NCBI GenBank assembly: GCA_904419525.1
Contig: CAJFRT010000005.1
Span: 1 to 64,000, forward strand
DNA from: Candidatus Gallimonas merdae
GTDB lineage: Bacteria > Bacillota > Clostridia > Christensenellales > Borkfalkiaceae
DNA length: 64,000 bases
Direction of reading: 5' to 3'
The notes beneath the pieces are model-generated. The model saw nothing but the letters and a program-made list of their open reading frames with translations. It was not told the DNA's origin and ran no database searches. Positions 1-64,000 of this stretch are shown here, in pieces; position 1 is the first letter of the stretch; each line of letters opens with the position of its first letter. A program made the translations under genes and the position numbers.

Positions 1-1
1 C

Positions 2-466
2 AAGCTCTTTGTCGCGCACCACGAGGCGGTGCCGGAAGTCGTCGCAAAGACGGTGGAGGAAAAGGTCGCCGCATATCAGGCGGAGGGACAGAGCGTAGAG
101 CAGCACAACGGAAAATACTTCCTTGTCGTTGCGCAATACCCGAACGGCGGGAAAGACCTCGAAGAGATACTTCCGACGAATGCCGTTCCGGCCAAAGAGG
201 CGTATGACGAGTACGAGGACATCTACGTGTATATCCCGTATACGGAAGATGAGCTTGCCGCCATAGAATACAGGAGTGAGATCGCAAAGGCAAAAGCATA
301 TCTTCAGGAAACGGACTATATCGTCCTGAAAATCGCCGAAGCAACGGCAGAGGGCGACGCGGCGGGTGTCGCCGCATTGCAGGAAGAATACGCCGTACAG
401 CTGGAAAAAAGAAAGGAGGCAAGGGCGGCCGTCAACGCAAACGAGGCGTCGCTCATGAATTTGTAA
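2..466 (+). CDS. hypothetical protein, phage-like, 5'-truncated by window start
   Basis: Frame is open to the window start; charged/coiled C-terminus; followed 10 nt later by the next ORF. Confidence 0.6.
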   Translation, partial: KLFVAHHEAVPEVVAKTVEEKVAAYQAEGQSVEQHNGKYFLVVAQYPNGGKDLEEILPTNAVPAKEAYDEYEDIYVYIPYTEDELAAIEYRSEIAKAKAYLQETDYIVLKIAEATAEGDAAGVAALQEEYAVQLEKRKEARAAVNANEASLMNL

Positions 467-476
467 GGAGTAAAAT

Positions 477-1127
477 ATGCGGAATATCGATCTGAAGCGG
501 GGGAGCGTCGCGAAGTATGACGACGGCTCTCCTTTTTTGGTGGAATCCGGGGCCCTGGAACTCGGGTTCCGGCTCCCTGACCCGAACGGGGACTATTTCG
601 TTGTGTCCCAGACGTCCATCGCGGAGGACGGGAGAAAGAGGCTCCCTATCGCAAGGGACGGAAGGGTCGCGCTGCATGTCTCTGTCGGGGAACTGCGCCT
701 GGCGGTGAAACGGTACATCGGCGGCCGGCTTGTGGAAAGTTACGGCGTCGAGCCGCTCGACGTCAGAAGCGTTGACGGAACGGTCACGGCGTACCCGGAG
801 CTCTCCGCTCTGCAGCGTCAGGCGGCAGGCCTTGAAAAGACAATGCAGGAAGAACGTGAGGCAAGAAAACAGGCATGTGCGGAAGCGCTGAAAGCCATGG
901 AGCAGAATACAGAAAAGGCGGTGTCAGGTGTCAGAAAAGATGCATTGAACGCGGTGCACAAGCTCGCCGTGGCGTTCCTGCGCTATGCCTATACGGACTA
1001 TCGTCGCAACATCTATGTGAATACGCAGAACGCTTCTTTTGAGCAGTTTCTGTCGGCATTCGGATTTTCGGAGAAAGATTTCACCGCAGAGGAACTCGCG
1101 GCGATCAAAGAGGAGGCAAAGATATGA
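477..1127 (+). CDS. hypothetical protein, possibly phage structural
   Basis: 216-aa ORF with a Gly/Asp-rich N-terminal part and a coiled-coil middle; ATGA overlap with the next ORF. Confidence 0.6.
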   Translation: MRNIDLKRGSVAKYDDGSPFLVESGALELGFRLPDPNGDYFVVSQTSIAEDGRKRLPIARDGRVALHVSVGELRLAVKRYIGGRLVESYGVEPLDVRSVDGTVTAYPELSALQRQAAGLEKTMQEEREARKQACAEALKAMEQNTEKAVSGVRKDALNAVHKLAVAFLRYAYTDYRRNIYVNTQNASFEQFLSAFGFSEKDFTAEELAAIKEEAKI

Positions 1128-1735
1128 CAAAGAAACTTTTCATTGTGTTCCTTGCGGCGGTCCTGCTGCTGTTCGGACTTTCCGCGACCTGTGTCTATGT
1201 GGCGGCATGCGCGGAGGAGACCGTTCAGGAAGCGCCTGTCGAGCCGCAGGAGCCATCGGACGGGCAGGACGGGGAAACAGACGACGGGGCGCAGAGCGGC
1301 CTGCAGACGCTCGTTGACGGCTTTATCACGCAGCTGAAAGACAAGTACGGCGATCAATGGCAGCAGTACTACGATGCGATCATCGCCGAATGGGGGACGG
1401 TGGAGCAGTATCTCCTTTCCCTTGTTCCGGAAGATTCTCCCGACGTCGTAAAAGACGGGTGGCAGGAATTTGTTTCGTGGCTCGGAGAGTATTCTCCCAT
1501 CTGGGGTTCTATCCTCGCGGCAGTACTCGTCATTATCGTGATCGTATTCGGCAAAAAGGCGCTGAATGCCCTGAAAAATTTCTTCCTTTCCCTGTTCCGG
1601 TCGAAGAACAAGGAATATCAGGCGCTCACCGCGCAGAACGAAGCGCTGCTCGCGCTTCTCGGCGAAAATCCGAAATTTGAAGAGAACCGCGCCGCTCTGA
1701 AGGCGTCCAACAAGGAGATGGCAAAAGATGACTAA
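1124..1735 (+). CDS. exported/membrane hypothetical protein
   Basis: N-terminal signal peptide (MTKKLFIVFLAAVLLLFGLSATCVYVAA) and a C-terminal TM segment (ILAAVLVIIVIVFG). Confidence 0.6.
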   Translation: MTKKLFIVFLAAVLLLFGLSATCVYVAACAEETVQEAPVEPQEPSDGQDGETDDGAQSGLQTLVDGFITQLKDKYGDQWQQYYDAIIAEWGTVEQYLLSLVPEDSPDVVKDGWQEFVSWLGEYSPIWGSILAAVLVIIVIVFGKKALNALKNFFLSLFRSKNKEYQALTAQNEALLALLGENPKFEENRAALKASNKEMAKDD

Positions 1736-2159
1736 ATCCATGACACCGAAACAGTACAAGCGCCGCAGATATGCGTATTTCTGGCTTGCGCTTGCCTGTT
1801 GTTTTATTCCGCATGTTGTCGCGACTGCATGTCTTTTGCCTTTTATGGTGGAAAGCACCGGCTTGAAATGGGGCATCGGACTTGCGCTTGTGTTCCTCAA
1901 CACGATCCCGTTCGTGTTCGGTTTTTTCAAGTCATTCTTCATGCACTTCCCGTTTTTTAACTGGCTTGCCCTTATCTTTCTTTGCTGTGCAGGCTTTTTT
2001 ACGCTGGACGTTTTTGCGGAGTATGTGTCCACCTTCAAAGTGATCGAGAGTGTTGCCTTTGTGGGCGGGATTCTCGCCTGCGTGTTCTGGGGGCTGCACC
2101 GCAAGTACAGGACAAAGGACGGACAGGCAAAGACCATGAAGGAACTCGGGGTGATCTGA
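1728..2159 (+). CDS. multi-pass membrane hypothetical protein
   Basis: About four hydrophobic segments; overlaps the upstream ORF by 8 nt. Confidence 0.6.
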   Translation: MTKSMTPKQYKRRRYAYFWLALACCFIPHVVATACLLPFMVESTGLKWGIGLALVFLNTIPFVFGFFKSFFMHFPFFNWLALIFLCCAGFFTLDVFAEYVSTFKVIESVAFVGGILACVFWGLHRKYRTKDGQAKTMKELGVI

Positions 2160-2160
2160 T

Positions 2161-3174
2161 ATGTTCAATTTCGATGAAGAAAAGAAGCCCGCCGAAAAGA
2201 AAAAGGTCTCAACGGCGGACTTCCTCGACGCTTCCACGCTCGTCATCGTTGCCGCACTCGTCGTGGCGATCGTCTGCGCGTTCCTCGTGCAGTTCGTCTT
2301 TTCGCCCGAGATCAGCTGGCGGGACGTCGGCGTGGACGGCGCCATTATCTGCGTCTGCACGATGTCTATCTATATTCTCCTGCGGTCGTATACGCTCCGC
2401 AGAGGGCGCAGGACGGACGTGTGGCAGCGTGCCGCCCAACGGGTGCGGGACAACGCGAGGAAGATCACGGAACGCAATTACGCCCGCTATACGGCGGAAT
2501 ACTGCCGCGCATGGGAACAGGAACACCTCGACGCCGCCCAGGAGGCCGCGCTCTCCCGCGTCGGCATCCCGCTCGGAACATTCCGCGACGATTACTGCCG
2601 CTATACCCAAAAAGAGCTGCGCGGGAAATTCCCCGATCTCACGGACGGGGAAAGGGAAGCGATAAAAAAGGCGCGCAGGGTACGGCGCATGAAATATGAC
2701 GAGCGGTATCTCTACAACGATGAGGAGGACGGAAAACGGCAGAAGTCTCCCTCCGAGCAGACAAAGTGCAAGAAGAAAAACACGTTCATCAACGTCAGAA
2801 CGGTCGTCACTTCTGTCCTGACCTGCGGGCTTTCCGCTTCGTTCTTCCAGGAAGTGATCTTCAATTTTTCCGCAGAGGCCGTCATCCAATGCGTCATCAA
2901 GCTCGCTCTTGTGGCGTTCTTCGGCGCGCTCGGCATGATCGGCGGGTACAATTTCTCCACCCAGGAAGAAGTGCGCGAAATGGACGCCCGCGCCGACGAA
3001 CAGGAACGGTTTATCAAGTGGTGCGAGACGGAAAAGGACGTGGAGAAATTTAGAGGAAAAGACGGGGAAAAACTTGGGGGCAAGCTGGGGGCAGATTTTC
3101 AGTCCCTTGCAAAAAATGGCGTTTTTGAGGCAAAAAACACCGAAAACAGCGTAAAAACGGGGATTTTTGAATAG
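2161..3174 (+). CDS. membrane-anchored hypothetical protein with cytoplasmic C-terminal tail
   Basis: 337-aa ORF with two N-terminal and two central TM segments; last gene before the tRNA fragment. Confidence 0.6.
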   Translation: MFNFDEEKKPAEKKKVSTADFLDASTLVIVAALVVAIVCAFLVQFVFSPEISWRDVGVDGAIICVCTMSIYILLRSYTLRRGRRTDVWQRAAQRVRDNARKITERNYARYTAEYCRAWEQEHLDAAQEAALSRVGIPLGTFRDDYCRYTQKELRGKFPDLTDGEREAIKKARRVRRMKYDERYLYNDEEDGKRQKSPSEQTKCKKKNTFINVRTVVTSVLTCGLSASFFQEVIFNFSAEAVIQCVIKLALVAFFGALGMIGGYNFSTQEEVREMDARADEQERFIKWCETEKDVEKFRGKDGEKLGGKLGADFQSLAKNGVFEAKNTENSVKTGIFE

Positions 3175-3184
3175 ACCGTTTGGC

Positions 3185-3207
3185 TTCGACTCCCGTTTCC
3201 TGCTCCA
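3185..3207 (+). other. tRNA 3'-end fragment, probable attR core (tRNA-Gly-like)
   Basis: TTCGACTCCCGTTTCCTGCTCCA fits T54-A76 of a tRNA exactly (T-loop TTCGACT, C61-T65, acceptor TTCCTGC, U73, CCA). No matching 5' half lies upstream. Confidence 0.75.
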
Positions 3208-3217
3208 AACCGAGGAT

Positions 3218-3238
3218 AAGGGCGCATCTTGCGCCCTT
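3218..3238 (+). terminator. Rho-independent terminator, probably the original tRNA terminator
   Basis: AAGGGCGC-atctt-GCGCCCTT followed by TCTTC. Confidence 0.6.
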
Positions 3239-3401
3239 TCTTCATATTGCGGGCTTCGGTCATTCCCGTCCCGGCAAACTCTCTCGCCTTCGCTTTTGAA
3301 AGAACGCAGTCTGCAACCTTTCTGCTCGTCTGGCGGCAGCATTTCCCACGAAACCCGGAATGCGCAGCCGGACGGATGCGCTTTTCTCTTGTGCAATCAG
3401 G

Positions 3402-3430
3402 TTGCCAATCGGTGAAATTTGTGGTATACT
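3402..3430 (+). promoter_or_regulatory. promoter of the metallophosphoesterase gene
   Basis: TTGCCA-17-TATACT; -10 lies 7 nt before the ATG. Confidence 0.65.
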
Positions 3431-3437
3431 TTTCCCC

Positions 3438-4133
3438 ATGAAAGTGTTTGCGATCAGCGATCTGCACCTGTCCGGGCTCAAAGAAAAGCCGATGAATATC
3501 TTCGGGGAGAACTGGGAGGGGCATTTTGAAAAAATTGCATCGGACTGGCGTGCAAAGGTCTCGGCAGAGGACGTCGTTCTGATCGGCGGCGACACCTCCT
3601 GGGGCATGAAGCTCGAAGAGGGCATGTTCGACGTCGCGCGCCTTGCGCCGCTCCCCGGGAAGAAGGTGTTCATTCGCGGCAATCACGACTATTGGTGGAA
3701 CGGCATCACGCGCGTGCGGGCTTCCGCGCCCGACGACACGTTCCTGTTTCTGCAGAATGACTGCGTGAAACTCGGCCCGTACATCGTCGCCGGATCGCGC
3801 GGGTGGACCTGCCCCGGCAGTCCCGACTTCACCGAACGCGACGAAAAACTCTATCTCCGGGAGGCCGAACGCTTCCGGCTTGCCTTTCAGGAAGTCCGGA
3901 AAGTACGCGCGGAGGAGGACAGACTGATCGCGCTCATTCATTATCCTCCCTTCAACATCCGGCGGGAAGAGACGCTCTTCACGCGGCTGTTTGAGGAAAA
4001 TAGCGTGGACAAGGTGGTGTTCGGACACCTGCACGGCAGCGGGTTCTTCCCCTTGAAGTGTGAAAGGGGCGGCATCGAGTACTTTCTCACCTCCTGCGAC
4101 AAGGTCAATTTCCGCCTCACGCAAATTTTCTGA
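3438..4133 (+). CDS. metallophosphoesterase (calcineurin-like)
   Basis: MKVFAISDLHLSG, GGDTSWG, RGNHDYWW, FGHLHGSG motifs. Confidence 0.85.
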   Translation: MKVFAISDLHLSGLKEKPMNIFGENWEGHFEKIASDWRAKVSAEDVVLIGGDTSWGMKLEEGMFDVARLAPLPGKKVFIRGNHDYWWNGITRVRASAPDDTFLFLQNDCVKLGPYIVAGSRGWTCPGSPDFTERDEKLYLREAERFRLAFQEVRKVRAEEDRLIALIHYPPFNIRREETLFTRLFEENSVDKVVFGHLHGSGFFPLKCERGGIEYFLTSCDKVNFRLTQIF

Positions 4134-4150
4134 GAAGTTGTTCCAAACCC

Positions 4151-4179
4151 TTTACATTTGCTCTTCCGTATGGTATAAT
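4151..4179 (+). promoter_or_regulatory. pyr operon promoter
   Basis: TTTACA-17-TATAAT. Confidence 0.75.
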
Positions 4180-4205
4180 GAACAGCGTAAACGGTTCTTT
4201 AAGAG

Positions 4206-4289
4206 CGGCACCGCGATGCCGACAAGACGCTCGTTTCGCATTTTTTCTGGAGACAACGGTCTTGCGGCACGCCCGTAAGGCCTTTTTTT
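4206..4289 (+). promoter_or_regulatory. pyr leader transcription attenuator (anti-antiterminator, antiterminator and terminator elements)
   Basis: Terminator GGTCTTGCGG-cacgc-CCGTAAGGCC-TTTTTTT at 4258-4289; CCGaCAAGAC at 4219-4228 can pair with GTCTTGCGG at 4259-4267; CGGCA..TGCCG hairpin 4206-4221 overlaps the antiterminator arm. Confidence 0.7.
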
Positions 4290-4327
4290 CGCGGAAAAAC
4301 TCCGAACGGCCATGCAAGGAGGACAAC

Positions 4328-4876
4328 ATGCAGCCTGTGATCATGAACGCAGAGGGCATGGCGCGCACGCTGCGCCGCCTCTCGCATGAGATCGAAGAGC
4401 GCAACGAAGGATTTTCCGGCGTCGTTCTGGTCGGCGTGAAGCGTGGCGGCGAGGTCGTTGCCCGCAGACTCTCCGCCATCATCTCCGAAACGGGGCGGGG
4501 CGATGTTCCGTGCGCGGGACTGGACATCACGATGTCGCGCGACGATCTCGTCTCGGCGTTTATCCTGCCGGAGGCGGAAAAAAACGACCTCGGTTTTCCG
4601 CTCGAAGGCAAGACGGTCGTCTTATGCGACGACGTTCTGCACACGGGCAGAAGCGCCGTTGCGGGGATCGAGGCGCTCTTCCGCCTCGGCCGGCCCGCGA
4701 AAATCCAGCTCCTCGTGCTTGTCGACCGCGGGGGAAGGGAACTGCCCGTGCGCGCCGACTATGTGGGAAAGAACGTTCCCACGTCCAAGGAAGAATATAT
4801 CGAAGTGCATTTCACCGAACTGGGCGCCGGCGAGGACGCCCTGACGATCACAAGGAGAACAAATGCTGAAGCATAA
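4328..4876 (+). CDS. pyrR: bifunctional pyr operon regulator / uracil phosphoribosyltransferase
   Basis: PRTase motif VVLCDDVLHTGRS, GVKRGG; first gene of the pyr operon; AAGGAGG before ATG 4328. Confidence 0.9.
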   Translation: MQPVIMNAEGMARTLRRLSHEIEERNEGFSGVVLVGVKRGGEVVARRLSAIISETGRGDVPCAGLDITMSRDDLVSAFILPEAEKNDLGFPLEGKTVVLCDDVLHTGRSAVAGIEALFRLGRPAKIQLLVLVDRGGRELPVRADYVGKNVPTSKEEYIEVHFTELGAGEDALTITRRTNAEA

Positions 4877-5783
4877 GGACGTATTGGGACTTTACGATCT
4901 GTCCGCGGAGGAGATCGACGAGATCCTGACCGTGGGCATGAGCATGAAAAAACTGCTCCGGCAGAACATCAAAAAGCTGCCGCACCTGCAGGGCAAGTCT
5001 GTCACGACGCTCTTCTACGAGAACAGCACGCGTACGCGGTGCTCGTTTGAACTGGCCGCCAAGTACATGGGGGCGCACGTCGTCAACATTGCGGCGGCCT
5101 CCTCCTCGGTGCAGAAGGGCGAGACGCTTGTGGACACGGGAAAGACGCTGGACGCGATGAAAAACGACGTCATCGTGATCCGCCACCCCATGGGCGGCGC
5201 GCCGCGTCTGCTTGCAAAGACGGTCAGAGCGCACGTCGTCAACGCGGGCGACGGCATGAACGAGCACCCCTCGCAGGCGCTTCTGGACATGCTGACGATG
5301 CGCGAAAATTTCCCCTCGCTCGAGGGTCTGCGGGTCGCCATTCTCGGCGACATCAGCCATTCGCGCGTTGCAAAGAGCAATCTGTTCGGCCTGAGAAAGA
5401 TGGGGGCGGAGGTCAGAATGTACGCGCCGCGCACGCTTATGCCGACGGGGATCGACAAAATGGGCGCAAAGATCTGCTCCTCCCGCGAGGAGGCGGTCGA
5501 CGGCGCCGACGTCGTCATGGGGCTTCGGATCCAGCTGGAGCGCCAGCATGCGGGGAATTTCCCCTCGCTCGGCGAATATGCAAAGTTTTTCGGCGTGAAC
5601 GAAGCGGTCATGCAGTATGCAAAGCCGGGCGCGCTTGTCATGCACCCCGGCCCTGTCAACCGCGGCGTGGAACTCACCAGTGCGCTCATTGACGGAGACA
5701 CGAGCCGCATTGAAGAGCAGGTGCTTTCGGGCATTGCGGTGAGAATGGCAATTCTCTTTCTGCTCACCAAGGAGGAGGTATGA
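4863..5783 (+). CDS. pyrB: aspartate carbamoyltransferase catalytic chain
   Basis: FYENSTRTRCSFELAAK, HPSQALLDMLT, HPGPVNRGVE motifs. Confidence 0.95.
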   Translation: MLKHKDVLGLYDLSAEEIDEILTVGMSMKKLLRQNIKKLPHLQGKSVTTLFYENSTRTRCSFELAAKYMGAHVVNIAAASSSVQKGETLVDTGKTLDAMKNDVIVIRHPMGGAPRLLAKTVRAHVVNAGDGMNEHPSQALLDMLTMRENFPSLEGLRVAILGDISHSRVAKSNLFGLRKMGAEVRMYAPRTLMPTGIDKMGAKICSSREEAVDGADVVMGLRIQLERQHAGNFPSLGEYAKFFGVNEAVMQYAKPGALVMHPGPVNRGVELTSALIDGDTSRIEEQVLSGIAVRMAILFLLTKEEV

Positions 5784-7030
5784 TCTTAAAAAACGCAGAC
5801 GTCGTCCTGAAAGACGGCGTCAGAAAGCTGGATATCCGCATTGAGGACGGCAGGATCGCCGGGCTCGGCAGGTTTGAGGGGGAGGGCATCGACTGCACGG
5901 GGCTGACGGTCTTTCCCGGATTCATCGACATGCACGTGCATCTCCGCGAACCGGGATTTGAAAAGAAGGAGGACATCGCTTCGGGCAGCGCGGCGGCGGT
6001 CAGAGGCGGATTCACGCAGATCTGCTGCATGCCCAACACCAGGCCCGTCACGGACAACAAGGTGGTCGTCTCCTACATCGTCAACCGCGCGAAGGAAGTG
6101 AATCTGTGCAAGGTGCGTCCCATCGGCGCGATCACGGAGGGGCAGGAAGGGAAAAACCTCGCCGCGATCGGCGCGATGAAGGCGGCGGGCGCCGTGGCCC
6201 TGTCCGAGGACGGCAAAAGCGTCCTGTCCGCCGGCCTCATGGCAAACGCCATGATGTATGCCGCCGATTTCGGGCTGAAATGCCTCTGCCACTGCGAGGA
6301 CGCTTCGCTGGTGGACGGGGGCGTCGTCAACGAGGGCTATTATTCCACGCTGACGGGGCTCAAGGGCAGCATCCGCGCCGCCGAGGACATCGTCATCGCG
6401 CGCGAGATCTGCCTTGCCGAAAGCCTTGCGCTCCCCGTTCACATCTGCCACGTCTCCACGTACAGCGGCGTTCAGCTCATCCGCGAGGCCAAGGCGCGCG
6501 GCGTTCAGGTGACTGCGGAGACCTGCCCGCACTATTTCACGCTCACCGACGAGGTGATCGCCTCCTTTGATACGAACACCAAGGTCAATCCGCCCATTCG
6601 CGAGGAAAAGGACAGGCTCGCGATCATCGAGGGGCTTCGGGACGGAACACTCGACTGCATCGTCACCGATCACGCGCCCCACCATGCCGACGACAAGAAC
6701 GTGGAGTATGCGCTGGCGGCGTTCGGCATCAGCGGGCTGGAGACGTCGTTCGCGCTCTCCTATACGCAGCTCGTCCGCGGCGGCACGCTCACATTGGAGC
6801 AGCTGGCCGACAAGATGAGCGCGGCTCCCGCGCGTATTCTGGGGCTGGAGGGCGGCGCCGTCGAGCCGGGAGCACCGGCCGATCTCACCGTCGTCGACCT
6901 GAACGAAGCGTGGACGATCGATCCCGCGCAGTTCGTCTCCAAGGGTAAAAACACGCCGTTTGCGGGGCGGGAAGTTTACGGAAAAGTCCGGTACACCATT
7001 GTGGACGGCGCAATCAGATATGAGGGGTAA
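5780..7030 (+). CDS. pyrC: dihydroorotase
   Basis: DMHVHLREPG, TDHAPHH motifs; ATGA overlap with pyrB. Confidence 0.95.
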   Translation: MILKNADVVLKDGVRKLDIRIEDGRIAGLGRFEGEGIDCTGLTVFPGFIDMHVHLREPGFEKKEDIASGSAAAVRGGFTQICCMPNTRPVTDNKVVVSYIVNRAKEVNLCKVRPIGAITEGQEGKNLAAIGAMKAAGAVALSEDGKSVLSAGLMANAMMYAADFGLKCLCHCEDASLVDGGVVNEGYYSTLTGLKGSIRAAEDIVIAREICLAESLALPVHICHVSTYSGVQLIREAKARGVQVTAETCPHYFTLTDEVIASFDTNTKVNPPIREEKDRLAIIEGLRDGTLDCIVTDHAPHHADDKNVEYALAAFGISGLETSFALSYTQLVRGGTLTLEQLADKMSAAPARILGLEGGAVEPGAPADLTVVDLNEAWTIDPAQFVSKGKNTPFAGREVYGKVRYTIVDGAIRYEG

Positions 7031-7032
7031 TT

Positions 7033-7944
7033 ATGGTCATCGACAGACTCATTGAAAAAATCATCGCAATGCAGAATCCCACCTGCGTGGGACTGGATAC
7101 GCAGCTCGACTACCTGCCCGAGGACATGCGCGCAGGGGTCGGGACGTGTGAACAGGCGGCGGACGCGCTGCTTGCCTTCAACCGGAAGATCGTGGACAGC
7201 GTCTGCGACATCGTTCCGGCCGTCAAAGTTCAGGTCGCCTATTACGAACAGTACGGCGCGGCGGGCATGCGCGCGTTCCTGGATACGGTCGCCTATGCGA
7301 AGAAAAAGGGACTCTTCGTCATTGCCGATTGCAAGCGCAACGACATCGGCTCCACGGCAGGGCGCTATTCCGCGGCCTATCTGGGCGAAACGGCGTTGGA
7401 CGGGCAGACCGTTCAGGTCGCAGGCTGCGATTTCCTGACCATAAACGCATACCTCGGCACGGACGGCGTACAGCCCTTCCTGGACGACTGCAAAAAATTT
7501 GACCGCGGGCTGTTTATCCTGGTCAAGACGAGCAACCCTTCTTCGGGGGAATTGCAGGATCTCAGACTTGCCGACGGCCGCACCGTGTATGAGTGCATGG
7601 GCTACATGGTCGAGGGCTGGGGCGCAGAACTGACCGGCGCGTACGGCTATTCCGCCGTGGGGGCGGTGGTCGGCGCGACGCACCCCGCCGAGGCGAAGAT
7701 CCTGCGCGGACGGCTCCATCACACGTTCTTCCTCATTCCCGGCTACGGGGCGCAGGGGGGCAACGCGGAGATGCTCAAAAACTGCTTCGATGAAAACGGC
7801 CTCGGCGGCATCGTCAACAATTCGCGCGGGATTTTGTGCGCGTACCGGAAGAACGGCGGCACGTATTATGAAGCGGCGCGCGCGGCGTGCCTCGCCATGA
7901 AAGCGGATCTTGCGTCCGTGCTGGGGGAGATATGCGCGAAATAA
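7033..7944 (+). CDS. pyrF: orotidine 5'-phosphate decarboxylase
   Basis: GLDTQLDYLP, VIADCKRNDIGSTA, IPGYGAQGG motifs. Confidence 0.92.
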   Translation: MVIDRLIEKIIAMQNPTCVGLDTQLDYLPEDMRAGVGTCEQAADALLAFNRKIVDSVCDIVPAVKVQVAYYEQYGAAGMRAFLDTVAYAKKKGLFVIADCKRNDIGSTAGRYSAAYLGETALDGQTVQVAGCDFLTINAYLGTDGVQPFLDDCKKFDRGLFILVKTSNPSSGELQDLRLADGRTVYECMGYMVEGWGAELTGAYGYSAVGAVVGATHPAEAKILRGRLHHTFFLIPGYGAQGGNAEMLKNCFDENGLGGIVNNSRGILCAYRKNGGTYYEAARAACLAMKADLASVLGEICAK

Positions 7945-8684
7945 GGGCACTCGTGCTGGAAAACCGGCGCATCGCAGATGAAATTTATTCGCTGACGTTC
8001 GCGGCGGACGAAGAGCTCTCCGTCCGGCCCGGGCAGTTCTGCATGATCGGCGTGGGCGGATTTCCGCTCCGCCGTCCCATCGCCGTGTGCAAGGCGGAAG
8101 GGGAGCGCGTGACGGTCTGTTACCGCCTGAAGGGAAACGGTACGCGCGCGCTCGCACGCGAATACAAGACGGGGGAAAAGCTCTCCGTCCTGCTTCCGCT
8201 CGGCAACGGGTTTTACGTGGCGGATTCCGAAAAAAAGGTCGCCGTCGTGGGCGGCGGCGTGGGGATCTTCCCGCTCATTGCGGCGATCCGCGCATACAGC
8301 AAAAATAAACAGGTCTACGCGTACATGGGCTTCCGGAACCGTTCCGCCGTGTGCATGGAATACGAGATGGCGCGCGGGGAAAAACTCGTCATCGCCACCG
8401 ACGACGGGAGCGTGGGCTTTCACGGCACCAGCGTACAGGCATTCATGCAGGACGTGGACGAGATCAGACCCGACGTCGTGCTCGCCTGCGGACCGACGCC
8501 CATGCTGCGGGCGCTCAAAACGGCGGTAAAGGGCAGGGATATCCCCGTGTACGTTTCGCTGGAAGAGCGCATGGGCTGCGGCATCGGCGCCTGCCTTGTG
8601 TGCGTCTGCGACAAGACGGACGGCGCGCATGCCCGCGTGTGCAAGGACGGCCCCGTCTTTGAGATAGGCGACGTGGTCCTCTGA
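7932..8684 (+). CDS. pyrK: dihydroorotate dehydrogenase electron-transfer subunit
   Basis: Ferredoxin-reductase-like fold, GGGVGIFPL, C-terminal MGCGIGACLVCVC; overlaps pyrF end. Confidence 0.88.
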   Translation: MREIRALVLENRRIADEIYSLTFAADEELSVRPGQFCMIGVGGFPLRRPIAVCKAEGERVTVCYRLKGNGTRALAREYKTGEKLSVLLPLGNGFYVADSEKKVAVVGGGVGIFPLIAAIRAYSKNKQVYAYMGFRNRSAVCMEYEMARGEKLVIATDDGSVGFHGTSVQAFMQDVDEIRPDVVLACGPTPMLRALKTAVKGRDIPVYVSLEERMGCGIGACLVCVCDKTDGAHARVCKDGPVFEIGDVVL

Positions 8685-8721
8685 AATAACTCCGTCGGGC
8701 GGCGAAGCAAGGAGAGGGGTT

Positions 8722-9195
8722 GTGAAACGGGAGATCATCGCGATGCGGCCGAAGTGGATCCTGCCGGTGCATATTTTCGCGATTGCGACGATGGCGGGAT
8801 TTCTTTCCTGTGTCGCCTGGCTGAGTTTTCGCCCCGGCGGCTGGCTGTCGGAAAGCGCGTTTTTCTGGGGATTGGACGCCGTTCTGTTTGCCCTGGGCAT
8901 GGTGTTGGTGGTGTTCTCGGTACGGGAGATCGTGCGCTATTGCCGGGTGCCGAGGGTCATTGCCGTGCGCGACGGCGGCGAAATCGAGTTTCTCGGAGAA
9001 CGGTTCTCCCTTTCCGAAATTGAAGAAGTCAAATATCACATGCCCCAAGGGCGGCACGGCGCAATGCTGACGTGGTGGGGGAAACTTACCATTATTTTGA
9101 GAGACGGCAGAACGCTCTCGTGCAACTATTTCGCGCAAATCGGTTTTGTGCAGTATCGTCTCCTCGCACTCAAAGACGAATATGCCGCCAAGTAA
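8722..9195 (+). CDS. two-TM membrane protein with PH-like C-terminal domain, within the pyr operon
   Basis: Two hydrophobic helices followed by a ~70-aa beta-rich domain; GTG start with GGAGAGG; sits between pyrK and pyrD. Confidence 0.65.
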   Translation: MKREIIAMRPKWILPVHIFAIATMAGFLSCVAWLSFRPGGWLSESAFFWGLDAVLFALGMVLVVFSVREIVRYCRVPRVIAVRDGGEIEFLGERFSLSEIEEVKYHMPQGRHGAMLTWWGKLTIILRDGRTLSCNYFAQIGFVQYRLLALKDEYAAK

Positions 9196-9223
9196 GCGGC
9201 GGCCAATTTATAAGGAGAAAACA

Positions 9224-10135
9224 ATGGCTGATCTTTCGGTGACGCTCTGCGGAGTCAGGCTCAAAAATCCCGTGATCCCCGCGTCCGGAACATTTGGGTT
9301 CGGACGGGAATTCGATGAAATTTACGATATTTCCTGCCTCGGCGGCGTGGCGACCAAGGGGATCGCGCTCGTGCCGTGGGGCGGCAATCCCGTCCCGCGC
9401 ATTGCCGAAAGCCGCGGCGTCATTCTGAACGCCGTCGGGCTGCAGAATCCCGGCGTGGAAAAGTTCGTTGCCGAAGATCTGCCGTGGCTCAAAAGCAAGA
9501 CGCGCGTCATTGCCAATGTCGTGGGAAGGACGATGGAGGATTACGAGGGCGTGTGCGCCCGCCTCAACGGACTGGTCGATTTTCTGGAGCTGAACATCTC
9601 CTGCCCCAACGTCAGGTGCGGGGGCATGGCGTTCGGGATCCGTCCCGAAAACATCGAGGAGGTCACCGCGCGCGCCAAGGCGAAGTGCCCGGACACGCCG
9701 CTCATTGTCAAACTTTCGCCCAACGTTGAAAGTATTCCTGCCAACGCGCAGGCAGCGCAGCGGGGCGGGGCGGACGCGCTGTCCCTGGTCAACACGTTCA
9801 CGGGGCTTGCGATCGACATCGAGCGCCGCCGTCCCGTTCTTGCCAACAACACGGGCGGGGTTTCGGGCGCCGGCATCAGGCCCATTGCCGTGCGCATGGT
9901 CTATGAAGCGGCGCATGCCGTAAGCATTCCGGTCATCGGCATGGGGGGCATCACCTGTGCCGAGGACGCGCTGGAATTCATCATGGCGGGCGCGTCCGCC
10001 GTCCAGGTGGGCACGCAGAACTTTACGGATACGCGCGCCTGCCCGAAGATCATTGCGGGGCTCAACGAATGGTGCGACAGTCACAGAGTTGCCCGCATCG
10101 CCGATCTGACGGGCACGCTGCAGATGAACGGATAA
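9224..10135 (+). CDS. pyrD: dihydroorotate dehydrogenase B, catalytic subunit
   Basis: KNPVIPASGTFGFG, ELNISCPNV, GMGGI motifs; AAGGAG before ATG 9224. Confidence 0.93.
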   Translation: MADLSVTLCGVRLKNPVIPASGTFGFGREFDEIYDISCLGGVATKGIALVPWGGNPVPRIAESRGVILNAVGLQNPGVEKFVAEDLPWLKSKTRVIANVVGRTMEDYEGVCARLNGLVDFLELNISCPNVRCGGMAFGIRPENIEEVTARAKAKCPDTPLIVKLSPNVESIPANAQAAQRGGADALSLVNTFTGLAIDIERRRPVLANNTGGVSGAGIRPIAVRMVYEAAHAVSIPVIGMGGITCAEDALEFIMAGASAVQVGTQNFTDTRACPKIIAGLNEWCDSHRVARIADLTGTLQMNG

Positions 10136-10148
10136 AAGGAGGAATATC

Positions 10149-10802
10149 ATGCTTACTTACAAACAGCGGTTCATACGGTTCATGGTGGAAAACGAGGTGC
10201 TCCTGTTCGGCGACTTCACCCTGAAGAGCGGCAGAAAGGCGCCCTACTTCATCAATGCGGGCAAATACCGGACGGGTTCGCAGATCGCCGCGCTCGGCGA
10301 ATACTATGCGGAGTGCTTTCTGGAACACAAGGTGGAGGCAAAGACGCTTGTCGGCCCCGCCTACAAGGGGATCCCGCTCGCCGTCGCAACGAGCATCGCG
10401 CTCGCCAAAAATCACGGCGTGGACGTCGGATTCTGCTTTGACAGAAAGGAGGTCAAGGACCACGGCGAGGGCGGCATGTTCGTCGGCGCTCAGCTTGCGG
10501 CGGGGGATCGCGTGTGCCTGATCGAGGACGTCATGACTTCCGGCAAGGCGCTCAGGGAGATCCTGCCCAAAATCAAGGGGGAAGCGGACGTCCGCGTGGA
10601 AGCGATGATCATCTCCGTCGATCGTCAGGAAAAGGGGACGGGCGAAAAATCCGCCGTGCAGGAGGCGTTCGACGAGCACGGCGTCAGGGTCTATTCCATC
10701 GTCACGATGCAGGATATCATCGACGCCATCGAGCAGGGCGTCATCGACGGAAAGGAACACCTTGCGGCGATGAAGGCGTACCGTGCGCAGTACGGGGCAT
10801 AA
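10149..10802 (+). CDS. pyrE: orotate phosphoribosyltransferase
   Basis: VCLIEDVMTSGKALRE PRPP motif; pyr operon context. Confidence 0.93.
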   Translation: MLTYKQRFIRFMVENEVLLFGDFTLKSGRKAPYFINAGKYRTGSQIAALGEYYAECFLEHKVEAKTLVGPAYKGIPLAVATSIALAKNHGVDVGFCFDRKEVKDHGEGGMFVGAQLAAGDRVCLIEDVMTSGKALREILPKIKGEADVRVEAMIISVDRQEKGTGEKSAVQEAFDEHGVRVYSIVTMQDIIDAIEQGVIDGKEHLAAMKAYRAQYGA

Positions 10803-10827
10803 CGCAGGCAAAAAATGGTAAAACAGA

Positions 10828-10859
10828 CGCGGCGGCGACCGATTTCGGTCGCCGCCGCG
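10828..10859 (+). terminator. pyr operon-end stem-loop
   Basis: 15-bp perfect inverted repeat CGCGGCGGCGACCGA-tt-TCGGTCGCCGCCGCG; lacks a strong U-tract. Confidence 0.55.
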
Positions 10860-10864
10860 CTATT

Positions 10865-11140
10865 CATTGCCTTAAACTTTGCTTTTCGGGTTTGCTGAGG
10901 AATCTTTCCGTTTTGGTCGGTTGCATTGCTTCTTTCTGAACTCTTTGATGATTTTTCCGAACCCTATTGACAAATTTGATGTTGAGTGATAATATTCAGT
11001 TGTAAACCAAATGTTACGTATGGAGCAAGCTGGCAGAAAACAGATTTAGCAGAAAGAGAAAATAAAAAGACGGAGGTAATTCCAATGGGTATTTGATTTG
11101 GCGCAATGAAACGAATATGTTTTGTTGTGCTTTTTTGTTT
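10865..11140 (+). repeat. ~277-bp direct repeat, copy A
   Basis: Near-identical to 11814-12092; includes promoter TTGACA-17-TAATAT (10967-10995), SD + ATGGGTATTTGA and a short hydrophobic ORF. Confidence 0.9.
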
Positions 11141-11179
11141 ATAAGAGGGGTGAGAAGGTGTTTTGACAGGAGGAGGGCT

Positions 11180-11689
11180 ATGAAAAAGATCTTAAATATT
11201 TTATGTACTGCCATTGCGGCAGTATTGCTCTGCGGGGGAATAGCCGGATGTGCTCCGCAGACATACGGAACGTTTTATACATTGGAAGAAGCCTATGAAG
11301 CGGGGATCCTGACGCACGATGAACTGATGAGCATTGCATATTATCATAACGGCGGAACGCGTGGAAATGAAGCGATCATGGGGGAAGATTATGTTCCCAT
11401 ACCGAAAGATCCGCAGGAATTGAGCGAGGAAACGTCTTGGAAGATCTGTGAGACGGCGGCATATAATTACCGCCGAGAATATGAGAATGCGGAAGCGTCT
11501 GCGGACGATTTCAAAATTATCCGATACCATGGCACATACGGCGATTGCGTTGCAATTATGATGACGGATAAGTTTGGCGACTATGATACTGCTCTATGGA
11601 CAGTTGTTGTTGCAGATATTTCAATATTTTATAATAACGGAAATCGAATAACAATTTGGCATGAAAGCGAAGAAAACAACGGGGACTAA
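11180..11689 (+). CDS. small lipoprotein
   Basis: Lipobox LLCGGIAGC; GGAGGG SD; contains FYTLEEAYEAGILTHDELMSIAYYHN. Confidence 0.75.
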   Translation: MKKILNILCTAIAAVLLCGGIAGCAPQTYGTFYTLEEAYEAGILTHDELMSIAYYHNGGTRGNEAIMGEDYVPIPKDPQELSEETSWKICETAAYNYRREYENAEASADDFKIIRYHGTYGDCVAIMMTDKFGDYDTALWTVVVADISIFYNNGNRITIWHESEENNGD

Positions 11690-11722
11690 GTGTTGTGTCA
11701 ATTCAGTAAGGAGGAAAAACAG

Positions 11723-11824
11723 ATGAAAAAATTAAAAGTATTGACGGGAATGCTGCTCGCGGCAATCGTAGCGTCGGGCGCGGTGGGGGTCGGAACGGCA
11801 TCTGCGTTATTCTCATTGCCTTAA
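11723..11824 (+). pseudogene. truncated secreted-protein gene (signal peptide only)
   Basis: GGAGG then MKKLKVLTGMLLAAIVASGAVGVGTASALFSLP*; stop codon lies at the start of repeat copy B. Confidence 0.65.
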
Positions 11825-12092
11825 ACTTTGCTTTTCGGGTTTGCTGAGGAATCTTTCCGTTTTGGCCGGTTGCATTGCTTCTTTCTGAACTCTTTGATGA
11901 TTTTTCCGAACCCTATTGACAAATTTGATGATAGGTGATAAGATTCAGTTGTAAACCAAATGTTAGGGATGGAGCAAGCTGGCAGAAAACAGGTGTCGCA
12001 AAAAGAGAAAATAAAATTAAAGACGGAGGGAATTCCAATGGGTATTTGATTTGGCGCAATGAAACGAATGTGTTTTGTTGTGCTTTTTTGTT
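11814..12092 (+). repeat. ~277-bp direct repeat, copy B
   Basis: Near-identical to 10865-11140; promoter TTGACA-17-TAAGAT (11916-11944). Confidence 0.9.
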
Positions 12093-12122
12093 TTTTTATT
12101 TTATAGACAGGGAGTGTAAGAA

Positions 12123-12797
12123 ATGGGGAAAATTGTAAAAATATTTGTCTGTCTTTTTTTGAGTACATTGCTGATGGCAGCAGGGGTGTTTACGGGCTGT
12201 ACTTCAAGCATGTATACAGAGGAGCAGCATATTCAAAGAATAAGAGAACGCGCCGAAGAGCGTTATTTGGGAGAGGAAAGCGCATACACAAGTTTAGAAG
12301 TTTATCCAATCTACAATGAGTATGATGAGCTGAAATACGCTCTCATTGAATTTGAACCGCAGGGGTTTCTGTATGTGGCGATCGGTGATCGATCGTATCC
12401 CTGGAAAGGGATGTACACGCTCAGTACCACAGAACCGGAAAGCTGGATGCCTTATCGGGTGAAGGAAGGGTTAAAAGAAGAAGTAACAGACGAAAATGGT
12501 CATGTAACGACGTTTTATGATCGCGAATTTTTTCGTGATGAAAGCGGACATGTGATCATCTATCAACAAAGTCATTTCAAGGTGGCGGGGATTGAAAATG
12601 AACGCCGCTATATATTGTCGATCGTATCGACAGTGCCCGGGCTTTATGGGGGAAGTCGGATTCCTGCTGTAAAGCGTGGAGAGCAGTATCTCAATCTTGT
12701 GGACGGAAATTTGATGGACTATGAACCCGGAATGGAGTCCGCAACATATGCGGTTGCCGATATCATTTTTATTGGCAAGTCTTATTTTGATTTATGA
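12123..12797 (+). CDS. small lipoprotein
   Basis: MGKIVKIFVCLFLSTLLMAAGVFTGC lipobox. Confidence 0.75.
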   Translation: MGKIVKIFVCLFLSTLLMAAGVFTGCTSSMYTEEQHIQRIRERAEERYLGEESAYTSLEVYPIYNEYDELKYALIEFEPQGFLYVAIGDRSYPWKGMYTLSTTEPESWMPYRVKEGLKEEVTDENGHVTTFYDREFFRDESGHVIIYQQSHFKVAGIENERRYILSIVSTVPGLYGGSRIPAVKRGEQYLNLVDGNLMDYEPGMESATYAVADIIFIGKSYFDL

Positions 12798-12883
12798 GGA
12801 AGGGTTGCTGTATTTCACAACCGGAGATACAAGTTTTATTTATCTTTGGAATCAAAATTAAACAAGAAATAAAAGGAGGAAGC

Positions 12884-13366
12884 ATGGTAAAAAAATGTAT
12901 CTGCATCATATTGACAGGCATTGTGCTTACATCAACGTGTATCGGACTTGTCGGGTGCGGCGGGCAGAAACAGTTTTACACATTGCTTGAAGCCTATCAT
13001 CAAGAACTCATAACCTTTGAAGACTTAAAAACGATTCACAATGGCTTTGGGCAAGGCAGAAAGTTGAGCGAGGAGTCGCAGGCGAGCGTCAAGGCGGAAC
13101 TCATTGAACATTACGACGATCTGCGCGGGACGTTGATACGTTTTGAGGGAGATATCGATGCCAGCGAGACTCTGTGGGACGATCGGGAAGCAATAAAAGT
13201 AGAGTATTACTGTGGGAATTTCAGCGGGAAGGAGGCATTTTATGTAGAATTTTTGGAATCACAATTGCAATGGACTGTAACGATGGAAATTGCAGGATTA
13301 GAATTTAATATGGGGATCAATTGTTGGATCATCATTTGGACAAATCCGGATGGACTTAATGTTTGA
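12884..13366 (+). CDS. small lipoprotein, related to the 11180 product
   Basis: Lipobox IGLVGC; AAAGGAGG SD; FYTLLEAYHQELITFEDLKTIHN resembles the 11180 product. Confidence 0.75.
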   Translation: MVKKCICIILTGIVLTSTCIGLVGCGGQKQFYTLLEAYHQELITFEDLKTIHNGFGQGRKLSEESQASVKAELIEHYDDLRGTLIRFEGDIDASETLWDDREAIKVEYYCGNFSGKEAFYVEFLESQLQWTVTMEIAGLEFNMGINCWIIIWTNPDGLNV

Positions 13367-13406
13367 GTAACCCACCCGCTTTGGGTCGGTTACAAATTCA
13401 ATATAG

Positions 13407-13908
13407 AAAACCTTTGTAAAATTAAGGACGGAAGCTATGGACGACTCCGCGAACTTGATTTCAGATCAGACTCTGCCGAGTAGGAAGTCCACGGAACAAC
13501 CGAAATATCCGGCAATTTTCACAAGGTTATCCACGGACGGAAATCTCTTTCCGGCCAGCCAGTTGTAAAAGACGCCCCACGAAACATCTGCTTCCTTGGT
13601 GAATCGATATTGCGTGGTGCCCGTCTCTTGCAGGATCTCGCGCAGACGTTCGCCGAACGGCCGCACGGGTTGATAGCGGATTTCTTCGCAGGGATATTCC
13701 CGGAGACCGAGCAGGAAATCGGCCGAACAGTGAAAATACTCAATCAAGGCGATGAATGTGGTATAGTTGGGCGCCCGTTTGGCAGTGATGTACGATGATA
13801 TTTTTGAACTGTTGGTATTCATTGCCTCAGCAAGCGTAGACTGATTCAAACCGTGCTCGTTCATGAGTTCTTGTAAGTTCTCGGAAAGATTCGACAAATT
13901 CACCATAA
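13407..13908. repeat. tandem duplication unit 1 (HTH gene and flank)
   Basis: About 502-bp unit repeated at 13909-14410. Confidence 0.85.
13466..13906 (-). CDS. transcriptional regulator with two HTH_3 (Cro/C1-type) domains, paralog 1
   Basis: 146 aa from MVNLSNLSENLQEL; repeated ..YFHCSADFLLGL and ..YFGCSVDFLLGR signatures. Confidence 0.85.
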   Translation of the reverse strand: MVNLSNLSENLQELMNEHGLNQSTLAEAMNTNSSKISSYITAKRAPNYTTFIALIEYFHCSADFLLGLREYPCEEIRYQPVRPFGERLREILQETGTTQYRFTKEADVSWGVFYNWLAGKRFPSVDNLVKIAGYFGCSVDFLLGRV

Positions 13909-14410
13909 AAACCTTTGTAAAAAACATGGATAGAAAGTATGGACGACTCCGCGAACTTGATTTCAGATCAGACTCTGCCGAGCAGAAAGTCCACGGAACA
14001 ACCGAAATATCCGGCAATTTTCACAAGGTTATCCATGGACGGAAAGCTCTTTCCGGTCAGCCAGTTGTAAAAGACGCTCCATGAAATTTTTGTCTGTTTG
14101 ATGAAACGGTATTGTGTGGTGCCCGTCTCTTGCAGGATCTCGCGCAGACGTTCGCCGAACGGCCGCACGGGTTGATAGCGGATTTCCTCACAGGGATATT
14201 CCCGGAGACCGAGCAGGAAATCGGCCGAACAGTGAAAATATTCGATCAAAGCGATGAATGTTTTGTATCCGGGTGCATTTTTGGCATTCAGAATATCCGA
14301 TAATTTTGTACGCCCTGTCCCGAGCTGATCGGCGAGCGCTACCTGTGTAAGATCGCGTTCTGCCATCAGTTCTTTCAGGCTTTCAGACATTTTCGACAAA
14401 TTCACCATAA
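13909..14410. repeat. tandem duplication unit 2 (HTH gene and flank)
   Basis: Shares long identical stretches with 13407-13908. Confidence 0.85.
13968..14408 (-). CDS. transcriptional regulator with two HTH_3 (Cro/C1-type) domains, paralog 2
   Basis: 146 aa; same length and architecture as paralog 1. Confidence 0.85.
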   Translation of the reverse strand: MVNLSKMSESLKELMAERDLTQVALADQLGTGRTKLSDILNAKNAPGYKTFIALIEYFHCSADFLLGLREYPCEEIRYQPVRPFGERLREILQETGTTQYRFIKQTKISWSVFYNWLTGKSFPSMDNLVKIAGYFGCSVDFLLGRV

Positions 14411-14459
14411 AATAGACCTTTTTCTACAATCTATTCTCTTCTGAATTGTGACATTTTGC

Positions 14460-14488
14460 TTGCAATGTCGGAAATAAGAAGTTATACT
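14460..14488 (+). promoter_or_regulatory. promoter of the 58-aa ORF
   Basis: TTGCAA-17-TATACT between divergent genes. Confidence 0.55.
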
Positions 14489-14552
14489 ATTTATGTGCTG
14501 AGGCAAGGCGCGCGGCCGAAGCAACAATCAACGAAAGGAGTACAGTAACATT

Positions 14553-14729
14553 ATGGAACCGAACAACTGCGAGAAAAATTACAAGATTGACGAAAAAAGT
14601 CTTTTGGAAGAGATAATCCTGACGATCAGAGAATATTTTTCCTGTACGATCGTTCAAAACGGCAGGAATGCGCTTCTGTCATTTGAAAACGGGCAGAGGT
14701 TCAGACTGTCGGCCGAAGAAATGCAATAA
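14553..14729 (+). CDS. small hypothetical protein (58 aa)
   Basis: MEPNNCEKNYKIDEKSLLEEIILTIREYFSCTIVQNGRNALLSFENGQRFRLSAEEMQ*; AAAGGAG SD; below the ORF-track length cutoff. Confidence 0.6.
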   Translation: MEPNNCEKNYKIDEKSLLEEIILTIREYFSCTIVQNGRNALLSFENGQRFRLSAEEMQ

Positions 14730-14770
14730 AAAAGACGATACGGTCGGGCGCCATATCGTCGTTTCCGGAA

Positions 14771-14796
14771 AATGCGTCGCTTTGCGGCGCATTTTT
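14771..14796 (+). terminator. Rho-independent terminator
   Basis: AATGCGTCGC-ttt-GCGGCGCATTTTT. Confidence 0.6.
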
Positions 14797-14823
14797 CATG
14801 CAGTCGGGACATACCATACCTGT

Positions 14824-17457
14824 ATGGAACAGTACGGCAGAAGCAAACAAGAGGTTCTGGAGCTTACAAAGAGCGGCGAAGGCGGGCTTACTTCCGCGGA
14901 GGCGGAAAAACGGCTTGCGCAAAACGGGCGGAATGTGCTGCAGGAGGGGAAGAAGCGGAGCAAACTCCTGCTCTTTTTGGCGCAGTTTGCTGACCTCATG
15001 ACCATCATTCTCATCCTTGCCGCGGCGCTCTCCGCCGTGCTTGCCTTCGTAACGGGCGACAGGACGGAACTTGCCGATACGGGCATTCTCCTATTTGTCA
15101 TTCTTCTGAATGCCGTTGTCGGCTTTTTGCAGCAATACCGCGCGGACGCGGCCATCGAAAAACTCAAAAAGCTCTCCGCGTGCGAGGCGAAAGCCGTACG
15201 CGACGGCAAGGTGGTAAAGCTGGACGCCGAAACGCTCGTGGTGGGCGACGTCATCGAGCTGGAAGAGGGCGACCGGATCCCCGCGGACTGCCGCATTCTG
15301 CATGCGGAAAATTTTCGCTGCGACGAATCGTCGCTGACGGGAGAGAGCAGACCCGCCAAAAAATACGACTGCGTCGTCACGCGTTCCGCACTCGCCGTGC
15401 GCGCGAATACGGCGCATTTCGGCACGTTCTGCGTCAAGGGCCGGGCGCGGTGCGTCGTCACCGCCTGCGGTATGGACACCGAAATGGGCAAGATCGCCCG
15501 CCTTCTGCACAAGAGCAAGCCTGCTCCCGCGCCCCTCGACAAGACGGTCGCAAAGCTCGGAAAGGTGATCACCGTCACGGTGCTCTGCGTGGCGCTCGTG
15601 CTGTTTGCGGGTTCGCTGATCGCCGGAAGGGTGAGCTTTCTGGAGAGCGTGATGAGCGCGGTCGCCGTGGCCGTCGCCGCCATTCCGGAGGGCATGGGCG
15701 CGGTCGTCACCGTGATCCTGGCGCTCGGCGTGCAGCGCATGGCCTCCTCGCGCGCCGTCATGCGCCGTCTCGGCGCGGTGGAAAGTCTGGGCGGGTGCAG
15801 CGTGATCTGTTCGGACAAGACGGGCACCCTCACCGAAAACAGAATGACGGTGGAGGCGATCTGCACCGATTTTGCCGAACCCATGTCCGCGGAAGAGCGC
15901 TATACGGGCACCATGTCCGAAAGGGAGCTGCTGCGGTGTATGCGCATCTGCCACACGGTCAAGGGCGGCGCGGGCGCATACGTGGGGGATCCGACGGAGG
16001 TCGCGCTCGTGGAGTATGCCGACCGCATCGGCTTTTCCTGTGACTTTGAACAGCTGGGCGGCGTTCCCTTTTCTTCCGAGCGGAAGATGATGAGCGTCTT
16101 TGCACGCACGCAGGAGGGGCGCCGGCTGTACGTCAAGGGCGGCGCCGACGTGCTGCTTGCAAAATGTACGCGGATCCTGACCGACGCGGGGGAGCGCACC
16201 ATCACGGAGGCCGACCGCGCAAAGGTCCGCGCGCGCGTGTCGGCCTATGCCGGGCGCGCCATGCGCGTGCTCGGATTTGCCTGCGGGGACTCCGAGCGGG
16301 AAGAAGGGCTTGTGTTCGTGGGGCTTGCGGCCATGCTCGACCCGCCCAAGCAGGGCGTGAAAGAGGCGGTCGCCGCCTGCCGCCGCGCGGGCGTCAGAAC
16401 GGTGATGATCACGGGGGACGCACCCGAAACGGCGCTCGCCATCGCTGCGCGGCTCGGCATCGCCAAACATCTTTCGCAGGTCGTGACGGGCGAGGAACTC
16501 GACGCCATGGGGGAAGAGGAGCTCTCCCGCCGCGCCGCAAAGTATGCCGTGTATGCGCGGGTCTCCCCCGGCCATAAACAGCAGATCGTGCGCGCCCTGC
16601 AGCGCGCGGGCGAGGTCGTCGCCATGACGGGGGACGGTGTCAACGATGCGCCGGCGCTCAAATCCGCCGACGTGGGCGTGGCGATGGGCTCGGGGACGGA
16701 CGTCACCAAAAACGCCGCCGACGTAGTGCTCACCGACGACGATTTTTCCACCATGGTGCGCGCGGTGGAGGAGGGGCGCAACGTCTTTTTCAACATCAAA
16801 AAGACGATCTCCTTTTTCCTGTCCACCAACTTTGCCGAGGTGCTCTCGGTGTTCATCGTCACGCTCTTTCTTTGGCGGTATGACTTCCTCACGTCCACGC
16901 AGCTGCTCTGGGTCAATCTGATCACCGATTCCCTGCCCGTTCTCGCGCTCGGCATGGAACGCACGGAGGGCGCCATGGACCGTCCGCCCGTCTCCGACAA
17001 GGAGATCTTCTCCCCGCGTGCGATCTGCTCCATGCTGTTTTTCGGGGTGATGCTCGCTTCGGTCGTCATTGCGCTCTTCTGCGCCTTCCTGCATTTTTAC
17101 GGGAACGGCGTTGCGACGACGGCGGCGTTTCTGACGCTCTCCCTGTCCGAGCTCCTGCACGTGTTCAACGTGCGCGCCGAGGGAACGCGAAAAAAACTGC
17201 GCGACTGGTTCTCCAATCGCGCGCTGCTCGTCACCGTGGCGGTGGGCGTCGTCCTCAACGTCATGCTCGTTCTGTCGCCCGCCCTGTGCACCGCGTTCCG
17301 CCTGACGCCCCTCACGGGCGTGCAGTGGCTGTGGGTCGCGCTGTGTTCGCTCTTTGTCTTTCCGCTCGGAGCGGGCTACCGCGTGCTCATGCGCCGCCTC
17401 TCGCGTATGCGGCTCAATAGGCGCAGAACGTATATTCCCGTGCGCGGAAACGGCTGA
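14824..17457 (+). CDS. cation-transporting P-type ATPase (Ca2+-type)
   Basis: CSDKTGTLTENRMT, TGDAPETA, TGDGVNDAPALKSADVGVAMG, IPEGM motifs. Confidence 0.92.
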   Translation: MEQYGRSKQEVLELTKSGEGGLTSAEAEKRLAQNGRNVLQEGKKRSKLLLFLAQFADLMTIILILAAALSAVLAFVTGDRTELADTGILLFVILLNAVVGFLQQYRADAAIEKLKKLSACEAKAVRDGKVVKLDAETLVVGDVIELEEGDRIPADCRILHAENFRCDESSLTGESRPAKKYDCVVTRSALAVRANTAHFGTFCVKGRARCVVTACGMDTEMGKIARLLHKSKPAPAPLDKTVAKLGKVITVTVLCVALVLFAGSLIAGRVSFLESVMSAVAVAVAAIPEGMGAVVTVILALGVQRMASSRAVMRRLGAVESLGGCSVICSDKTGTLTENRMTVEAICTDFAEPMSAEERYTGTMSERELLRCMRICHTVKGGAGAYVGDPTEVALVEYADRIGFSCDFEQLGGVPFSSERKMMSVFARTQEGRRLYVKGGADVLLAKCTRILTDAGERTITEADRAKVRARVSAYAGRAMRVLGFACGDSEREEGLVFVGLAAMLDPPKQGVKEAVAACRRAGVRTVMITGDAPETALAIAARLGIAKHLSQVVTGEELDAMGEEELSRRAAKYAVYARVSPGHKQQIVRALQRAGEVVAMTGDGVNDAPALKSADVGVAMGSGTDVTKNAADVVLTDDDFSTMVRAVEEGRNVFFNIKKTISFFLSTNFAEVLSVFIVTLFLWRYDFLTSTQLLWVNLITDSLPVLALGMERTEGAMDRPPVSDKEIFSPRAICSMLFFGVMLASVVIALFCAFLHFYGNGVATTAAFLTLSLSELLHVFNVRAEGTRKKLRDWFSNRALLVTVAVGVVLNVMLVLSPALCTAFRLTPLTGVQWLWVALCSLFVFPLGAGYRVLMRRLSRMRLNRRRTYIPVRGNG

Positions 17458-18100
17458 TGATGTCGGGCAGCGCCTCGGCGGTCGCCCTGTGCGGGGCGCT
17501 GTCGTGCAGCAGCAGAACGACGGTGTTCTTGTTGCCCGCCGTGCGCATGCTCTCCTCGGTCAGCGTCGCGGCAGAAGCGTTCCTGATCTCCTCGTCGCCG
17601 CACACCGCGTTCCAGCGCACGACCCTGTAACCGAGGCGTTCCAGCATCTTTGTCTGCCGTTCGCGGGCGGACGTCCCTCCGCCCGGAAAGCGGTAGACGT
17701 GCGGCACGACGCCCGTCACGCGGCGGATCAGCGTGGCGCATTCGTTCACGTCGGCAAGGAGCGCTTCGTCCGAGGCGTAGATATCCGAATAATTATGGGT
17801 GGCGGAATGCACGCCCACGGTGTGCCCCTCGCGCACGATGCGCCGGAGCGTCTCTTCCCGCCCGTGCGCGCGGTTGCTCACGATAAAGAACGTCGCTTTG
17901 ATCCCTTCTTCTTTCAGCGTGTCCAGGATCGCGTTTGTGACGACGGTGCTCGGGCCGTCGTCGAATGTGAGATAGACGCGTTTTTCTTCCTCCGCAAATG
18001 TGAACGCCGTCTCCGCAAGAACGGCGCGCGCGCCCAGGTGGGCTGCGAGCACCAGCAGGGCGGCGAGAAATACGACGAGCGGAACGTATTTTTTCTGCAT
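17414..18100 (-). CDS. polysaccharide deacetylase family protein
   Basis: YLTFDDGPS, H-S-x-T-H (VGVHSATHN), RFPGG motifs; N-terminal signal anchor. Confidence 0.88.
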   Translation of the reverse strand: MQKKYVPLVVFLAALLVLAAHLGARAVLAETAFTFAEEEKRVYLTFDDGPSTVVTNAILDTLKEEGIKATFFIVSNRAHGREETLRRIVREGHTVGVHSATHNYSDIYASDEALLADVNECATLIRRVTGVVPHVYRFPGGGTSARERQTKMLERLGYRVVRWNAVCGDEEIRNASAATLTEESMRTAGNKNTVVLLLHDSAPHRATAEALPDIISRFRAREYTFCAY

Positions 18101-18201
18101 ATTTTGAGCTTGGGTAATTTTTACAAAAATATTTACTTTTTCCCTCGCACGTGTTATAATAGTCGGGAATAAGGGCGTTTGCGCGCCGCAGGAGGGATTT
18201 T

Positions 18202-19242
18202 ATGATCAGTACCAGGATCTTCGGAAAAACAAAGGACGGGAAAGAGGTGCTTGCCTTTGACTTTACGGACAAGAATTGCAGGGCGACCGTCCTGAATTAC
18301 GGCGGGATCATTCAGAGCATCGTCGTTCCCGACAAAAACGGGACGCCGACGGACGTCATTCTCGGCTACAACGACATGGCGGGATATGAGAACAACGGCG
18401 GATATCTCGGCGCGCTCATCGGACGGTTTGGCAACCGCATCGGCGAGGGACATCTCACGATCGACGGCACGACCTATCAGCTTTACTGCAACGACCGCGG
18501 CAACCACCTGCACGGCGGAAAGAACGGCTTCAACAAAAAGATCTGGAAGCACGAAGTGGTGGGGGACGAGCTCCGCCTCTCCATTCTTTCGCCCGACGGT
18601 GAGGAAAATTATCCCGGAAATCTCTCCGTGCGCGTCACCTATATCTTTGAAAACGGCGAAATGCGCATTCACTATTCCGCAACGACCGATCGGAAGACGG
18701 CGGTCAATCTGACCAATCACGCCTACTTCAATCTCAACGGCGAAGGGGACGGCAGCATTCTCGACAATGTGCTCTGGATCGACTGCGATGAGATCACGCC
18801 CACCAATCCGACCATGATCCCCGTCGGCGGCTACAAAAAGGTCGCGGGCACGCCGTTCGATTTCAACACGCCCAAGCCCATCGGCCGCGACATCGGCGCG
18901 GACGACGTCGATCTGAAACAGGGCGGCGGATATGACCATTGCCACGTTCTCAAAAACAAGTGCGGCGTATATGCCAGATATGCCGTTGTGGAAAGCCCCA
19001 AGACGGGCATTCGCATGACCTGCCGCACCGATATGCCTGCCGTGCAGTTCTATGCGGGCAACGGGCTGAACCAGCAGGGCAAGACGATCTTTTACGGCAA
19101 CCGCGCGGGCTTCTGCCTGGAAACGCAGGCGATCCCCAACAACGTGAACGTCCCCGAATACGCCGCCCGCGGCAGTTCCATTCTCGCCCCCGGCGAAGAT
19201 TACGAGTTCACCGCTTCCTACCAGTTCGACATCGCAGAATAA
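18202..19242 (+). CDS. galM: aldose 1-epimerase
   Basis: IGRFGNRIGEG, LTNHAYFNL, YDHCHVLK motifs; upstream TTTACT-17-TATAAT. Confidence 0.92.
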   Translation: MISTRIFGKTKDGKEVLAFDFTDKNCRATVLNYGGIIQSIVVPDKNGTPTDVILGYNDMAGYENNGGYLGALIGRFGNRIGEGHLTIDGTTYQLYCNDRGNHLHGGKNGFNKKIWKHEVVGDELRLSILSPDGEENYPGNLSVRVTYIFENGEMRIHYSATTDRKTAVNLTNHAYFNLNGEGDGSILDNVLWIDCDEITPTNPTMIPVGGYKKVAGTPFDFNTPKPIGRDIGADDVDLKQGGGYDHCHVLKNKCGVYARYAVVESPKTGIRMTCRTDMPAVQFYAGNGLNQQGKTIFYGNRAGFCLETQAIPNNVNVPEYAARGSSILAPGEDYEFTASYQFDIAE

Positions 19243-19259
19243 ACGATATACACAAACAG

Positions 19260-19280
19260 TTTCCCGCGCAAAGCGGGAAA
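19260..19280 (+). terminator. galM terminator stem
   Basis: TTTCCCGC-gcaaa-GCGGGAAA. Confidence 0.5.
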
Positions 19281-19447
19281 TTCTTTGCAAAGATCTATCC
19301 GTTCCTGCGCTGACAAGAGACCTCAAAAAAGTTTCCGGACGAGAGAGCCGCTCCTGACGGGGCGGCTCTTGCTGTTTTTCAAAAAATTTTTTCGGAAGAA
19401 AATTCGGAAATGGTGTTTAATTTCTGCCGAATTGTTTTATATGAAAG

Positions 19448-20050
19448 GTGACCAAAAAAAGCGAAGGTAACGACGTGAACGAGAAAAAGACAAAGAAGAA
19501 AGAGGAAGCCGAAGTGCAGGAGCCCGCGGCGGAGGCGGTTCCCGAAGAACAGCCCGCAGCGCCCGCTTCCGGAGAGAACGTTCCCGCGGAGCCGACGGCA
19601 GAACAGCTGCAGGCCGATCTTACAAGGGCGCTCGCCGATGCGGAGGATTTCAAGCGCAAGTGGTATTCCGTCAGCGCGGAGTATGAGAACTACCGCAAGC
19701 GCACGGCGGCGACCCGCTCGCAGGCGTACACGGAGGGGCGGAGCGATGTGATCGTCAAACTCTTCCCCATTGCCGACAGCCTGGAGCGCGCCCTGTCTGC
19801 CTGTGCGGACGAGGGGACAAAGAAGGGCATCGGAATGGTGCTCAAGAACTTTGAAAAGCTCCTCGAAGGCGAGCACGTCACGCCGATCGCGCCTGTGGGG
19901 GAACCTTTTGACGCAAACCGCTGCGAAGCGATCCTTGCGGTCGACGCCAAGGAGGGCGAAGAGAGCGGGATCATCAAAGAGGTGTACGCCAAGGGGTACG
20001 AACAGAACGGCAAAGTCCTGCGGTTCGCACAGGTGCTGGTCACAAAATAA
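19448..20050 (+). CDS. grpE: nucleotide exchange factor GrpE (start uncertain: GTG 19448 or GTG 19475)
   Basis: FKRKWYSVSAEYENYRKRT and GrpE C-terminal domain; upstream of dnaK. Confidence 0.9.
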   Translation: MTKKSEGNDVNEKKTKKKEEAEVQEPAAEAVPEEQPAAPASGENVPAEPTAEQLQADLTRALADAEDFKRKWYSVSAEYENYRKRTAATRSQAYTEGRSDVIVKLFPIADSLERALSACADEGTKKGIGMVLKNFEKLLEGEHVTPIAPVGEPFDANRCEAILAVDAKEGEESGIIKEVYAKGYEQNGKVLRFAQVLVTK

Positions 20051-20109
20051 TCGCCCGGAAGACCGGGAAAAACAGAAATCATCAGGGAATATAGAAGGAG
20101 AAATAGATT

Positions 20110-21909
20110 ATGGCAAAGGTAATCGGTATCGATCTCGGTACGACAAACAGCTGCGTGGCGGTCATGGAGGGCGGCGAGCCCGTTGTCATCCCCAACGCAG
20201 AGGGTTCGCGCACGACGCCTTCCGTCGTCGCGTTCCAGAAGGACGGCACACGTGTCGTCGGACAGGTCGCAAAGAACCAGGCGGTCGCCAACCCCGACAA
20301 GACGGTCATTTCCATCAAGCGGAAGATGGGTTCGGACTATAAAGTGAAGATCGACGACAAGGCGTATTCGCCGCAGGAAATTTCCGCAATGATCCTCTCC
20401 AAGCTCAAGGCGGACGCGGAGGCGTACCTCGGCAGCAAGGTGACGGACGCCGTCATCACCTGCCCCGCATACTTCACCGACGCACAGCGTCAGGCGACCA
20501 AGGACGCGGGCAAGATCGCGGGCCTCAACGTGCTGCGTATCATCAACGAGCCCACGGCGGCGGCGCTCTCCTACGGCCTTGACAAGGAAAAGGAAAACAG
20601 CAAGGTCATGATCTATGACCTCGGCGGCGGCACGTTCGATGTCTCCATTCTGGAGATCTCGGACGGCGTGTTCGAGGTGCTCGCCACCAACGGCAACAAT
20701 ATGCTCGGCGGCGATGACTTCGATAAAAAGCTCATGGACTACATGGCGGAAGAGTTCAAAAAGGCGCACGGCGTCGACCTGACCAAGGACAAGATGGCCA
20801 TGCAGCGTCTGAAAGAGGCGGCGGAAAAAGCCAAGATCGAACTTTCCGGCACGATGTCCACCACCGTTTCGCTTCCGTTCATTTCCATGACGGACGCGGG
20901 CCCTGTGCACCTTGACATGGAGATCACCCGCCAGAAGTTTGAGGCGCTCATCTCCGATCTCGTCGAAAAGACTGCGGAACCCATGCGCCTTGCGATGAAG
21001 GACGCGGGCCTTTCCTACAACGACATCGACAAGGTCATTCTTGTCGGCGGGTCGACACGTGTCCCCTGCGTCGTTCAGAAGGTCAAACAGCTCACGGGCA
21101 AGGAGCCCTTCAAGGGCATCAACCCCGACGAATGCGTCGCGATCGGCGCGGCCATTCAGGGCGGCGTTCTGACGGGCGAAGTCAAGGACGTGCTTCTTCT
21201 GGACGTCATGCCGCTTTCGCTGGGCATCGAGACGCTGGGCGGCGTGTTCACGCGGCTCATCGACAGAAATACGACGATCCCCGTCAAAAAGAGCCAGGTG
21301 TTCTCCACGGCGGCGGACAATCAGACGAGCGTCGAGATCCATATCCTGCAGGGCGAGCGTGAGTTCTGCCGCGACAACAAGACGATGGGCAGATTCATGC
21401 TGACGGGCATCGCGCCCGCTCCCCGCGGCGTGCCGCAGATCGAGGTCACGTTCGATGTGGACGCCAACGGCATCGTGCACGTTGAGGCAAAGGACCTTGG
21501 CACGGGCAAGTCGACGGATATCACCATCACCTCTTCGACCAACCTCTCCGAGGACGAGATCAACAAGGCGGTCAAGGAAGCGGAGCAGTATGCCGAGGAG
21601 GACAAAAAGCGCAAGTCCAAGGTGGAGGCGCGCAACAAGCTGGACGGCCTCATTTTCTCCGTCGAACAGACGATGAAAGAGGGCGGCGACAAGTTCACCG
21701 AAGAGGAGAAGAACGAGCTCAATGCCGCCGTCGAAGAGGCAAAGAAAGAGCTTGACGCGGACGATGAAGAGAAGTTCAACGCGGCGTTCGAGACGCTCTC
21801 TTCCAAGGTGCAGCCCATCTTCCAGAAGATGTATCAGCAGGCGGCCGGCGATGCGCAGAACGCGCAGGGCGGCGCAGACAGCGGCGACACCGAATTCCAC
21901 CAGCAGTAA
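20110..21909 (+). CDS. dnaK: chaperone DnaK (Hsp70)
   Basis: [42 protein letters not shown]. Confidence 0.98.
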
Positions 21910-22046
21910 AAGGTTCACACGCCGCTTTGGACGGGAAGGCGGAATACGGACGGAAAAAGCGCAAGCGGCGGGTTTCCCGCCCCGCGCTTTTTTCGGCGTA
22001 TTGAAGGGGCGCGCCGCACCGGCGTTCCCGCAATCAAGGTAACGTT

Positions 22047-23180
<1,134 letters not shown>

Positions 23181-23190
23181 CAAGGCAATG

Positions 23191-23219
23191 AAAAACTCCG
23201 GGCATGGCCCGGAGTTTTT
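23191..23219. terminator. bidirectional terminator
   Basis: AAAAACTCCGGGC-at-GGCCCGGAGTTTTT between convergent genes. Confidence 0.8.
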
Positions 23220-23223
23220 GTTT

Positions 23224-24189
23224 TCAGAAGACGGCGCTTACAAGGGTATAGCGCAGCGTGCCCAGGGAGTACAGAACGGGGACTTCCATTCTGAGGAGCA
23301 CGCTCCGGTAGAGGTTGTCGTTGGCGCTCGTCACGCCCGCGTAGGTATACGTCTGCGGCTGGCCGGGATTGGACCCGCTGTACCCGAGGGAGAACGTGTA
23401 TGTCGTGATCTCGCGCTCCGCCGATTCGCCGTTGAGGGTAAACGTCAGGCGTTCCGAAGCGGAAGCGGGCGCTTCAGACATGGTCACGGTCTCTACGGCG
23501 CGCTTGACGGGGTTGATCGAGCGGAAAGCGGACGTCGACGACATATTTACGCCGCGCATGGCAAAGATGATCTCTTCGTTGTCGAGATAGGTGCCGCTGC
23601 CCGTCAGTTCCACGGAGTCCGTAATGGTTTCGATGTTCTCCGGCTGGGTATATTCGACCGTGATGTCCGCGTTGGCACACGATGCGTCGTAAACGGTCGT
23701 ATAGGTGTACTCATAGGCGCCGTATGCGCTTTCCAGCGAAGAGGGGGACGCGGAGACGGGCGAATGCGTCAGCACGTATTTTTCGCTGCGCACGGGCTGC
23801 AGCGAGCGGTCGACGCTGCGGAAGTACACGTCGGAGATGACGGAGTCGGTGAAACTTTCCGTCTCTTCGTTCACCGTGAAAGTCACGGGAATGGAGAGCT
23901 CGGCGTGCAGATGGTAGCACAGTTCCGAACTTCCGTCGGCAAGTCCGGTGGTCTCCGTCGTCAGATGCATGGTATAGGTCCCGTCGCCATAGGAGAGGAA
24001 GGTGTTTTCTGCCGCCGCTTCAAAGGAGACGGCATAGGAAAGCGTCTCGTTTGTATCCGGCTGGATCGTGCTGTCCACCTGCGCATACCAGTTGGCCGAG
24101 AGAGCAAGGCTGCTCATTCCGCCCGAGCACGCCGTCAGCGCGAGAAAGGGCGCCGCAAGTGCAAGGCAGGCAAGATTTCTTTTTTTCAT
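23224..24189 (-). CDS. lipoprotein of unknown function
   Basis: MKKRNLACLALAAPFLALTACSGG lipobox; beta-rich, Ser/Thr-rich sequence. Confidence 0.75.
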   Translation of the reverse strand: MKKRNLACLALAAPFLALTACSGGMSSLALSANWYAQVDSTIQPDTNETLSYAVSFEAAAENTFLSYGDGTYTMHLTTETTGLADGSSELCYHLHAELSIPVTFTVNEETESFTDSVISDVYFRSVDRSLQPVRSEKYVLTHSPVSASPSSLESAYGAYEYTYTTVYDASCANADITVEYTQPENIETITDSVELTGSGTYLDNEEIIFAMRGVNMSSTSAFRSINPVKRAVETVTMSEAPASASERLTFTLNGESAEREITTYTFSLGYSGSNPGQPQTYTYAGVTSANDNLYRSVLLRMEVPVLYSLGTLRYTLVSAVF

Positions 24190-24337
24190 GATAAGCTCCG
24201 TAGAGAATAAGAGAATACTTTGTCCCTTACAGTATAGCATATTTTTTTTCGTTTGTAAAAAATAATCGCCGAAATTAGGGGAAATTTTCATGAAAAGTAT
24301 GCTATAATAGAAAAAATTCTTTCGGGGAGGTTTTGCC

Positions 24338-27300
24338 ATGACGCAGCTGATCGGCGCACCCACGCTGGACGACGCACTCAAGGCGCTTGTCCGCCGCGTC
24401 TCCGTGTTTGAGGAGCGCGGAGAGCGGACGCTCGTCTTTTGCGAGGATTCGCTCACCCTTCTCGCCGAGCGCGCGATCCTCTCCGAGCGGCGGGCGACGT
24501 TCCTCACCGAGGTCACCACGTTTGCGCGCTATCTTTCGGGCGGGCGCGTCCTGTCCAAGCAAGGCTCCGTCGCGGCGGTCTCCGCAATTCTTTCGGAGAG
24601 TGCGGGGGAACTTTCCTGCTTTTCTGCCAATGCCGCCCAGACGGTGTACGAGACGATCGCACAGCTCTCCGCTTCCCGCGTCGATGCCCGAAAACTGCGC
24701 GAAGGGGCGGAAAAATCGGAGGGCATGCTGCGCGCAAAGCTCCTCGATCTGGCCTTCCTTCTTGAAAAATACGAGGCGTTCCTGCAGGAAAAGGGGCTGC
24801 TGGACGAGAGCGGCTATCTCGCCCTTCTGCCCGGGAAACTTGCGGCGGGCGGACTGAAAGACGTCAACGTCATCTTCTTCGGATTCACGTCCTTCACGCG
24901 GCAGGCGGCGGAGGGGATCCGCGCGGCGGCGCTGCATGCGGCAAGCCTGACGGGGATCTTTCCCGCGGGGAAGGAGCCGCTCTACACCAACGAGAGCGCG
25001 CGCACGTTCCGCGCAGTCTGCGAGGAGTCGGGCGCCGTGCAGGCGGTCATGGCGCCGAGTTCCCTTTCGGGGGACGCCGAGCGTCTGCGGCGGGGGATCT
25101 TTTCGCCGGAGGCATTTTTGTCTGTCCCCGAAAAAGCGGAACATGTGCATCTTTTCCGCGCTCAGGACGAGGCGGGGGAAGCGCGCGCCGTCGCTGCGCT
25201 GATCCGCAGATATGCGGACGAGGGCCTGCGCTACCGCGATATCGTGGTGCTTGTGCCGGCGTCGTCCGATCTCTCCGCGTTTGAAAAGGCGTTCGCTGCC
25301 TTCTGCATTCCCTACTTTGCGGACGTGAAACGGCCCTTTTCCCGTCACCCGTTCTGCGCGTTCGTCGCCGCCGCTCTGCGCGCGGTCGCGGACGGCGGGC
25401 TTCCCGCCTCGGTGGACGCGGTGGCCGCAAACGTCTGCTTCGGGGAGGGCGATACATACCGCAACTATCTTGCGAAATACGGCGGCTGGCGGGGGGCGTT
25501 CCGCAGGGAGATCCGCGCGGACGCGCGCGGCTTTGAGGACGATCTCTCCGGGCTCAGGGCATGCCGCGAGCGCATGATCGCCGTGGCCGACTGTTTCCCG
25601 CGCAGCGGGAAGGGCCGCGCGTTTACGTCGGGCGTGCGGAAACTGCGCGATCTCGTCGGCGCAGACGCCGTGTCCGAGGCGCTTGCCGCGCATTTTACGG
25701 GCGCGGAGCGCGACTTTCTGTCTCTCGACGCGCTTGAAAATCTGCTTGCGGAGACGGAGGCGGTCGCGGGGGACCGCACGTTCTCCGCGCGGGAATTTGC
25801 CTCGCTGTTTTTCAGCTCGGCCGACGCGCTCAAACGCGCGATGATCCCCGTTCTGTCCGATGCCGTATTCCTGGGCGATGCGACTTCCAGCCGTTTTGCG
25901 CGCGCAAAGGTGCTGTTCGTCACGGGGGCGACGGACGCGCTGCCCGCCTCGGGCGAGGACACCGCCCTCATCACCGATTCGGAGATCGGGAAACTTGCCG
26001 CGCGCGGCGTGGACATCGAGCCCGCCATCGCCGTCGTCAACGCGCGCTCGCGCGAGAGCCTTGCGCTCAACGTGTGCGCTTTTTCGGGCGAACTCTTCCT
26101 CAGCCGGCCTCTGCGCCTGAACGGGGAGGAGCGGCAGGCGGGCGAACTGTTTACCTCCTGCGCCAATCTCTTCGTCCCGGCGCCCGTGCCCGATCTCTTT
26201 CCCTATGACTGCTGTGAACGCGTGCCCGCGCTCATGCGCCTGCTTGCGGAAAAGTCGGATTTTGAAGAGGGGAAAACGCATGACGAGCGGGTGTTTTCCT
26301 CCGTCTGGGCGGCGCTCTCTGCCCGCGGGGAGGAGGGTACGCTCCGCGCGCTCACGGAGGGCGGGGAAAAGGAGCCCGTTCCCGAAGCGTCGCAGATCCT
26401 GCTTTCGGGCGACATCTCCCCGACGCTTCTTGAAAGCTATTTTGCCTGTCCCTATGCGGGATTCATGAAGAACGTGCTTCGCCTGCAGGAGCGGGAGGAG
26501 CGCGCCGTGCTCGCGCGGGATGCGGGCGATTTCGTGCATAAAGTGCTGGATCTGCTCGCTCCGCGGTTCAACGAGATCGCAACGGAAGAGGAATGCCGTG
26601 CGCAGGCCGAGCGCATCGGCAGGGAACTGCTTGCGGACGCGCGCTATGCGGCGCTCGGCGACACCGATGCGGGGTCGTATGCGGGCGGGAGGCTGCTCGC
26701 CGAGAGTACCGCCGTTTCGCTTGCAGCCTTCCGCGCGCTCAGGCGCTCGTCCTTCCGCGTCCGCAGGGGGGAAGAGAACGTGCGGCTCCCCGAACTCGGC
26801 CTGCGCGGCAAGGCGGACAGAGTGGACGCGGCAGGGGAGTACGTGCGCGTCATTGACTATAAAACGGGAAAATTCGACGCGTCGCCCGCGGCGTATTACA
26901 CGGGCAGGAGCCTGCAGCTGGAGCTGTACCTGCTCGCCGCGTCGGGGGACGGCAGGCCCGCCGGAGCGTTCTACTTTCCCGCGGAGGATAAATTCACTTC
27001 GCCCGACGATGCCAAGTTCCGCATGCAGGGGTTCTTTGACAGCGGCGACGAGGTCGTCTCCCTGCTGGACAACGCGGACGGCGCAAAGAGCGCGCTCTTT
27101 GACGGCGCCGCTTCGCGCGGAATGCCCGGCGGTCAGTTCGCGGACTTCCTCGGATATGCGCGCATGATCGCAATGCGCGCCCGGGAGGAGCTGCGCGCGG
27201 GGAATCTTACCCCCTCGCCCTATGAGGGAAGTTGCGACTACTGCGCGTTCAGGGGAGCGTGCGGCTTTGTGGGCGCTCCGAGAAAGGAGCGCGGCATAAA

Positions 27301-27346
27301 ATGTGCCGAAATTGCGGCGATCGCCCGCCGGGAGGAGAAAGCATGA
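24338..27346 (+). CDS. addB: ATP-dependent helicase/nuclease subunit B
   Basis: C-terminal RecB-family nuclease motif (VIDYKTGKFD) with CDYCAFRGAC cysteines; precedes addA. Confidence 0.85.
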   Translation: MTQLIGAPTLDDALKALVRRVSVFEERGERTLVFCEDSLTLLAERAILSERRATFLTEVTTFARYLSGGRVLSKQGSVAAVSAILSESAGELSCFSANAAQTVYETIAQLSASRVDARKLREGAEKSEGMLRAKLLDLAFLLEKYEAFLQEKGLLDESGYLALLPGKLAAGGLKDVNVIFFGFTSFTRQAAEGIRAAALHAASLTGIFPAGKEPLYTNESARTFRAVCEESGAVQAVMAPSSLSGDAERLRRGIFSPEAFLSVPEKAEHVHLFRAQDEAGEARAVAALIRRYADEGLRYRDIVVLVPASSDLSAFEKAFAAFCIPYFADVKRPFSRHPFCAFVAAALRAVADGGLPASVDAVAANVCFGEGDTYRNYLAKYGGWRGAFRREIRADARGFEDDLSGLRACRERMIAVADCFPRSGKGRAFTSGVRKLRDLVGADAVSEALAAHFTGAERDFLSLDALENLLAETEAVAGDRTFSAREFASLFFSSADALKRAMIPVLSDAVFLGDATSSRFARAKVLFVTGATDALPASGEDTALITDSEIGKLAARGVDIEPAIAVVNARSRESLALNVCAFSGELFLSRPLRLNGEERQAGELFTSCANLFVPAPVPDLFPYDCCERVPALMRLLAEKSDFEEGKTHDERVFSSVWAALSARGEEGTLRALTEGGEKEPVPEASQILLSGDISPTLLESYFACPYAGFMKNVLRLQEREERAVLARDAGDFVHKVLDLLAPRFNEIATEEECRAQAERIGRELLADARYAALGDTDAGSYAGGRLLAESTAVSLAAFRALRRSSFRVRRGEENVRLPELGLRGKADRVDAAGEYVRVIDYKTGKFDASPAAYYTGRSLQLELYLLAASGDGRPAGAFYFPAEDKFTSPDDAKFRMQGFFDSGDEVVSLLDNADGAKSALFDGAASRGMPGGQFADFLGYARMIAMRAREELRAGNLTPSPYEGSCDYCAFRGACGFVGAPRKERGIKCAEIAAIARREEKA

Positions 27347-30300
27347 GCGCAGTGATGACGCCCGAACAGCAAAAGGCCGTTGCGGCGCGCGGAAAGATCA
27401 TCGTCTCCGCCTCTGCGGGAAGCGGCAAGACGTTCGTCATGATCGAGCGCCTTGTCTCCCTCATTCTCGGGGGCGAGGACGTGCGCCGCATTCTTGCCGT
27501 CACGTTCACCAACAAGGCGGCATCCCAGATGCGCGAACGGCTGCGGCTCGCCCTGCTCAAAGGGATCGCCGAGCGGGAGGGCGCGGAGCGCGAACGGCTC
27601 AAAGATCAGCTTGCCGCGCTTCCGTTGGCCGAGATCAGCACCATTCACGCATTCTGCGGCAGGCTCGTGCGCACCTATTTCTATGCGGCGGGCGTCGACC
27701 CCGCGTTCCGCATCACGGGCGCGGAGGACGCCGAGGGCATGGAACTCTCTGCCCGGGCGATGGACGCGGCGTTTGAGGAGGCGTACCGCGAAAAGAGCGG
27801 CGGATTTTCCGCGCTTCTTTCCGTCTATTTCCGCCGCCGCAAAGATGCCGCGCTCAGAAAGCTCGTGCTCGGACTGCATAAAAAGGCGCGCGGCCTTCCG
27901 GACTATGAACGGCTTCTTACGGACATGGGTACGTCCGATCGCTTTGACGAGGCGTGCGAAGGGATCATGTCCGACATGATCATGCGCGCGGACATGGTCA
28001 TAGGCGGGCTTGCCCGTTACGGACATGTCTATGCCGCGCTGGGGGAAAAGTTCGTTTCCCTGGCGCAGGAGCTGACCTCGGCATGCGCTCTCCTGAAGGG
28101 GCAGGGCGACCTGTTCGCCATGCGCGACGCAGCGCTCTCCCTTCCGCCGTTTGCGCGCATGCCGGTGAAGAGGAACGCCTCGGAAGAGGAGCGCGCCGCG
28201 ATCGCCTGCCTTTCGGGGGCGAAAAAGGCGGTGGGTGCGATCGCGGAGGAGCTCGGCGCGCTTTCCTCGCGTGAGGAAGAGGCGCAGCGCTGCCGGAACG
28301 CCTCGCAGACCGCCGCGGCGCTCGGGAAGCTCGTGCTCGCCTATGACAGGTATTATGCGCGGGAAAAGGCGGAGGCGGGCGTGCTCGACTACGATGACCT
28401 GGAGCACGAAGCGCTCCGGCTTCTGGACAACGGGGCGGTGCGCGCCGAACTTGCGGAAAAGTACCGCGCCGTGTTTGTGGACGAGTATCAGGACGTCAAC
28501 CCCGTGCAGGAGGACATTCTGTCCAGGCTGTCCGGCGAGGAAGTCTTTCTGGTCGGAGACGCCAAGCAGGCGATCTACGGGTTCCGCGGCAGCCGTTCGC
28601 GCTATTTCACGGAAAAGACGCATCAGCTGCCCGTTTCGCTCGATCTTTCAGTCAACTTCCGTTCGGCGCCCGCCGTGCTGGACGCGGTCAATCTGGTGTT
28701 TGCGCCCCTGGTCGAAGGATATGTGCCCATGCGGGGCGGCGAACGCTACGGAACGCACGCCGGCGAGGTGAAATTCTGGCTCCTGCCCAGGGAAAAGGCG
28801 GAGCGCACGCCGCCGGACAGGGTATACTCCGTGATGGAGCATACCGGCGAGGAGGAGAGCGATCCGCTCGGCGAAAGGGTGGCCGGGCTTGTGGAAGAGG
28901 AGCTCGGAAAGACGTGGTACGACGCGGACGCGGGCTGTGAAAAGAAGGTGACGCTGGGCGACATCGCGGTCCTGACCCGCCGCAGAGGGGGCGAGGCGCA
29001 GCTCGTCGCGCGGGCGCTTCTCTCGCGCGGGATCCCGGTGACCACGGCGGCGGAAGTCAACGTGTGCGACTTTTTCGAGGCGCGTCTGCTCATCGACTGG
29101 CTCTCCTTTCTCGACAACGGACAGCAGGATATTCCCTTTGCCACGGCGCTCCTGTCCGCCGTCGGGGGGCTGACGGAGGCCGACCTCACCAGGGTGCGCC
29201 TTGCCCCCGAGGGAAAGACGGGGTCCTTCCGCGAGGCATGCGCGGCGTTTTGTTCCGCGCACCCCGCCGACCCGACGGCAAAAAAACTGCAGGCGTTTTT
29301 CCGGATGGCGGAGGAGCTGCGCGCCCATTCCCGCGTGCGGACGGCGGCGGAAGTCATGAACGAGCTGCTCGCGCTCGGCCTGGAGGCGCAGATCGCTGCC
29401 CGGCCGGGGGGCGGGAGCCGTCTTGCGCGCGTGCGCCGTCTCGTGGCAGAGGGCGCGGACGTGAGCGTGAACGCATTTTTGTCCCGCCTGAAAGCGACCG
29501 GCTATTTCCTCGGCTTTGCGGAGAGCGGGGGCGAGGATTCGGTGAAGATCGTCACGATGCACGCCTCCAAGGGGCTTGAATATCCCGTCGTCATTCTTGC
29601 GGGCACGGACGTCCGGTTCCGCAGCGGCGGCGAACAGGACGAAGTGCTCTGGACGGATAAATTTTTCGCCGCGCCCAAGGCGTACGACGTGGAAAACAAA
29701 CTGTCGTATACCACCGTCGTGCGCAGGGCAAGCGCCCTGTATGCGCTGGCCGAGGAGCGCAAGGAGGAGTGCAACCTCCTGTATGTCGGCATGACGCGCG
29801 CAAAGTACCGCCTGCATATCGTGTTCCGCGAGCGCGAGGGCGGCGCGCTTTCGCCCCTGCTTGCCACGCGCGGCGCGGAGTTCTTTGACTTTCAGGCCTG
29901 CGCGCATCTGTTTGCGGCGGAGGAGGAGACGGCGCGCCGTGCGCCCGCCCGCCGTGCGCTCGTCTACCGCCCCGACGAGGCGCTCCGCGACGCCGTTCTT
30001 GCCGTCTACGGGCGGCCCTATGCGTTTGAAGCCAGTACGCGGCTGCGCGTCAAGAGCTCGGCGACCGACCTTCTGCGCGCACGCAGGGGGGAGCTGCTTC
30101 CGGGGCGGGAGGAGGATACATTTCTCGACGAAGAGGAACCGTTCGGGGGCAGGACGAGTGTGGAGGCAGGCATCGCATATCATGCCTTTTTGCAGCATGT
30201 ACGCTTCGGCGCGCAGCCGGAAGAGGAGCTTGCCCGTATGCTGCGCGAAGGGCTTCTGACGGCGGAACAGGGGGCGTTGCTCGATCCGGGCGAGCTGCAG

Positions 30301-30636
30301 AAGATCCTGTCCGTTCCATGCCTTGCCGCCCTTCCGGGAAAGAGGATCCTGCGCGAACAGACCTTCCTCATGCGCCTTCCCGCCGGCGAGATGACGGAGG
30401 GCGCGCCCGACGACGAGATCGTGTTCCAGGGCGCGATCGACCTGCTCGTCTGCGGCGAGACATACGAGGTCATCGACTATAAGTATTCCGTCCTGCCCGA
30501 CGGGGCGCTTGCGGAAAAGTACGGCGTGCAGATCGCACTGTACAAAAAGGCGGTCGCGCACGTCATGGGCGTCCGGGAGGACGCCGTACGCGCCCGGATC
30601 GTCAACATTGCCCGCTGCCGCGAGATCCCGATGTGA
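27343..30636 (+). CDS. addA: ATP-dependent helicase/nuclease subunit A (UvrD/Rep type)
   Basis: SASAGSGKTFVM, VDEYQDVNPVQ, GDAKQAIYGFRGS, MHASKGLEYPVV, VIDYKYS; ATGA overlap with addB. Confidence 0.93.
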   Translation: MSAVMTPEQQKAVAARGKIIVSASAGSGKTFVMIERLVSLILGGEDVRRILAVTFTNKAASQMRERLRLALLKGIAEREGAERERLKDQLAALPLAEISTIHAFCGRLVRTYFYAAGVDPAFRITGAEDAEGMELSARAMDAAFEEAYREKSGGFSALLSVYFRRRKDAALRKLVLGLHKKARGLPDYERLLTDMGTSDRFDEACEGIMSDMIMRADMVIGGLARYGHVYAALGEKFVSLAQELTSACALLKGQGDLFAMRDAALSLPPFARMPVKRNASEEERAAIACLSGAKKAVGAIAEELGALSSREEEAQRCRNASQTAAALGKLVLAYDRYYAREKAEAGVLDYDDLEHEALRLLDNGAVRAELAEKYRAVFVDEYQDVNPVQEDILSRLSGEEVFLVGDAKQAIYGFRGSRSRYFTEKTHQLPVSLDLSVNFRSAPAVLDAVNLVFAPLVEGYVPMRGGERYGTHAGEVKFWLLPREKAERTPPDRVYSVMEHTGEEESDPLGERVAGLVEEELGKTWYDADAGCEKKVTLGDIAVLTRRRGGEAQLVARALLSRGIPVTTAAEVNVCDFFEARLLIDWLSFLDNGQQDIPFATALLSAVGGLTEADLTRVRLAPEGKTGSFREACAAFCSAHPADPTAKKLQAFFRMAEELRAHSRVRTAAEVMNELLALGLEAQIAARPGGGSRLARVRRLVAEGADVSVNAFLSRLKATGYFLGFAESGGEDSVKIVTMHASKGLEYPVVILAGTDVRFRSGGEQDEVLWTDKFFAAPKAYDVENKLSYTTVVRRASALYALAEERKEECNLLYVGMTRAKYRLHIVFREREGGALSPLLATRGAEFFDFQACAHLFAAEEETARRAPARRALVYRPDEALRDAVLAVYGRPYAFEASTRLRVKSSATDLLRARRGELLPGREEDTFLDEEEPFGGRTSVEAGIAYHAFLQHVRFGAQPEEELARMLREGLLTAEQGALLDPGELQKILSVPCLAALPGKRILREQTFLMRLPAGEMTEGAPDDEIVFQGAIDLLVCGETYEVIDYKYSVLPDGALAEKYGVQIALYKKAVAHVMGVREDAVRARIVNIARCREIPM

Positions 30637-30714
30637 GGAAATCTGCGCAAACCCGACGCAATGCGAGGTATTTTTTTCGCGGAACAGGTCTATTCTTGAA
30701 CGGAGGTCATTGAT

Positions 30715-31329
30715 ATGGAAATTTTCAGACAGCTTGTCAGCGCCCTTGGGAACACGCCCGCCTGGGCGCCGCTCATTCTGATCCCCGCGCTTGCGGTGGC
30801 TGCGGCGGTCATATTTACGCTGCTCGGAGGCAGGCGGGCCTATGCCTTTCTCGCGGCCGCGCTCGGCGCGGCGGGGTTCGCGCTGATGTGCTGCATCGGC
30901 GAACTGTACGAGGCCTTTGTCTGGGCAGGGCTGTTCGCGGCGCTCGCCTCGCTCCTGCGGCTGCTGTTCCTGATCCCCCGCCCGCGCAGAAGGGGCAGGC
31001 GCACCGCCCGCGAGGAGCGCATCTACGAACGCTTCCGCGGGGAGCCGCTCGTGCCGTCCGTACACGGCGCGTCCGATCCCGCGCCCGCCAAGGTGTGCTG
31101 TTTTGAAGAGGAGGCGCCCACGCAGGAGCCGCCCGAACTCTCGCACGCGGTCGCTCTCCTGGACAAGCTCCGCAGGGAAAAACTGTCCGCCGCCGACAGG
31201 CTGGAAGCGGACGTCCTGTCCCGCAGCGTCTCCGCGCTCAGGGGGCGCGCGCTCACCGAGACGGAGCGCGGAACGCTCAACGACTGCCTCGCTTCCGTGC
31301 TGAAACTGACGGCGAAATACAAACTCTGA
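30715..31329 (+). CDS. membrane protein of unknown function
   Basis: Three N-terminal TM helices and a charged C-terminal half. Confidence 0.6.
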   Translation: MEIFRQLVSALGNTPAWAPLILIPALAVAAAVIFTLLGGRRAYAFLAAALGAAGFALMCCIGELYEAFVWAGLFAALASLLRLLFLIPRPRRRGRRTAREERIYERFRGEPLVPSVHGASDPAPAKVCCFEEEAPTQEPPELSHAVALLDKLRREKLSAADRLEADVLSRSVSALRGRALTETERGTLNDCLASVLKLTAKYKL

Positions 31330-31473
31330 ATACAAACTCTGACGAACGGTCCGCGCGCCCCGCTTTCCTGCAGGGCGCGCGGCTCTTTCCGTGCAATTTC
31401 CGCGGAACCGCTTGCATATGCCTCCAAGGTATGGTAAAATGAATACGATACAAATCAGGAGGGGATCGGGACC

Positions 31474-32364
31474 GTGGAACTTCGGGTACTTCGCTATTTT
31501 CTGACGCTCGCCCGCGAGGAGAGCATCTCCCGCGCGGCCGAGGCGCTCTATATCACGCAGCCAACCCTCTCCCGCCAGCTGGCGGAGCTGGAGGAAGAGC
31601 TCGGCGTCAGGCTGTTCGAGCGCGGCAAGCGCAAGATCACACTCACCGAGGACGGGCTTCTTCTGCGCCGCCGTGCCGAGGAAATGACCGAGCTTGCCGA
31701 CAAGACGGAGCGCGAACTGCGCGAGCGCACAGAGCGGCTTGCTGGCGTGGTGAGCGTCGGGGCGGCGGAGACGGTGGCCTCCGAGCTGCTCGTCCGCGCC
31801 GTGGACAGCTTCCGCCGCAAATATCCCGATGTCACGTTTGAACTGGACGCGGGGATCGCCGACCGCGTCAAGGAACGCATCGATGCGGGTCTGCTCGATC
31901 TGGGGCTGCTCATCGAACCGGGCGACATCGCAAAGTACGATTTCGTGCGGCTGGGCATCGACGACAGGTGCGGCATTCTCATGAACGCCTCCGCGCCGCT
32001 CGCGCAAAAGCAGTCCGTCACGGCAGAAGATCTTCTGGGCCTTCCCGTCGTCGGCCCTGCGCGCGAGGGAGTGCGGCAGTTCTACCGCAACGCCCTGGGG
32101 GAGACGTTCGATCAGCTCAACTTCATCGCAACGTTCAATCTCGTCAACAATGCGGCGTGGTTCGCGCGGCTGAACGTGGGGTATGTGTTCACCATCGAAG
32201 GGACGCTCCGCCACTTCGGCACGCCCGATCTTTGTTTCAGGCCGTTTTCCCCCGAATTGCGGCAGTCCACCTTCCTTGTCTGGAAAAAGTATCAGCCCGT
32301 CTCGCGCGCCGTGCGGGCATTCATCGAGGAAGTCGCCATGCTTGCGCGGCATGACAACGCATGA
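31474..32364 (+). CDS. LysR-family transcriptional regulator
   Basis: MELRVLRYFLTLAREESISRAAEALYITQPTLSRQLAELEEELGVRLFERGKR. Confidence 0.93.
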   Translation: MELRVLRYFLTLAREESISRAAEALYITQPTLSRQLAELEEELGVRLFERGKRKITLTEDGLLLRRRAEEMTELADKTERELRERTERLAGVVSVGAAETVASELLVRAVDSFRRKYPDVTFELDAGIADRVKERIDAGLLDLGLLIEPGDIAKYDFVRLGIDDRCGILMNASAPLAQKQSVTAEDLLGLPVVGPAREGVRQFYRNALGETFDQLNFIATFNLVNNAAWFARLNVGYVFTIEGTLRHFGTPDLCFRPFSPELRQSTFLVWKKYQPVSRAVRAFIEEVAMLARHDNA

Positions 32365-32375
32365 AAAACAGGTAT

Positions 32376-32404
32376 TTGACAGGGTGCGGGCCGTATAGTA
32401 TGAT
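32376..32404 (+). promoter_or_regulatory. promoter
   Basis: TTGACA-17-TATGAT. Confidence 0.7.
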
Positions 32405-32406
32405 AG

Positions 32407-32429
32407 AGACGCAGCAGGACGCTGCGTCT
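32407..32429 (+). promoter_or_regulatory. perfect inverted repeat at the expected transcription start (operator or terminator)
   Basis: AGACGCAGC-aggac-GCTGCGTCT followed by TTGATTTTT. Confidence 0.5.
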
Positions 32430-32455
32430 TTGATTTTTCAGGCGGAAGGAACGCG

Positions 32456-32782
32456 ATGTCATTGCAAAAGGTCTGCGAACAATACCGGCTCGACGGCGAA
32501 TTGATCGCCGCGCTCGCAAAGAAGGGCGTTTTTTGTGCCGACGGCTTCTGCGACGGCGATGTCTGCCGCGCGGCAGTCGCATGTTTTTTGCACGAGTGCG
32601 GGCTCGGCACGGAGGACGTCGCGGCCTATTTCCTCACGCGGGACGGGGGAAGAACGCAGCGCGCGCTTCTGCGGCGCCTGCGCGCCGATGCGCTTGAACG
32701 CTCGCATGCGGAACAGCGCCGCGTCGATAAACTTGACTGCCTTCTGCGGGAGATCGATTCGGGCCGCTGTCCGTTGAGATAA
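32456..32782 (+). CDS. small protein, possible degenerate MerR-like HTH
   Basis: 108 aa, helical, Cys-containing; start of the AKR operon. Confidence 0.5.
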
Positions 32783-32796
32783 AGGAGGAATTTCAC

Positions 32797-33642
32797 TTGG
32801 ATTACGTCACATTGAACAACGGGGTCAGAATGCCGAAGCTCGGGTACGGCGTCTATCAGGTCACGCCCGAAGAGTGCGAGCGGTGCGTTTCGGACGCGCT
32901 GTCCGTCGGGTACCGCTCGATCGACACGGCGCAGGCATACTTTAACGAAGAGGGCGTCGGAAGGGCCGTGAAAAAGAGCGGCATCGCGCGCGGGGAACTG
33001 TTTCTGACGACCAAGGTCTGGATTAGCAACGCGGGCGAACGCAGGGCGGAAGCGTCCATCGATGCTTCGCTGAAAAAACTCGGAACGGACTATATCGATC
33101 TGCTGCTCATTCACCAGCCGTTCGGCGATTATTACGGCACCTACCGCGCCATGGAAAAGGCGTACCGCGCCGGGAAAGTCCGTGCGATCGGCGTGTCCAA
33201 CTTCTATCCCGACCGCCTCATCGATCTGTGCAATTTCGTCGAGGTCAAACCGGCCGTCAACCAGGTGGAGACGCATGTGTTCTGTCAGCAGAAGGCCGCG
33301 CGCGAAGTCATGAAGCGCCACGGCGTGCAGATCGAATCGTGGGGACCCTTTGCGGAGGGAAAGAACGGCCTGTTCACCAACCCCGTCCTGACAGAGATCG
33401 CCGCGGCGCATGAAAGATCCGTCGCGCAGACCGCGCTCAGATTTTTGCTGCAGAGCGACGTCGTCGTCATTCCGAAGTCGGTGAAAAAGGAACGCATGGC
33501 GCAAAATTTCGATGTGTTTTCGTTTGAGCTGACGCAGGACGAAATGGTGCGTATTTCCGCGCTGGACAGCGGAAGCAGCCTGTTCTTTTCGCACTATGAC
33601 CCCGATACGGTCGAGTGGTTCATGACATTTTCAAAGGAGTAA
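32797..33642 (+). CDS. aldo/keto reductase
   Basis: [44 protein letters not shown] start with AAAGGAGG. Confidence 0.92.
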
Positions 33643-33646
33643 ACTT

Positions 33647-34069
33647 ATGACAGATAGACCGGAGGGAATTTTTCCTTTGGGCGAAGAAAACGTCGCCTAT
33701 GCAAAGTATTTTACGGGCACAAGCTATCTTTGCCCGCTCTCGAAAGAGCAGGTCTTCATCGCCAACGTGACGTTTGAACCGGGGTGCCGCAATTTCTGGC
33801 ATATCCATCACGCGCAGGAGGGCGGCGGGCAGATTTTGCTCGTCACGCAGGGGCGCGGCTGGTACCAGGAGTGGGGCAAGCCCGCCCGCGCTCTGAAAGC
33901 GGGGGACGTTGTCAACATTCCGGCGGGCGTCAGACACTGGCACGGCGCCGCAAGCGACTCGTGGTTTGCGCACCTTGCCGTGGAGGTCCCTGCCGTGGGC
34001 GGACACACGGAGTGGTGCGAGCCCGTCACTCCGGAACAGTATGCGGAGGCGGAACATGAAGATCGATGA
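33647..34069 (+). CDS. cupin-domain protein
   Basis: RNFWHIHHAQEGGGQILLVTQGRGWYQEWG..LKAGDVVNIPAGVRHWHGA. Confidence 0.88.
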   Translation: MTDRPEGIFPLGEENVAYAKYFTGTSYLCPLSKEQVFIANVTFEPGCRNFWHIHHAQEGGGQILLVTQGRGWYQEWGKPARALKAGDVVNIPAGVRHWHGAASDSWFAHLAVEVPAVGGHTEWCEPVTPEQYAEAEHEDR

Positions 34070-34754
34070 GCTTCTCGCCGCATCGGACGGCGCGCTTGCA
34101 GACATCTTTTCCCGCCTCGTTTCGGACGTTTCGTCCCGGGGAGAGCTCAGCGAAAAGTACCGCCGCCTTGCGGTGCTCTCCGCGCTCATGGGCTGCGGCG
34201 GACAGGACGCCTTCCGTGCAGAACTCGCCGACGCGCTCGATGCCGGATTCGACCCGGCCGCGGCGCGCGAGGCTGTCATGCAGTCTGCGGCGTACCTCGG
34301 AATGGGGCGGGCGCTTCCCTTTGTGCAGGCCGCGGCGGAGGTCTTTGCGGCGCACGGGATCTGCCTTTCGCCCGAAACGGAGGATTTGCGGGACAGGTCG
34401 GAGCGGGGCGAAGCGGCGCAGGTCGAAATTTTCGGCGATGTCATGCGCGGGTTCCACGCATCGGGCGATGCGCTCGCGCGGCCCGTCAACGCGCTCCTTT
34501 CCGAGAACTGTTTCGGTGACTACTATGTGCGCGAAGGGCTCTCGTTCCGCGAGCGCGAGCTCGTCACGTTCTGCCTGCTTGCCGCACAGGGCGGTTGCGA
34601 GGCGCAGCTTGCCGGTCACGTTGCGGGCAATTTCCGCGTCGGAAACGATGCGCACATTCTGGGTGAAACGGTGCTTGCGATGCTTCCGTGGATTGGCTAT
34701 CCGCGCTCGCTCAACGCCCTGACCTGCGTGCGGAACGCGGTCGCAAAATCCTGA
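34056..34754 (+). CDS. carboxymuconolactone decarboxylase family protein (two CMD-like halves)
   Basis: Repeated helical CMD pattern (ELVTFCLLAAQGGCEAQLAGHVAGNFRVG). Confidence 0.8.
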   Translation: MKIDELLAASDGALADIFSRLVSDVSSRGELSEKYRRLAVLSALMGCGGQDAFRAELADALDAGFDPAAAREAVMQSAAYLGMGRALPFVQAAAEVFAAHGICLSPETEDLRDRSERGEAAQVEIFGDVMRGFHASGDALARPVNALLSENCFGDYYVREGLSFRERELVTFCLLAAQGGCEAQLAGHVAGNFRVGNDAHILGETVLAMLPWIGYPRSLNALTCVRNAVAKS

Positions 34755-34769
34755 AAACGAGGGGACGTT

Positions 34770-35735
34770 ATGGAATATACGCAGCTTGGAAACAGCGGGA
34801 TCAGGGTGTCCCGTCTCTGCCTCGGATGCATGAGCTTCGGCGATCCCGCAAGCAACATGCACGCCTGGACGCTCGATCCCGACAGGAGCGCGGAGATCAT
34901 CGGGCACGCCCTCGATCTCGGGATCAACTTTTTTGATACGGCCAACACCTATTCCGCCGGCACGAGCGAGGAATACCTCGGAAGGGCGATCAGGAACAGC
35001 GTCGCAAGGGACAAGGTCGTGCTTGCGTCCAAGGTCTATTTCAACGAAGGGCATCTTTCAAAAGAGGCGATCGCCCGCGAGATCGATGGCACGCTCCGTC
35101 GGCTGGGGACGGACTATCTCGATCTGTACATCATACACCGCTTTGATGCCACGACGCCCATCGGGGAGACGATGGAGGCGCTCGACAGGCTGGTAAAGGC
35201 CGGAAAGGTGCGCGCGCTGGGCGCTTCGGCGATGTACGGGTACCAGTTCTACAACATGCAGCTCTGCGCGCGGGACAACGGATTTACGCCGTTTGTCTCC
35301 ATGCAGAACCACTACAATCCGCTCTACCGCGAGGACGAGCGCGAGCTCATTCCCATCTGCAGACAGATGCATGTGGCGCTGACGCCCTACAGCCCGCTCG
35401 CGGCGGGCAGGTGCGCCCGCCCCGACTGGTCTGCGGACACCCTGCGCAGCCGCACGGACAAGGTCGCGCACGGCAAGTACGATTCCACGGAGGATCGGGA
35501 CAGGCGCATCGCACAGGCGATCGCCGCGGTCGCGCAAAGACACGGCGCAACGATGACGCAGGTCACGCTTGCATGGCACTTCGCAAGGGGCATCGCGTCG
35601 CCCGTCGTTGGAGCGACCAAAGAAAAGTATCTTGACGACGCCGCGGGCGCCTTTGACGTCCGGCTGACGGCGGAGGACATTGCGGCCATCGACGAATTCT
35701 ATGTCCCGCACGCAGTCGTTGGCGCTCTTTCTTAA
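34770..35735 (+). CDS. aldo/keto reductase
   Basis: MEYTQLGNSGIRVSRLCLGCMSFGDP, INFFDTANTYSAGTSEEYLG. Confidence 0.93.
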   Translation: MEYTQLGNSGIRVSRLCLGCMSFGDPASNMHAWTLDPDRSAEIIGHALDLGINFFDTANTYSAGTSEEYLGRAIRNSVARDKVVLASKVYFNEGHLSKEAIAREIDGTLRRLGTDYLDLYIIHRFDATTPIGETMEALDRLVKAGKVRALGASAMYGYQFYNMQLCARDNGFTPFVSMQNHYNPLYREDERELIPICRQMHVALTPYSPLAAGRCARPDWSADTLRSRTDKVAHGKYDSTEDRDRRIAQAIAAVAQRHGATMTQVTLAWHFARGIASPVVGATKEKYLDDAAGAFDVRLTAEDIAAIDEFYVPHAVVGALS

Positions 35736-35755
35736 CGTTCATATCCATCCTGCCG

Positions 35756-35792
35756 GACGGGCGGGCGGCGCACGGCGCTGCCCGCCCGTCTT
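35756..35792 (+). terminator. Rho-independent terminator
   Basis: GACGGGCGGGC..GCCCGCCCGTCTTAT. Confidence 0.5.
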
Positions 35793-35900
35793 ATAAAATT
35801 CTGTGAAAATGCCGAAAAAACAGATTGACGAAGGGGGAACAACCATGTAAAATAGAGGTGCGCCGTTTGCCAAGACGCGGCGCATCAAGGAGAAAAAAAG

Positions 35901-37649
35901 ATGCTGCCTGAAAGAAGAGAGTACCCCCGCCCGCAGTTTGCGCGGGAGCAGTGGCTGAGCCTGAACGGGGAATGGGAGTTCTGCTTTGACGACGCCGACG
36001 ACGGCGTCCGGCGCGGACTCGCGTCCGGAAAAACGCCGCTCGCAATGTCCATCAACGTGCCGTTCACGTATGAATATCCGGCGAGCGGGATCGGAGATCC
36101 CACGCCGCACGCGGTCGTCTGGTACCGTCGCACGTTTGAGCTTGCGCGGCTTGCGGGCAGGCGCGCGCTTCTGTGCTTCAACGGCTGCGATTACGATACG
36201 GACGTGTGGGTGAACGGGCAGCACGCCGCCTCGCACAGGGGCGCGTTTGCACCCTTTTCCGCGGACGTCACCGACTATCTGAAGGCGGGCAAGAATGTCG
36301 TCGTGGTGCGCTGCCGCGACGCGCTCGATCCGACCGTCCCGCGCGGCAAGCAGAGCTGGACGGGGGAGCGCTTCGGCTGCTGGTATCTGCCCAATACGGG
36401 CATCTGGCAGAGCGTCTGGCTGGAATTCTTCGGCGCGGACTGCATCGTGCGCCGCTCGCTGACGCCCGATCCCAAGACGTGCTCTTTTTCGGGGGAGATC
36501 GTCACCATGTACGGCGGGGCGGACGAGGCGGAGATCGCAGTCACCTATCGCGACAGGGAGGTCAAGCGCGTCCGTTTCTCGCTGGACGGGAAATTCACGC
36601 CCTATACGGTGCGTATGCTGGAAGGGGATTTTGTGGACGAGTCGCACTACTGGACGCCCGAACATCCCAACCTCTTCTATGTGGAATACACCCTCTATGC
36701 GGACGGGAAGGTGGCGGACCGCGTGCGCACGCGCTTCGGCATGCGCAAAGTCTCGTTGCAGGACGGGCACATTTTGCTCAACGACCGTCCCTGTTATCAG
36801 CGGCTCATTCTCGACCAGGGGTACTGGAAGGAGAGCGGCCTGACGCCGCCCTCCGCCGAGGCCCTGAAAAAGGACATTGAACTTGCAAAGGCCATGGGTT
36901 TCAACGGCGCGCGCAAACACCAGAAGTTCGAGGATCCCTATTTTTACTACTATGCGGAGGAACTCGGCTTCCTGACGTGGTGCGAAATGCCCTCGGCGTA
37001 CTGTTTCTGTGCGGAGGAGGTCGCCGCCGTCACGGCGCAGTGGCAGGAGATCGTGGCACAGGCGCAGAACTTCACGAGCGTCGTCTGCTACGTCCCGCTC
37101 AACGAGAGCTGGGGCGTGCGCAAGATCCTCAACGACGCGCGGCAGCAGGATTTCGCGCGTTCGCTCTACCGTCTGACCAAGGCGCTCGATCCCTCCCGCC
37201 CCGTGTCGACCAACGACGGCTGGGAAAATTCCGACGAGACGGACATCATCTCCATTCACGACTACGCCAAATTCGGCGATGACTTTGCGCAAAGGTACCG
37301 TCCCGAATACTATGACACGATGTTTCCAAACGGGGGCAGACGGCTCATGCAGGAGGGGTGCGTCCGCCGCGGGCAGAGCGTGATGTTCACCGAGTTCGGC
37401 GGCATCGCCATGAAAAAAGACGCGGGCGGCGGCAACTGGGGCTATAACGACGCCGCGCGGGACGAGGACGAATTCCTTGCGCGCTATGCGAGCCTGATGC
37501 GCGGCATCGCACAGTGTGATTTCGACGGGTTCTGCTATACGCAGCTCACCGACGTGCAGCAGGAGGTCAACGGACTTCTGGACGAGGATCACGTGCCGAA
37601 ATTCGATATCGAGGCCGTTCGCGAGCTGACCGCGGGCAAAAAGAACTGA
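35901..37649 (+). CDS. glycoside hydrolase family 2 enzyme
   Basis: LNGEWEFCFDD, GFNGARKHQKFEDPYFYYYAEELGFLTWCEMPS, NESWGV, FTEFGG. Confidence 0.85.
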   Translation: MLPERREYPRPQFAREQWLSLNGEWEFCFDDADDGVRRGLASGKTPLAMSINVPFTYEYPASGIGDPTPHAVVWYRRTFELARLAGRRALLCFNGCDYDTDVWVNGQHAASHRGAFAPFSADVTDYLKAGKNVVVVRCRDALDPTVPRGKQSWTGERFGCWYLPNTGIWQSVWLEFFGADCIVRRSLTPDPKTCSFSGEIVTMYGGADEAEIAVTYRDREVKRVRFSLDGKFTPYTVRMLEGDFVDESHYWTPEHPNLFYVEYTLYADGKVADRVRTRFGMRKVSLQDGHILLNDRPCYQRLILDQGYWKESGLTPPSAEALKKDIELAKAMGFNGARKHQKFEDPYFYYYAEELGFLTWCEMPSAYCFCAEEVAAVTAQWQEIVAQAQNFTSVVCYVPLNESWGVRKILNDARQQDFARSLYRLTKALDPSRPVSTNDGWENSDETDIISIHDYAKFGDDFAQRYRPEYYDTMFPNGGRRLMQEGCVRRGQSVMFTEFGGIAMKKDAGGGNWGYNDAARDEDEFLARYASLMRGIAQCDFDGFCYTQLTDVQQEVNGLLDEDHVPKFDIEAVRELTAGKKN

Positions 37650-37657
37650 GGATCGGC

Positions 37658-37686
37658 GCGCTCCGCCGCGGGCGGAGCGCGCTTTT
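37658..37686 (+). terminator. Rho-independent terminator
   Basis: GCGCTCCGCC-gcg-GGCGGAGCGC-GCTTTT. Confidence 0.65.
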
Positions 37687-37737
37687 ACATTTTTTTAACA
37701 AATTTTCAACATTTCGCAAACATGACGGGTGTAAAAT
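37684..37737 (+). promoter_or_regulatory. phased PhoP-box-like repeats plus -10 (TAAAAT) upstream of the response regulator
   Basis: TTTACA(37684) TTAACA(37695) TCAACA(37706) CAAACA(37717), each 11 bp apart; -10 at 37732. Confidence 0.65.
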
Positions 37738-37767
37738 ACCGATCGCGGAATATGGGAGGAGAGGCGG

Positions 37768-38439
37768 ATGATCACGATTCTTGTGGCGGAGGACGACAGG
37801 GCGCTGAATAAGCTCGTCTGCACGGCGCTGGAGGGGAGCGGCTACCGGGCGGTCTCCTGTCCGGACGGCCTGCAGGCGCTTGCCGCGTTTGAAGAAAACG
37901 GTGCGGATATGCTCGTCACCGACATCATGATGCCCGGCCTCGACGGATTCGGGCTGGCGGAGCGTGTGCGCGAGAGCGACAAAAAGATCCCCATTCTGTT
38001 CATGACCGCGCTCGACGACAAGCCCGCCAAACTGCGCGGGTATGCGCTCGGCGCGGACGACTATGTCGTCAAGCCGTTTGATCCCGATATCCTGCTCCTG
38101 CGCGTCGGGGCGCTTCTGCGGCGGGCCAACATCGAGCGCAGCCGCACGCTTACGGCGGGGGATCTCGTCATGAATCAGGACGAGCACACGGCCTACGTCG
38201 GCGGCGAGGAGCTTCCGCTCACCGTGCGCGAGTTCGATCTGCTGTTCAAGCTCCTCTCTTTCCCGCGGCGCACCTTCACGCGCGCCCAGCTCATGGATGA
38301 ATTCTGGGATTACGATTCCTCCGCGACGTCGCGCACGGTGGACGTGTACATGTCCAAACTGCGCGAAAAGACGGCACACTGCACGGGGTTTGAGATCGTC
38401 ACCGTGCACGGCCTCGGATACAAGGCGGTGCTCAGATGA
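37768..38439 (+). CDS. OmpR/PhoB-family response regulator
   Basis: VAEDDRALNKLV, DIMMPGLDGF, winged helix LTVREFDLLFKLLSFPRRTFTRAQLMDEFWDYDS. Confidence 0.93.
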   Translation: MITILVAEDDRALNKLVCTALEGSGYRAVSCPDGLQALAAFEENGADMLVTDIMMPGLDGFGLAERVRESDKKIPILFMTALDDKPAKLRGYALGADDYVVKPFDPDILLLRVGALLRRANIERSRTLTAGDLVMNQDEHTAYVGGEELPLTVREFDLLFKLLSFPRRTFTRAQLMDEFWDYDSSATSRTVDVYMSKLREKTAHCTGFEIVTVHGLGYKAVLR

Positions 38440-39515
38440 GCGGCGCGGCTGCGGGATCAAGGGGGGGCGCCCGCACCAAAAAAAGGCATGCGCTGCTGCT
38501 CCTTTTCACCTATACGCTGCGCTTTCTCACGGTCGCGCTCATTGTGACGGCGGCAGTGCTGCTGTATCATACGGCGGCCGAAGCGTTCGGAGAGGGCTCT
38601 GCGTGGACGAGCGCGGTCATGCTGGTGGCGATCGTCTTTTTGTCGCTCGCCGTTACCGTGCTCGATCTCATTCTGCACCGCGTCACAACCGAACGGCCCG
38701 TCGGCCGGATCGCCGAAAGCGCGCGCCGCATCGCCGCAGGCGATTTCACCGTGCGGCAGGAGCCGGCGCACCCGTACGGGCAGTACGATGCATATGACTG
38801 TATCCTGCTCGATCTCAACCGTGCGGCGGCCGAACTTGCGGAGTCCGAAAAGACGCGCCTTTCCTTTATTTCCAACGTCTCGCACGAACTAAAAACGCCG
38901 CTCGCCGTCATTCAGAGCTATGCGCAAACGCTTGCGCGCGGCGGGCTTGACGAAGCGACGCAGAGGGAATATCTCGGCGTGCTCAGCGACACGGCGGAGC
39001 GGCTCGCGTCGCTGGTGCACAATGTCCTGCGGCTGAACAGGCTGGAACACCGCAGGCTGCTTGCCGAGCTCTCCGATGTGCGCCTTGACGAGCAGCTCGC
39101 ACAGTGCATTCTGCAGTTCGACGACGTCATCACGCAGAAGGGGCTGGAACTTGTCTGCGATCTGGACGAGGTGATGATCCGTTCCGACGAGGGCTGCCTG
39201 GAACTGGTCTGGAACAATCTTTTGTCCAACGCCGTCAAATTTACGGACGCAGGTCAGATCGGCGTCACGCTGAAGCGGGAACAGGGCCGCGCGGTCGTCA
39301 CGGTGTCGGATACGGGCTGCGGCATGTCCGCCGAGACGGGCAAACACATCTTCGAGCAGTTCTATCAGGGCGATACGTCGCACGCGAAGGAGGGCAACGG
39401 CCTGGGTCTTGCGCTCGTCAGAAAGGTCATCGATGTGCTCGGCGGCGAGATCGCGGTGGAGAGCGAGGAGGGGAAGGGCAGCACGTTCCGCGTGACGCTT
39501 CCCGAGCGCATATGA
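38436..39515 (+). CDS. sensor histidine kinase
   Basis: Two TM, HAMP-like region, SNVSHELKTPLAVIQSYAQTL, NLLSNAVKFT, GNGLGLALVRKV. Confidence 0.93.
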   Translation: MSGAAAGSRGGARTKKRHALLLLFTYTLRFLTVALIVTAAVLLYHTAAEAFGEGSAWTSAVMLVAIVFLSLAVTVLDLILHRVTTERPVGRIAESARRIAAGDFTVRQEPAHPYGQYDAYDCILLDLNRAAAELAESEKTRLSFISNVSHELKTPLAVIQSYAQTLARGGLDEATQREYLGVLSDTAERLASLVHNVLRLNRLEHRRLLAELSDVRLDEQLAQCILQFDDVITQKGLELVCDLDEVMIRSDEGCLELVWNNLLSNAVKFTDAGQIGVTLKREQGRAVVTVSDTGCGMSAETGKHIFEQFYQGDTSHAKEGNGLGLALVRKVIDVLGGEIAVESEEGKGSTFRVTLPERI

Positions 39516-40432
39516 AGAAGCTCCCGGAATTTCTGAAAGCGCCGCCCCTCTGGTTTGCGGCCGTCGTCTGGGCGGGTGCGTTGGGCGCGGTCGCGGGGAG
39601 TCTTGTCATCGTGGTGCATGAAATCACGCAGGCGTGGGCGTATGCGGTATATGTGCTCGCCGCGGCGCTGCTCGGGTACGGCGTGTATCTCGCCGTAAAA
39701 CTTGCACCGCGCATGAAGGCGGGCATCGTCGAACGGGCGGGCCGGCATGTCTTCACAAACAACATGCTCTCCGATTACGGCTTCCGCACCATCACGTTTT
39801 CCGTGCTCTCCTTTGCGATCAATGCCGGATATGCGATCGTACATCTGGTGCTTGCGATCGTCTGGCGGTCGGTGTGGTACGGCGCGCTCGCGGGCTATTA
39901 TTTTCTGCTGAGCCTGCTGCGCGGCGGGGTGCTGCTGTGCGGCCGCAGCGCCAAAAAGCGCGCCGGAGACGACGGAGAAAAACTCCTTGCCTGTAAATGG
40001 CGCATTTTCCGCCTCTGCGGAGCGGCGCTCCTCGTGCTGGAATTCGCGCTCGCCGTATTCGTCACGCAGACCGTCCTCTTCGGCCGTCCGCTCGTCCCTT
40101 CGCTCGTCATGTCGATCGCCTCGGCCGCCTACACGTTCTACCGCGTCATTATTTCCGTCGTACAGGTGTTCCGGGTGCGCAGAATGGGGGATCCGCTCCT
40201 GCAGTCGCTGCGGAACATCAACCTGTCCAACGCGCTCGTTTCGCTGTTCGCTCTGCAGATCTCGCTCGTCGCCGCAAACGGCGGGGCGGACGAGAGCATG
40301 CGCGTGATGAATATCGTCACGGGGTTTGCGGTCTGTGCGCTGACGATCGCGCTCGGGGCCTATATGATCATCAGGGCGAGCACAAAACTCGCCGGCATGA
40401 AAAAGGAGAGGGAGGCGTTTCCCGATGAGTGA
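39512..40432 (+). CDS. multi-pass membrane protein of unknown function
   Basis: 306 aa, about seven hydrophobic helices; ATGA overlap with the kinase. Confidence 0.75.
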   Translation: MKKLPEFLKAPPLWFAAVVWAGALGAVAGSLVIVVHEITQAWAYAVYVLAAALLGYGVYLAVKLAPRMKAGIVERAGRHVFTNNMLSDYGFRTITFSVLSFAINAGYAIVHLVLAIVWRSVWYGALAGYYFLLSLLRGGVLLCGRSAKKRAGDDGEKLLACKWRIFRLCGAALLVLEFALAVFVTQTVLFGRPLVPSLVMSIASAAYTFYRVIISVVQVFRVRRMGDPLLQSLRNINLSNALVSLFALQISLVAANGGADESMRVMNIVTGFAVCALTIALGAYMIIRASTKLAGMKKEREAFPDE

Positions 40433-40808
40433 GAAAAAATTCAGTTATACGTACAGTGCGCCGACGGAGGAAGAGCGGCGGGAGATCGAGAGCATCCGCT
40501 CGGAATACAGCCGCGACGAACGGTCGGAAAAACTCGAACGTCTGCGCCGTCTGAATGCCCGCGTGAAGAACGTCTCCATGTGCGTCGCGCTGACGCTCGG
40601 CATTGCCGGGCTGCTCGTGTTCGGCCTCGGCATGGCGATGATCCTCGAATGGGGGATCCTTGTCGGAGGGGTTGCGGTCGCGGCGGTCGGGGCTTTGCCC
40701 ATGGCGGGGGCCGCGCCCGCATATAATCTTGTCCTGCGGCACGAAAAGCAAAAATACGGGTCGGAGATCGTGCGCCTTTCAGAGGAACTTCTCGGCGAAG
40801 AGGCGTGA
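40425..40808 (+). CDS. small two-TM protein, paralog of the 41835 product
   Basis: Hydrophilic coiled N-terminus, two TM, C-terminal KQKYGSEIVRLSEELL; overlaps the upstream gene. Confidence 0.75.
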   Translation: MSEKKFSYTYSAPTEEERREIESIRSEYSRDERSEKLERLRRLNARVKNVSMCVALTLGIAGLLVFGLGMAMILEWGILVGGVAVAAVGALPMAGAAPAYNLVLRHEKQKYGSEIVRLSEELLGEEA

Positions 40809-40916
40809 CGCTTCTCCCTTTTTCACGCAATTTTTACCCATTTCACGATTATCCGTCCGTCCGGGCGGGTATTTTCATAGTGAGACCGGAACGAACCGGG
40901 CACAAAGGGGAAAACG

Positions 40917-41681
40917 ATGAAAGAAGACGACGAAGAATTTTTGCAGGGCGCCGCGCTGCCGCTCGGCGCGCTCTCGGCTGCCGATCTGTACGACAGAACG
41001 AAAAAGATGATGTGGTCTGCCGTGCGCTACAAGGAGATGCGCATGGAATACGCCTGCGCGCTCAAAGAGATCCGGACAAAGTTCGATGTTCTGAACACCG
41101 AATTCAACGTCAGGGAGAGCCGCAATCCCATCGCATCGATCACGACGCGGCTGAAGAGCACGGAGAGCATTGCCAAAAAGCTCATCGGAAGAAATCTTCC
41201 GCTGACGCTTGACAGCATGGAAAAGAACATCTTCGATATTGCCGGCGTCCGCGTCGTCTGCTCCTATATTGACGATATCTATCAGATCGCCGATGCCTTT
41301 TTAAGGCAGGACGACATCAGGCTGATCGCCAGAAAGGACTATATCGAGGAGCCCAAGCCGAACGGGTACAGAAGCCTGCACCTGATCGTCAGCGTCCCCG
41401 TATTCTTTGCGGAAAAACGCAAGGAGGTAAACGCCGAGGTGCAGATCCGCACGATCGCCATGGACTTCTGGGCCAGCCTTGAACATCAGATGAAATACAA
41501 GCGCAGCATTCCCGATCAGCAAGAGATCTCGGAAGGGCTCCGCGGCTGTGCCGATGTGATCGCGCGCACCGACCGGGAGATGCTCGCCCTGCGCCGGAGG
41601 ATCGAGGCCGCGGAAGATCTCCCTTCCGAGGACGATGAGCTGTTCGACCGGCTCAGAAAACTGGATATGCAGATCGGATAG
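40917..41681 (+). CDS. RelA/SpoT-domain GTP pyrophosphokinase (small alarmone synthetase-like)
   Basis: NPIASITTRLKSTESIAKKL, DIAGVRVVCSYIDDIYQIADAF, KPNGYRSLHLIV, VQIRTIAMDFWASLEHQMKYK. Confidence 0.9.
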   Translation: MKEDDEEFLQGAALPLGALSAADLYDRTKKMMWSAVRYKEMRMEYACALKEIRTKFDVLNTEFNVRESRNPIASITTRLKSTESIAKKLIGRNLPLTLDSMEKNIFDIAGVRVVCSYIDDIYQIADAFLRQDDIRLIARKDYIEEPKPNGYRSLHLIVSVPVFFAEKRKEVNAEVQIRTIAMDFWASLEHQMKYKRSIPDQQEISEGLRGCADVIARTDREMLALRRRIEAAEDLPSEDDELFDRLRKLDMQIG

Positions 41682-41728
41682 GCACACGGCCTGTCCCGGA
41701 AACGCCCGCATGTTGCTGCATGCGGGCG

Positions 41729-41804
41729 TTTACATTTCTTTTACAAACAAGTAACGTTTTCTTTACAAATCATCAAACTTTCAGAAACATCGCCGCTGTA
41801 TGAT
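41729..41804 (+). promoter_or_regulatory. phased PhoP-box-like repeats plus -10 (TATGAT) upstream of the 118-aa TM protein
   Basis: TTTACA(41729) TTTACA(41740) GTAACG(41751) TTTACA(41762) TCAAAC(41773) GAAACA(41784), each 11 bp apart; -10 at 41799. Confidence 0.65.
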
Positions 41805-41834
41805 AGGGGCACAAAACAAAGAGGAGGCAAAAAC

Positions 41835-42191
41835 ATGAACATGGAACAGGAAAAGCAGTTTGCACGGCAGGTGCGCGCGGAGTACGCGCCCGGGAGCGAG
41901 GAGGAGGGAAAGCTCGAACAGCTCAAAAAGCTCGACCGGGCCGCGCGCCGGCCCGCGGAGATCTTTGCCTATACGTTCGGCATCGTCGGGGCGCTCGTGC
42001 TCGGGGTCGGCATGTGCCTTGCGATGGAGGTGATCGGCAGCATGATGCCGCTCGGCATCGTCATCGGCGTTGTGGGCATTGCGATGGTCACGGCCAATTA
42101 TTTTCTCTATCGGGCGATCCTGCGTTCGCGCAAGAAGAAATATGCAAAAGAGATCGTGTCGCTCAGCGACGAACTTCTGAAAAACGAATAA
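41835..42191 (+). CDS. small two-TM protein, paralog of the 40425 product
   Basis: 118 aa; KLEQLKKLDRAAR...two TM...KKKYAKEIVSLSDELL; GAGGAGG SD. Confidence 0.75.
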   Translation: MNMEQEKQFARQVRAEYAPGSEEEGKLEQLKKLDRAARRPAEIFAYTFGIVGALVLGVGMCLAMEVIGSMMPLGIVIGVVGIAMVTANYFLYRAILRSRKKKYAKEIVSLSDELLKNE

Positions 42192-42244
42192 AAGGCGGGA
42201 GGGCCGGATATTTCGGGAAGCCTTTTCCGACGACGCGTGACGAA

Positions 42245-42283
42245 AAAGGGCGCCCGCCGCAGTTTCTGCGGCGGGCGCCCTTT
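42245..42283. terminator. bidirectional terminator
   Basis: AAAGGGCGCCCGCCGCA-gtttc-TGCGGCGGGCGCCCTTT between convergent genes. Confidence 0.8.
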
Positions 42284-42295
42284 GAATTTATGGGG

Positions 42296-43327
42296 TTATG
42301 GGATTACGGCGACCTTCATGACACCCTCCCGTCCGGAGGAGAACAGATCGTATGCCGTTCCGATCTGCTCCAAGGGGAACCGGTGCGTGATGAGGGGCGT
42401 CGCGTCCAGTTTTCCCGCGGCAATGAGCGCCATGATCTTTTCGCAGTCGCAGCCGTCCACGCCGCCCGTCTTGAACACAAGGTTTTTGCCGTACATCTCG
42501 GGCAGCGGAAGTGTCTGCGCCTCCTCGTACATGGCGACGATGACGACCGTCGCATTGGGGCGCGCGCATTCCCAGGCGAGGCGGAAACTCTCCTTCGTTC
42601 CCGCCGCTTCGATCACGGCGTCCGCTCCGCCGTGCTCTGCGCGCCTGAGAAGGGGGAGCGCCTCTTCCGGGGAGACCGTCTCCGCCTGCGGGAGGTGTTT
42701 TCGGAAGAACTCCCGCCGGACCGCGTTCTTTTCGCATACGATGACGCGCGCCGGGGCGTGCAGGAGGACGCAGAGCGCGGTGCAGTATCCCGTCGGACCG
42801 CCGCCGATGATGAGCACGATGTCGCCCCTTCGGATATTCGCGATGCCTGCCGCCCAATACCCCGTGGACAGCAGGTCGCCCGTAAAGAGCGCCTGTTCGT
42901 CGCTCACGCCGTCCGGGATCCTGACAAGGTTGGTGTCCGCAAGGGGGATGCGTGCGAACTGTGCCTGCCCGCCGTCGATGCGGCAGCCGATCGACCAGCC
43001 GCCCTCCGGATGGGTGCAGTTGTTCACCCAGCCGTTTTTACAGAAGAAGCATTCCCCGCAGAACGTTTCCACGTTGACTGCGACACGGTCGCCCGGCCGC
43101 ACGTGTTTCACCTGCCCGCCGGCCTTTTCAACGATCCCCACGAATTCATGTCCGACGGTGACGCCCGGAACCGCGCGCGGGACCGCGCCGCTGCGGATGT
43201 GCAGGTCGCTCGTGCAGATGCTCGAAAGCGTCACGCGCACAACGGCGTCGCGCGGGCCGTGCAGAACGGGCTCCGGCTTTTGCGTCAGAGCAAATTTTCC
43301 CTTTTCCGCATAGGTACAGGCAAGCAT
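42296..43327 (-). CDS. zinc-dependent alcohol dehydrogenase family protein
   Basis: GHEFVGIVEKAGGQVKHVRPGDRVAV, CGECFFCKNGWVNNC, IGGGPTGYCTA. Confidence 0.9.
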   Translation of the reverse strand: MLACTYAEKGKFALTQKPEPVLHGPRDAVVRVTLSSICTSDLHIRSGAVPRAVPGVTVGHEFVGIVEKAGGQVKHVRPGDRVAVNVETFCGECFFCKNGWVNNCTHPEGGWSIGCRIDGGQAQFARIPLADTNLVRIPDGVSDEQALFTGDLLSTGYWAAGIANIRRGDIVLIIGGGPTGYCTALCVLLHAPARVIVCEKNAVRREFFRKHLPQAETVSPEEALPLLRRAEHGGADAVIEAAGTKESFRLAWECARPNATVVIVAMYEEAQTLPLPEMYGKNLVFKTGGVDGCDCEKIMALIAAGKLDATPLITHRFPLEQIGTAYDLFSSGREGVMKVAVIP

Positions 43328-43337
43328 GAAATTCTCC

Positions 43338-43727
43338 TTATCCGCGGGCCTCGGCCGCGATCTTTGCAATGATGTCCCTGTCTGCCGGGCAGAAGTCAAA
43401 CGAGCCGATCTCTTCGGGCGCGATCCAGCGGATCTCGCTGTGTTCGAGGGGCTGGGCTTCGCCTCCGGCGATCTCGGCGTTGAAGAGCGTCAGTTCGATC
43501 GCGATGTCCGGGTAGACGTGCGTGACCCGGTCGTACACCTCTCCCACGCGGACCGTGATGCCCAGCTCCTCGCGGCATTCGCGCACGAGGGCCTGCTGTC
43601 CGCTCTCTCCCGGCTCCACTTTTCCGCCTGCGAATTCCCACAAAAGGGCGCGCGCCTTGTCGGCGGGGCGACGGCAGATGAGGATCTTTCCGCCGCGCCT
43701 GATGAGCGCCGCAACGACCTGTGTCAT
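43338..43727 (-). CDS. NUDIX hydrolase (MutT-like, 8-oxo-dGTP type)
   Basis: NUDIX box GGKVEPGESGQQALVRECREELGI. Confidence 0.92.
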   Translation of the reverse strand: MTQVVAALIRRGGKILICRRPADKARALLWEFAGGKVEPGESGQQALVRECREELGITVRVGEVYDRVTHVYPDIAIELTLFNAEIAGGEAQPLEHSEIRWIAPEEIGSFDFCPADRDIIAKIAAEARG

Positions 43728-44938
43728 GAATTTCCTCCGTCGAAATAACCGATGTAGCTGAGCCGCAGAGAACTGTCCGGGAACAGAAAGCCGTACAGGT
43801 CGATAAAGTAGTCGTCCGTCATGCTCGCAATGTAATCGGTGACGATCAGATTGCGTTCGGTCTCGCGGTAGGGCATGCGGCGGTGCTTTGCATAATAGGG
43901 CGCTTCCAGGTAGGCGATATGGTGGCGGAATACGGGGGAGGACTGCCTGCCCGCATGCAGGTCGGAGAGCAGTTTTTCGTAGAGTTCCGACATCATGCGG
44001 CGGATCGTATCGTCCGCATTCTGGACTCTTTCGCTGCGGTAGATGAGGTTGTAGTTGTCCTGTTTGGCCGCTTTCAGGGCGGCAAAGTGCCGCTCGTCCA
44101 GCCTGATATAGGGGTGCAAGTAGCTGTTTTCGATGAGATTGACCATCAGATTGTTGACGATCTCGGCGTTGATGGTGCCGATGCCCGTGTCCTCGAACGT
44201 CATGCCGGCAAGCGCCTTGCTCTTTTCCGCGTCGTGGCGGTCTTTGCCCAGGTAGGCAATGATGTCGCTGATCCGGACCACGCAGCCCTCCAGGGTGGAG
44301 GGAACGAGCTTTGAAATGTTGCCCGTATCCTGCCTGCATGCACGCATTCTTTCGTCAAAGGCGTCAAAGTCCGGAAGGGGCGCGGGGCGGTATTCGCCCA
44401 GTTCCAGCTCCCCGTTGTGGGCCGCGATGCCGTCCAGCGTCTGCAAACACAGATTGAGCGGAAAGATCTCGTCGAGCACGCGCACCGAATGAATGTTGTG
44501 CGCGAAATGCAGACCCGTGTGCGAGCAGTACAGCTCGTCGAGAAAGCGCTCTCCCGTGTGGCCGAACGGGGTGTGGCCGATGTCGTGGCCGAGGGCGATC
44601 GCTTCGATAAGCTCCTGATTGAGTCCGAGCGCCCGCCCGATCGTCCGCGCGATGCGCGAGACGAGCTGAACGTGCAGGCTGCGCCGCGTGATGTCGTCGT
44701 TTTTGTAGAGCGAAAAGACCTGTGTCTTGTCCGAATAGCGGTTGTAATAGGGGCAGTTTAGGATCTTGTCCGCATCGCGGATAAAGGCGGGGCGCCATAC
44801 CGTTGCCGCATCGTGCGGATTGGGGCCCCTTCTCAACGCGTTTTTTTCGTCGAACGCATATGGGGAGGGGGTGCGCTCCGCAAGATCGCGCTCCATGCGG
44901 CGGGAGAGTTCTGCCGGAAGTTCTTCGTAGTGCGTCAT
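43724..44938 (-). CDS. deoxyguanosinetriphosphate triphosphohydrolase-like HD protein
   Basis: RRSLHVQLVSRIAR..IALGHDIGHTPFGHTGE HD motif. Confidence 0.9.
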   Translation of the reverse strand: MTHYEELPAELSRRMERDLAERTPSPYAFDEKNALRRGPNPHDAATVWRPAFIRDADKILNCPYYNRYSDKTQVFSLYKNDDITRRSLHVQLVSRIARTIGRALGLNQELIEAIALGHDIGHTPFGHTGERFLDELYCSHTGLHFAHNIHSVRVLDEIFPLNLCLQTLDGIAAHNGELELGEYRPAPLPDFDAFDERMRACRQDTGNISKLVPSTLEGCVVRISDIIAYLGKDRHDAEKSKALAGMTFEDTGIGTINAEIVNNLMVNLIENSYLHPYIRLDERHFAALKAAKQDNYNLIYRSERVQNADDTIRRMMSELYEKLLSDLHAGRQSSPVFRHHIAYLEAPYYAKHRRMPYRETERNLIVTDYIASMTDDYFIDLYGFLFPDSSLRLSYIGYFDGGNS

Positions 44939-44944
44939 GTCCGT

Positions 44945-44973
44945 ATTATATCAGAAATGCCCGGAAAAGGCAA
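44945..44973 (-). promoter_or_regulatory. promoter of the dGTPase-like gene
   Basis: On minus strand TTGCCT-17-TATAAT, then 6 nt, then ATG. Confidence 0.7.
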
Positions 44974-45050
44974 TCATAACAAAAAGGGCGCGCCGTGCGG
45001 CGCAGCCCTTTGTATCTTTTGGCGGTGGACCGGCGTTCGTACCGGCTTTT

Positions 45051-45512
45051 TTACAGCGCCAGCCCCAGGATCGCCCACAGGACGACGGCCCAGAGGATGA
45101 GCCCCCAGATGCCGCATTTTCCGCAGGTGCGCGCAAGGGCGGGTTTTCCCTTGTACATGGCAAAGTAGCATGCGATGCCCGCGGGGAAGACGATCAGTGA
45201 AAGCGCCTTCCAGCCGAGCAGGGCGGCGTCCGAAAAAGTCGCCTTGAACCACGGGCCGATCGATTTGTAAAATTCCGTCGCTTCGTGCCTGTCCACGGCG
45301 AAGCCGAGCCCGAGGAAGAGCACCGCGACGACGAGATACAGCCAGGAAAGCCCGAACGTGCCGCTTGCGTTCGTACACAGATTCATGACGATGAGAATGA
45401 GTCCGACGCTCAGGAAAAAGGAGACGTCGTGTTCTGAATAGTTGGCAAGGTATGCATAAAAGATGAGCATGAATACCAACAGGACCAGCGTGATAACGCT
45501 CAGTGCAGCCAT
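45051..45512 (-). CDS. multi-pass membrane protein of unknown function
   Basis: 153 aa with about four TM; SD GGGGGG upstream of ATG on minus strand. Confidence 0.7.
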   Translation of the reverse strand: MAALSVITLVLLVFMLIFYAYLANYSEHDVSFFLSVGLILIVMNLCTNASGTFGLSWLYLVVAVLFLGLGFAVDRHEATEFYKSIGPWFKATFSDAALLGWKALSLIVFPAGIACYFAMYKGKPALARTCGKCGIWGLILWAVVLWAILGLAL

Positions 45513-45687
45513 TTTGATTCCCCCCGAAAGATTGACTTTTCTCCATTATAATACACCTTTTTTCACTTGTCAAGACAAGCGGTGAAATTTCCGTGAAAAA
45601 ACCGGACGCGTATGCGGGCACGGTTTTGCGCATGCTGCGCATATGATGGGGCGACTGCCCTTTCCGGGCAGAGGGGGGATCGTACGA

Positions 45688-46470
45688 ATGCAATGGTTTC
45701 TGGCTCTGGACGCATGGCTGCAGGCGCTCATCGCCTCCCTTGTCATGTACGCGATGACTGCGCTGGGTGCGGCCTGCGTGTTTCTTTCAAAGCGTCCCAA
45801 AGAGGGCGTTTTAACGGTTCTGCTCGGCGCGTCCGCGGGGATCATGATTGCCGCCAGCTTTTTTTCTCTGCTCCTGCCCGCGATCGAGGCGGACGGGACG
45901 CTCCCCGCATACGTCACGGTGACGGTCGGCTTTCTGCTGGGCGGGGCGTTTATCGTCGGAAGCGATCTGCTGCTGTCGCGCACGCAGCGCTCCTTCCGCA
46001 CCATCGGCGACAAGCGGACGGCGCTTCTGTATTTCGCCGTCACGCTGCACAACGTGCCGGAGGGCATGGCGGTCGGGGTGGCCTTTGCCGCGGGAGCGGG
46101 GCTGGCGGCTTCGGACGGCGCGGCGCTCGCCGGTCTTCTGCTCGCGCTGGGCATCGCCGTACAGAATTTCCCGGAGGGCATGTGCGTCGCTTTCCCCATG
46201 CGCGCAAGGGGCATGTCTCCCGTGCGCAGCTTTCTGTTTGCGCAGGGGTCCGGCGCCGTCGAGGTCCCCGCCTGCGTGCTCGGTGCGCTTGCGGCAAGCG
46301 CGGTCGGGAGTCTTTTGCCGTGGGCGCTCGCGTTTTCTGCGGGCGCAATGGTGGCGGTCGTCTGCTCGGAACTCATTCCCGAGTGCTTCTCCGGGAACAA
46401 GACGCTCGCCACGGCGGGGGTCGTGGTGGGGTTCTGCCTCATGATGGTGCTGGACGTTGCGCTCGGATAG
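45688..46470 (+). CDS. ZIP-family metal transporter
   Basis: LHNVPEGMAVGVAF, AVQNFPEGMCVAFPM. Confidence 0.85.
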   Translation: MQWFLALDAWLQALIASLVMYAMTALGAACVFLSKRPKEGVLTVLLGASAGIMIAASFFSLLLPAIEADGTLPAYVTVTVGFLLGGAFIVGSDLLLSRTQRSFRTIGDKRTALLYFAVTLHNVPEGMAVGVAFAAGAGLAASDGAALAGLLLALGIAVQNFPEGMCVAFPMRARGMSPVRSFLFAQGSGAVEVPACVLGALAASAVGSLLPWALAFSAGAMVAVVCSELIPECFSGNKTLATAGVVVGFCLMMVLDVALG

Positions 46471-46505
46471 CGTATAATCTTGCGCGTTTGCGCCATATTG
46501 GAGGT

Positions 46506-47345
46506 ATGAAAGCGCGGAAAAATACGGAAAAAACGGAAACAAAAGGGAAAAAGAACACGCGGACGGCAATCATCGTGGGGGCGTCATCGGGCATCGGCAG
46601 GGAGACGGCGCTCCGCCTTGCCGCGCGCGGGGATACGGTGTTCAATCTGTCGCGCACCGCAGCAAAGCCGCCCGTGCGCACCGTCACGGCGGACGCCTCG
46701 GAGGAGGGCGCGCTCACGCGGGCCGTGGAAAACATTTGCAAGGAGACGGGCGGGCTCGATCTGCTCGTCTACTGCGCGGGGTATTCCTGCCTGGCTCCCG
46801 TCGCATGCGCCAGGAGCGAAGATTACCGGTATCTGTTCGAGGTCAACTATTTCGGCGCGGTAGAGGCGCTGCGCGCCGCGGCGCCCTTTCTGGAAAAGCG
46901 GGGCGGGCGCGCGGTGCTCGTGGGCTCGATGGGCGGGGAGCTGCCCATTCCGTACGACGGGTTTTACTGCGCGTCCAAGGCGGCTCTTTGTATGCTCGCG
47001 CGGGAGACGGACATGGAGTGGCGCAGCCGCGGCGTGCGCGTGAGCGCGCTGCTCCCCGGCGGGACGGCGACGGGCTTTACGGACAAGCGCACCGTCTACA
47101 GCGAAGAGGAGAGCGAGACCTATTTCCTGGCGCTGCGCAGGAGCGGCGCGGCGCTTGCCAACATCGAGCAGGGCGGCATGAATCCTTCCCTGGTCGCGGA
47201 CGCCGTGATCAGGCTCGCCGGGCGCCGCAATCCGCCCGCGGTCGCGGCGGCCGGCGGAAAGAATATCTTTGTGCGGGCGGTCGCGCGCATGATGCCCGAA
47301 CGCGTCACGGACTGGGCGGTGCGGCGCAAGTTCAACCAGCGCTGA
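46506..47345 (+). CDS. short-chain dehydrogenase/reductase
   Basis: AIIVGASSGIGRETA, YDGFYCASKAAL. Confidence 0.88.
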   Translation: MKARKNTEKTETKGKKNTRTAIIVGASSGIGRETALRLAARGDTVFNLSRTAAKPPVRTVTADASEEGALTRAVENICKETGGLDLLVYCAGYSCLAPVACARSEDYRYLFEVNYFGAVEALRAAAPFLEKRGGRAVLVGSMGGELPIPYDGFYCASKAALCMLARETDMEWRSRGVRVSALLPGGTATGFTDKRTVYSEEESETYFLALRRSGAALANIEQGGMNPSLVADAVIRLAGRRNPPAVAAAGGKNIFVRAVARMMPERVTDWAVRRKFNQR

Positions 47346-47408
47346 AAGGTTCCGTCCGCGCGCGGGGGCGCCGAATGCGAAATTCGTACAAAAAAGCCCC
47401 CGTAACGC

Positions 47409-47438
47409 TTGACGGGGAGGCAGGACGTTTGCTATAAT
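47409..47438 (+). promoter_or_regulatory. purine operon promoter
   Basis: TTGACG-18-TATAAT. Confidence 0.75.
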
Positions 47439-47444
47439 ATTGTC

Positions 47445-47492
47445 ATGAAAAAGGCAGCTCTGTCCTGCCGTATACGGCAGATGAATGATTGA
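47445..47492 (+). CDS. putative leaderless leader peptide MKKAALSCRIRQMND
   Basis: ATG 6 nt after TATAAT; 15 codons then TGA; followed by short hairpin and T7. Confidence 0.4.
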   Translation: MKKAALSCRIRQMND

Positions 47493-47520
47493 TCGCAAAG
47501 ACTCTGGAGTCGGTTTTTTT
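47453..47520 (+). promoter_or_regulatory. purE leader with mutually exclusive hairpins and terminator-like T-tract
   Basis: GGCAG(47453)/CTGCC(47465)/GGCAG(47476) alternative pairings; palindrome CTGCCGTATACGGCAG; GACTCTGGAGTCGG-TTTTTTT. Confidence 0.45.
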
Positions 47521-47597
47521 CGCATAGAAAGAAACTGCTCTTTTTCATTTTTTCGGAAAAAGCGGCGGGCGGCGCCCGCGTTACGGAGGTTTACGCT

Positions 47598-48092
47598 ATG
47601 AAGAAAGTTGCAGTGATCATGGGGAGCGACAGCGATCTCCCCGTCGTGGAAAAGGCGTTTTCCGTGTTCGAGGAATACGGCGTGCCCTATGAAGTCCACG
47701 TCTATTCGGCCCACCGCACGCCCGTGGAGGCGCGCATGTTCGCCCAGAACGCGGCGGACGAGGGGTTCGGGGCGATCATCGCGGCGGCGGGAAAGGCCGC
47801 GCACCTGGCGGGATCGCTCGCGGCGAACACAGTGCTGCCCGTCATCGGGATCCCCGTCAAGAGCTCCACGCTCGACGGCCTGGACGCGCTCTTGTCCACC
47901 GTTCAGATGCCCTCCGGCATTCCCGTGGCGACGGTGGCGATCGACGGCGCGCAGAACGCCGCGCTGCTCGCAGTGCAGATCCTTGCCGTCTCGGACGAAA
48001 AACTGCATGAAAAACTCATGAATTCCCGCCGTGCGGCGACGGAAAAGGTGCTCAAAAAGGACGCCGAGATCGCCGCAAAATACAACAGGTAA
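47598..48092 (+). CDS. purE: 5-(carboxyamino)imidazole ribonucleotide mutase
   Basis: VAVIMGSDSDLPV, VYSAHRTP, AAAGKAAHLAG. Confidence 0.97.
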   Translation: MKKVAVIMGSDSDLPVVEKAFSVFEEYGVPYEVHVYSAHRTPVEARMFAQNAADEGFGAIIAAAGKAAHLAGSLAANTVLPVIGIPVKSSTLDGLDALLSTVQMPSGIPVATVAIDGAQNAALLAVQILAVSDEKLHEKLMNSRRAATEKVLKKDAEIAAKYNR

Positions 48093-48125
48093 ATCTTTTA
48101 CAGGAAGAAAAAAGGAGATAAAGCT

Positions 48126-48845
48126 ATGGAAACCGAAAAGACCGTTCAGCTCTACGAGGGCAAGGCGAAAAAAGTGTACGCGACGACGGACGAGAATCTG
48201 TGCATCGTCTCGTATAAGGACGACGCGACCGCGTTCAACGGGCTCAAAAAGGGTACGATCGCAGGCAAGGGCGTCGTGAACAACCGCATGACCAACCTCT
48301 TGATGCAGCTTCTCGAAAAGGCAGGCGTTCCCACCCATTTCGTCAAAGAACTCTCCGACCGCGACACGCTTGTCAGAAAAGTGAAGATCGTTCCGCTGGA
48401 AGTCATTATCCGCAATGTCTCCGCGGGTTCGTTCGCCAAGCGCTACGGCGTGGAGGAAGGGATCGTGTTCGACGAGCCCACCATCGAGTTCTCCTATAAG
48501 AACGACGATCTGGGCGACCCGCTCATCAACTCCTATCATGCGCTTGCGCTGAAGCTCGCGACCAAGGAGGAGATCGAAACGATCAAAAAGTATGCGTTCA
48601 AGGTGAACGAGGTCCTGAAAGCATATTTCCTGCATCTCGGGGTCAAGCTCATCGACTTCAAGCTCGAGTTCGGACGGCTTGCGGACGGCACCATCGTGCT
48701 TGCGGACGAGATCTCGCCCGATACCTGCCGTTTCTGGGACGCAAAGACCAACGAAAAGTTGGACAAGGACAGATTCCGCCGCGATATGGGCGGCGTCGAG
48801 GACGCGTACGCCGAAATTTTCAAGCGCGTCACGAAAGGGGAGTAA
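48126..48845 (+). CDS. purC: SAICAR synthase
   Basis: [38 protein letters not shown]. Confidence 0.97.
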
Positions 48846-48851
48846 CGGTCT

Positions 48852-50318
48852 ATGGAGCATGAGATCCACGAGGAGTGCGGCGTATTCGGCATCTTTGCGC
48901 CCGAGGCGCAGAACGTCGCGTCCACCGCGTATTATGCCCTGTTCGCCCTGCAGCACAGGGGGCAGGAATCGGCCGGGATCGTCGTCAACAACGACGGCGT
49001 GTTCTCTTCGTACAAGGACGTGGGCCTTGTCAACGACGTGTTCACGCCCGAAGTGCTTGCAAAGCTGGGCCTTGGGAACATGGCGATCGGCCATGTGCGC
49101 TACGGCACCACGGGCACGAGCGGCCGGGAAAACGCGCAGCCCATCGTCGTCAATCACCTGAAGGGGAACATGGCGCTTGCCCACAACGGCAACCTCATCA
49201 ACGCCACGGAGCTCCGGGAGGAGCTGGAGAACGACGGCTGCATCTTCCACACGACGTCGGATACCGAAGTGATCGCCTACGTCATCACGCGCGAGCGCGT
49301 CAAGGTGCGTTCCATTGAAGAAGCCGTCCTTGCGGCCATGGACAAACTCAAGGGCGCCTATTCGCTCGTCGTCATGTCGCCCTCCAAGCTGATCGCGGCG
49401 CGCGATCCGTTCGGATTCCGCCCGCTGTGCCTGGGCAAGCGCGACGACGGCAGCTGGCTGGTCGCCTCCGAGTCGTGCGCCCACAATGCGGTGGGCGGAC
49501 ACAAGGTGCGCGAGATCGAGCCGGGGGAGATGGTCGTCATCACAAAGGACGGCGTCCGCAGCGACACCTCGCACTGCGGCGGGAAAAAGGCCTTCTGCGT
49601 GTTCGAGTATTTCTACACCGCCCGGCCCGATTCGGAGATCGACGGCTGCTATGTGCACGATGCGCGCAAGCGTGCGGGCGCGTTCCTGGCGGAAAAGTAC
49701 AAGATCGATGCAGACATCGTCATCGGCGTTCCCGATTCGGGGCTGGACGCGGCGCTCGGCTATGCGCAGGCGTCCGGGATCCCTTACGGCATCGGATTCA
49801 TCAAGAACAAGTATATCGGCAGAACGTTCATCGCGCCCGATCAGAAGGTGCGCGAGGACCGCGTCAAGATCAAACTCAACGTCATTGCCTCGGCGATCCG
49901 CGGCAAGCGCGTCATTCTGGTGGACGACTCCATCGTCCGCGGCACGACGAGCGCGCGCATCGTCCGGCTTCTGCGCGAGGCCGGCGCAACGCAGGTGCAT
50001 TTCCTGTCCTCCGCGCCCAAGTTCCTCAATCCCTGCTATTACGGCACGGACATCGATTCGCGAGACAATCTGATCGCCTGCCACCATACGACGGAGGAGA
50101 TCGCCCGGATCATCGGCGCGGATTCCGTCGGGTATCTCGACATCGAGCACGCAAGGCATCTTGCGGGCGGGGACGGTTCGGGATTCTGCTGCGCCTGCTT
50201 TGACGGCGTATACCCGACCGAGATCCCCAAAGAGCCCGGCAAGGACCGCTTTGAGCGCCCGATTTCGGGCCGGCCGATCAGTGAAAACCCCAAATTCCGG
50301 AAAAATCAGGAGAGCTGA
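48852..50318 (+). CDS. purF: amidophosphoribosyltransferase
   Basis: ECGVFGIFAPEA, RYGTTGTSGRENAQPI, VILVDDSIVRGTTS. Confidence 0.97.
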   Translation: MEHEIHEECGVFGIFAPEAQNVASTAYYALFALQHRGQESAGIVVNNDGVFSSYKDVGLVNDVFTPEVLAKLGLGNMAIGHVRYGTTGTSGRENAQPIVVNHLKGNMALAHNGNLINATELREELENDGCIFHTTSDTEVIAYVITRERVKVRSIEEAVLAAMDKLKGAYSLVVMSPSKLIAARDPFGFRPLCLGKRDDGSWLVASESCAHNAVGGHKVREIEPGEMVVITKDGVRSDTSHCGGKKAFCVFEYFYTARPDSEIDGCYVHDARKRAGAFLAEKYKIDADIVIGVPDSGLDAALGYAQASGIPYGIGFIKNKYIGRTFIAPDQKVREDRVKIKLNVIASAIRGKRVILVDDSIVRGTTSARIVRLLREAGATQVHFLSSAPKFLNPCYYGTDIDSRDNLIACHHTTEEIARIIGADSVGYLDIEHARHLAGGDGSGFCCACFDGVYPTEIPKEPGKDRFERPISGRPISENPKFRKNQES

Positions 50319-50321
50319 CGC

Positions 50322-51356
50322 ATGGATAAGAGTTATTCGGACAGCTACAAGGCCGCCGGCGTGGACATCACCGCCGGATACAAGGCGGTGGAGCTCATGA
50401 AAAAGCACGTTGCCCGCACCATGCCCGAAGGCAGGGCGGACATCGGCGGCTTCGGCGGCCTGTTCCCCCTGGACATGGCCGGCATGAAGGAGCCCGTGCT
50501 CGTCTCCGGTACGGACGGCGTGGGCACCAAGATCAAGCTCGCTTTCCTCATGGACAAGCACGACACGGTGGGTATCGACTGCGTCGCCATGTGCGTCAAC
50601 GACATCGTCTGCTGCGGCGCAAAGCCGCTCTTCTTCCTCGACTATATCGCCTGCGGCAGGAATTTCCCCGAAAAGATCGCCTCGATCGTAGGCGGCGTTG
50701 CCGAGGGCTGCGTGCGCGCCGGCTGCGCGCTCATCGGGGGCGAAACGGCGGAACATCCCGGCCTCATGCCCGAGGAGGAGTACGACCTGGCGGGCTTTGC
50801 CGTGGGCGTTGTGGACAAGTCCGAAGTCATTGACAATACGGCCATGAAAGAGGGGGACCTGATGCTTGCGCTCCCCTCGTCCGGCGTTCATTCCAACGGT
50901 TTTTCGCTCGTCAGAAAGGTGCTTGACGTCGAAAACTGCGATCTTACGGCGCCCGTTGCGGAACTGGGCGGCAAGGGGCTGGGCGAAACGCTGCTGACGC
51001 CCACGGAGATCTATGTGAAACCCGTCCTCGCGCTGCTGAAAGAGGTGACCGTCAGGGGCATCTCGCACATCACGGGCGGCGGATTCTATGAAAACATGCC
51101 GCGCTCGATCCCCAAGGGGCTGGGTGTCCTGATCGACAGAGGCGCCGTGCGCGTGCCGCCCATCTTCGGGCTCATTCAGAAGCGGGGCAATATCTCCGAA
51201 CACGACATGTTCAACACATTCAACATGGGCGTCGGAATGAGCGTCGTCGTCGCGCGGGAGGACGCAGTGCGGGCGATCGACGTCCTCAAAGCCAACGGTG
51301 TGGACGCATACATCATCGGCAAGATCGTGCGCGGAGACGGGGTGACGCTCGTATGA
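50322..51356 (+). CDS. purM: phosphoribosylformylglycinamidine cyclo-ligase
   Basis: [45 protein letters not shown]. Confidence 0.97.
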
Positions 51357-51967
51357 ACAAGATCCGCGTCGCCGTCCTGTGTTCGGGCGGCGGCACCAAT
51401 TTACAGGCGATCCTGGACGCGCAGGCTGCCGGAACGATCGCTTCGGGAGAGGTCTCCCTCGTCGTATCGGACAACGCTTCGGCCTATGCGCTCGAACGCG
51501 CGAAAGCGGCGAAAGTTGCAACGTTCGTCGCCGACAAAAAGCAGTTTCCGGACAGGCGCGTGCGGGAGGAGTTGATCTCCGCCGCGCTCGAAGAGCGGGG
51601 GATCGGGCTTGTCGTCCTTGCGGGCTTCATGACCATTCTCAGCGAGGCGTTCACAAAAAAGTACGACATGCGCATGATCAACGTGCATCCGTCGCTCATT
51701 CCCAGTTTCTGCGGCCCCGGATTTTACGGGCTGAAAGTGCATGAGGCCGCGCTGGCGCGCGGCGTCAAGGTGACGGGCGCGACGGTGCACTATGTCAACG
51801 AGGTCTGCGACGGCGGACCCATCATCGCGCAGAAAGCCGTGTGTGTGGAGGAGGGCGACACGCCCGAAACGCTGCAAAAGCGCGTCATGCGCGAAGCCGA
51901 ATGGGTGATCCTGCCCCGGGCGGTGGAACTGGTATGCGGACGGCTTCTGTCCCGGGAGAAATCCTGA
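51353..51967 (+). CDS. purN: phosphoribosylglycinamide formyltransferase
   Basis: [36 protein letters not shown]. Confidence 0.96.
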
Positions 51968-52012
51968 GGGCGGATCTCTGAAAATCAAGCAAATGAGTAA
52001 GGAGCAATCGGT

Positions 52013-52732
52013 ATGAGTTACGTAAGAAAGAGTATGAAGCGCGCGCTCGCGGGCAATTCCTATCCCGGCCGCGGCATTGTCATCGGCAAGAGCTCGGACG
52101 GAAGAAAGGCGATGTTTGCCTACTTCATCATGGGCAGAAGCGAGAACAGCCGCAACCGCGTGTTTGTGGAGGAAGGGGAGAACGTCACCATCTATCCGTT
52201 TGATGAAAGCAAGGTGGAGGACCCTTCCCTCATCATCTATTCGCCCGTCAAGAGGGTCGGCGACGACATCATCGTCACCAACGGCGACCAGACGGACACC
52301 ATCGAAGAATACCTGAACATGGGCAAGTGCTTCCGCTGCGCGCTGAATACGCGCAAGTTCGAGCCGGACGCTCCCAACTACACGCCGCGCATCAGCGGGA
52401 TCCTGCATCTCAAGCGCGGGTCCTTCACGTACGAGATGTCCATTCTCAAGAGCGCGGACGGCAAGGGCGAAAAGTGCAACCGCTTTACATTCGACTATGA
52501 GCCCGTCAACGGGACGGGACATTTCCTGCACACGTACGAAAAGGACGGCTCGCCGCTGCCCACGTTTACGGGGGAACCCGAACGCGTGTGCATTCCCAAC
52601 GACGTCCATGCGTTCGCCCGCGAGATCTGGGAAAATCTCAACGCGGACAACAGGATCTCCCTCTACTGCCGCGCCGTTACGCTCAGGACGTGGCAGGAAG
52701 AGAGCGTCCTGATCAACAAATACACGAAATAA
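52013..52732 (+). CDS. purO: IMP cyclohydrolase, PurO type
   Basis: NSYPGRGIVIGKSSDGRKAMFAYFIMGRSENSRNR, TNGDQTDTI, PNYTPRISG; lacks the MGS-type PurH cyclohydrolase domain. Confidence 0.82.
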   Translation: MSYVRKSMKRALAGNSYPGRGIVIGKSSDGRKAMFAYFIMGRSENSRNRVFVEEGENVTIYPFDESKVEDPSLIIYSPVKRVGDDIIVTNGDQTDTIEEYLNMGKCFRCALNTRKFEPDAPNYTPRISGILHLKRGSFTYEMSILKSADGKGEKCNRFTFDYEPVNGTGHFLHTYEKDGSPLPTFTGEPERVCIPNDVHAFAREIWENLNADNRISLYCRAVTLRTWQEESVLINKYTK

Positions 52733-52820
52733 TCCGAAGCATTGACCCGGCCCGCGCCGCCATGCCGGCGGGAACAGGGCCGGAAAATTTTCCCCGAGGG
52801 GGACCATCAGGAGCATAGCG

Positions 52821-54005
52821 ATGAATGAATTTCAGTTAAAATACGGCTGCAACCCCAACCAGAAGCCCGCGCGCATCTTCATGGCCGACGGAAGCGATCT
52901 TCCCGTCGAGATCCTGAACGGCAGGCCGGGCTACATCAACTTTCTCGACGCGTTCAATTCCTGGCAGCTCGTCAGAGAGCTGAAGGAGGCGACGGGCATG
53001 TGCGCCGCCACCAGCTTCAAGCATGTCTCGCCCACGTCGGCGGCGGTCGGGAAAAAACTTTCCCCCGCGCTCAAAAAAGCCTGCTTTGTGGACGACATCG
53101 GGGGGCTGGACGACTCTCCGCTCGCCTGCGCCTATGCACGGGCGCGCGGAACGGACAGAATGTCCTCTTTCGGCGACTGGATCGCGCTCTCCGACGAGTG
53201 CGACGAGGTGACCGCGCGCATCATCGCGCGCGAGGTGTCCGACGGCATCATCGCGCCCTCCTATTCCCCCAAGGCGCTTGAGATCCTGAAGGGGAAAAAG
53301 AAGGGGACGTACAACATTGTCAGGATCGACCCTTCCTATGTTCCCGCCGAGATCGAGCGCAAGCAGGTGTTCGGCATCACGTTTGAACAGGGGCGCAACA
53401 ACTACAAGATCGACCGCGCCACGCTTTGCAATATCGTGACAAAGAACAAGCAGCTTCCCGAGGACAAGGCGGTCGACCTCATCATCTCGCTCATCACGCT
53501 GAAGTATACGCAGTCCAACTCCGTCTGTTTTGCGGCGGACGGACAGGCGATCGGCGTGGGCGCGGGACAGCAGTCGCGCATTCACTGCACCCGCCTTGCG
53601 GCGCAGAAGGCGGATCTCTGGCACCTCCGCCAGCACGAAAAAGTGCTCTCGCTGCAGTTTGCCGAAGGGGTGGGCAGGCCGGAAAAGAACAACATCATCG
53701 ACCTGTATCTCTCCGACGATGCCGATGAAGTGCTTGCCGAGGGCGCATGGCAGAAGAACTTCGCCGTCCGTCCCGAGCCCTTCACGCGCGAGGAGAAAGC
53801 GGCATACCTTGCCACGATCAGCGGCGTTTCGCTGGGAAGCGACGCATTCTTCCCCTTCTCGGACAACATCGAACGGGCCTTCAGAAGCGGCGTGACGTAC
53901 GTCGCGGAGCCGGGCGGTTCGGTGCGCGACGATCTGGTCATCGAGGCGGCGGACAATCACAATATGGTGATGGCGTTCACGGGCATGCGCCTGTTCCATC
54001 ACTGA
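52821..54005 (+). CDS. AICAR formyltransferase (PurH AICARFT domain only, stand-alone)
   Basis: KYGCNPNQKPA, SFKHVSPTSAAVG, YTQSNSVCFAADGQAIGVGAGQQSRIHCTRLA, PGGSVRDDLVIEAAD. Confidence 0.9.
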   Translation: MNEFQLKYGCNPNQKPARIFMADGSDLPVEILNGRPGYINFLDAFNSWQLVRELKEATGMCAATSFKHVSPTSAAVGKKLSPALKKACFVDDIGGLDDSPLACAYARARGTDRMSSFGDWIALSDECDEVTARIIAREVSDGIIAPSYSPKALEILKGKKKGTYNIVRIDPSYVPAEIERKQVFGITFEQGRNNYKIDRATLCNIVTKNKQLPEDKAVDLIISLITLKYTQSNSVCFAADGQAIGVGAGQQSRIHCTRLAAQKADLWHLRQHEKVLSLQFAEGVGRPEKNNIIDLYLSDDADEVLAEGAWQKNFAVRPEPFTREEKAAYLATISGVSLGSDAFFPFSDNIERAFRSGVTYVAEPGGSVRDDLVIEAADNHNMVMAFTGMRLFHH

Positions 54006-54019
54006 GGACAAGAGGATAC

Positions 54020-54065
54020 CGCGCAAACCCGCATTCGTATGCGGGTTTGCGCGACAGCTTTTTTT
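54020..54065 (+). terminator. strong intrinsic terminator inside the pur gene cluster
   Basis: 15-bp perfect stem CGCGCAAACCCGCAT-tcgt-ATGCGGGTTTGCGCG, then ACAGC-TTTTTTT. Confidence 0.8.
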
Positions 54066-54093
54066 CAAACCCGTACACAGGAGACTTACAGGA

Positions 54094-55368
54094 ATGGATA
54101 TACTCGTCATAGGCGGCGGCGGAAGAGAGCATGCCGTCATCAAGGCGCTTAAAAAGAGCAGACGTGCAGGAAAAATCTATGCGCTTCCCGGTAACGGCGG
54201 CATCGCGCGGGACGCGGAATGCGTTCCGGTCAAGGCAACGGACATTGCGGGCATCACGGAGTTTGCGCGCACGCACAGGGTGGATTTTGCGGTCGTCACG
54301 CCCGACGATCCGCTGGTCCTCGGGTGTGTGGACGCGCTCGAAGCGGCCGGCGTTCCCTGTTTCGGCCCGACCGCAGACGCCGCGATCATCGAGGGAAGCA
54401 AAGTCTTTTCCAAGAACCTGATGAAAAAGTATGGCATTCCCACGGCGGCAAGCGAGACGTTCACCGACCCTGCCGCCGCGCTCGCCTACCTGAAAGGGGC
54501 AAACTATCCCACCGTCATCAAGGCGGACGGCCTTGCGCTCGGCAAGGGCGCGGTCATCGTAAACAGCTTTGAAGAAGCGGAAAAGACCGTCAATGAAATG
54601 ATGGTGGAGCGCGTATTCGGCGCGAGCGGCGACAGGATCCTTGTGGAGGAGTTCCTGACCGGCCCCGAAGTTTCGGTGCTCTCCTTTACGGACGGAAAGA
54701 CCGTCGTTCCCATGGTCTCCTCCATGGACCACAAGCGGGCAAAGGACAACGACGAGGGCCTGAACACGGGCGGCATGGGGACGGTCGCGCCCAATCCGTA
54801 CTATACGGAAGAGATCGCCGGGACTTGCATGGAAACCATCTTCCTGCCCACGATCCGCGCGATGAACGCCGAGGGCCGCACGTTCAGGGGGTGCCTTTAT
54901 TTCGGGCTGATGCTCACGAAGGACGGCCCCAAGGTCATCGAATACAACTGCAGGTTCGGCGATCCCGAAACGCAGGTCGTCCTGCCTCTCCTTAGAAGCG
55001 ACCTTCTGGAGATCATGCTCGCCGTGCGCGGCGGGTGCCTCAGGGAGGACATGGTCCGCTTCCGGAAGGGCGCCGCCTGCTGCGTCGTGCTGGCTTCGGA
55101 GGGCTATCCCAAAAAGTACGACACGGGGTTTGCCGTTTCGCTCCCCGAGACGGGCCCGGACGAGGACATCTATATCGCGGGCGCAAAGCTGGAGAACGGG
55201 AAACTGGTCACGTCCGGCGGCAGGGTGCTCGGCGCCGTCGCAACGGCGGACAGCCTGAAAGAGGCCGTCGGCCGCGCCTACGCCCTTGCGGATAAAATTC
55301 ACTTTGAAAACGCCTATATGCGCAGAGATATCGGAAAGCGTGCGCTGGCGGCCTTGGAGGACAGATAA
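54094..55368 (+). CDS. purD: phosphoribosylamine-glycine ligase
   Basis: GGGGREHA, DGLALGKGAVI, EFLTGPEVSVL. Confidence 0.97.
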   Translation: MDILVIGGGGREHAVIKALKKSRRAGKIYALPGNGGIARDAECVPVKATDIAGITEFARTHRVDFAVVTPDDPLVLGCVDALEAAGVPCFGPTADAAIIEGSKVFSKNLMKKYGIPTAASETFTDPAAALAYLKGANYPTVIKADGLALGKGAVIVNSFEEAEKTVNEMMVERVFGASGDRILVEEFLTGPEVSVLSFTDGKTVVPMVSSMDHKRAKDNDEGLNTGGMGTVAPNPYYTEEIAGTCMETIFLPTIRAMNAEGRTFRGCLYFGLMLTKDGPKVIEYNCRFGDPETQVVLPLLRSDLLEIMLAVRGGCLREDMVRFRKGAACCVVLASEGYPKKYDTGFAVSLPETGPDEDIYIAGAKLENGKLVTSGGRVLGAVATADSLKEAVGRAYALADKIHFENAYMRRDIGKRALAALEDR

Positions 55369-58300
55369 ATGGTCTACAGAGTCTATGTGGAGAAGAAGGA
55401 GGGCTTCGACAACGAAGCGCGCGCGCTCCTTTCGGACGTGCGGGAGCTGCTCGGCATTTCCGGCGTCACGCGGATCCGTCTTCTCAACCGCTACGACGCG
55501 GAAGAGATCGAGGAATCGCTCTTCCTGCAGTGCGTGCACACCGTATTTTCCGAACCGCAGATGGACACGGCGTCAGAAGGCGTCGACCTTTCGGGTGCGC
55601 GCGTATTTGCCGTGGAGTACCTTCCCGGGCAGTTCGATCAGCGCGCGGACTCTGCGGCGCAGTGCATTCAGCTCATCTCCATGAAGCCGCGCCCCCTGAT
55701 CCGCACGGCAAAGGTGTATGCGGTCTACGGCGCCGTCACGGAGGACGAGCTGGAAGCCGTCAAAAAATACGTCATTAACCCCGTGGAGAGCCGCGAGGCC
55801 TCCCTTGCCATTCCCGAAACGCTCAGGATCGCACATCCCGTGCCCTCCGAGGTACCCACGCTCACCGGGTTTTTGCAGCTCGACGAAGGGGGACTCGCCG
55901 AGTTCGTCAGACAGTATGACCTCGCCATGGACGCGGACGACGTTGCGTTCTGTCAGTCCTATTTCCGCAAGGAGGGGCGCGATCCCACGCTCACCGAGAT
56001 CCGCATGATCGACACCTACTGGTCCGATCACTGCCGTCACACGACCTTTCTGACGACGATCGATTCGGTGACCTTTGAGGACGAGCTGCTGCAAAAGGCC
56101 TACGAAGATTATCTTGCCGCCCGCGAAGAGATCGGGCGCACCAAGCCCGTCAATCTGATGGACGTCGGCACCATTGCCGCAAAACTTCTGAAAAAGCGCG
56201 GCATGCTGGAAAAGCTCGACGAATCGGAGGAGATCAACGCCTGCACCGTCAAGATCAAGGTGAATGTGGACGGCGAGGCGCAGGACTGGCTGCTCCTGTT
56301 CAAGAACGAAACGCACAATCACCCCACGGAGATCGAGCCGTTCGGCGGCGCCGCGACCTGCATCGGCGGCGCGATCCGCGACCCGCTTTCGGGCAGAAGC
56401 TATGTCTATGCCGCGATGCGCGTGACGGGCGCGGGCGATCCGCTCGTTCCCGTCAGGGACACCATGAAGGGGAAGCTCCCGCAGCGCAAGATCGTCACGA
56501 CTGCCGCGGCGGGATATTCCTCCTACGGCAACCAGATCGGGCTCGCAACGGGTCAGGTCGACGAACTGTATCACCCCGGATATGTCGCGAAGCGGCTGGA
56601 GATCGGCGCGGTCATCGCCGCGACGCCCGCTGAAAACGTCAGAAGGGAAGTTCCCGCTCCCGGCGATAAGGTCATTCTTCTCGGCGGCAGAACGGGGCGG
56701 GACGGCTGCGGCGGCGCGACGGGTTCTTCCAAGTCGCATACGCTCGAATCGCTCACCCACTGCGGCGCGGAAGTCCAGAAGGGCAACGCGCCCGAAGAGC
56801 GCAAGCTGCAGAGGCTGTTCCGCAACAAGGAGGCTATGCTGCTCATCAAGCGCTGCAACGACTTCGGCGCGGGCGGCGTGTCCGTTGCGATCGGCGAACT
56901 TGCGGACGGGCTGGATATCGACCTGAACGCCGTTCCCAAAAAATACGACGGCCTTGACGGCACCGAACTTGCCATCTCCGAATCGCAGGAGCGCATGGCG
57001 GTCGTCGTCGAAGCGGACAAGACGGAAGAATTCATTGCGCTTGCCGAAAAGGAAAATCTGGAGGCGACCGTCGTCGCAACGGTCACGCAGCAGCCCCGCC
57101 TCGTCATGCGCTGGAACGGCAGGACGATCGTGGACGTCTCGCGCGAGTTCCTCAACTCCAACGGCGCGGAAAAGCATATCAGCGTTGCGCCTGCAAAGTG
57201 CGGCGAATGGCAGCGCGCGGTCGGCGGCACGTTCGCGGAAAATTACAGCCGTCTTGCCGGAGACCTCAACGTCTGCTCCAAGCGCGGCCTTTCCGAGCGG
57301 TTCGATTCGACGATCGGCGCAGGGACGGTGCTCATGCCGTTCGGCGGGCGGTATCAGCTCACGCCGCCGCAGGCGATGGCGCACCTTGTTTCGGTGGAAA
57401 AGGGGCACACGGACACCGTGTCCTATATGGCGTGGGGCGGAAATCCCTACGTCACCGAAAAGAGTCCCTATCACGGCGCATATCTCGCCGTGATCGAGAG
57501 CGTGGCAAAGCTCGTCGCGTCCGGCGCGTCGACGGAGGATACCTATCTCTCCTTCCAGGAATACTTCCTCAAACCCGGCCGCGATCCTGTCCGCTGGGGA
57601 CAGCCTCTCGCGGCGCTCCTGGGCGCGTTTGAGGCACAGAAAAATCTCGGGATCGCGGCGATCGGCGGCAAGGATTCCATGAGCGGTACGTTCGAGCACA
57701 TCGACGTCCCGCCCACGCTCGTCTCCTTTGCCGTGACGACGGGACGGACGTCGGAAGTCGTGTCGCCCGAGTTCAAGGCGGCGGGGCATAAGGTCGTGCT
57801 GCTTGCGCCCGAGTACGACGCGGCGGGGCTTCCCGTCACGGCGTCCCTGCAGAGCGTGTTCGCCAAAGTGACGTCGCTTCTTCGTTCGGGCAGGGCGGTT
57901 TCCGCATGGACGCCCGGCTACGGCGGCGTGGCGGAAGGCATCATGAAGATGTGCTTCGGCAACATGATCGGATTCAAGTATGCGGAGAACGTTGCGCCCG
58001 CCGACATCTTCGGCTATCGTTACGGCGCGTTCATTCTGGAACTTTCCGAGGACATCCCCGTCGGCACGCCGCTCGGCGAGACGTCGGCCGTCGGCGCGAT
58101 CTCCATGGGCAGCGAGCGCCTCTTCCTCTCCGATCTGCTCAAGATCTACGAGGATAAGCTCGAACCCGTATATTCGTGCAACATTCCCGCGCCTGCGGAC
58201 AGCGTGCGCAACTTCACCTTCCGTACGCGCAGCGGCCTGGCGAGCGAGGTGAAATTTGCCCGTCCGAAAGTGCTCATTCCCGTGTTCCCGGGGACCAACT

Positions 58301-59058
58301 GCGAGTACGACACGGCCAAGGCGTTCGCCGATGCGGGCGCGGATCCGGAGATCTACGTCATCCGCAACCGGACGGCAGAGGAAGTCGCCCGCTCGGCGGA
58401 GGAGTTCGCCGGCAAGATGGCGGGCGCGCAGATCGTCTTCATTCCGGGCGGATTTTCGGGCGGCGACGAGCCGGACGGCTCCGGAAAGTTCATCACGGCG
58501 TTCTTCCGCGGCGAGCGCGTCAGGGAGCAGGTCGCGCGGCTTCTGGACGAAAGACAGGGGCTGATGGGCGGCATCTGCAACGGATTCCAGGCGCTCATCA
58601 AGCTCGGGCTTGTGCCCTACGGCAGGATCATCGACACCGACGAGACCTGCCCGACGCTCACCTATAACAACATCGCGCGCCACCAGTCGCGCATCGTGCG
58701 CGTGCGCGTGGCAAGCGTGCAGTCGCCCTGGCTGTCCCTTGTGGAGGCGGGAGACGTGTTCTCCGTGCCCGTTTCGCACGGCGAGGGCAAGTTCGTGGCA
58801 AGCCCCGCGCTCATTGAAATGCTCGCGGAAAACGGCCAGATCATGACGCAGTACGTCGACCTGTCCGGCAATGCGACCATGGACGTGCACTTCAATCCCA
58901 ACGGCAGCGCAGCCGCGATCGAGGGGATCCTCTCGCCCGACGGCAGAGTGTTCGGCAAGATGGGGCATTCCGAGCGTAAGGGCGCGGGCCTGTATCAAAA
59001 CGTCCCCGGCGAATACGACATGAAGCTGTTTGAAAGCGCCGTAAAATACTATCGCTGA
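55369..59058 (+). CDS. purL: phosphoribosylformylglycinamidine synthase, single-chain with glutaminase domain
   Basis: ETHNHPTEIEPFGGAATCIGGAIRD; C-terminal GATase FPGTNCEYDTAKAF..GGICNGFQALIKLGL. Confidence 0.95.
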   Translation: MVYRVYVEKKEGFDNEARALLSDVRELLGISGVTRIRLLNRYDAEEIEESLFLQCVHTVFSEPQMDTASEGVDLSGARVFAVEYLPGQFDQRADSAAQCIQLISMKPRPLIRTAKVYAVYGAVTEDELEAVKKYVINPVESREASLAIPETLRIAHPVPSEVPTLTGFLQLDEGGLAEFVRQYDLAMDADDVAFCQSYFRKEGRDPTLTEIRMIDTYWSDHCRHTTFLTTIDSVTFEDELLQKAYEDYLAAREEIGRTKPVNLMDVGTIAAKLLKKRGMLEKLDESEEINACTVKIKVNVDGEAQDWLLLFKNETHNHPTEIEPFGGAATCIGGAIRDPLSGRSYVYAAMRVTGAGDPLVPVRDTMKGKLPQRKIVTTAAAGYSSYGNQIGLATGQVDELYHPGYVAKRLEIGAVIAATPAENVRREVPAPGDKVILLGGRTGRDGCGGATGSSKSHTLESLTHCGAEVQKGNAPEERKLQRLFRNKEAMLLIKRCNDFGAGGVSVAIGELADGLDIDLNAVPKKYDGLDGTELAISESQERMAVVVEADKTEEFIALAEKENLEATVVATVTQQPRLVMRWNGRTIVDVSREFLNSNGAEKHISVAPAKCGEWQRAVGGTFAENYSRLAGDLNVCSKRGLSERFDSTIGAGTVLMPFGGRYQLTPPQAMAHLVSVEKGHTDTVSYMAWGGNPYVTEKSPYHGAYLAVIESVAKLVASGASTEDTYLSFQEYFLKPGRDPVRWGQPLAALLGAFEAQKNLGIAAIGGKDSMSGTFEHIDVPPTLVSFAVTTGRTSEVVSPEFKAAGHKVVLLAPEYDAAGLPVTASLQSVFAKVTSLLRSGRAVSAWTPGYGGVAEGIMKMCFGNMIGFKYAENVAPADIFGYRYGAFILELSEDIPVGTPLGETSAVGAISMGSERLFLSDLLKIYEDKLEPVYSCNIPAPADSVRNFTFRTRSGLASEVKFARPKVLIPVFPGTNCEYDTAKAFADAGADPEIYVIRNRTAEEVARSAEEFAGKMAGAQIVFIPGGFSGGDEPDGSGKFITAFFRGERVREQVARLLDERQGLMGGICNGFQALIKLGLVPYGRIIDTDETCPTLTYNNIARHQSRIVRVRVASVQSPWLSLVEAGDVFSVPVSHGEGKFVASPALIEMLAENGQIMTQYVDLSGNATMDVHFNPNGSAAAIEGILSPDGRVFGKMGHSERKGAGLYQNVPGEYDMKLFESAVKYYR

Positions 59059-59225
59059 CTTTCAGCGGAAAGCGTCGGGAAAAGCCGCGGGCGTGCCCGC
59101 GGCCGACCGCATGTCACGGTTTGTGCGGGCGCACGGCAGCATGGAAGCGTCCGCGCATACGCCCTGCATCACAGGCTGCCCGGAAAGGATAACAAAGTCG
59201 GAATTCAGAAGATACGGAGATAAAA

Positions 59226-60890
59226 ATGTTGACGGATATTGAGATAGCACAGAGCACAAAGTTGAAACCGATCCTTGACGTGGCAAAGAGCGTCGGCCTG
59301 AGCGGGGACGACGTCGAATGTTACGGAAAATACAAGGCGAAGATCGATCTCTCCGTCATGTCGCGGGGCGGGAAAGAGGGGAAGCTCATTCTTGTCACGG
59401 CGATCACGCCTACGCCCGCAGGCGAGGGAAAGACGACCACGACGATCGGGCTTGCCGACGGTATGCGCCGCATCGGCAAAAACGTCGTCGTTGCGCTCCG
59501 CGAGCCCTCCCTCGGCCCCGTTTTCGGCGTCAAAGGGGGCGCGGCGGGCGGCGGCTATGCGCAGGTCGTTCCGATGGAGGATATCAACCTGCATTTCACG
59601 GGCGACGCGCACGCCGTCGGCGCGGCGAACAACCTTCTTGCCGCCATGCTGGACAATCATATCTTTCAGGGGAATGCGCTCGGCATCGACAAGGAGCGCA
59701 TCACCTGGAAACGGTGCGTCGATATGAACGACAGACAGCTGCGCTATCTCGAAGACGGCCTCGGCGGCGGGAAGAACGGCGTCCCGAGGAAGGACGGATT
59801 CGAGATCACCGTCGCAAGCGAAGTAATGGCGATCCTGTGCCTTGCCACCTCGCTGTCCGATCTCAAGGAACGGCTCGGGCGGATCGTGGTAGGCTATACG
59901 TATGAAGGAAAGCCCGTCACTGCGGGCGACCTGAAGGCCGCGGGCGCGATGTGCGCGCTGCTCAAAGACGCGCTCAAACCCAATCTCGTGCAGACGCTCG
60001 AGGGAACGCCTGCCATCGTGCACGGCGGCCCGTTCGCCAACATCGCCCACGGGTGCAATTCCATTGTGGCGACGCGCACGGCGCTCGCGCTCGGCGATTA
60101 CGTCGTCACGGAGGCGGGTTTCGGCGCCGATCTCGGTGCGGAAAAATTCCTCGATATCAAGTGCCGCTTTGCAGGGCTGAACCCGTCCGCATGCGTGGTG
60201 GTCGCCACCGTGCGCGCGCTCAAGATGCACGGCGGCGTCGCAAAGGCAGATCTCGCCCGGGAGAACCTTTCCGCATTGGAAGCGGGCCTGCCCAATCTTC
60301 TGCGCCACGTGCGCAACATGCGCGAAGTGTATGGCCTGCCGACGGTGGTCGCACTCAACCGTTTCCCGACGGACACCGATGCGGAAATTGCGCTCGTCAT
60401 GAAGGAGTGTGAAAAGCTCGGCGTGCAGACGGTGCTCTCCACGGTCTGGGCGGACGGCGGCAGAGGGGGCGAAGAGCTTGCGCGCGCGGTCGTCGGCCTC
60501 TGCGATCAGAAGAGCGAATTCCGCTTCTGCTACGATGAAAAACTCCCCATCAAGAGCAAGATCGCCGCGATCGTCAAAAAGGTATACGGAGGGGACGGCG
60601 TGGAATATACCCCGGAGGCCGAGGCGGAGATCTCTCGTCTGGAAGGTCTCGGATTCGGCAGGACGCCCGTCTGCATGGCCAAGACGCAGTATTCCTTCTC
60701 GGACGACGCCAAAAAACTGGGCGCCCCCGAACATTTCACCGTCACGGTGCGCGGCGTCAAGATCTCTGCCGGCGCGGGATTTGTCGTTGCGTTCACGGGC
60801 AACATTCTCACCATGCCGGGCCTTCCGCCCGTTCCGGCCGCGGAAAAGATCGATGTGGACGAAAACGGCGTCATTACGGGCCTGTTCTGA
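59226..60890 (+). CDS. fhs: formate-tetrahydrofolate ligase
   Basis: [56 protein letters not shown]. Confidence 0.98.
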
Positions 60891-61882
60891 TGGATATTTC
60901 CCTGCTTCGCGATGCGGTGCCGCCCCTTCTGGAGTGGTTCCGCGTCAGCAAACGTGACCTCCCGTGGCGCAGGAACCGCATACCGTATACCGCGCTCGTT
61001 GCTGAGCTGATGCTCCAGCAGACGCGCGTGGAGGCGGTGAAAGACCGCTTCGTGCAGTTCCTTGCGGCGTTTCCCACGCCCGAAGCGCTCGCTTCGGCAG
61101 ACGAAGAGGAAGTGCTGAAACTGTGGGAGGGCCTTGGATACTATTCGCGCGCCCGCAATCTGCACAGGGCGGCAAAGGTGATCGCGGAAAAGGGATTCCC
61201 GGCGACGTTTGAGGAAATGCGCGCCCTTCCGGGCGTGGGGGACTACACTGCCGGGGCCGTGTGTTCCATCGCCTTAGGGCTTCCCGTGCCCGCAGTGGAC
61301 GGGAACGTGCTGCGCATTCTGAGCCGCCTGTATGCCGACGGCTCCAACATCGACGACCCGTCCACCAAAGCCGGGTACGCCGCGCTTTTAAGGGAAGTGT
61401 ATCCGCCTGAGACGGCGGACTTCTGCGAGGCGCTCATGGAGCTGGGCGCCATCGTCTGCGTCCCCAACGGAGCGCCGATGTGCGGGGCATGTCCGTGGTC
61501 GGGGCTCTGCCGCGCGCATCTCGCGGGCAGGGAGGAGGCCTTCCCCGTCCGTGCCGAAAAGCGGGCAAGGCGCACGGTCGATGCAACGGTGTGCGTGCTC
61601 CGCTGCGGCGGACGGTACGCCCTGGAAAAGCGGCCTGCCAAAGGGCTCCTTGCGGGGCTGTGGCAGTTCCCTTTCTTTGAGGGCGACGTCCCCGACTTCG
61701 GGCCCGTTCTCAAAGAAAAGCGCGCCAAGCACATTTTCACGCACGTGGAGTGGCGCATGACGGGCCGGCTCATTGAGACGGAGCGGGAACTTGCTCCCTA
61801 TATCTGGGTCGGGGCAGAGGAGCTGCGGGAAAAGTACGCCGTTCCCTCCGCTTTCCGTGCATTTATGGAATGGGTGAAATAA
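60890..61882 (+). CDS. mutY: A/G-specific adenine glycosylase
   Basis: LMLQQTRVEAV, LPGVGDYTAGAV, four-Cys FeS loop, C-terminal NUDIX-like domain. Confidence 0.93.
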   Translation: MDISLLRDAVPPLLEWFRVSKRDLPWRRNRIPYTALVAELMLQQTRVEAVKDRFVQFLAAFPTPEALASADEEEVLKLWEGLGYYSRARNLHRAAKVIAEKGFPATFEEMRALPGVGDYTAGAVCSIALGLPVPAVDGNVLRILSRLYADGSNIDDPSTKAGYAALLREVYPPETADFCEALMELGAIVCVPNGAPMCGACPWSGLCRAHLAGREEAFPVRAEKRARRTVDATVCVLRCGGRYALEKRPAKGLLAGLWQFPFFEGDVPDFGPVLKEKRAKHIFTHVEWRMTGRLIETERELAPYIWVGAEELREKYAVPSAFRAFMEWVK

Positions 61883-61996
61883 AAGATCTGCCTTGCGGGG
61901 CGGATCTTTTGTATTGCGGGGAGGGACGATGACATCGCAGCCTTCGGGGAATCGTCGGGATCCGTAAGGAATCGCATAAAAAAAACGGGCAGAGGG

Positions 61997-62025
61997 TTTA
62001 CTTTGCGGGCGGAATGTGCTATAAT
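61997..62025 (+). promoter_or_regulatory. ruvX promoter
   Basis: TTTACT-17-TATAAT, 6 nt before ATG. Confidence 0.7.
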
Positions 62026-62031
62026 CGGGAT

Positions 62032-62469
62032 ATGACAGAACAGATCGTCGCATTTGATGTGGGGGACAGGCGCGTGGGCGTTGCCTTCAGCGATCCGTTC
62101 GGCGATTACGCCGTCCCCTCCGATACCTATTTCCGCACGGGGGATTTTGCCTCCGATATACAGGCGCTTGCCGGCATCGCGCGGGCGCGCGGCGTCACGA
62201 CGGTGGTGGTCGGACTTCCGCTCAATGAGGACGGCACCGAAAGCGTCCAGAGCGAAAAGACCCGCCGCTTTGCCGCTGCCCTCGGTCAGGAGGGCCTGCA
62301 TGTGATCCTGGAGGACGAGCGGTATACCACGCGCGCGGCACGCGCGGATCTTCTGGAGATGGGCGTCTCGCAGAAGAGGGACAAACGGAAAAAACAGGTG
62401 GACTCCATCGCCGCGGCGTATATTCTGGAGAGCTATCTTGCAAAAATCAGAAAAGGAGAAAGGACATGA
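62032..62469 (+). CDS. ruvX: Holliday junction resolvase-like RuvX (YqgF)
   Basis: AFDVGDRRVGVAFSDPFG, VGLPLNEDGTES, LEDERYTTRAA. Confidence 0.92.
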   Translation: MTEQIVAFDVGDRRVGVAFSDPFGDYAVPSDTYFRTGDFASDIQALAGIARARGVTTVVVGLPLNEDGTESVQSEKTRRFAAALGQEGLHVILEDERYTTRAARADLLEMGVSQKRDKRKKQVDSIAAAYILESYLAKIRKGERT

Positions 62470-62807
62470 AAGAGGTAGGCAACGATTACAGCGAAGACAA
62501 TATCGTCGAGATCGTGGACGAGGAGGGGAATTCCTTCCGCTTCGAGCACCTGATGACCTTTGAGTACAAGGGGGAGTGGTACTGCGCTCTCACCGAGATC
62601 AAGGAGGCCGTCGAGGAGACGGACGACGAGGACGAGACGGAGGAAGTTGCCATCTACCGCATCGAGGGCGACGAGGAAAACGAGACGCTCGTCCAGCTTG
62701 AGGACGACGAACTGGACGAAGTATTCGCCGAGTTCTGTGCGCAGTATGAGGATTTCGAGGACGCGGACGAAGCCGCGGAGCTCGACGGCGCCGGAGAGGA
62801 AGCGTAA
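62466..62807 (+). CDS. DUF1292 family protein (YrzB-like)
   Basis: DNIVEIVDEEGNSFRFEHLMTFEYKGEWYCAL; acidic C-terminus; downstream of ruvX as in many Firmicutes. Confidence 0.85.
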   Translation: MKEVGNDYSEDNIVEIVDEEGNSFRFEHLMTFEYKGEWYCALTEIKEAVEETDDEDETEEVAIYRIEGDEENETLVQLEDDELDEVFAEFCAQYEDFEDADEAAELDGAGEEA

Positions 62808-62869
62808 ACGTAAAAAGTTCGTGCGCTGCCGCGGCAAATGCCGCGGCGGCGCATTTGTTTTCCTTCGAC

Positions 62870-62909
62870 GCCGTGATCCCGGATATTTGCGGGATCACGG
62901 CGCTTTTTT
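62870..62909 (+). terminator. Rho-independent terminator
   Basis: GCCGTGATCCCG..CGGGATCACGGC-GC-TTTTTT. Confidence 0.8.
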
Positions 62910-62961
62910 CGGAATTATCCGGCGGCGCGATCGGAAATTTTCGGAATTTTTTTGAAACCTC

Positions 62962-63014
62962 TTGACAGAAAACGCAATATGTGTTATACTCTTATCGAGA
63001 TTAAATCTTGATAA
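62962..63014 (+). promoter_or_regulatory. promoter and Fur/PerR-type operator
   Basis: TTGACA-17-TATACT (62962-62990) followed by imperfect 23-bp palindrome TTATCGAGATTAAATCTTGATAA (62992-63014). Confidence 0.7.
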
Positions 63015-63025
63015 GGAGATCTCAG

Positions 63026-63436
63026 ATGGCGGGAGCGCCGCGCAATACAAGACAAAAACAGGCGGTTTACGATGCGCTTACCTGCCTCGACCATCCGACC
63101 GCAACGCAGGTATATGACTATGTACACGCGGAGTATCCCACGCTTTCCCGCGGGACGGTGTTCCGCGTGCTCGGCGGATTTGCGGCGGGCGGCCAGGTGC
63201 GCAAGGTGACGCTGGCGGACAGCGACGCCCGCTACGACCCCACGCTCGCGCCCCACGGACACGGCAGGTGCCGCGTCTGCGGAAAGGTCTTTGACGTCTT
63301 TTTGCCGGATTTCGATTCGATCGCAAGGGATGCCGTGTGCGGCGGGTTCCGCATCGACGGCTGCGAGGTGGAATTCACGGGCGTGTGCGATATGTGCAGT
63401 CAGAAAACGATGCGTGAAAACGCAAATGAAGAATAA
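63026..63436 (+). CDS. Fur-family regulator (PerR-like)
   Basis: [61 protein letters not shown]. Confidence 0.9.
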
Positions 63437-63446
63437 AAGGAGAAAC

Positions 63447-63989
63447 ATGATGAAGGAACTCAAGGGAACCAAGACACTGGAAAATCTGATGGCGGCATTC
63501 GCGGGCGAGAGCATGGCGACCAACAAGTACGCTTACTTTGCGTCCAAGGCAAAGAAGGACGGTTTCAATCAGATCGCAGCGATCTTTGAAGAGACGTCCG
63601 GGAACGAGCGCGAGCACGCAAAGATGTGGTATAAGCTCATCGCCGGCGGCATCGGCACGACGGCGGAAAATCTCGCCGCCGCGGCGCAGGGCGAAAACGA
63701 CGAATGGACGGATATGTATCCCACGTTCGCCAAAGTCGCGCGCGAAGAGGGGTTCGACGCGATCGCCAACATGTTTGAAAAGGTCGCCTCCGTGGAAAAA
63801 GAGCACGAGGCGCGCTATCGCAAGCTGCTGGCCAATGTGGAAGAGGGCAGGGTGTTCGTGAAGGACGGCGAAGTGTACTGGCAGTGCCTCAACTGCGGTG
63901 CGATCGTCAAGGCGAGCGAAGCGCCCGAAGTCTGCCCCGTCTGTGCGCATCCCCAGGCGTATTTCCAGGTCAAGCCGGAAAATTATTGA
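63447..63989 (+). CDS. rubrerythrin
   Basis: [29 protein letters not shown]-terminal rubredoxin CLNCG..CPVCAHP. Confidence 0.95.
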
Positions 63990-64000
63990 TGAAAAAACGC

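Follow-up and report, generated by a model that had tools for sequence, protein, structure and literature searches.

The locus studied here raises a simple question: two promoters of one two-component operon carry the same phased direct repeats at the same distance from their -10 elements, and which protein reads them? The DNA comes from Candidatus Gallimonas merdae (assembly GCA_904419525.1, 2.08 Mb, 92.6% complete; contig CAJFRT010000005.1, positions 1-64,000, forward strand), and the window hereafter means these 64,000 nucleotides as a whole. P1 denotes the promoter before the response regulator gene RR3, and P2 the promoter before the DUFB gene (Table 1). A literature search found no paper on the RR3 operon.

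Two phased arrays at a two-component operon

The product of RR3 scores over the cut-off for both Pfam PF00072 and PF00486, and the kinase encoded at 38436 has a short extracytoplasmic loop. DUFB, when compared with Pfam and NCBIfam, gave no match over the cut-off. Both promoters directly follow an intrinsic terminator, P1 the one at 37655-37683 and P2 the one at 41700-41731.

Table 1. Coordinates of the features of the RR3 locus, numbered from the first letter of the window
Feature	Position	Strand	Remark
Intrinsic terminator of the glycoside hydrolase gene upstream of P1	37655-37683	+	T-tract merges into P1 half-site 1
P1 array, 4 half-sites 11 bp apart: TTTACA, TTAACA, TCAACA, CAAACA	37684-37722	+	kept in orthologs
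P1 -10, TAAAAT	37732-37737	+	15 bp from last half-site start; no -35
Response regulator RR3, receiver and Trans_reg_C winged helix; proposed activator	37768-38439	+	recognition helix SRTVDVYMSKLREK
Sensor histidine kinase: two TM segments, short loop, weak HAMP, HisKA, HATPase_c	38436-39515	+	
MEM306, multi-TM membrane protein, family unassigned	39512-40432	+	conserved in operon
DUFA, small membrane protein, paralog of DUFB	40425-40808	+	
Small RelA_SpoT-domain GTP pyrophosphokinase (YjbM-like)	40917-41681	+	present in few orthologous operons
Intrinsic terminator closing the first transcription unit	41700-41731	+	tail overlaps P2 half-site 1
P2 array, 6 half-sites 11 bp apart: TTTACA, TTTACA, GTAACG, TTTACA, TCAAAC, GAAACA	41729-41789	+	
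P2 -10, TATGAT	41799-41804	+	15 bp from last half-site start; no -35
DUFB, small two-TM membrane protein, P2-driven gene	41835-42191	+	
GC-rich hairpin between A and T runs, probable bidirectional terminator past DUFB	42245-42283	.	from the sequence; not flagged by the terminator scan

An earlier note on this DNA had described the P2 half-sites as starting at 41729, 41740, 41751, 41762, 41773 and 41784, in exact 11-bp steps and with three perfect TTTACA units, and rechecking confirmed each position, together with those of P1 (37684, 37695, 37706 and 37717, with the -10 at 37732). The identical spacing that it had reported for the two promoters is equally correct: the AAACA cores at 41785 and 37718 each start 14 bp before their own -10, which is 15 bp when counted from the start of the last half-site. 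The P2 units are of unequal quality in this genome, since the one at 41773 matches TTTACA at only 2/6 letters and those at 41751 and 41784 at 3/6; comparison with the orthologs nevertheless indicates that these three are weak yet real half-sites.

For P1 and P2 alike, the score of four units at period 11 was equalled by 0/4000 dinucleotide-preserving shuffles of the intergenic stretch. When both strands of the 64-kb window were scanned, P1 and P2 were the top two four-unit arrays of period 11, and other periods gave almost nothing. In the entire 2.08-Mb genome the exact pair TTWACA-N5-TTWACA occurs four times, and two of these are at P1 and P2.

Conservation, register and array length

A scan of GTDB genomes for RR3 gave 63 orthologous loci at about 59% identity or above. 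A few are fragmentary, and they come from Candidatus Gallimonas, from Borkfalkia and from related Clostridia known as MAGs. The gene order RR-HK-MEM306-DUFA-DUFB is retained in most of these loci, and both the P1-type and the P2-type promoter carry arrays in most of the roughly 60 orthologous operons. No array lies directly before the regulator gene in four orthologs (L108, L081, L091 and L110); in L108, where a gene has been added upstream of the regulator, an array was sought before that gene too and none was found.

All counts of this section are taken over related species and are not independent draws. TTWACA-like sites lie 11 bp apart 80 times before the regulator gene (3.7 in shuffles) and 66 times before DUFB (4.4 in shuffles), with further sharp peaks at 22 and 33 bp. 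The arrays also keep a fixed register with the promoter. With the -10 called independently of the array, 101/138 half-sites of the DUFB promoters fall in phase 4 modulo 11 relative to it, the other phases holding 1-10; for the regulator promoters the figure is 98/198, against 3-16 in the other phases. The -35 element, in turn, is absent, its matches lying below the shuffled level (1.96 vs 2.59 and 1.62 vs 2.53).

These last observations bear on the direction of control. The half-sites cover the -35 region, a position from which repression would be possible as well, and the local regulator might be thought to shut off its own operon. We regard such autorepression as very improbable: the orthologs have no -35 boxes, the arrays end 9 bp short of the -10, as fits activation, and occlusion needs no fixed helical phase with the -10.

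Array length varies in whole units. Arrays before the regulator gene have four half-sites, and those before DUFB have four in 10 species, six in 22 and five once, so that 32/33 scored arrays contain four or six; four more DUFB arrays were left unscored owing to a differing -10 call or an unclear array. The step from four to six amounts to whole dimer units, and the regulator tree requires several independent switches between the two lengths. Moreover, strength is graded along the array: the mean half-site match is about 3.5/6 beside the -10 and climbs distally to about 6, against 0.8-2.6 in a control shifted by 5 bp, and the strongest pair is the one farthest upstream.

Could the arrays be nothing but phased T-tracts, which bend the DNA intrinsically or stimulate transcription in the manner of an UP element? 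Their spacers are rich in T and A, their period is nearly helical, and the first TTTACA of each array lies in or overlaps a terminator T-tract, so that part of the T-richness at both promoters has a second cause. The C at position 5 of the half-site is retained in 50-51/57 cases in the distal pair before the regulator gene and in 33-36/37 at two positions before DUFB, where it is the most constant letter of the strong sites, and this constancy, seen at nearly every strong site, argues for sequence recognition by a protein rather than for bending. Furthermore, several spacers hold G or C, the -35 is missing, and the arrays are limited to one operon instead of being spread over strong promoters. 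An effect of T-tracts as such appears highly unlikely.

Which OmpR-type regulator reads the arrays

The genome holds only three OmpR-type regulators, RR1, RR2 and RR3. RR2 is PhoB-like and lies in the pst-phoU operon, and its identity with RR3 is 30%. The pstS promoter (contig C2, locus L172) reads TTTACA-N5-GTGACA-N5-GTGCGG-N5-ATTACA-N9-TATCAT, with the period of 11 bp and the 15-bp distance from its -10 that characterise P1 and P2; together with three further promoters in the genome, it has their period and distance and a different third half-site. Such pstS-class promoters most likely belong to RR2.

This qualifies an argument of the earlier note, which had taken the shared geometry as a strong sign of one activator for both promoters, with the local response regulator as the simplest candidate. 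Naming the activator by geometry alone was rejected, because pstS and other promoters share this period and distance, which are thus common to at least two regulators. Activation of both by the local regulator is still the best-supported reading, on other grounds: the arrays keep their register across about 60 species, strict matches in RR3-carrying genomes of the genus are confined to its two promoters, and the half-sites differ in clades with a different recognition helix.

It is the letters of the half-sites that would separate RR3-class from PhoB-like-class sites. The third half-site is a GTG unit in the phosphate class and TTAGCA or TTWACR in the P1/P2 class, whose arrays end in a weak GNAANA site. 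The half-site sequence also changes along with the recognition helix, a pattern that is suggestive and covers few clades: VYM[SA]KLREK of RR3 goes with TTTACA/TTAACA arrays, VH[MI]TNLRQK of its relatives with a TTAACA-N5-TTAACR pair, and VCIAELRKK of a further clade with CTTACA repeats; the other OmpR neighbours showed no arrays.

The distribution within the genus was followed with the strict pattern TTWACA-N5-TTWACA-N5-TTWRCR in 103 genomes. Of its 13 matches, 11 fall in genomes that carry RR3, all 11 before RR3 or DUFB, and the -10 is missing from the expected register at the two in genomes without RR3. Genomes with a strict match number 9/22 with RR3 and 2/81 without it (Fisher p = 8e-6), a comparison that is partly trivial since the arrays sit inside the operon and are lost together with it. 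The informative part of this search is that no third site of such strictness occurs. DUFB-like genes without an adjoining RR3 (L067 and L069-L073) have no arrays, which we do not count as strong evidence because they are distant paralogs, with about 35-43% identity.

Activation of P1 and P2 by RR2, alone or with RR3, would place the operon in the phosphate regulon. The shared period and spacing of the pstS promoter speak for it, as does the presence of pstS-class sites before two short transcripts in tandem and before the gene of a membrane protein; and cross-binding of RR2 and RR3 is possible because RR2 has the same period and distance and partly overlapping half-sites. We nevertheless consider this explanation unlikely. 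The two classes differ in the third half-site and in the weak GNAANA end, the two regulators are only 30% identical, and RR2-like regulators are present in genomes without RR3, where the two matches mentioned above leave strict P1/P2-class arrays nearly absent. RR3 remains our preferred reader of P1 and P2.

Other period-11 sites in the genome were considered as added RR3 targets and rejected. Those at C9:15136, C9:15319 and C6:58046 are all of the GTG, phosphate-like class, the register of C9:39328 does not match, and C3:113445 lies in reverse orientation upstream of pfkA, directly before a terminator. Some of these sites are observations in their own right. The C9 pair (15136-15163 and 15319-15346; L023, L147 and L167) consists of two tandem phosphate-class arrays about 180 bp apart, each reading TTTACA, GTTACA, GTGnnn, TTTACA, with the -10 a further 9 bp on. 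After the first array comes a stretch of about 110 nt that has no obvious gene and a terminator at its end; the tandem transcripts are candidates for small RNAs belonging to the phosphate regulon, and a search of Rfam with the extra loci, these arrays included, gave no match. Phosphate-like arrays also precede a membrane protein gene (C6:58046, L146) and a secreted protein gene (C9:51147, L148), the latter at a differing distance to the -10. At C3:113445-113483 (L005), beside the terminator, there are four phased TGTAAA-type units, which could be a WalR-like or a phosphate-class site.

The remaining regulator, RR1, has a promoter of its own with the repeat TTCACG-N5-TTCACG. Similar TTCACG-type repeats, partly conserved in L075, stand in the window at 40828-40855, ahead of the RelA_SpoT gene that starts at 40917; this pyrophosphokinase gene may be transcribed from a regulated promoter of its own and answer to RR1 instead. 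L075 has the gene at the same place in its operon, and L103, L104 and L117 carry additional copies within the operon or close to it; found in only few orthologous loci, the gene is accessory to the operon. In streptococci, relPRS-type operons combine a two-component system with a small alarmone synthetase. The present locus resembles them in having a small RelA_SpoT synthetase within a two-component operon, and differs in that so few orthologs share it.

Regulator domains at the locus, phased 11-bp half-sites upstream of the -10 and a weak or absent -35 are all found here, and we file the RR3 system with the known OmpR/PhoB direct-repeat kind, as an ortholog of neither PhoB/PhoP, CiaR nor WalR. 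The B. subtilis PhoP box consists of four TTWACA-like repeats. With E. coli PhoB and B. subtilis PhoP, whose boxes are 11-bp direct repeats (PMC4415409), RR3 shares the OmpR-family winged helix, the head-to-tail arrangement of the repeats and the lack of a -35. Unlike them, it does not stand beside pst genes, the pst/phoU neighbourhood being held by the separate RR2 with its own half-site class, and it scores 168 bits against a PhoB equivalog cut-off of 296; orthology was rejected on this score and the lack of pst/phoU linkage. The WalR box is TGTWAH-N5-TGTWAH. The reverse complement of TTTACA-N5-TTTACA, TGTAAA-N5-TGTAAA, fits this box, but the RR3 arrays have the opposite orientation to the promoter, and RR3, whose 131 bits fall short of the YycF cut-off of 340, was not accepted as a WalR (YycF) ortholog. 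Finally, streptococcal CiaR reads NTTAAG-N5-TTTAAG, followed ten bases on by the -10, and its recognition helix VVEVYVSKVRKKL is close to that of RR3, TVDVYMSKLREKT (PMC3091779). A CiaR site requires TTTAAG with an invariant final G (PMC3091779), whereas the half-sites here end in CA, not AG; membership was rejected on this point. The RR3 arrays also have four to six units, CiaR sites two, and the operon partners are others.

A proposed two-promoter regulon and its meaning

It is probable, in our view, that RR3 works both promoters, and that P1 and P2 serve a single two-component operon as sigma-70 promoters of class II type that depend on an activator. Most likely, as far as sequence comparison can tell, the operon's own response regulator switches on itself and the small membrane protein DUFB. 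RR3, presumably when phosphorylated, would bind in head-to-tail dimers, each on a pair of TTWACA half-sites one helical turn apart, with two dimer sites at P1 and three at P2. The distal pair, as the strongest, would be loaded first, and the bound RR3 would then fill the weak pair at the usual place of the -35 and touch RNA polymerase at the -10. P1 would provide positive autoregulation of RR-HK-MEM306-DUFA, and possibly of the pyrophosphokinase gene too, and P2 a separate DUFB output past the intrinsic terminator, probably stronger or more cooperative. The short-loop kinase and the small membrane proteins suggest an envelope stress signal.

The broader picture, which we put forward tentatively and with somewhat less than even confidence, is that of a regulon both compact and self-contained, in a group of uncultured clostridia. 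It would comprise one OmpR-type regulator and exactly two target promoters, with arrays that evolve by whole dimer units (four or six half-sites, in 22-bp steps) under a fixed strength gradient, and array length would set the relative output, or the threshold, of DUFB versus the sensing operon. The approximately 60 natural variants of both promoters amount to a ready-made phasing experiment, in which one helical phase is kept and length changes by two units each time, and hierarchical dimer loading on direct-repeat arrays becomes directly testable. The analysis tells RR3 sites apart from those of a PhoB-like regulator with the same geometry, and it names DUFB as a probable target gene of an unstudied two-component system of gut Clostridia, known here from MAGs only.
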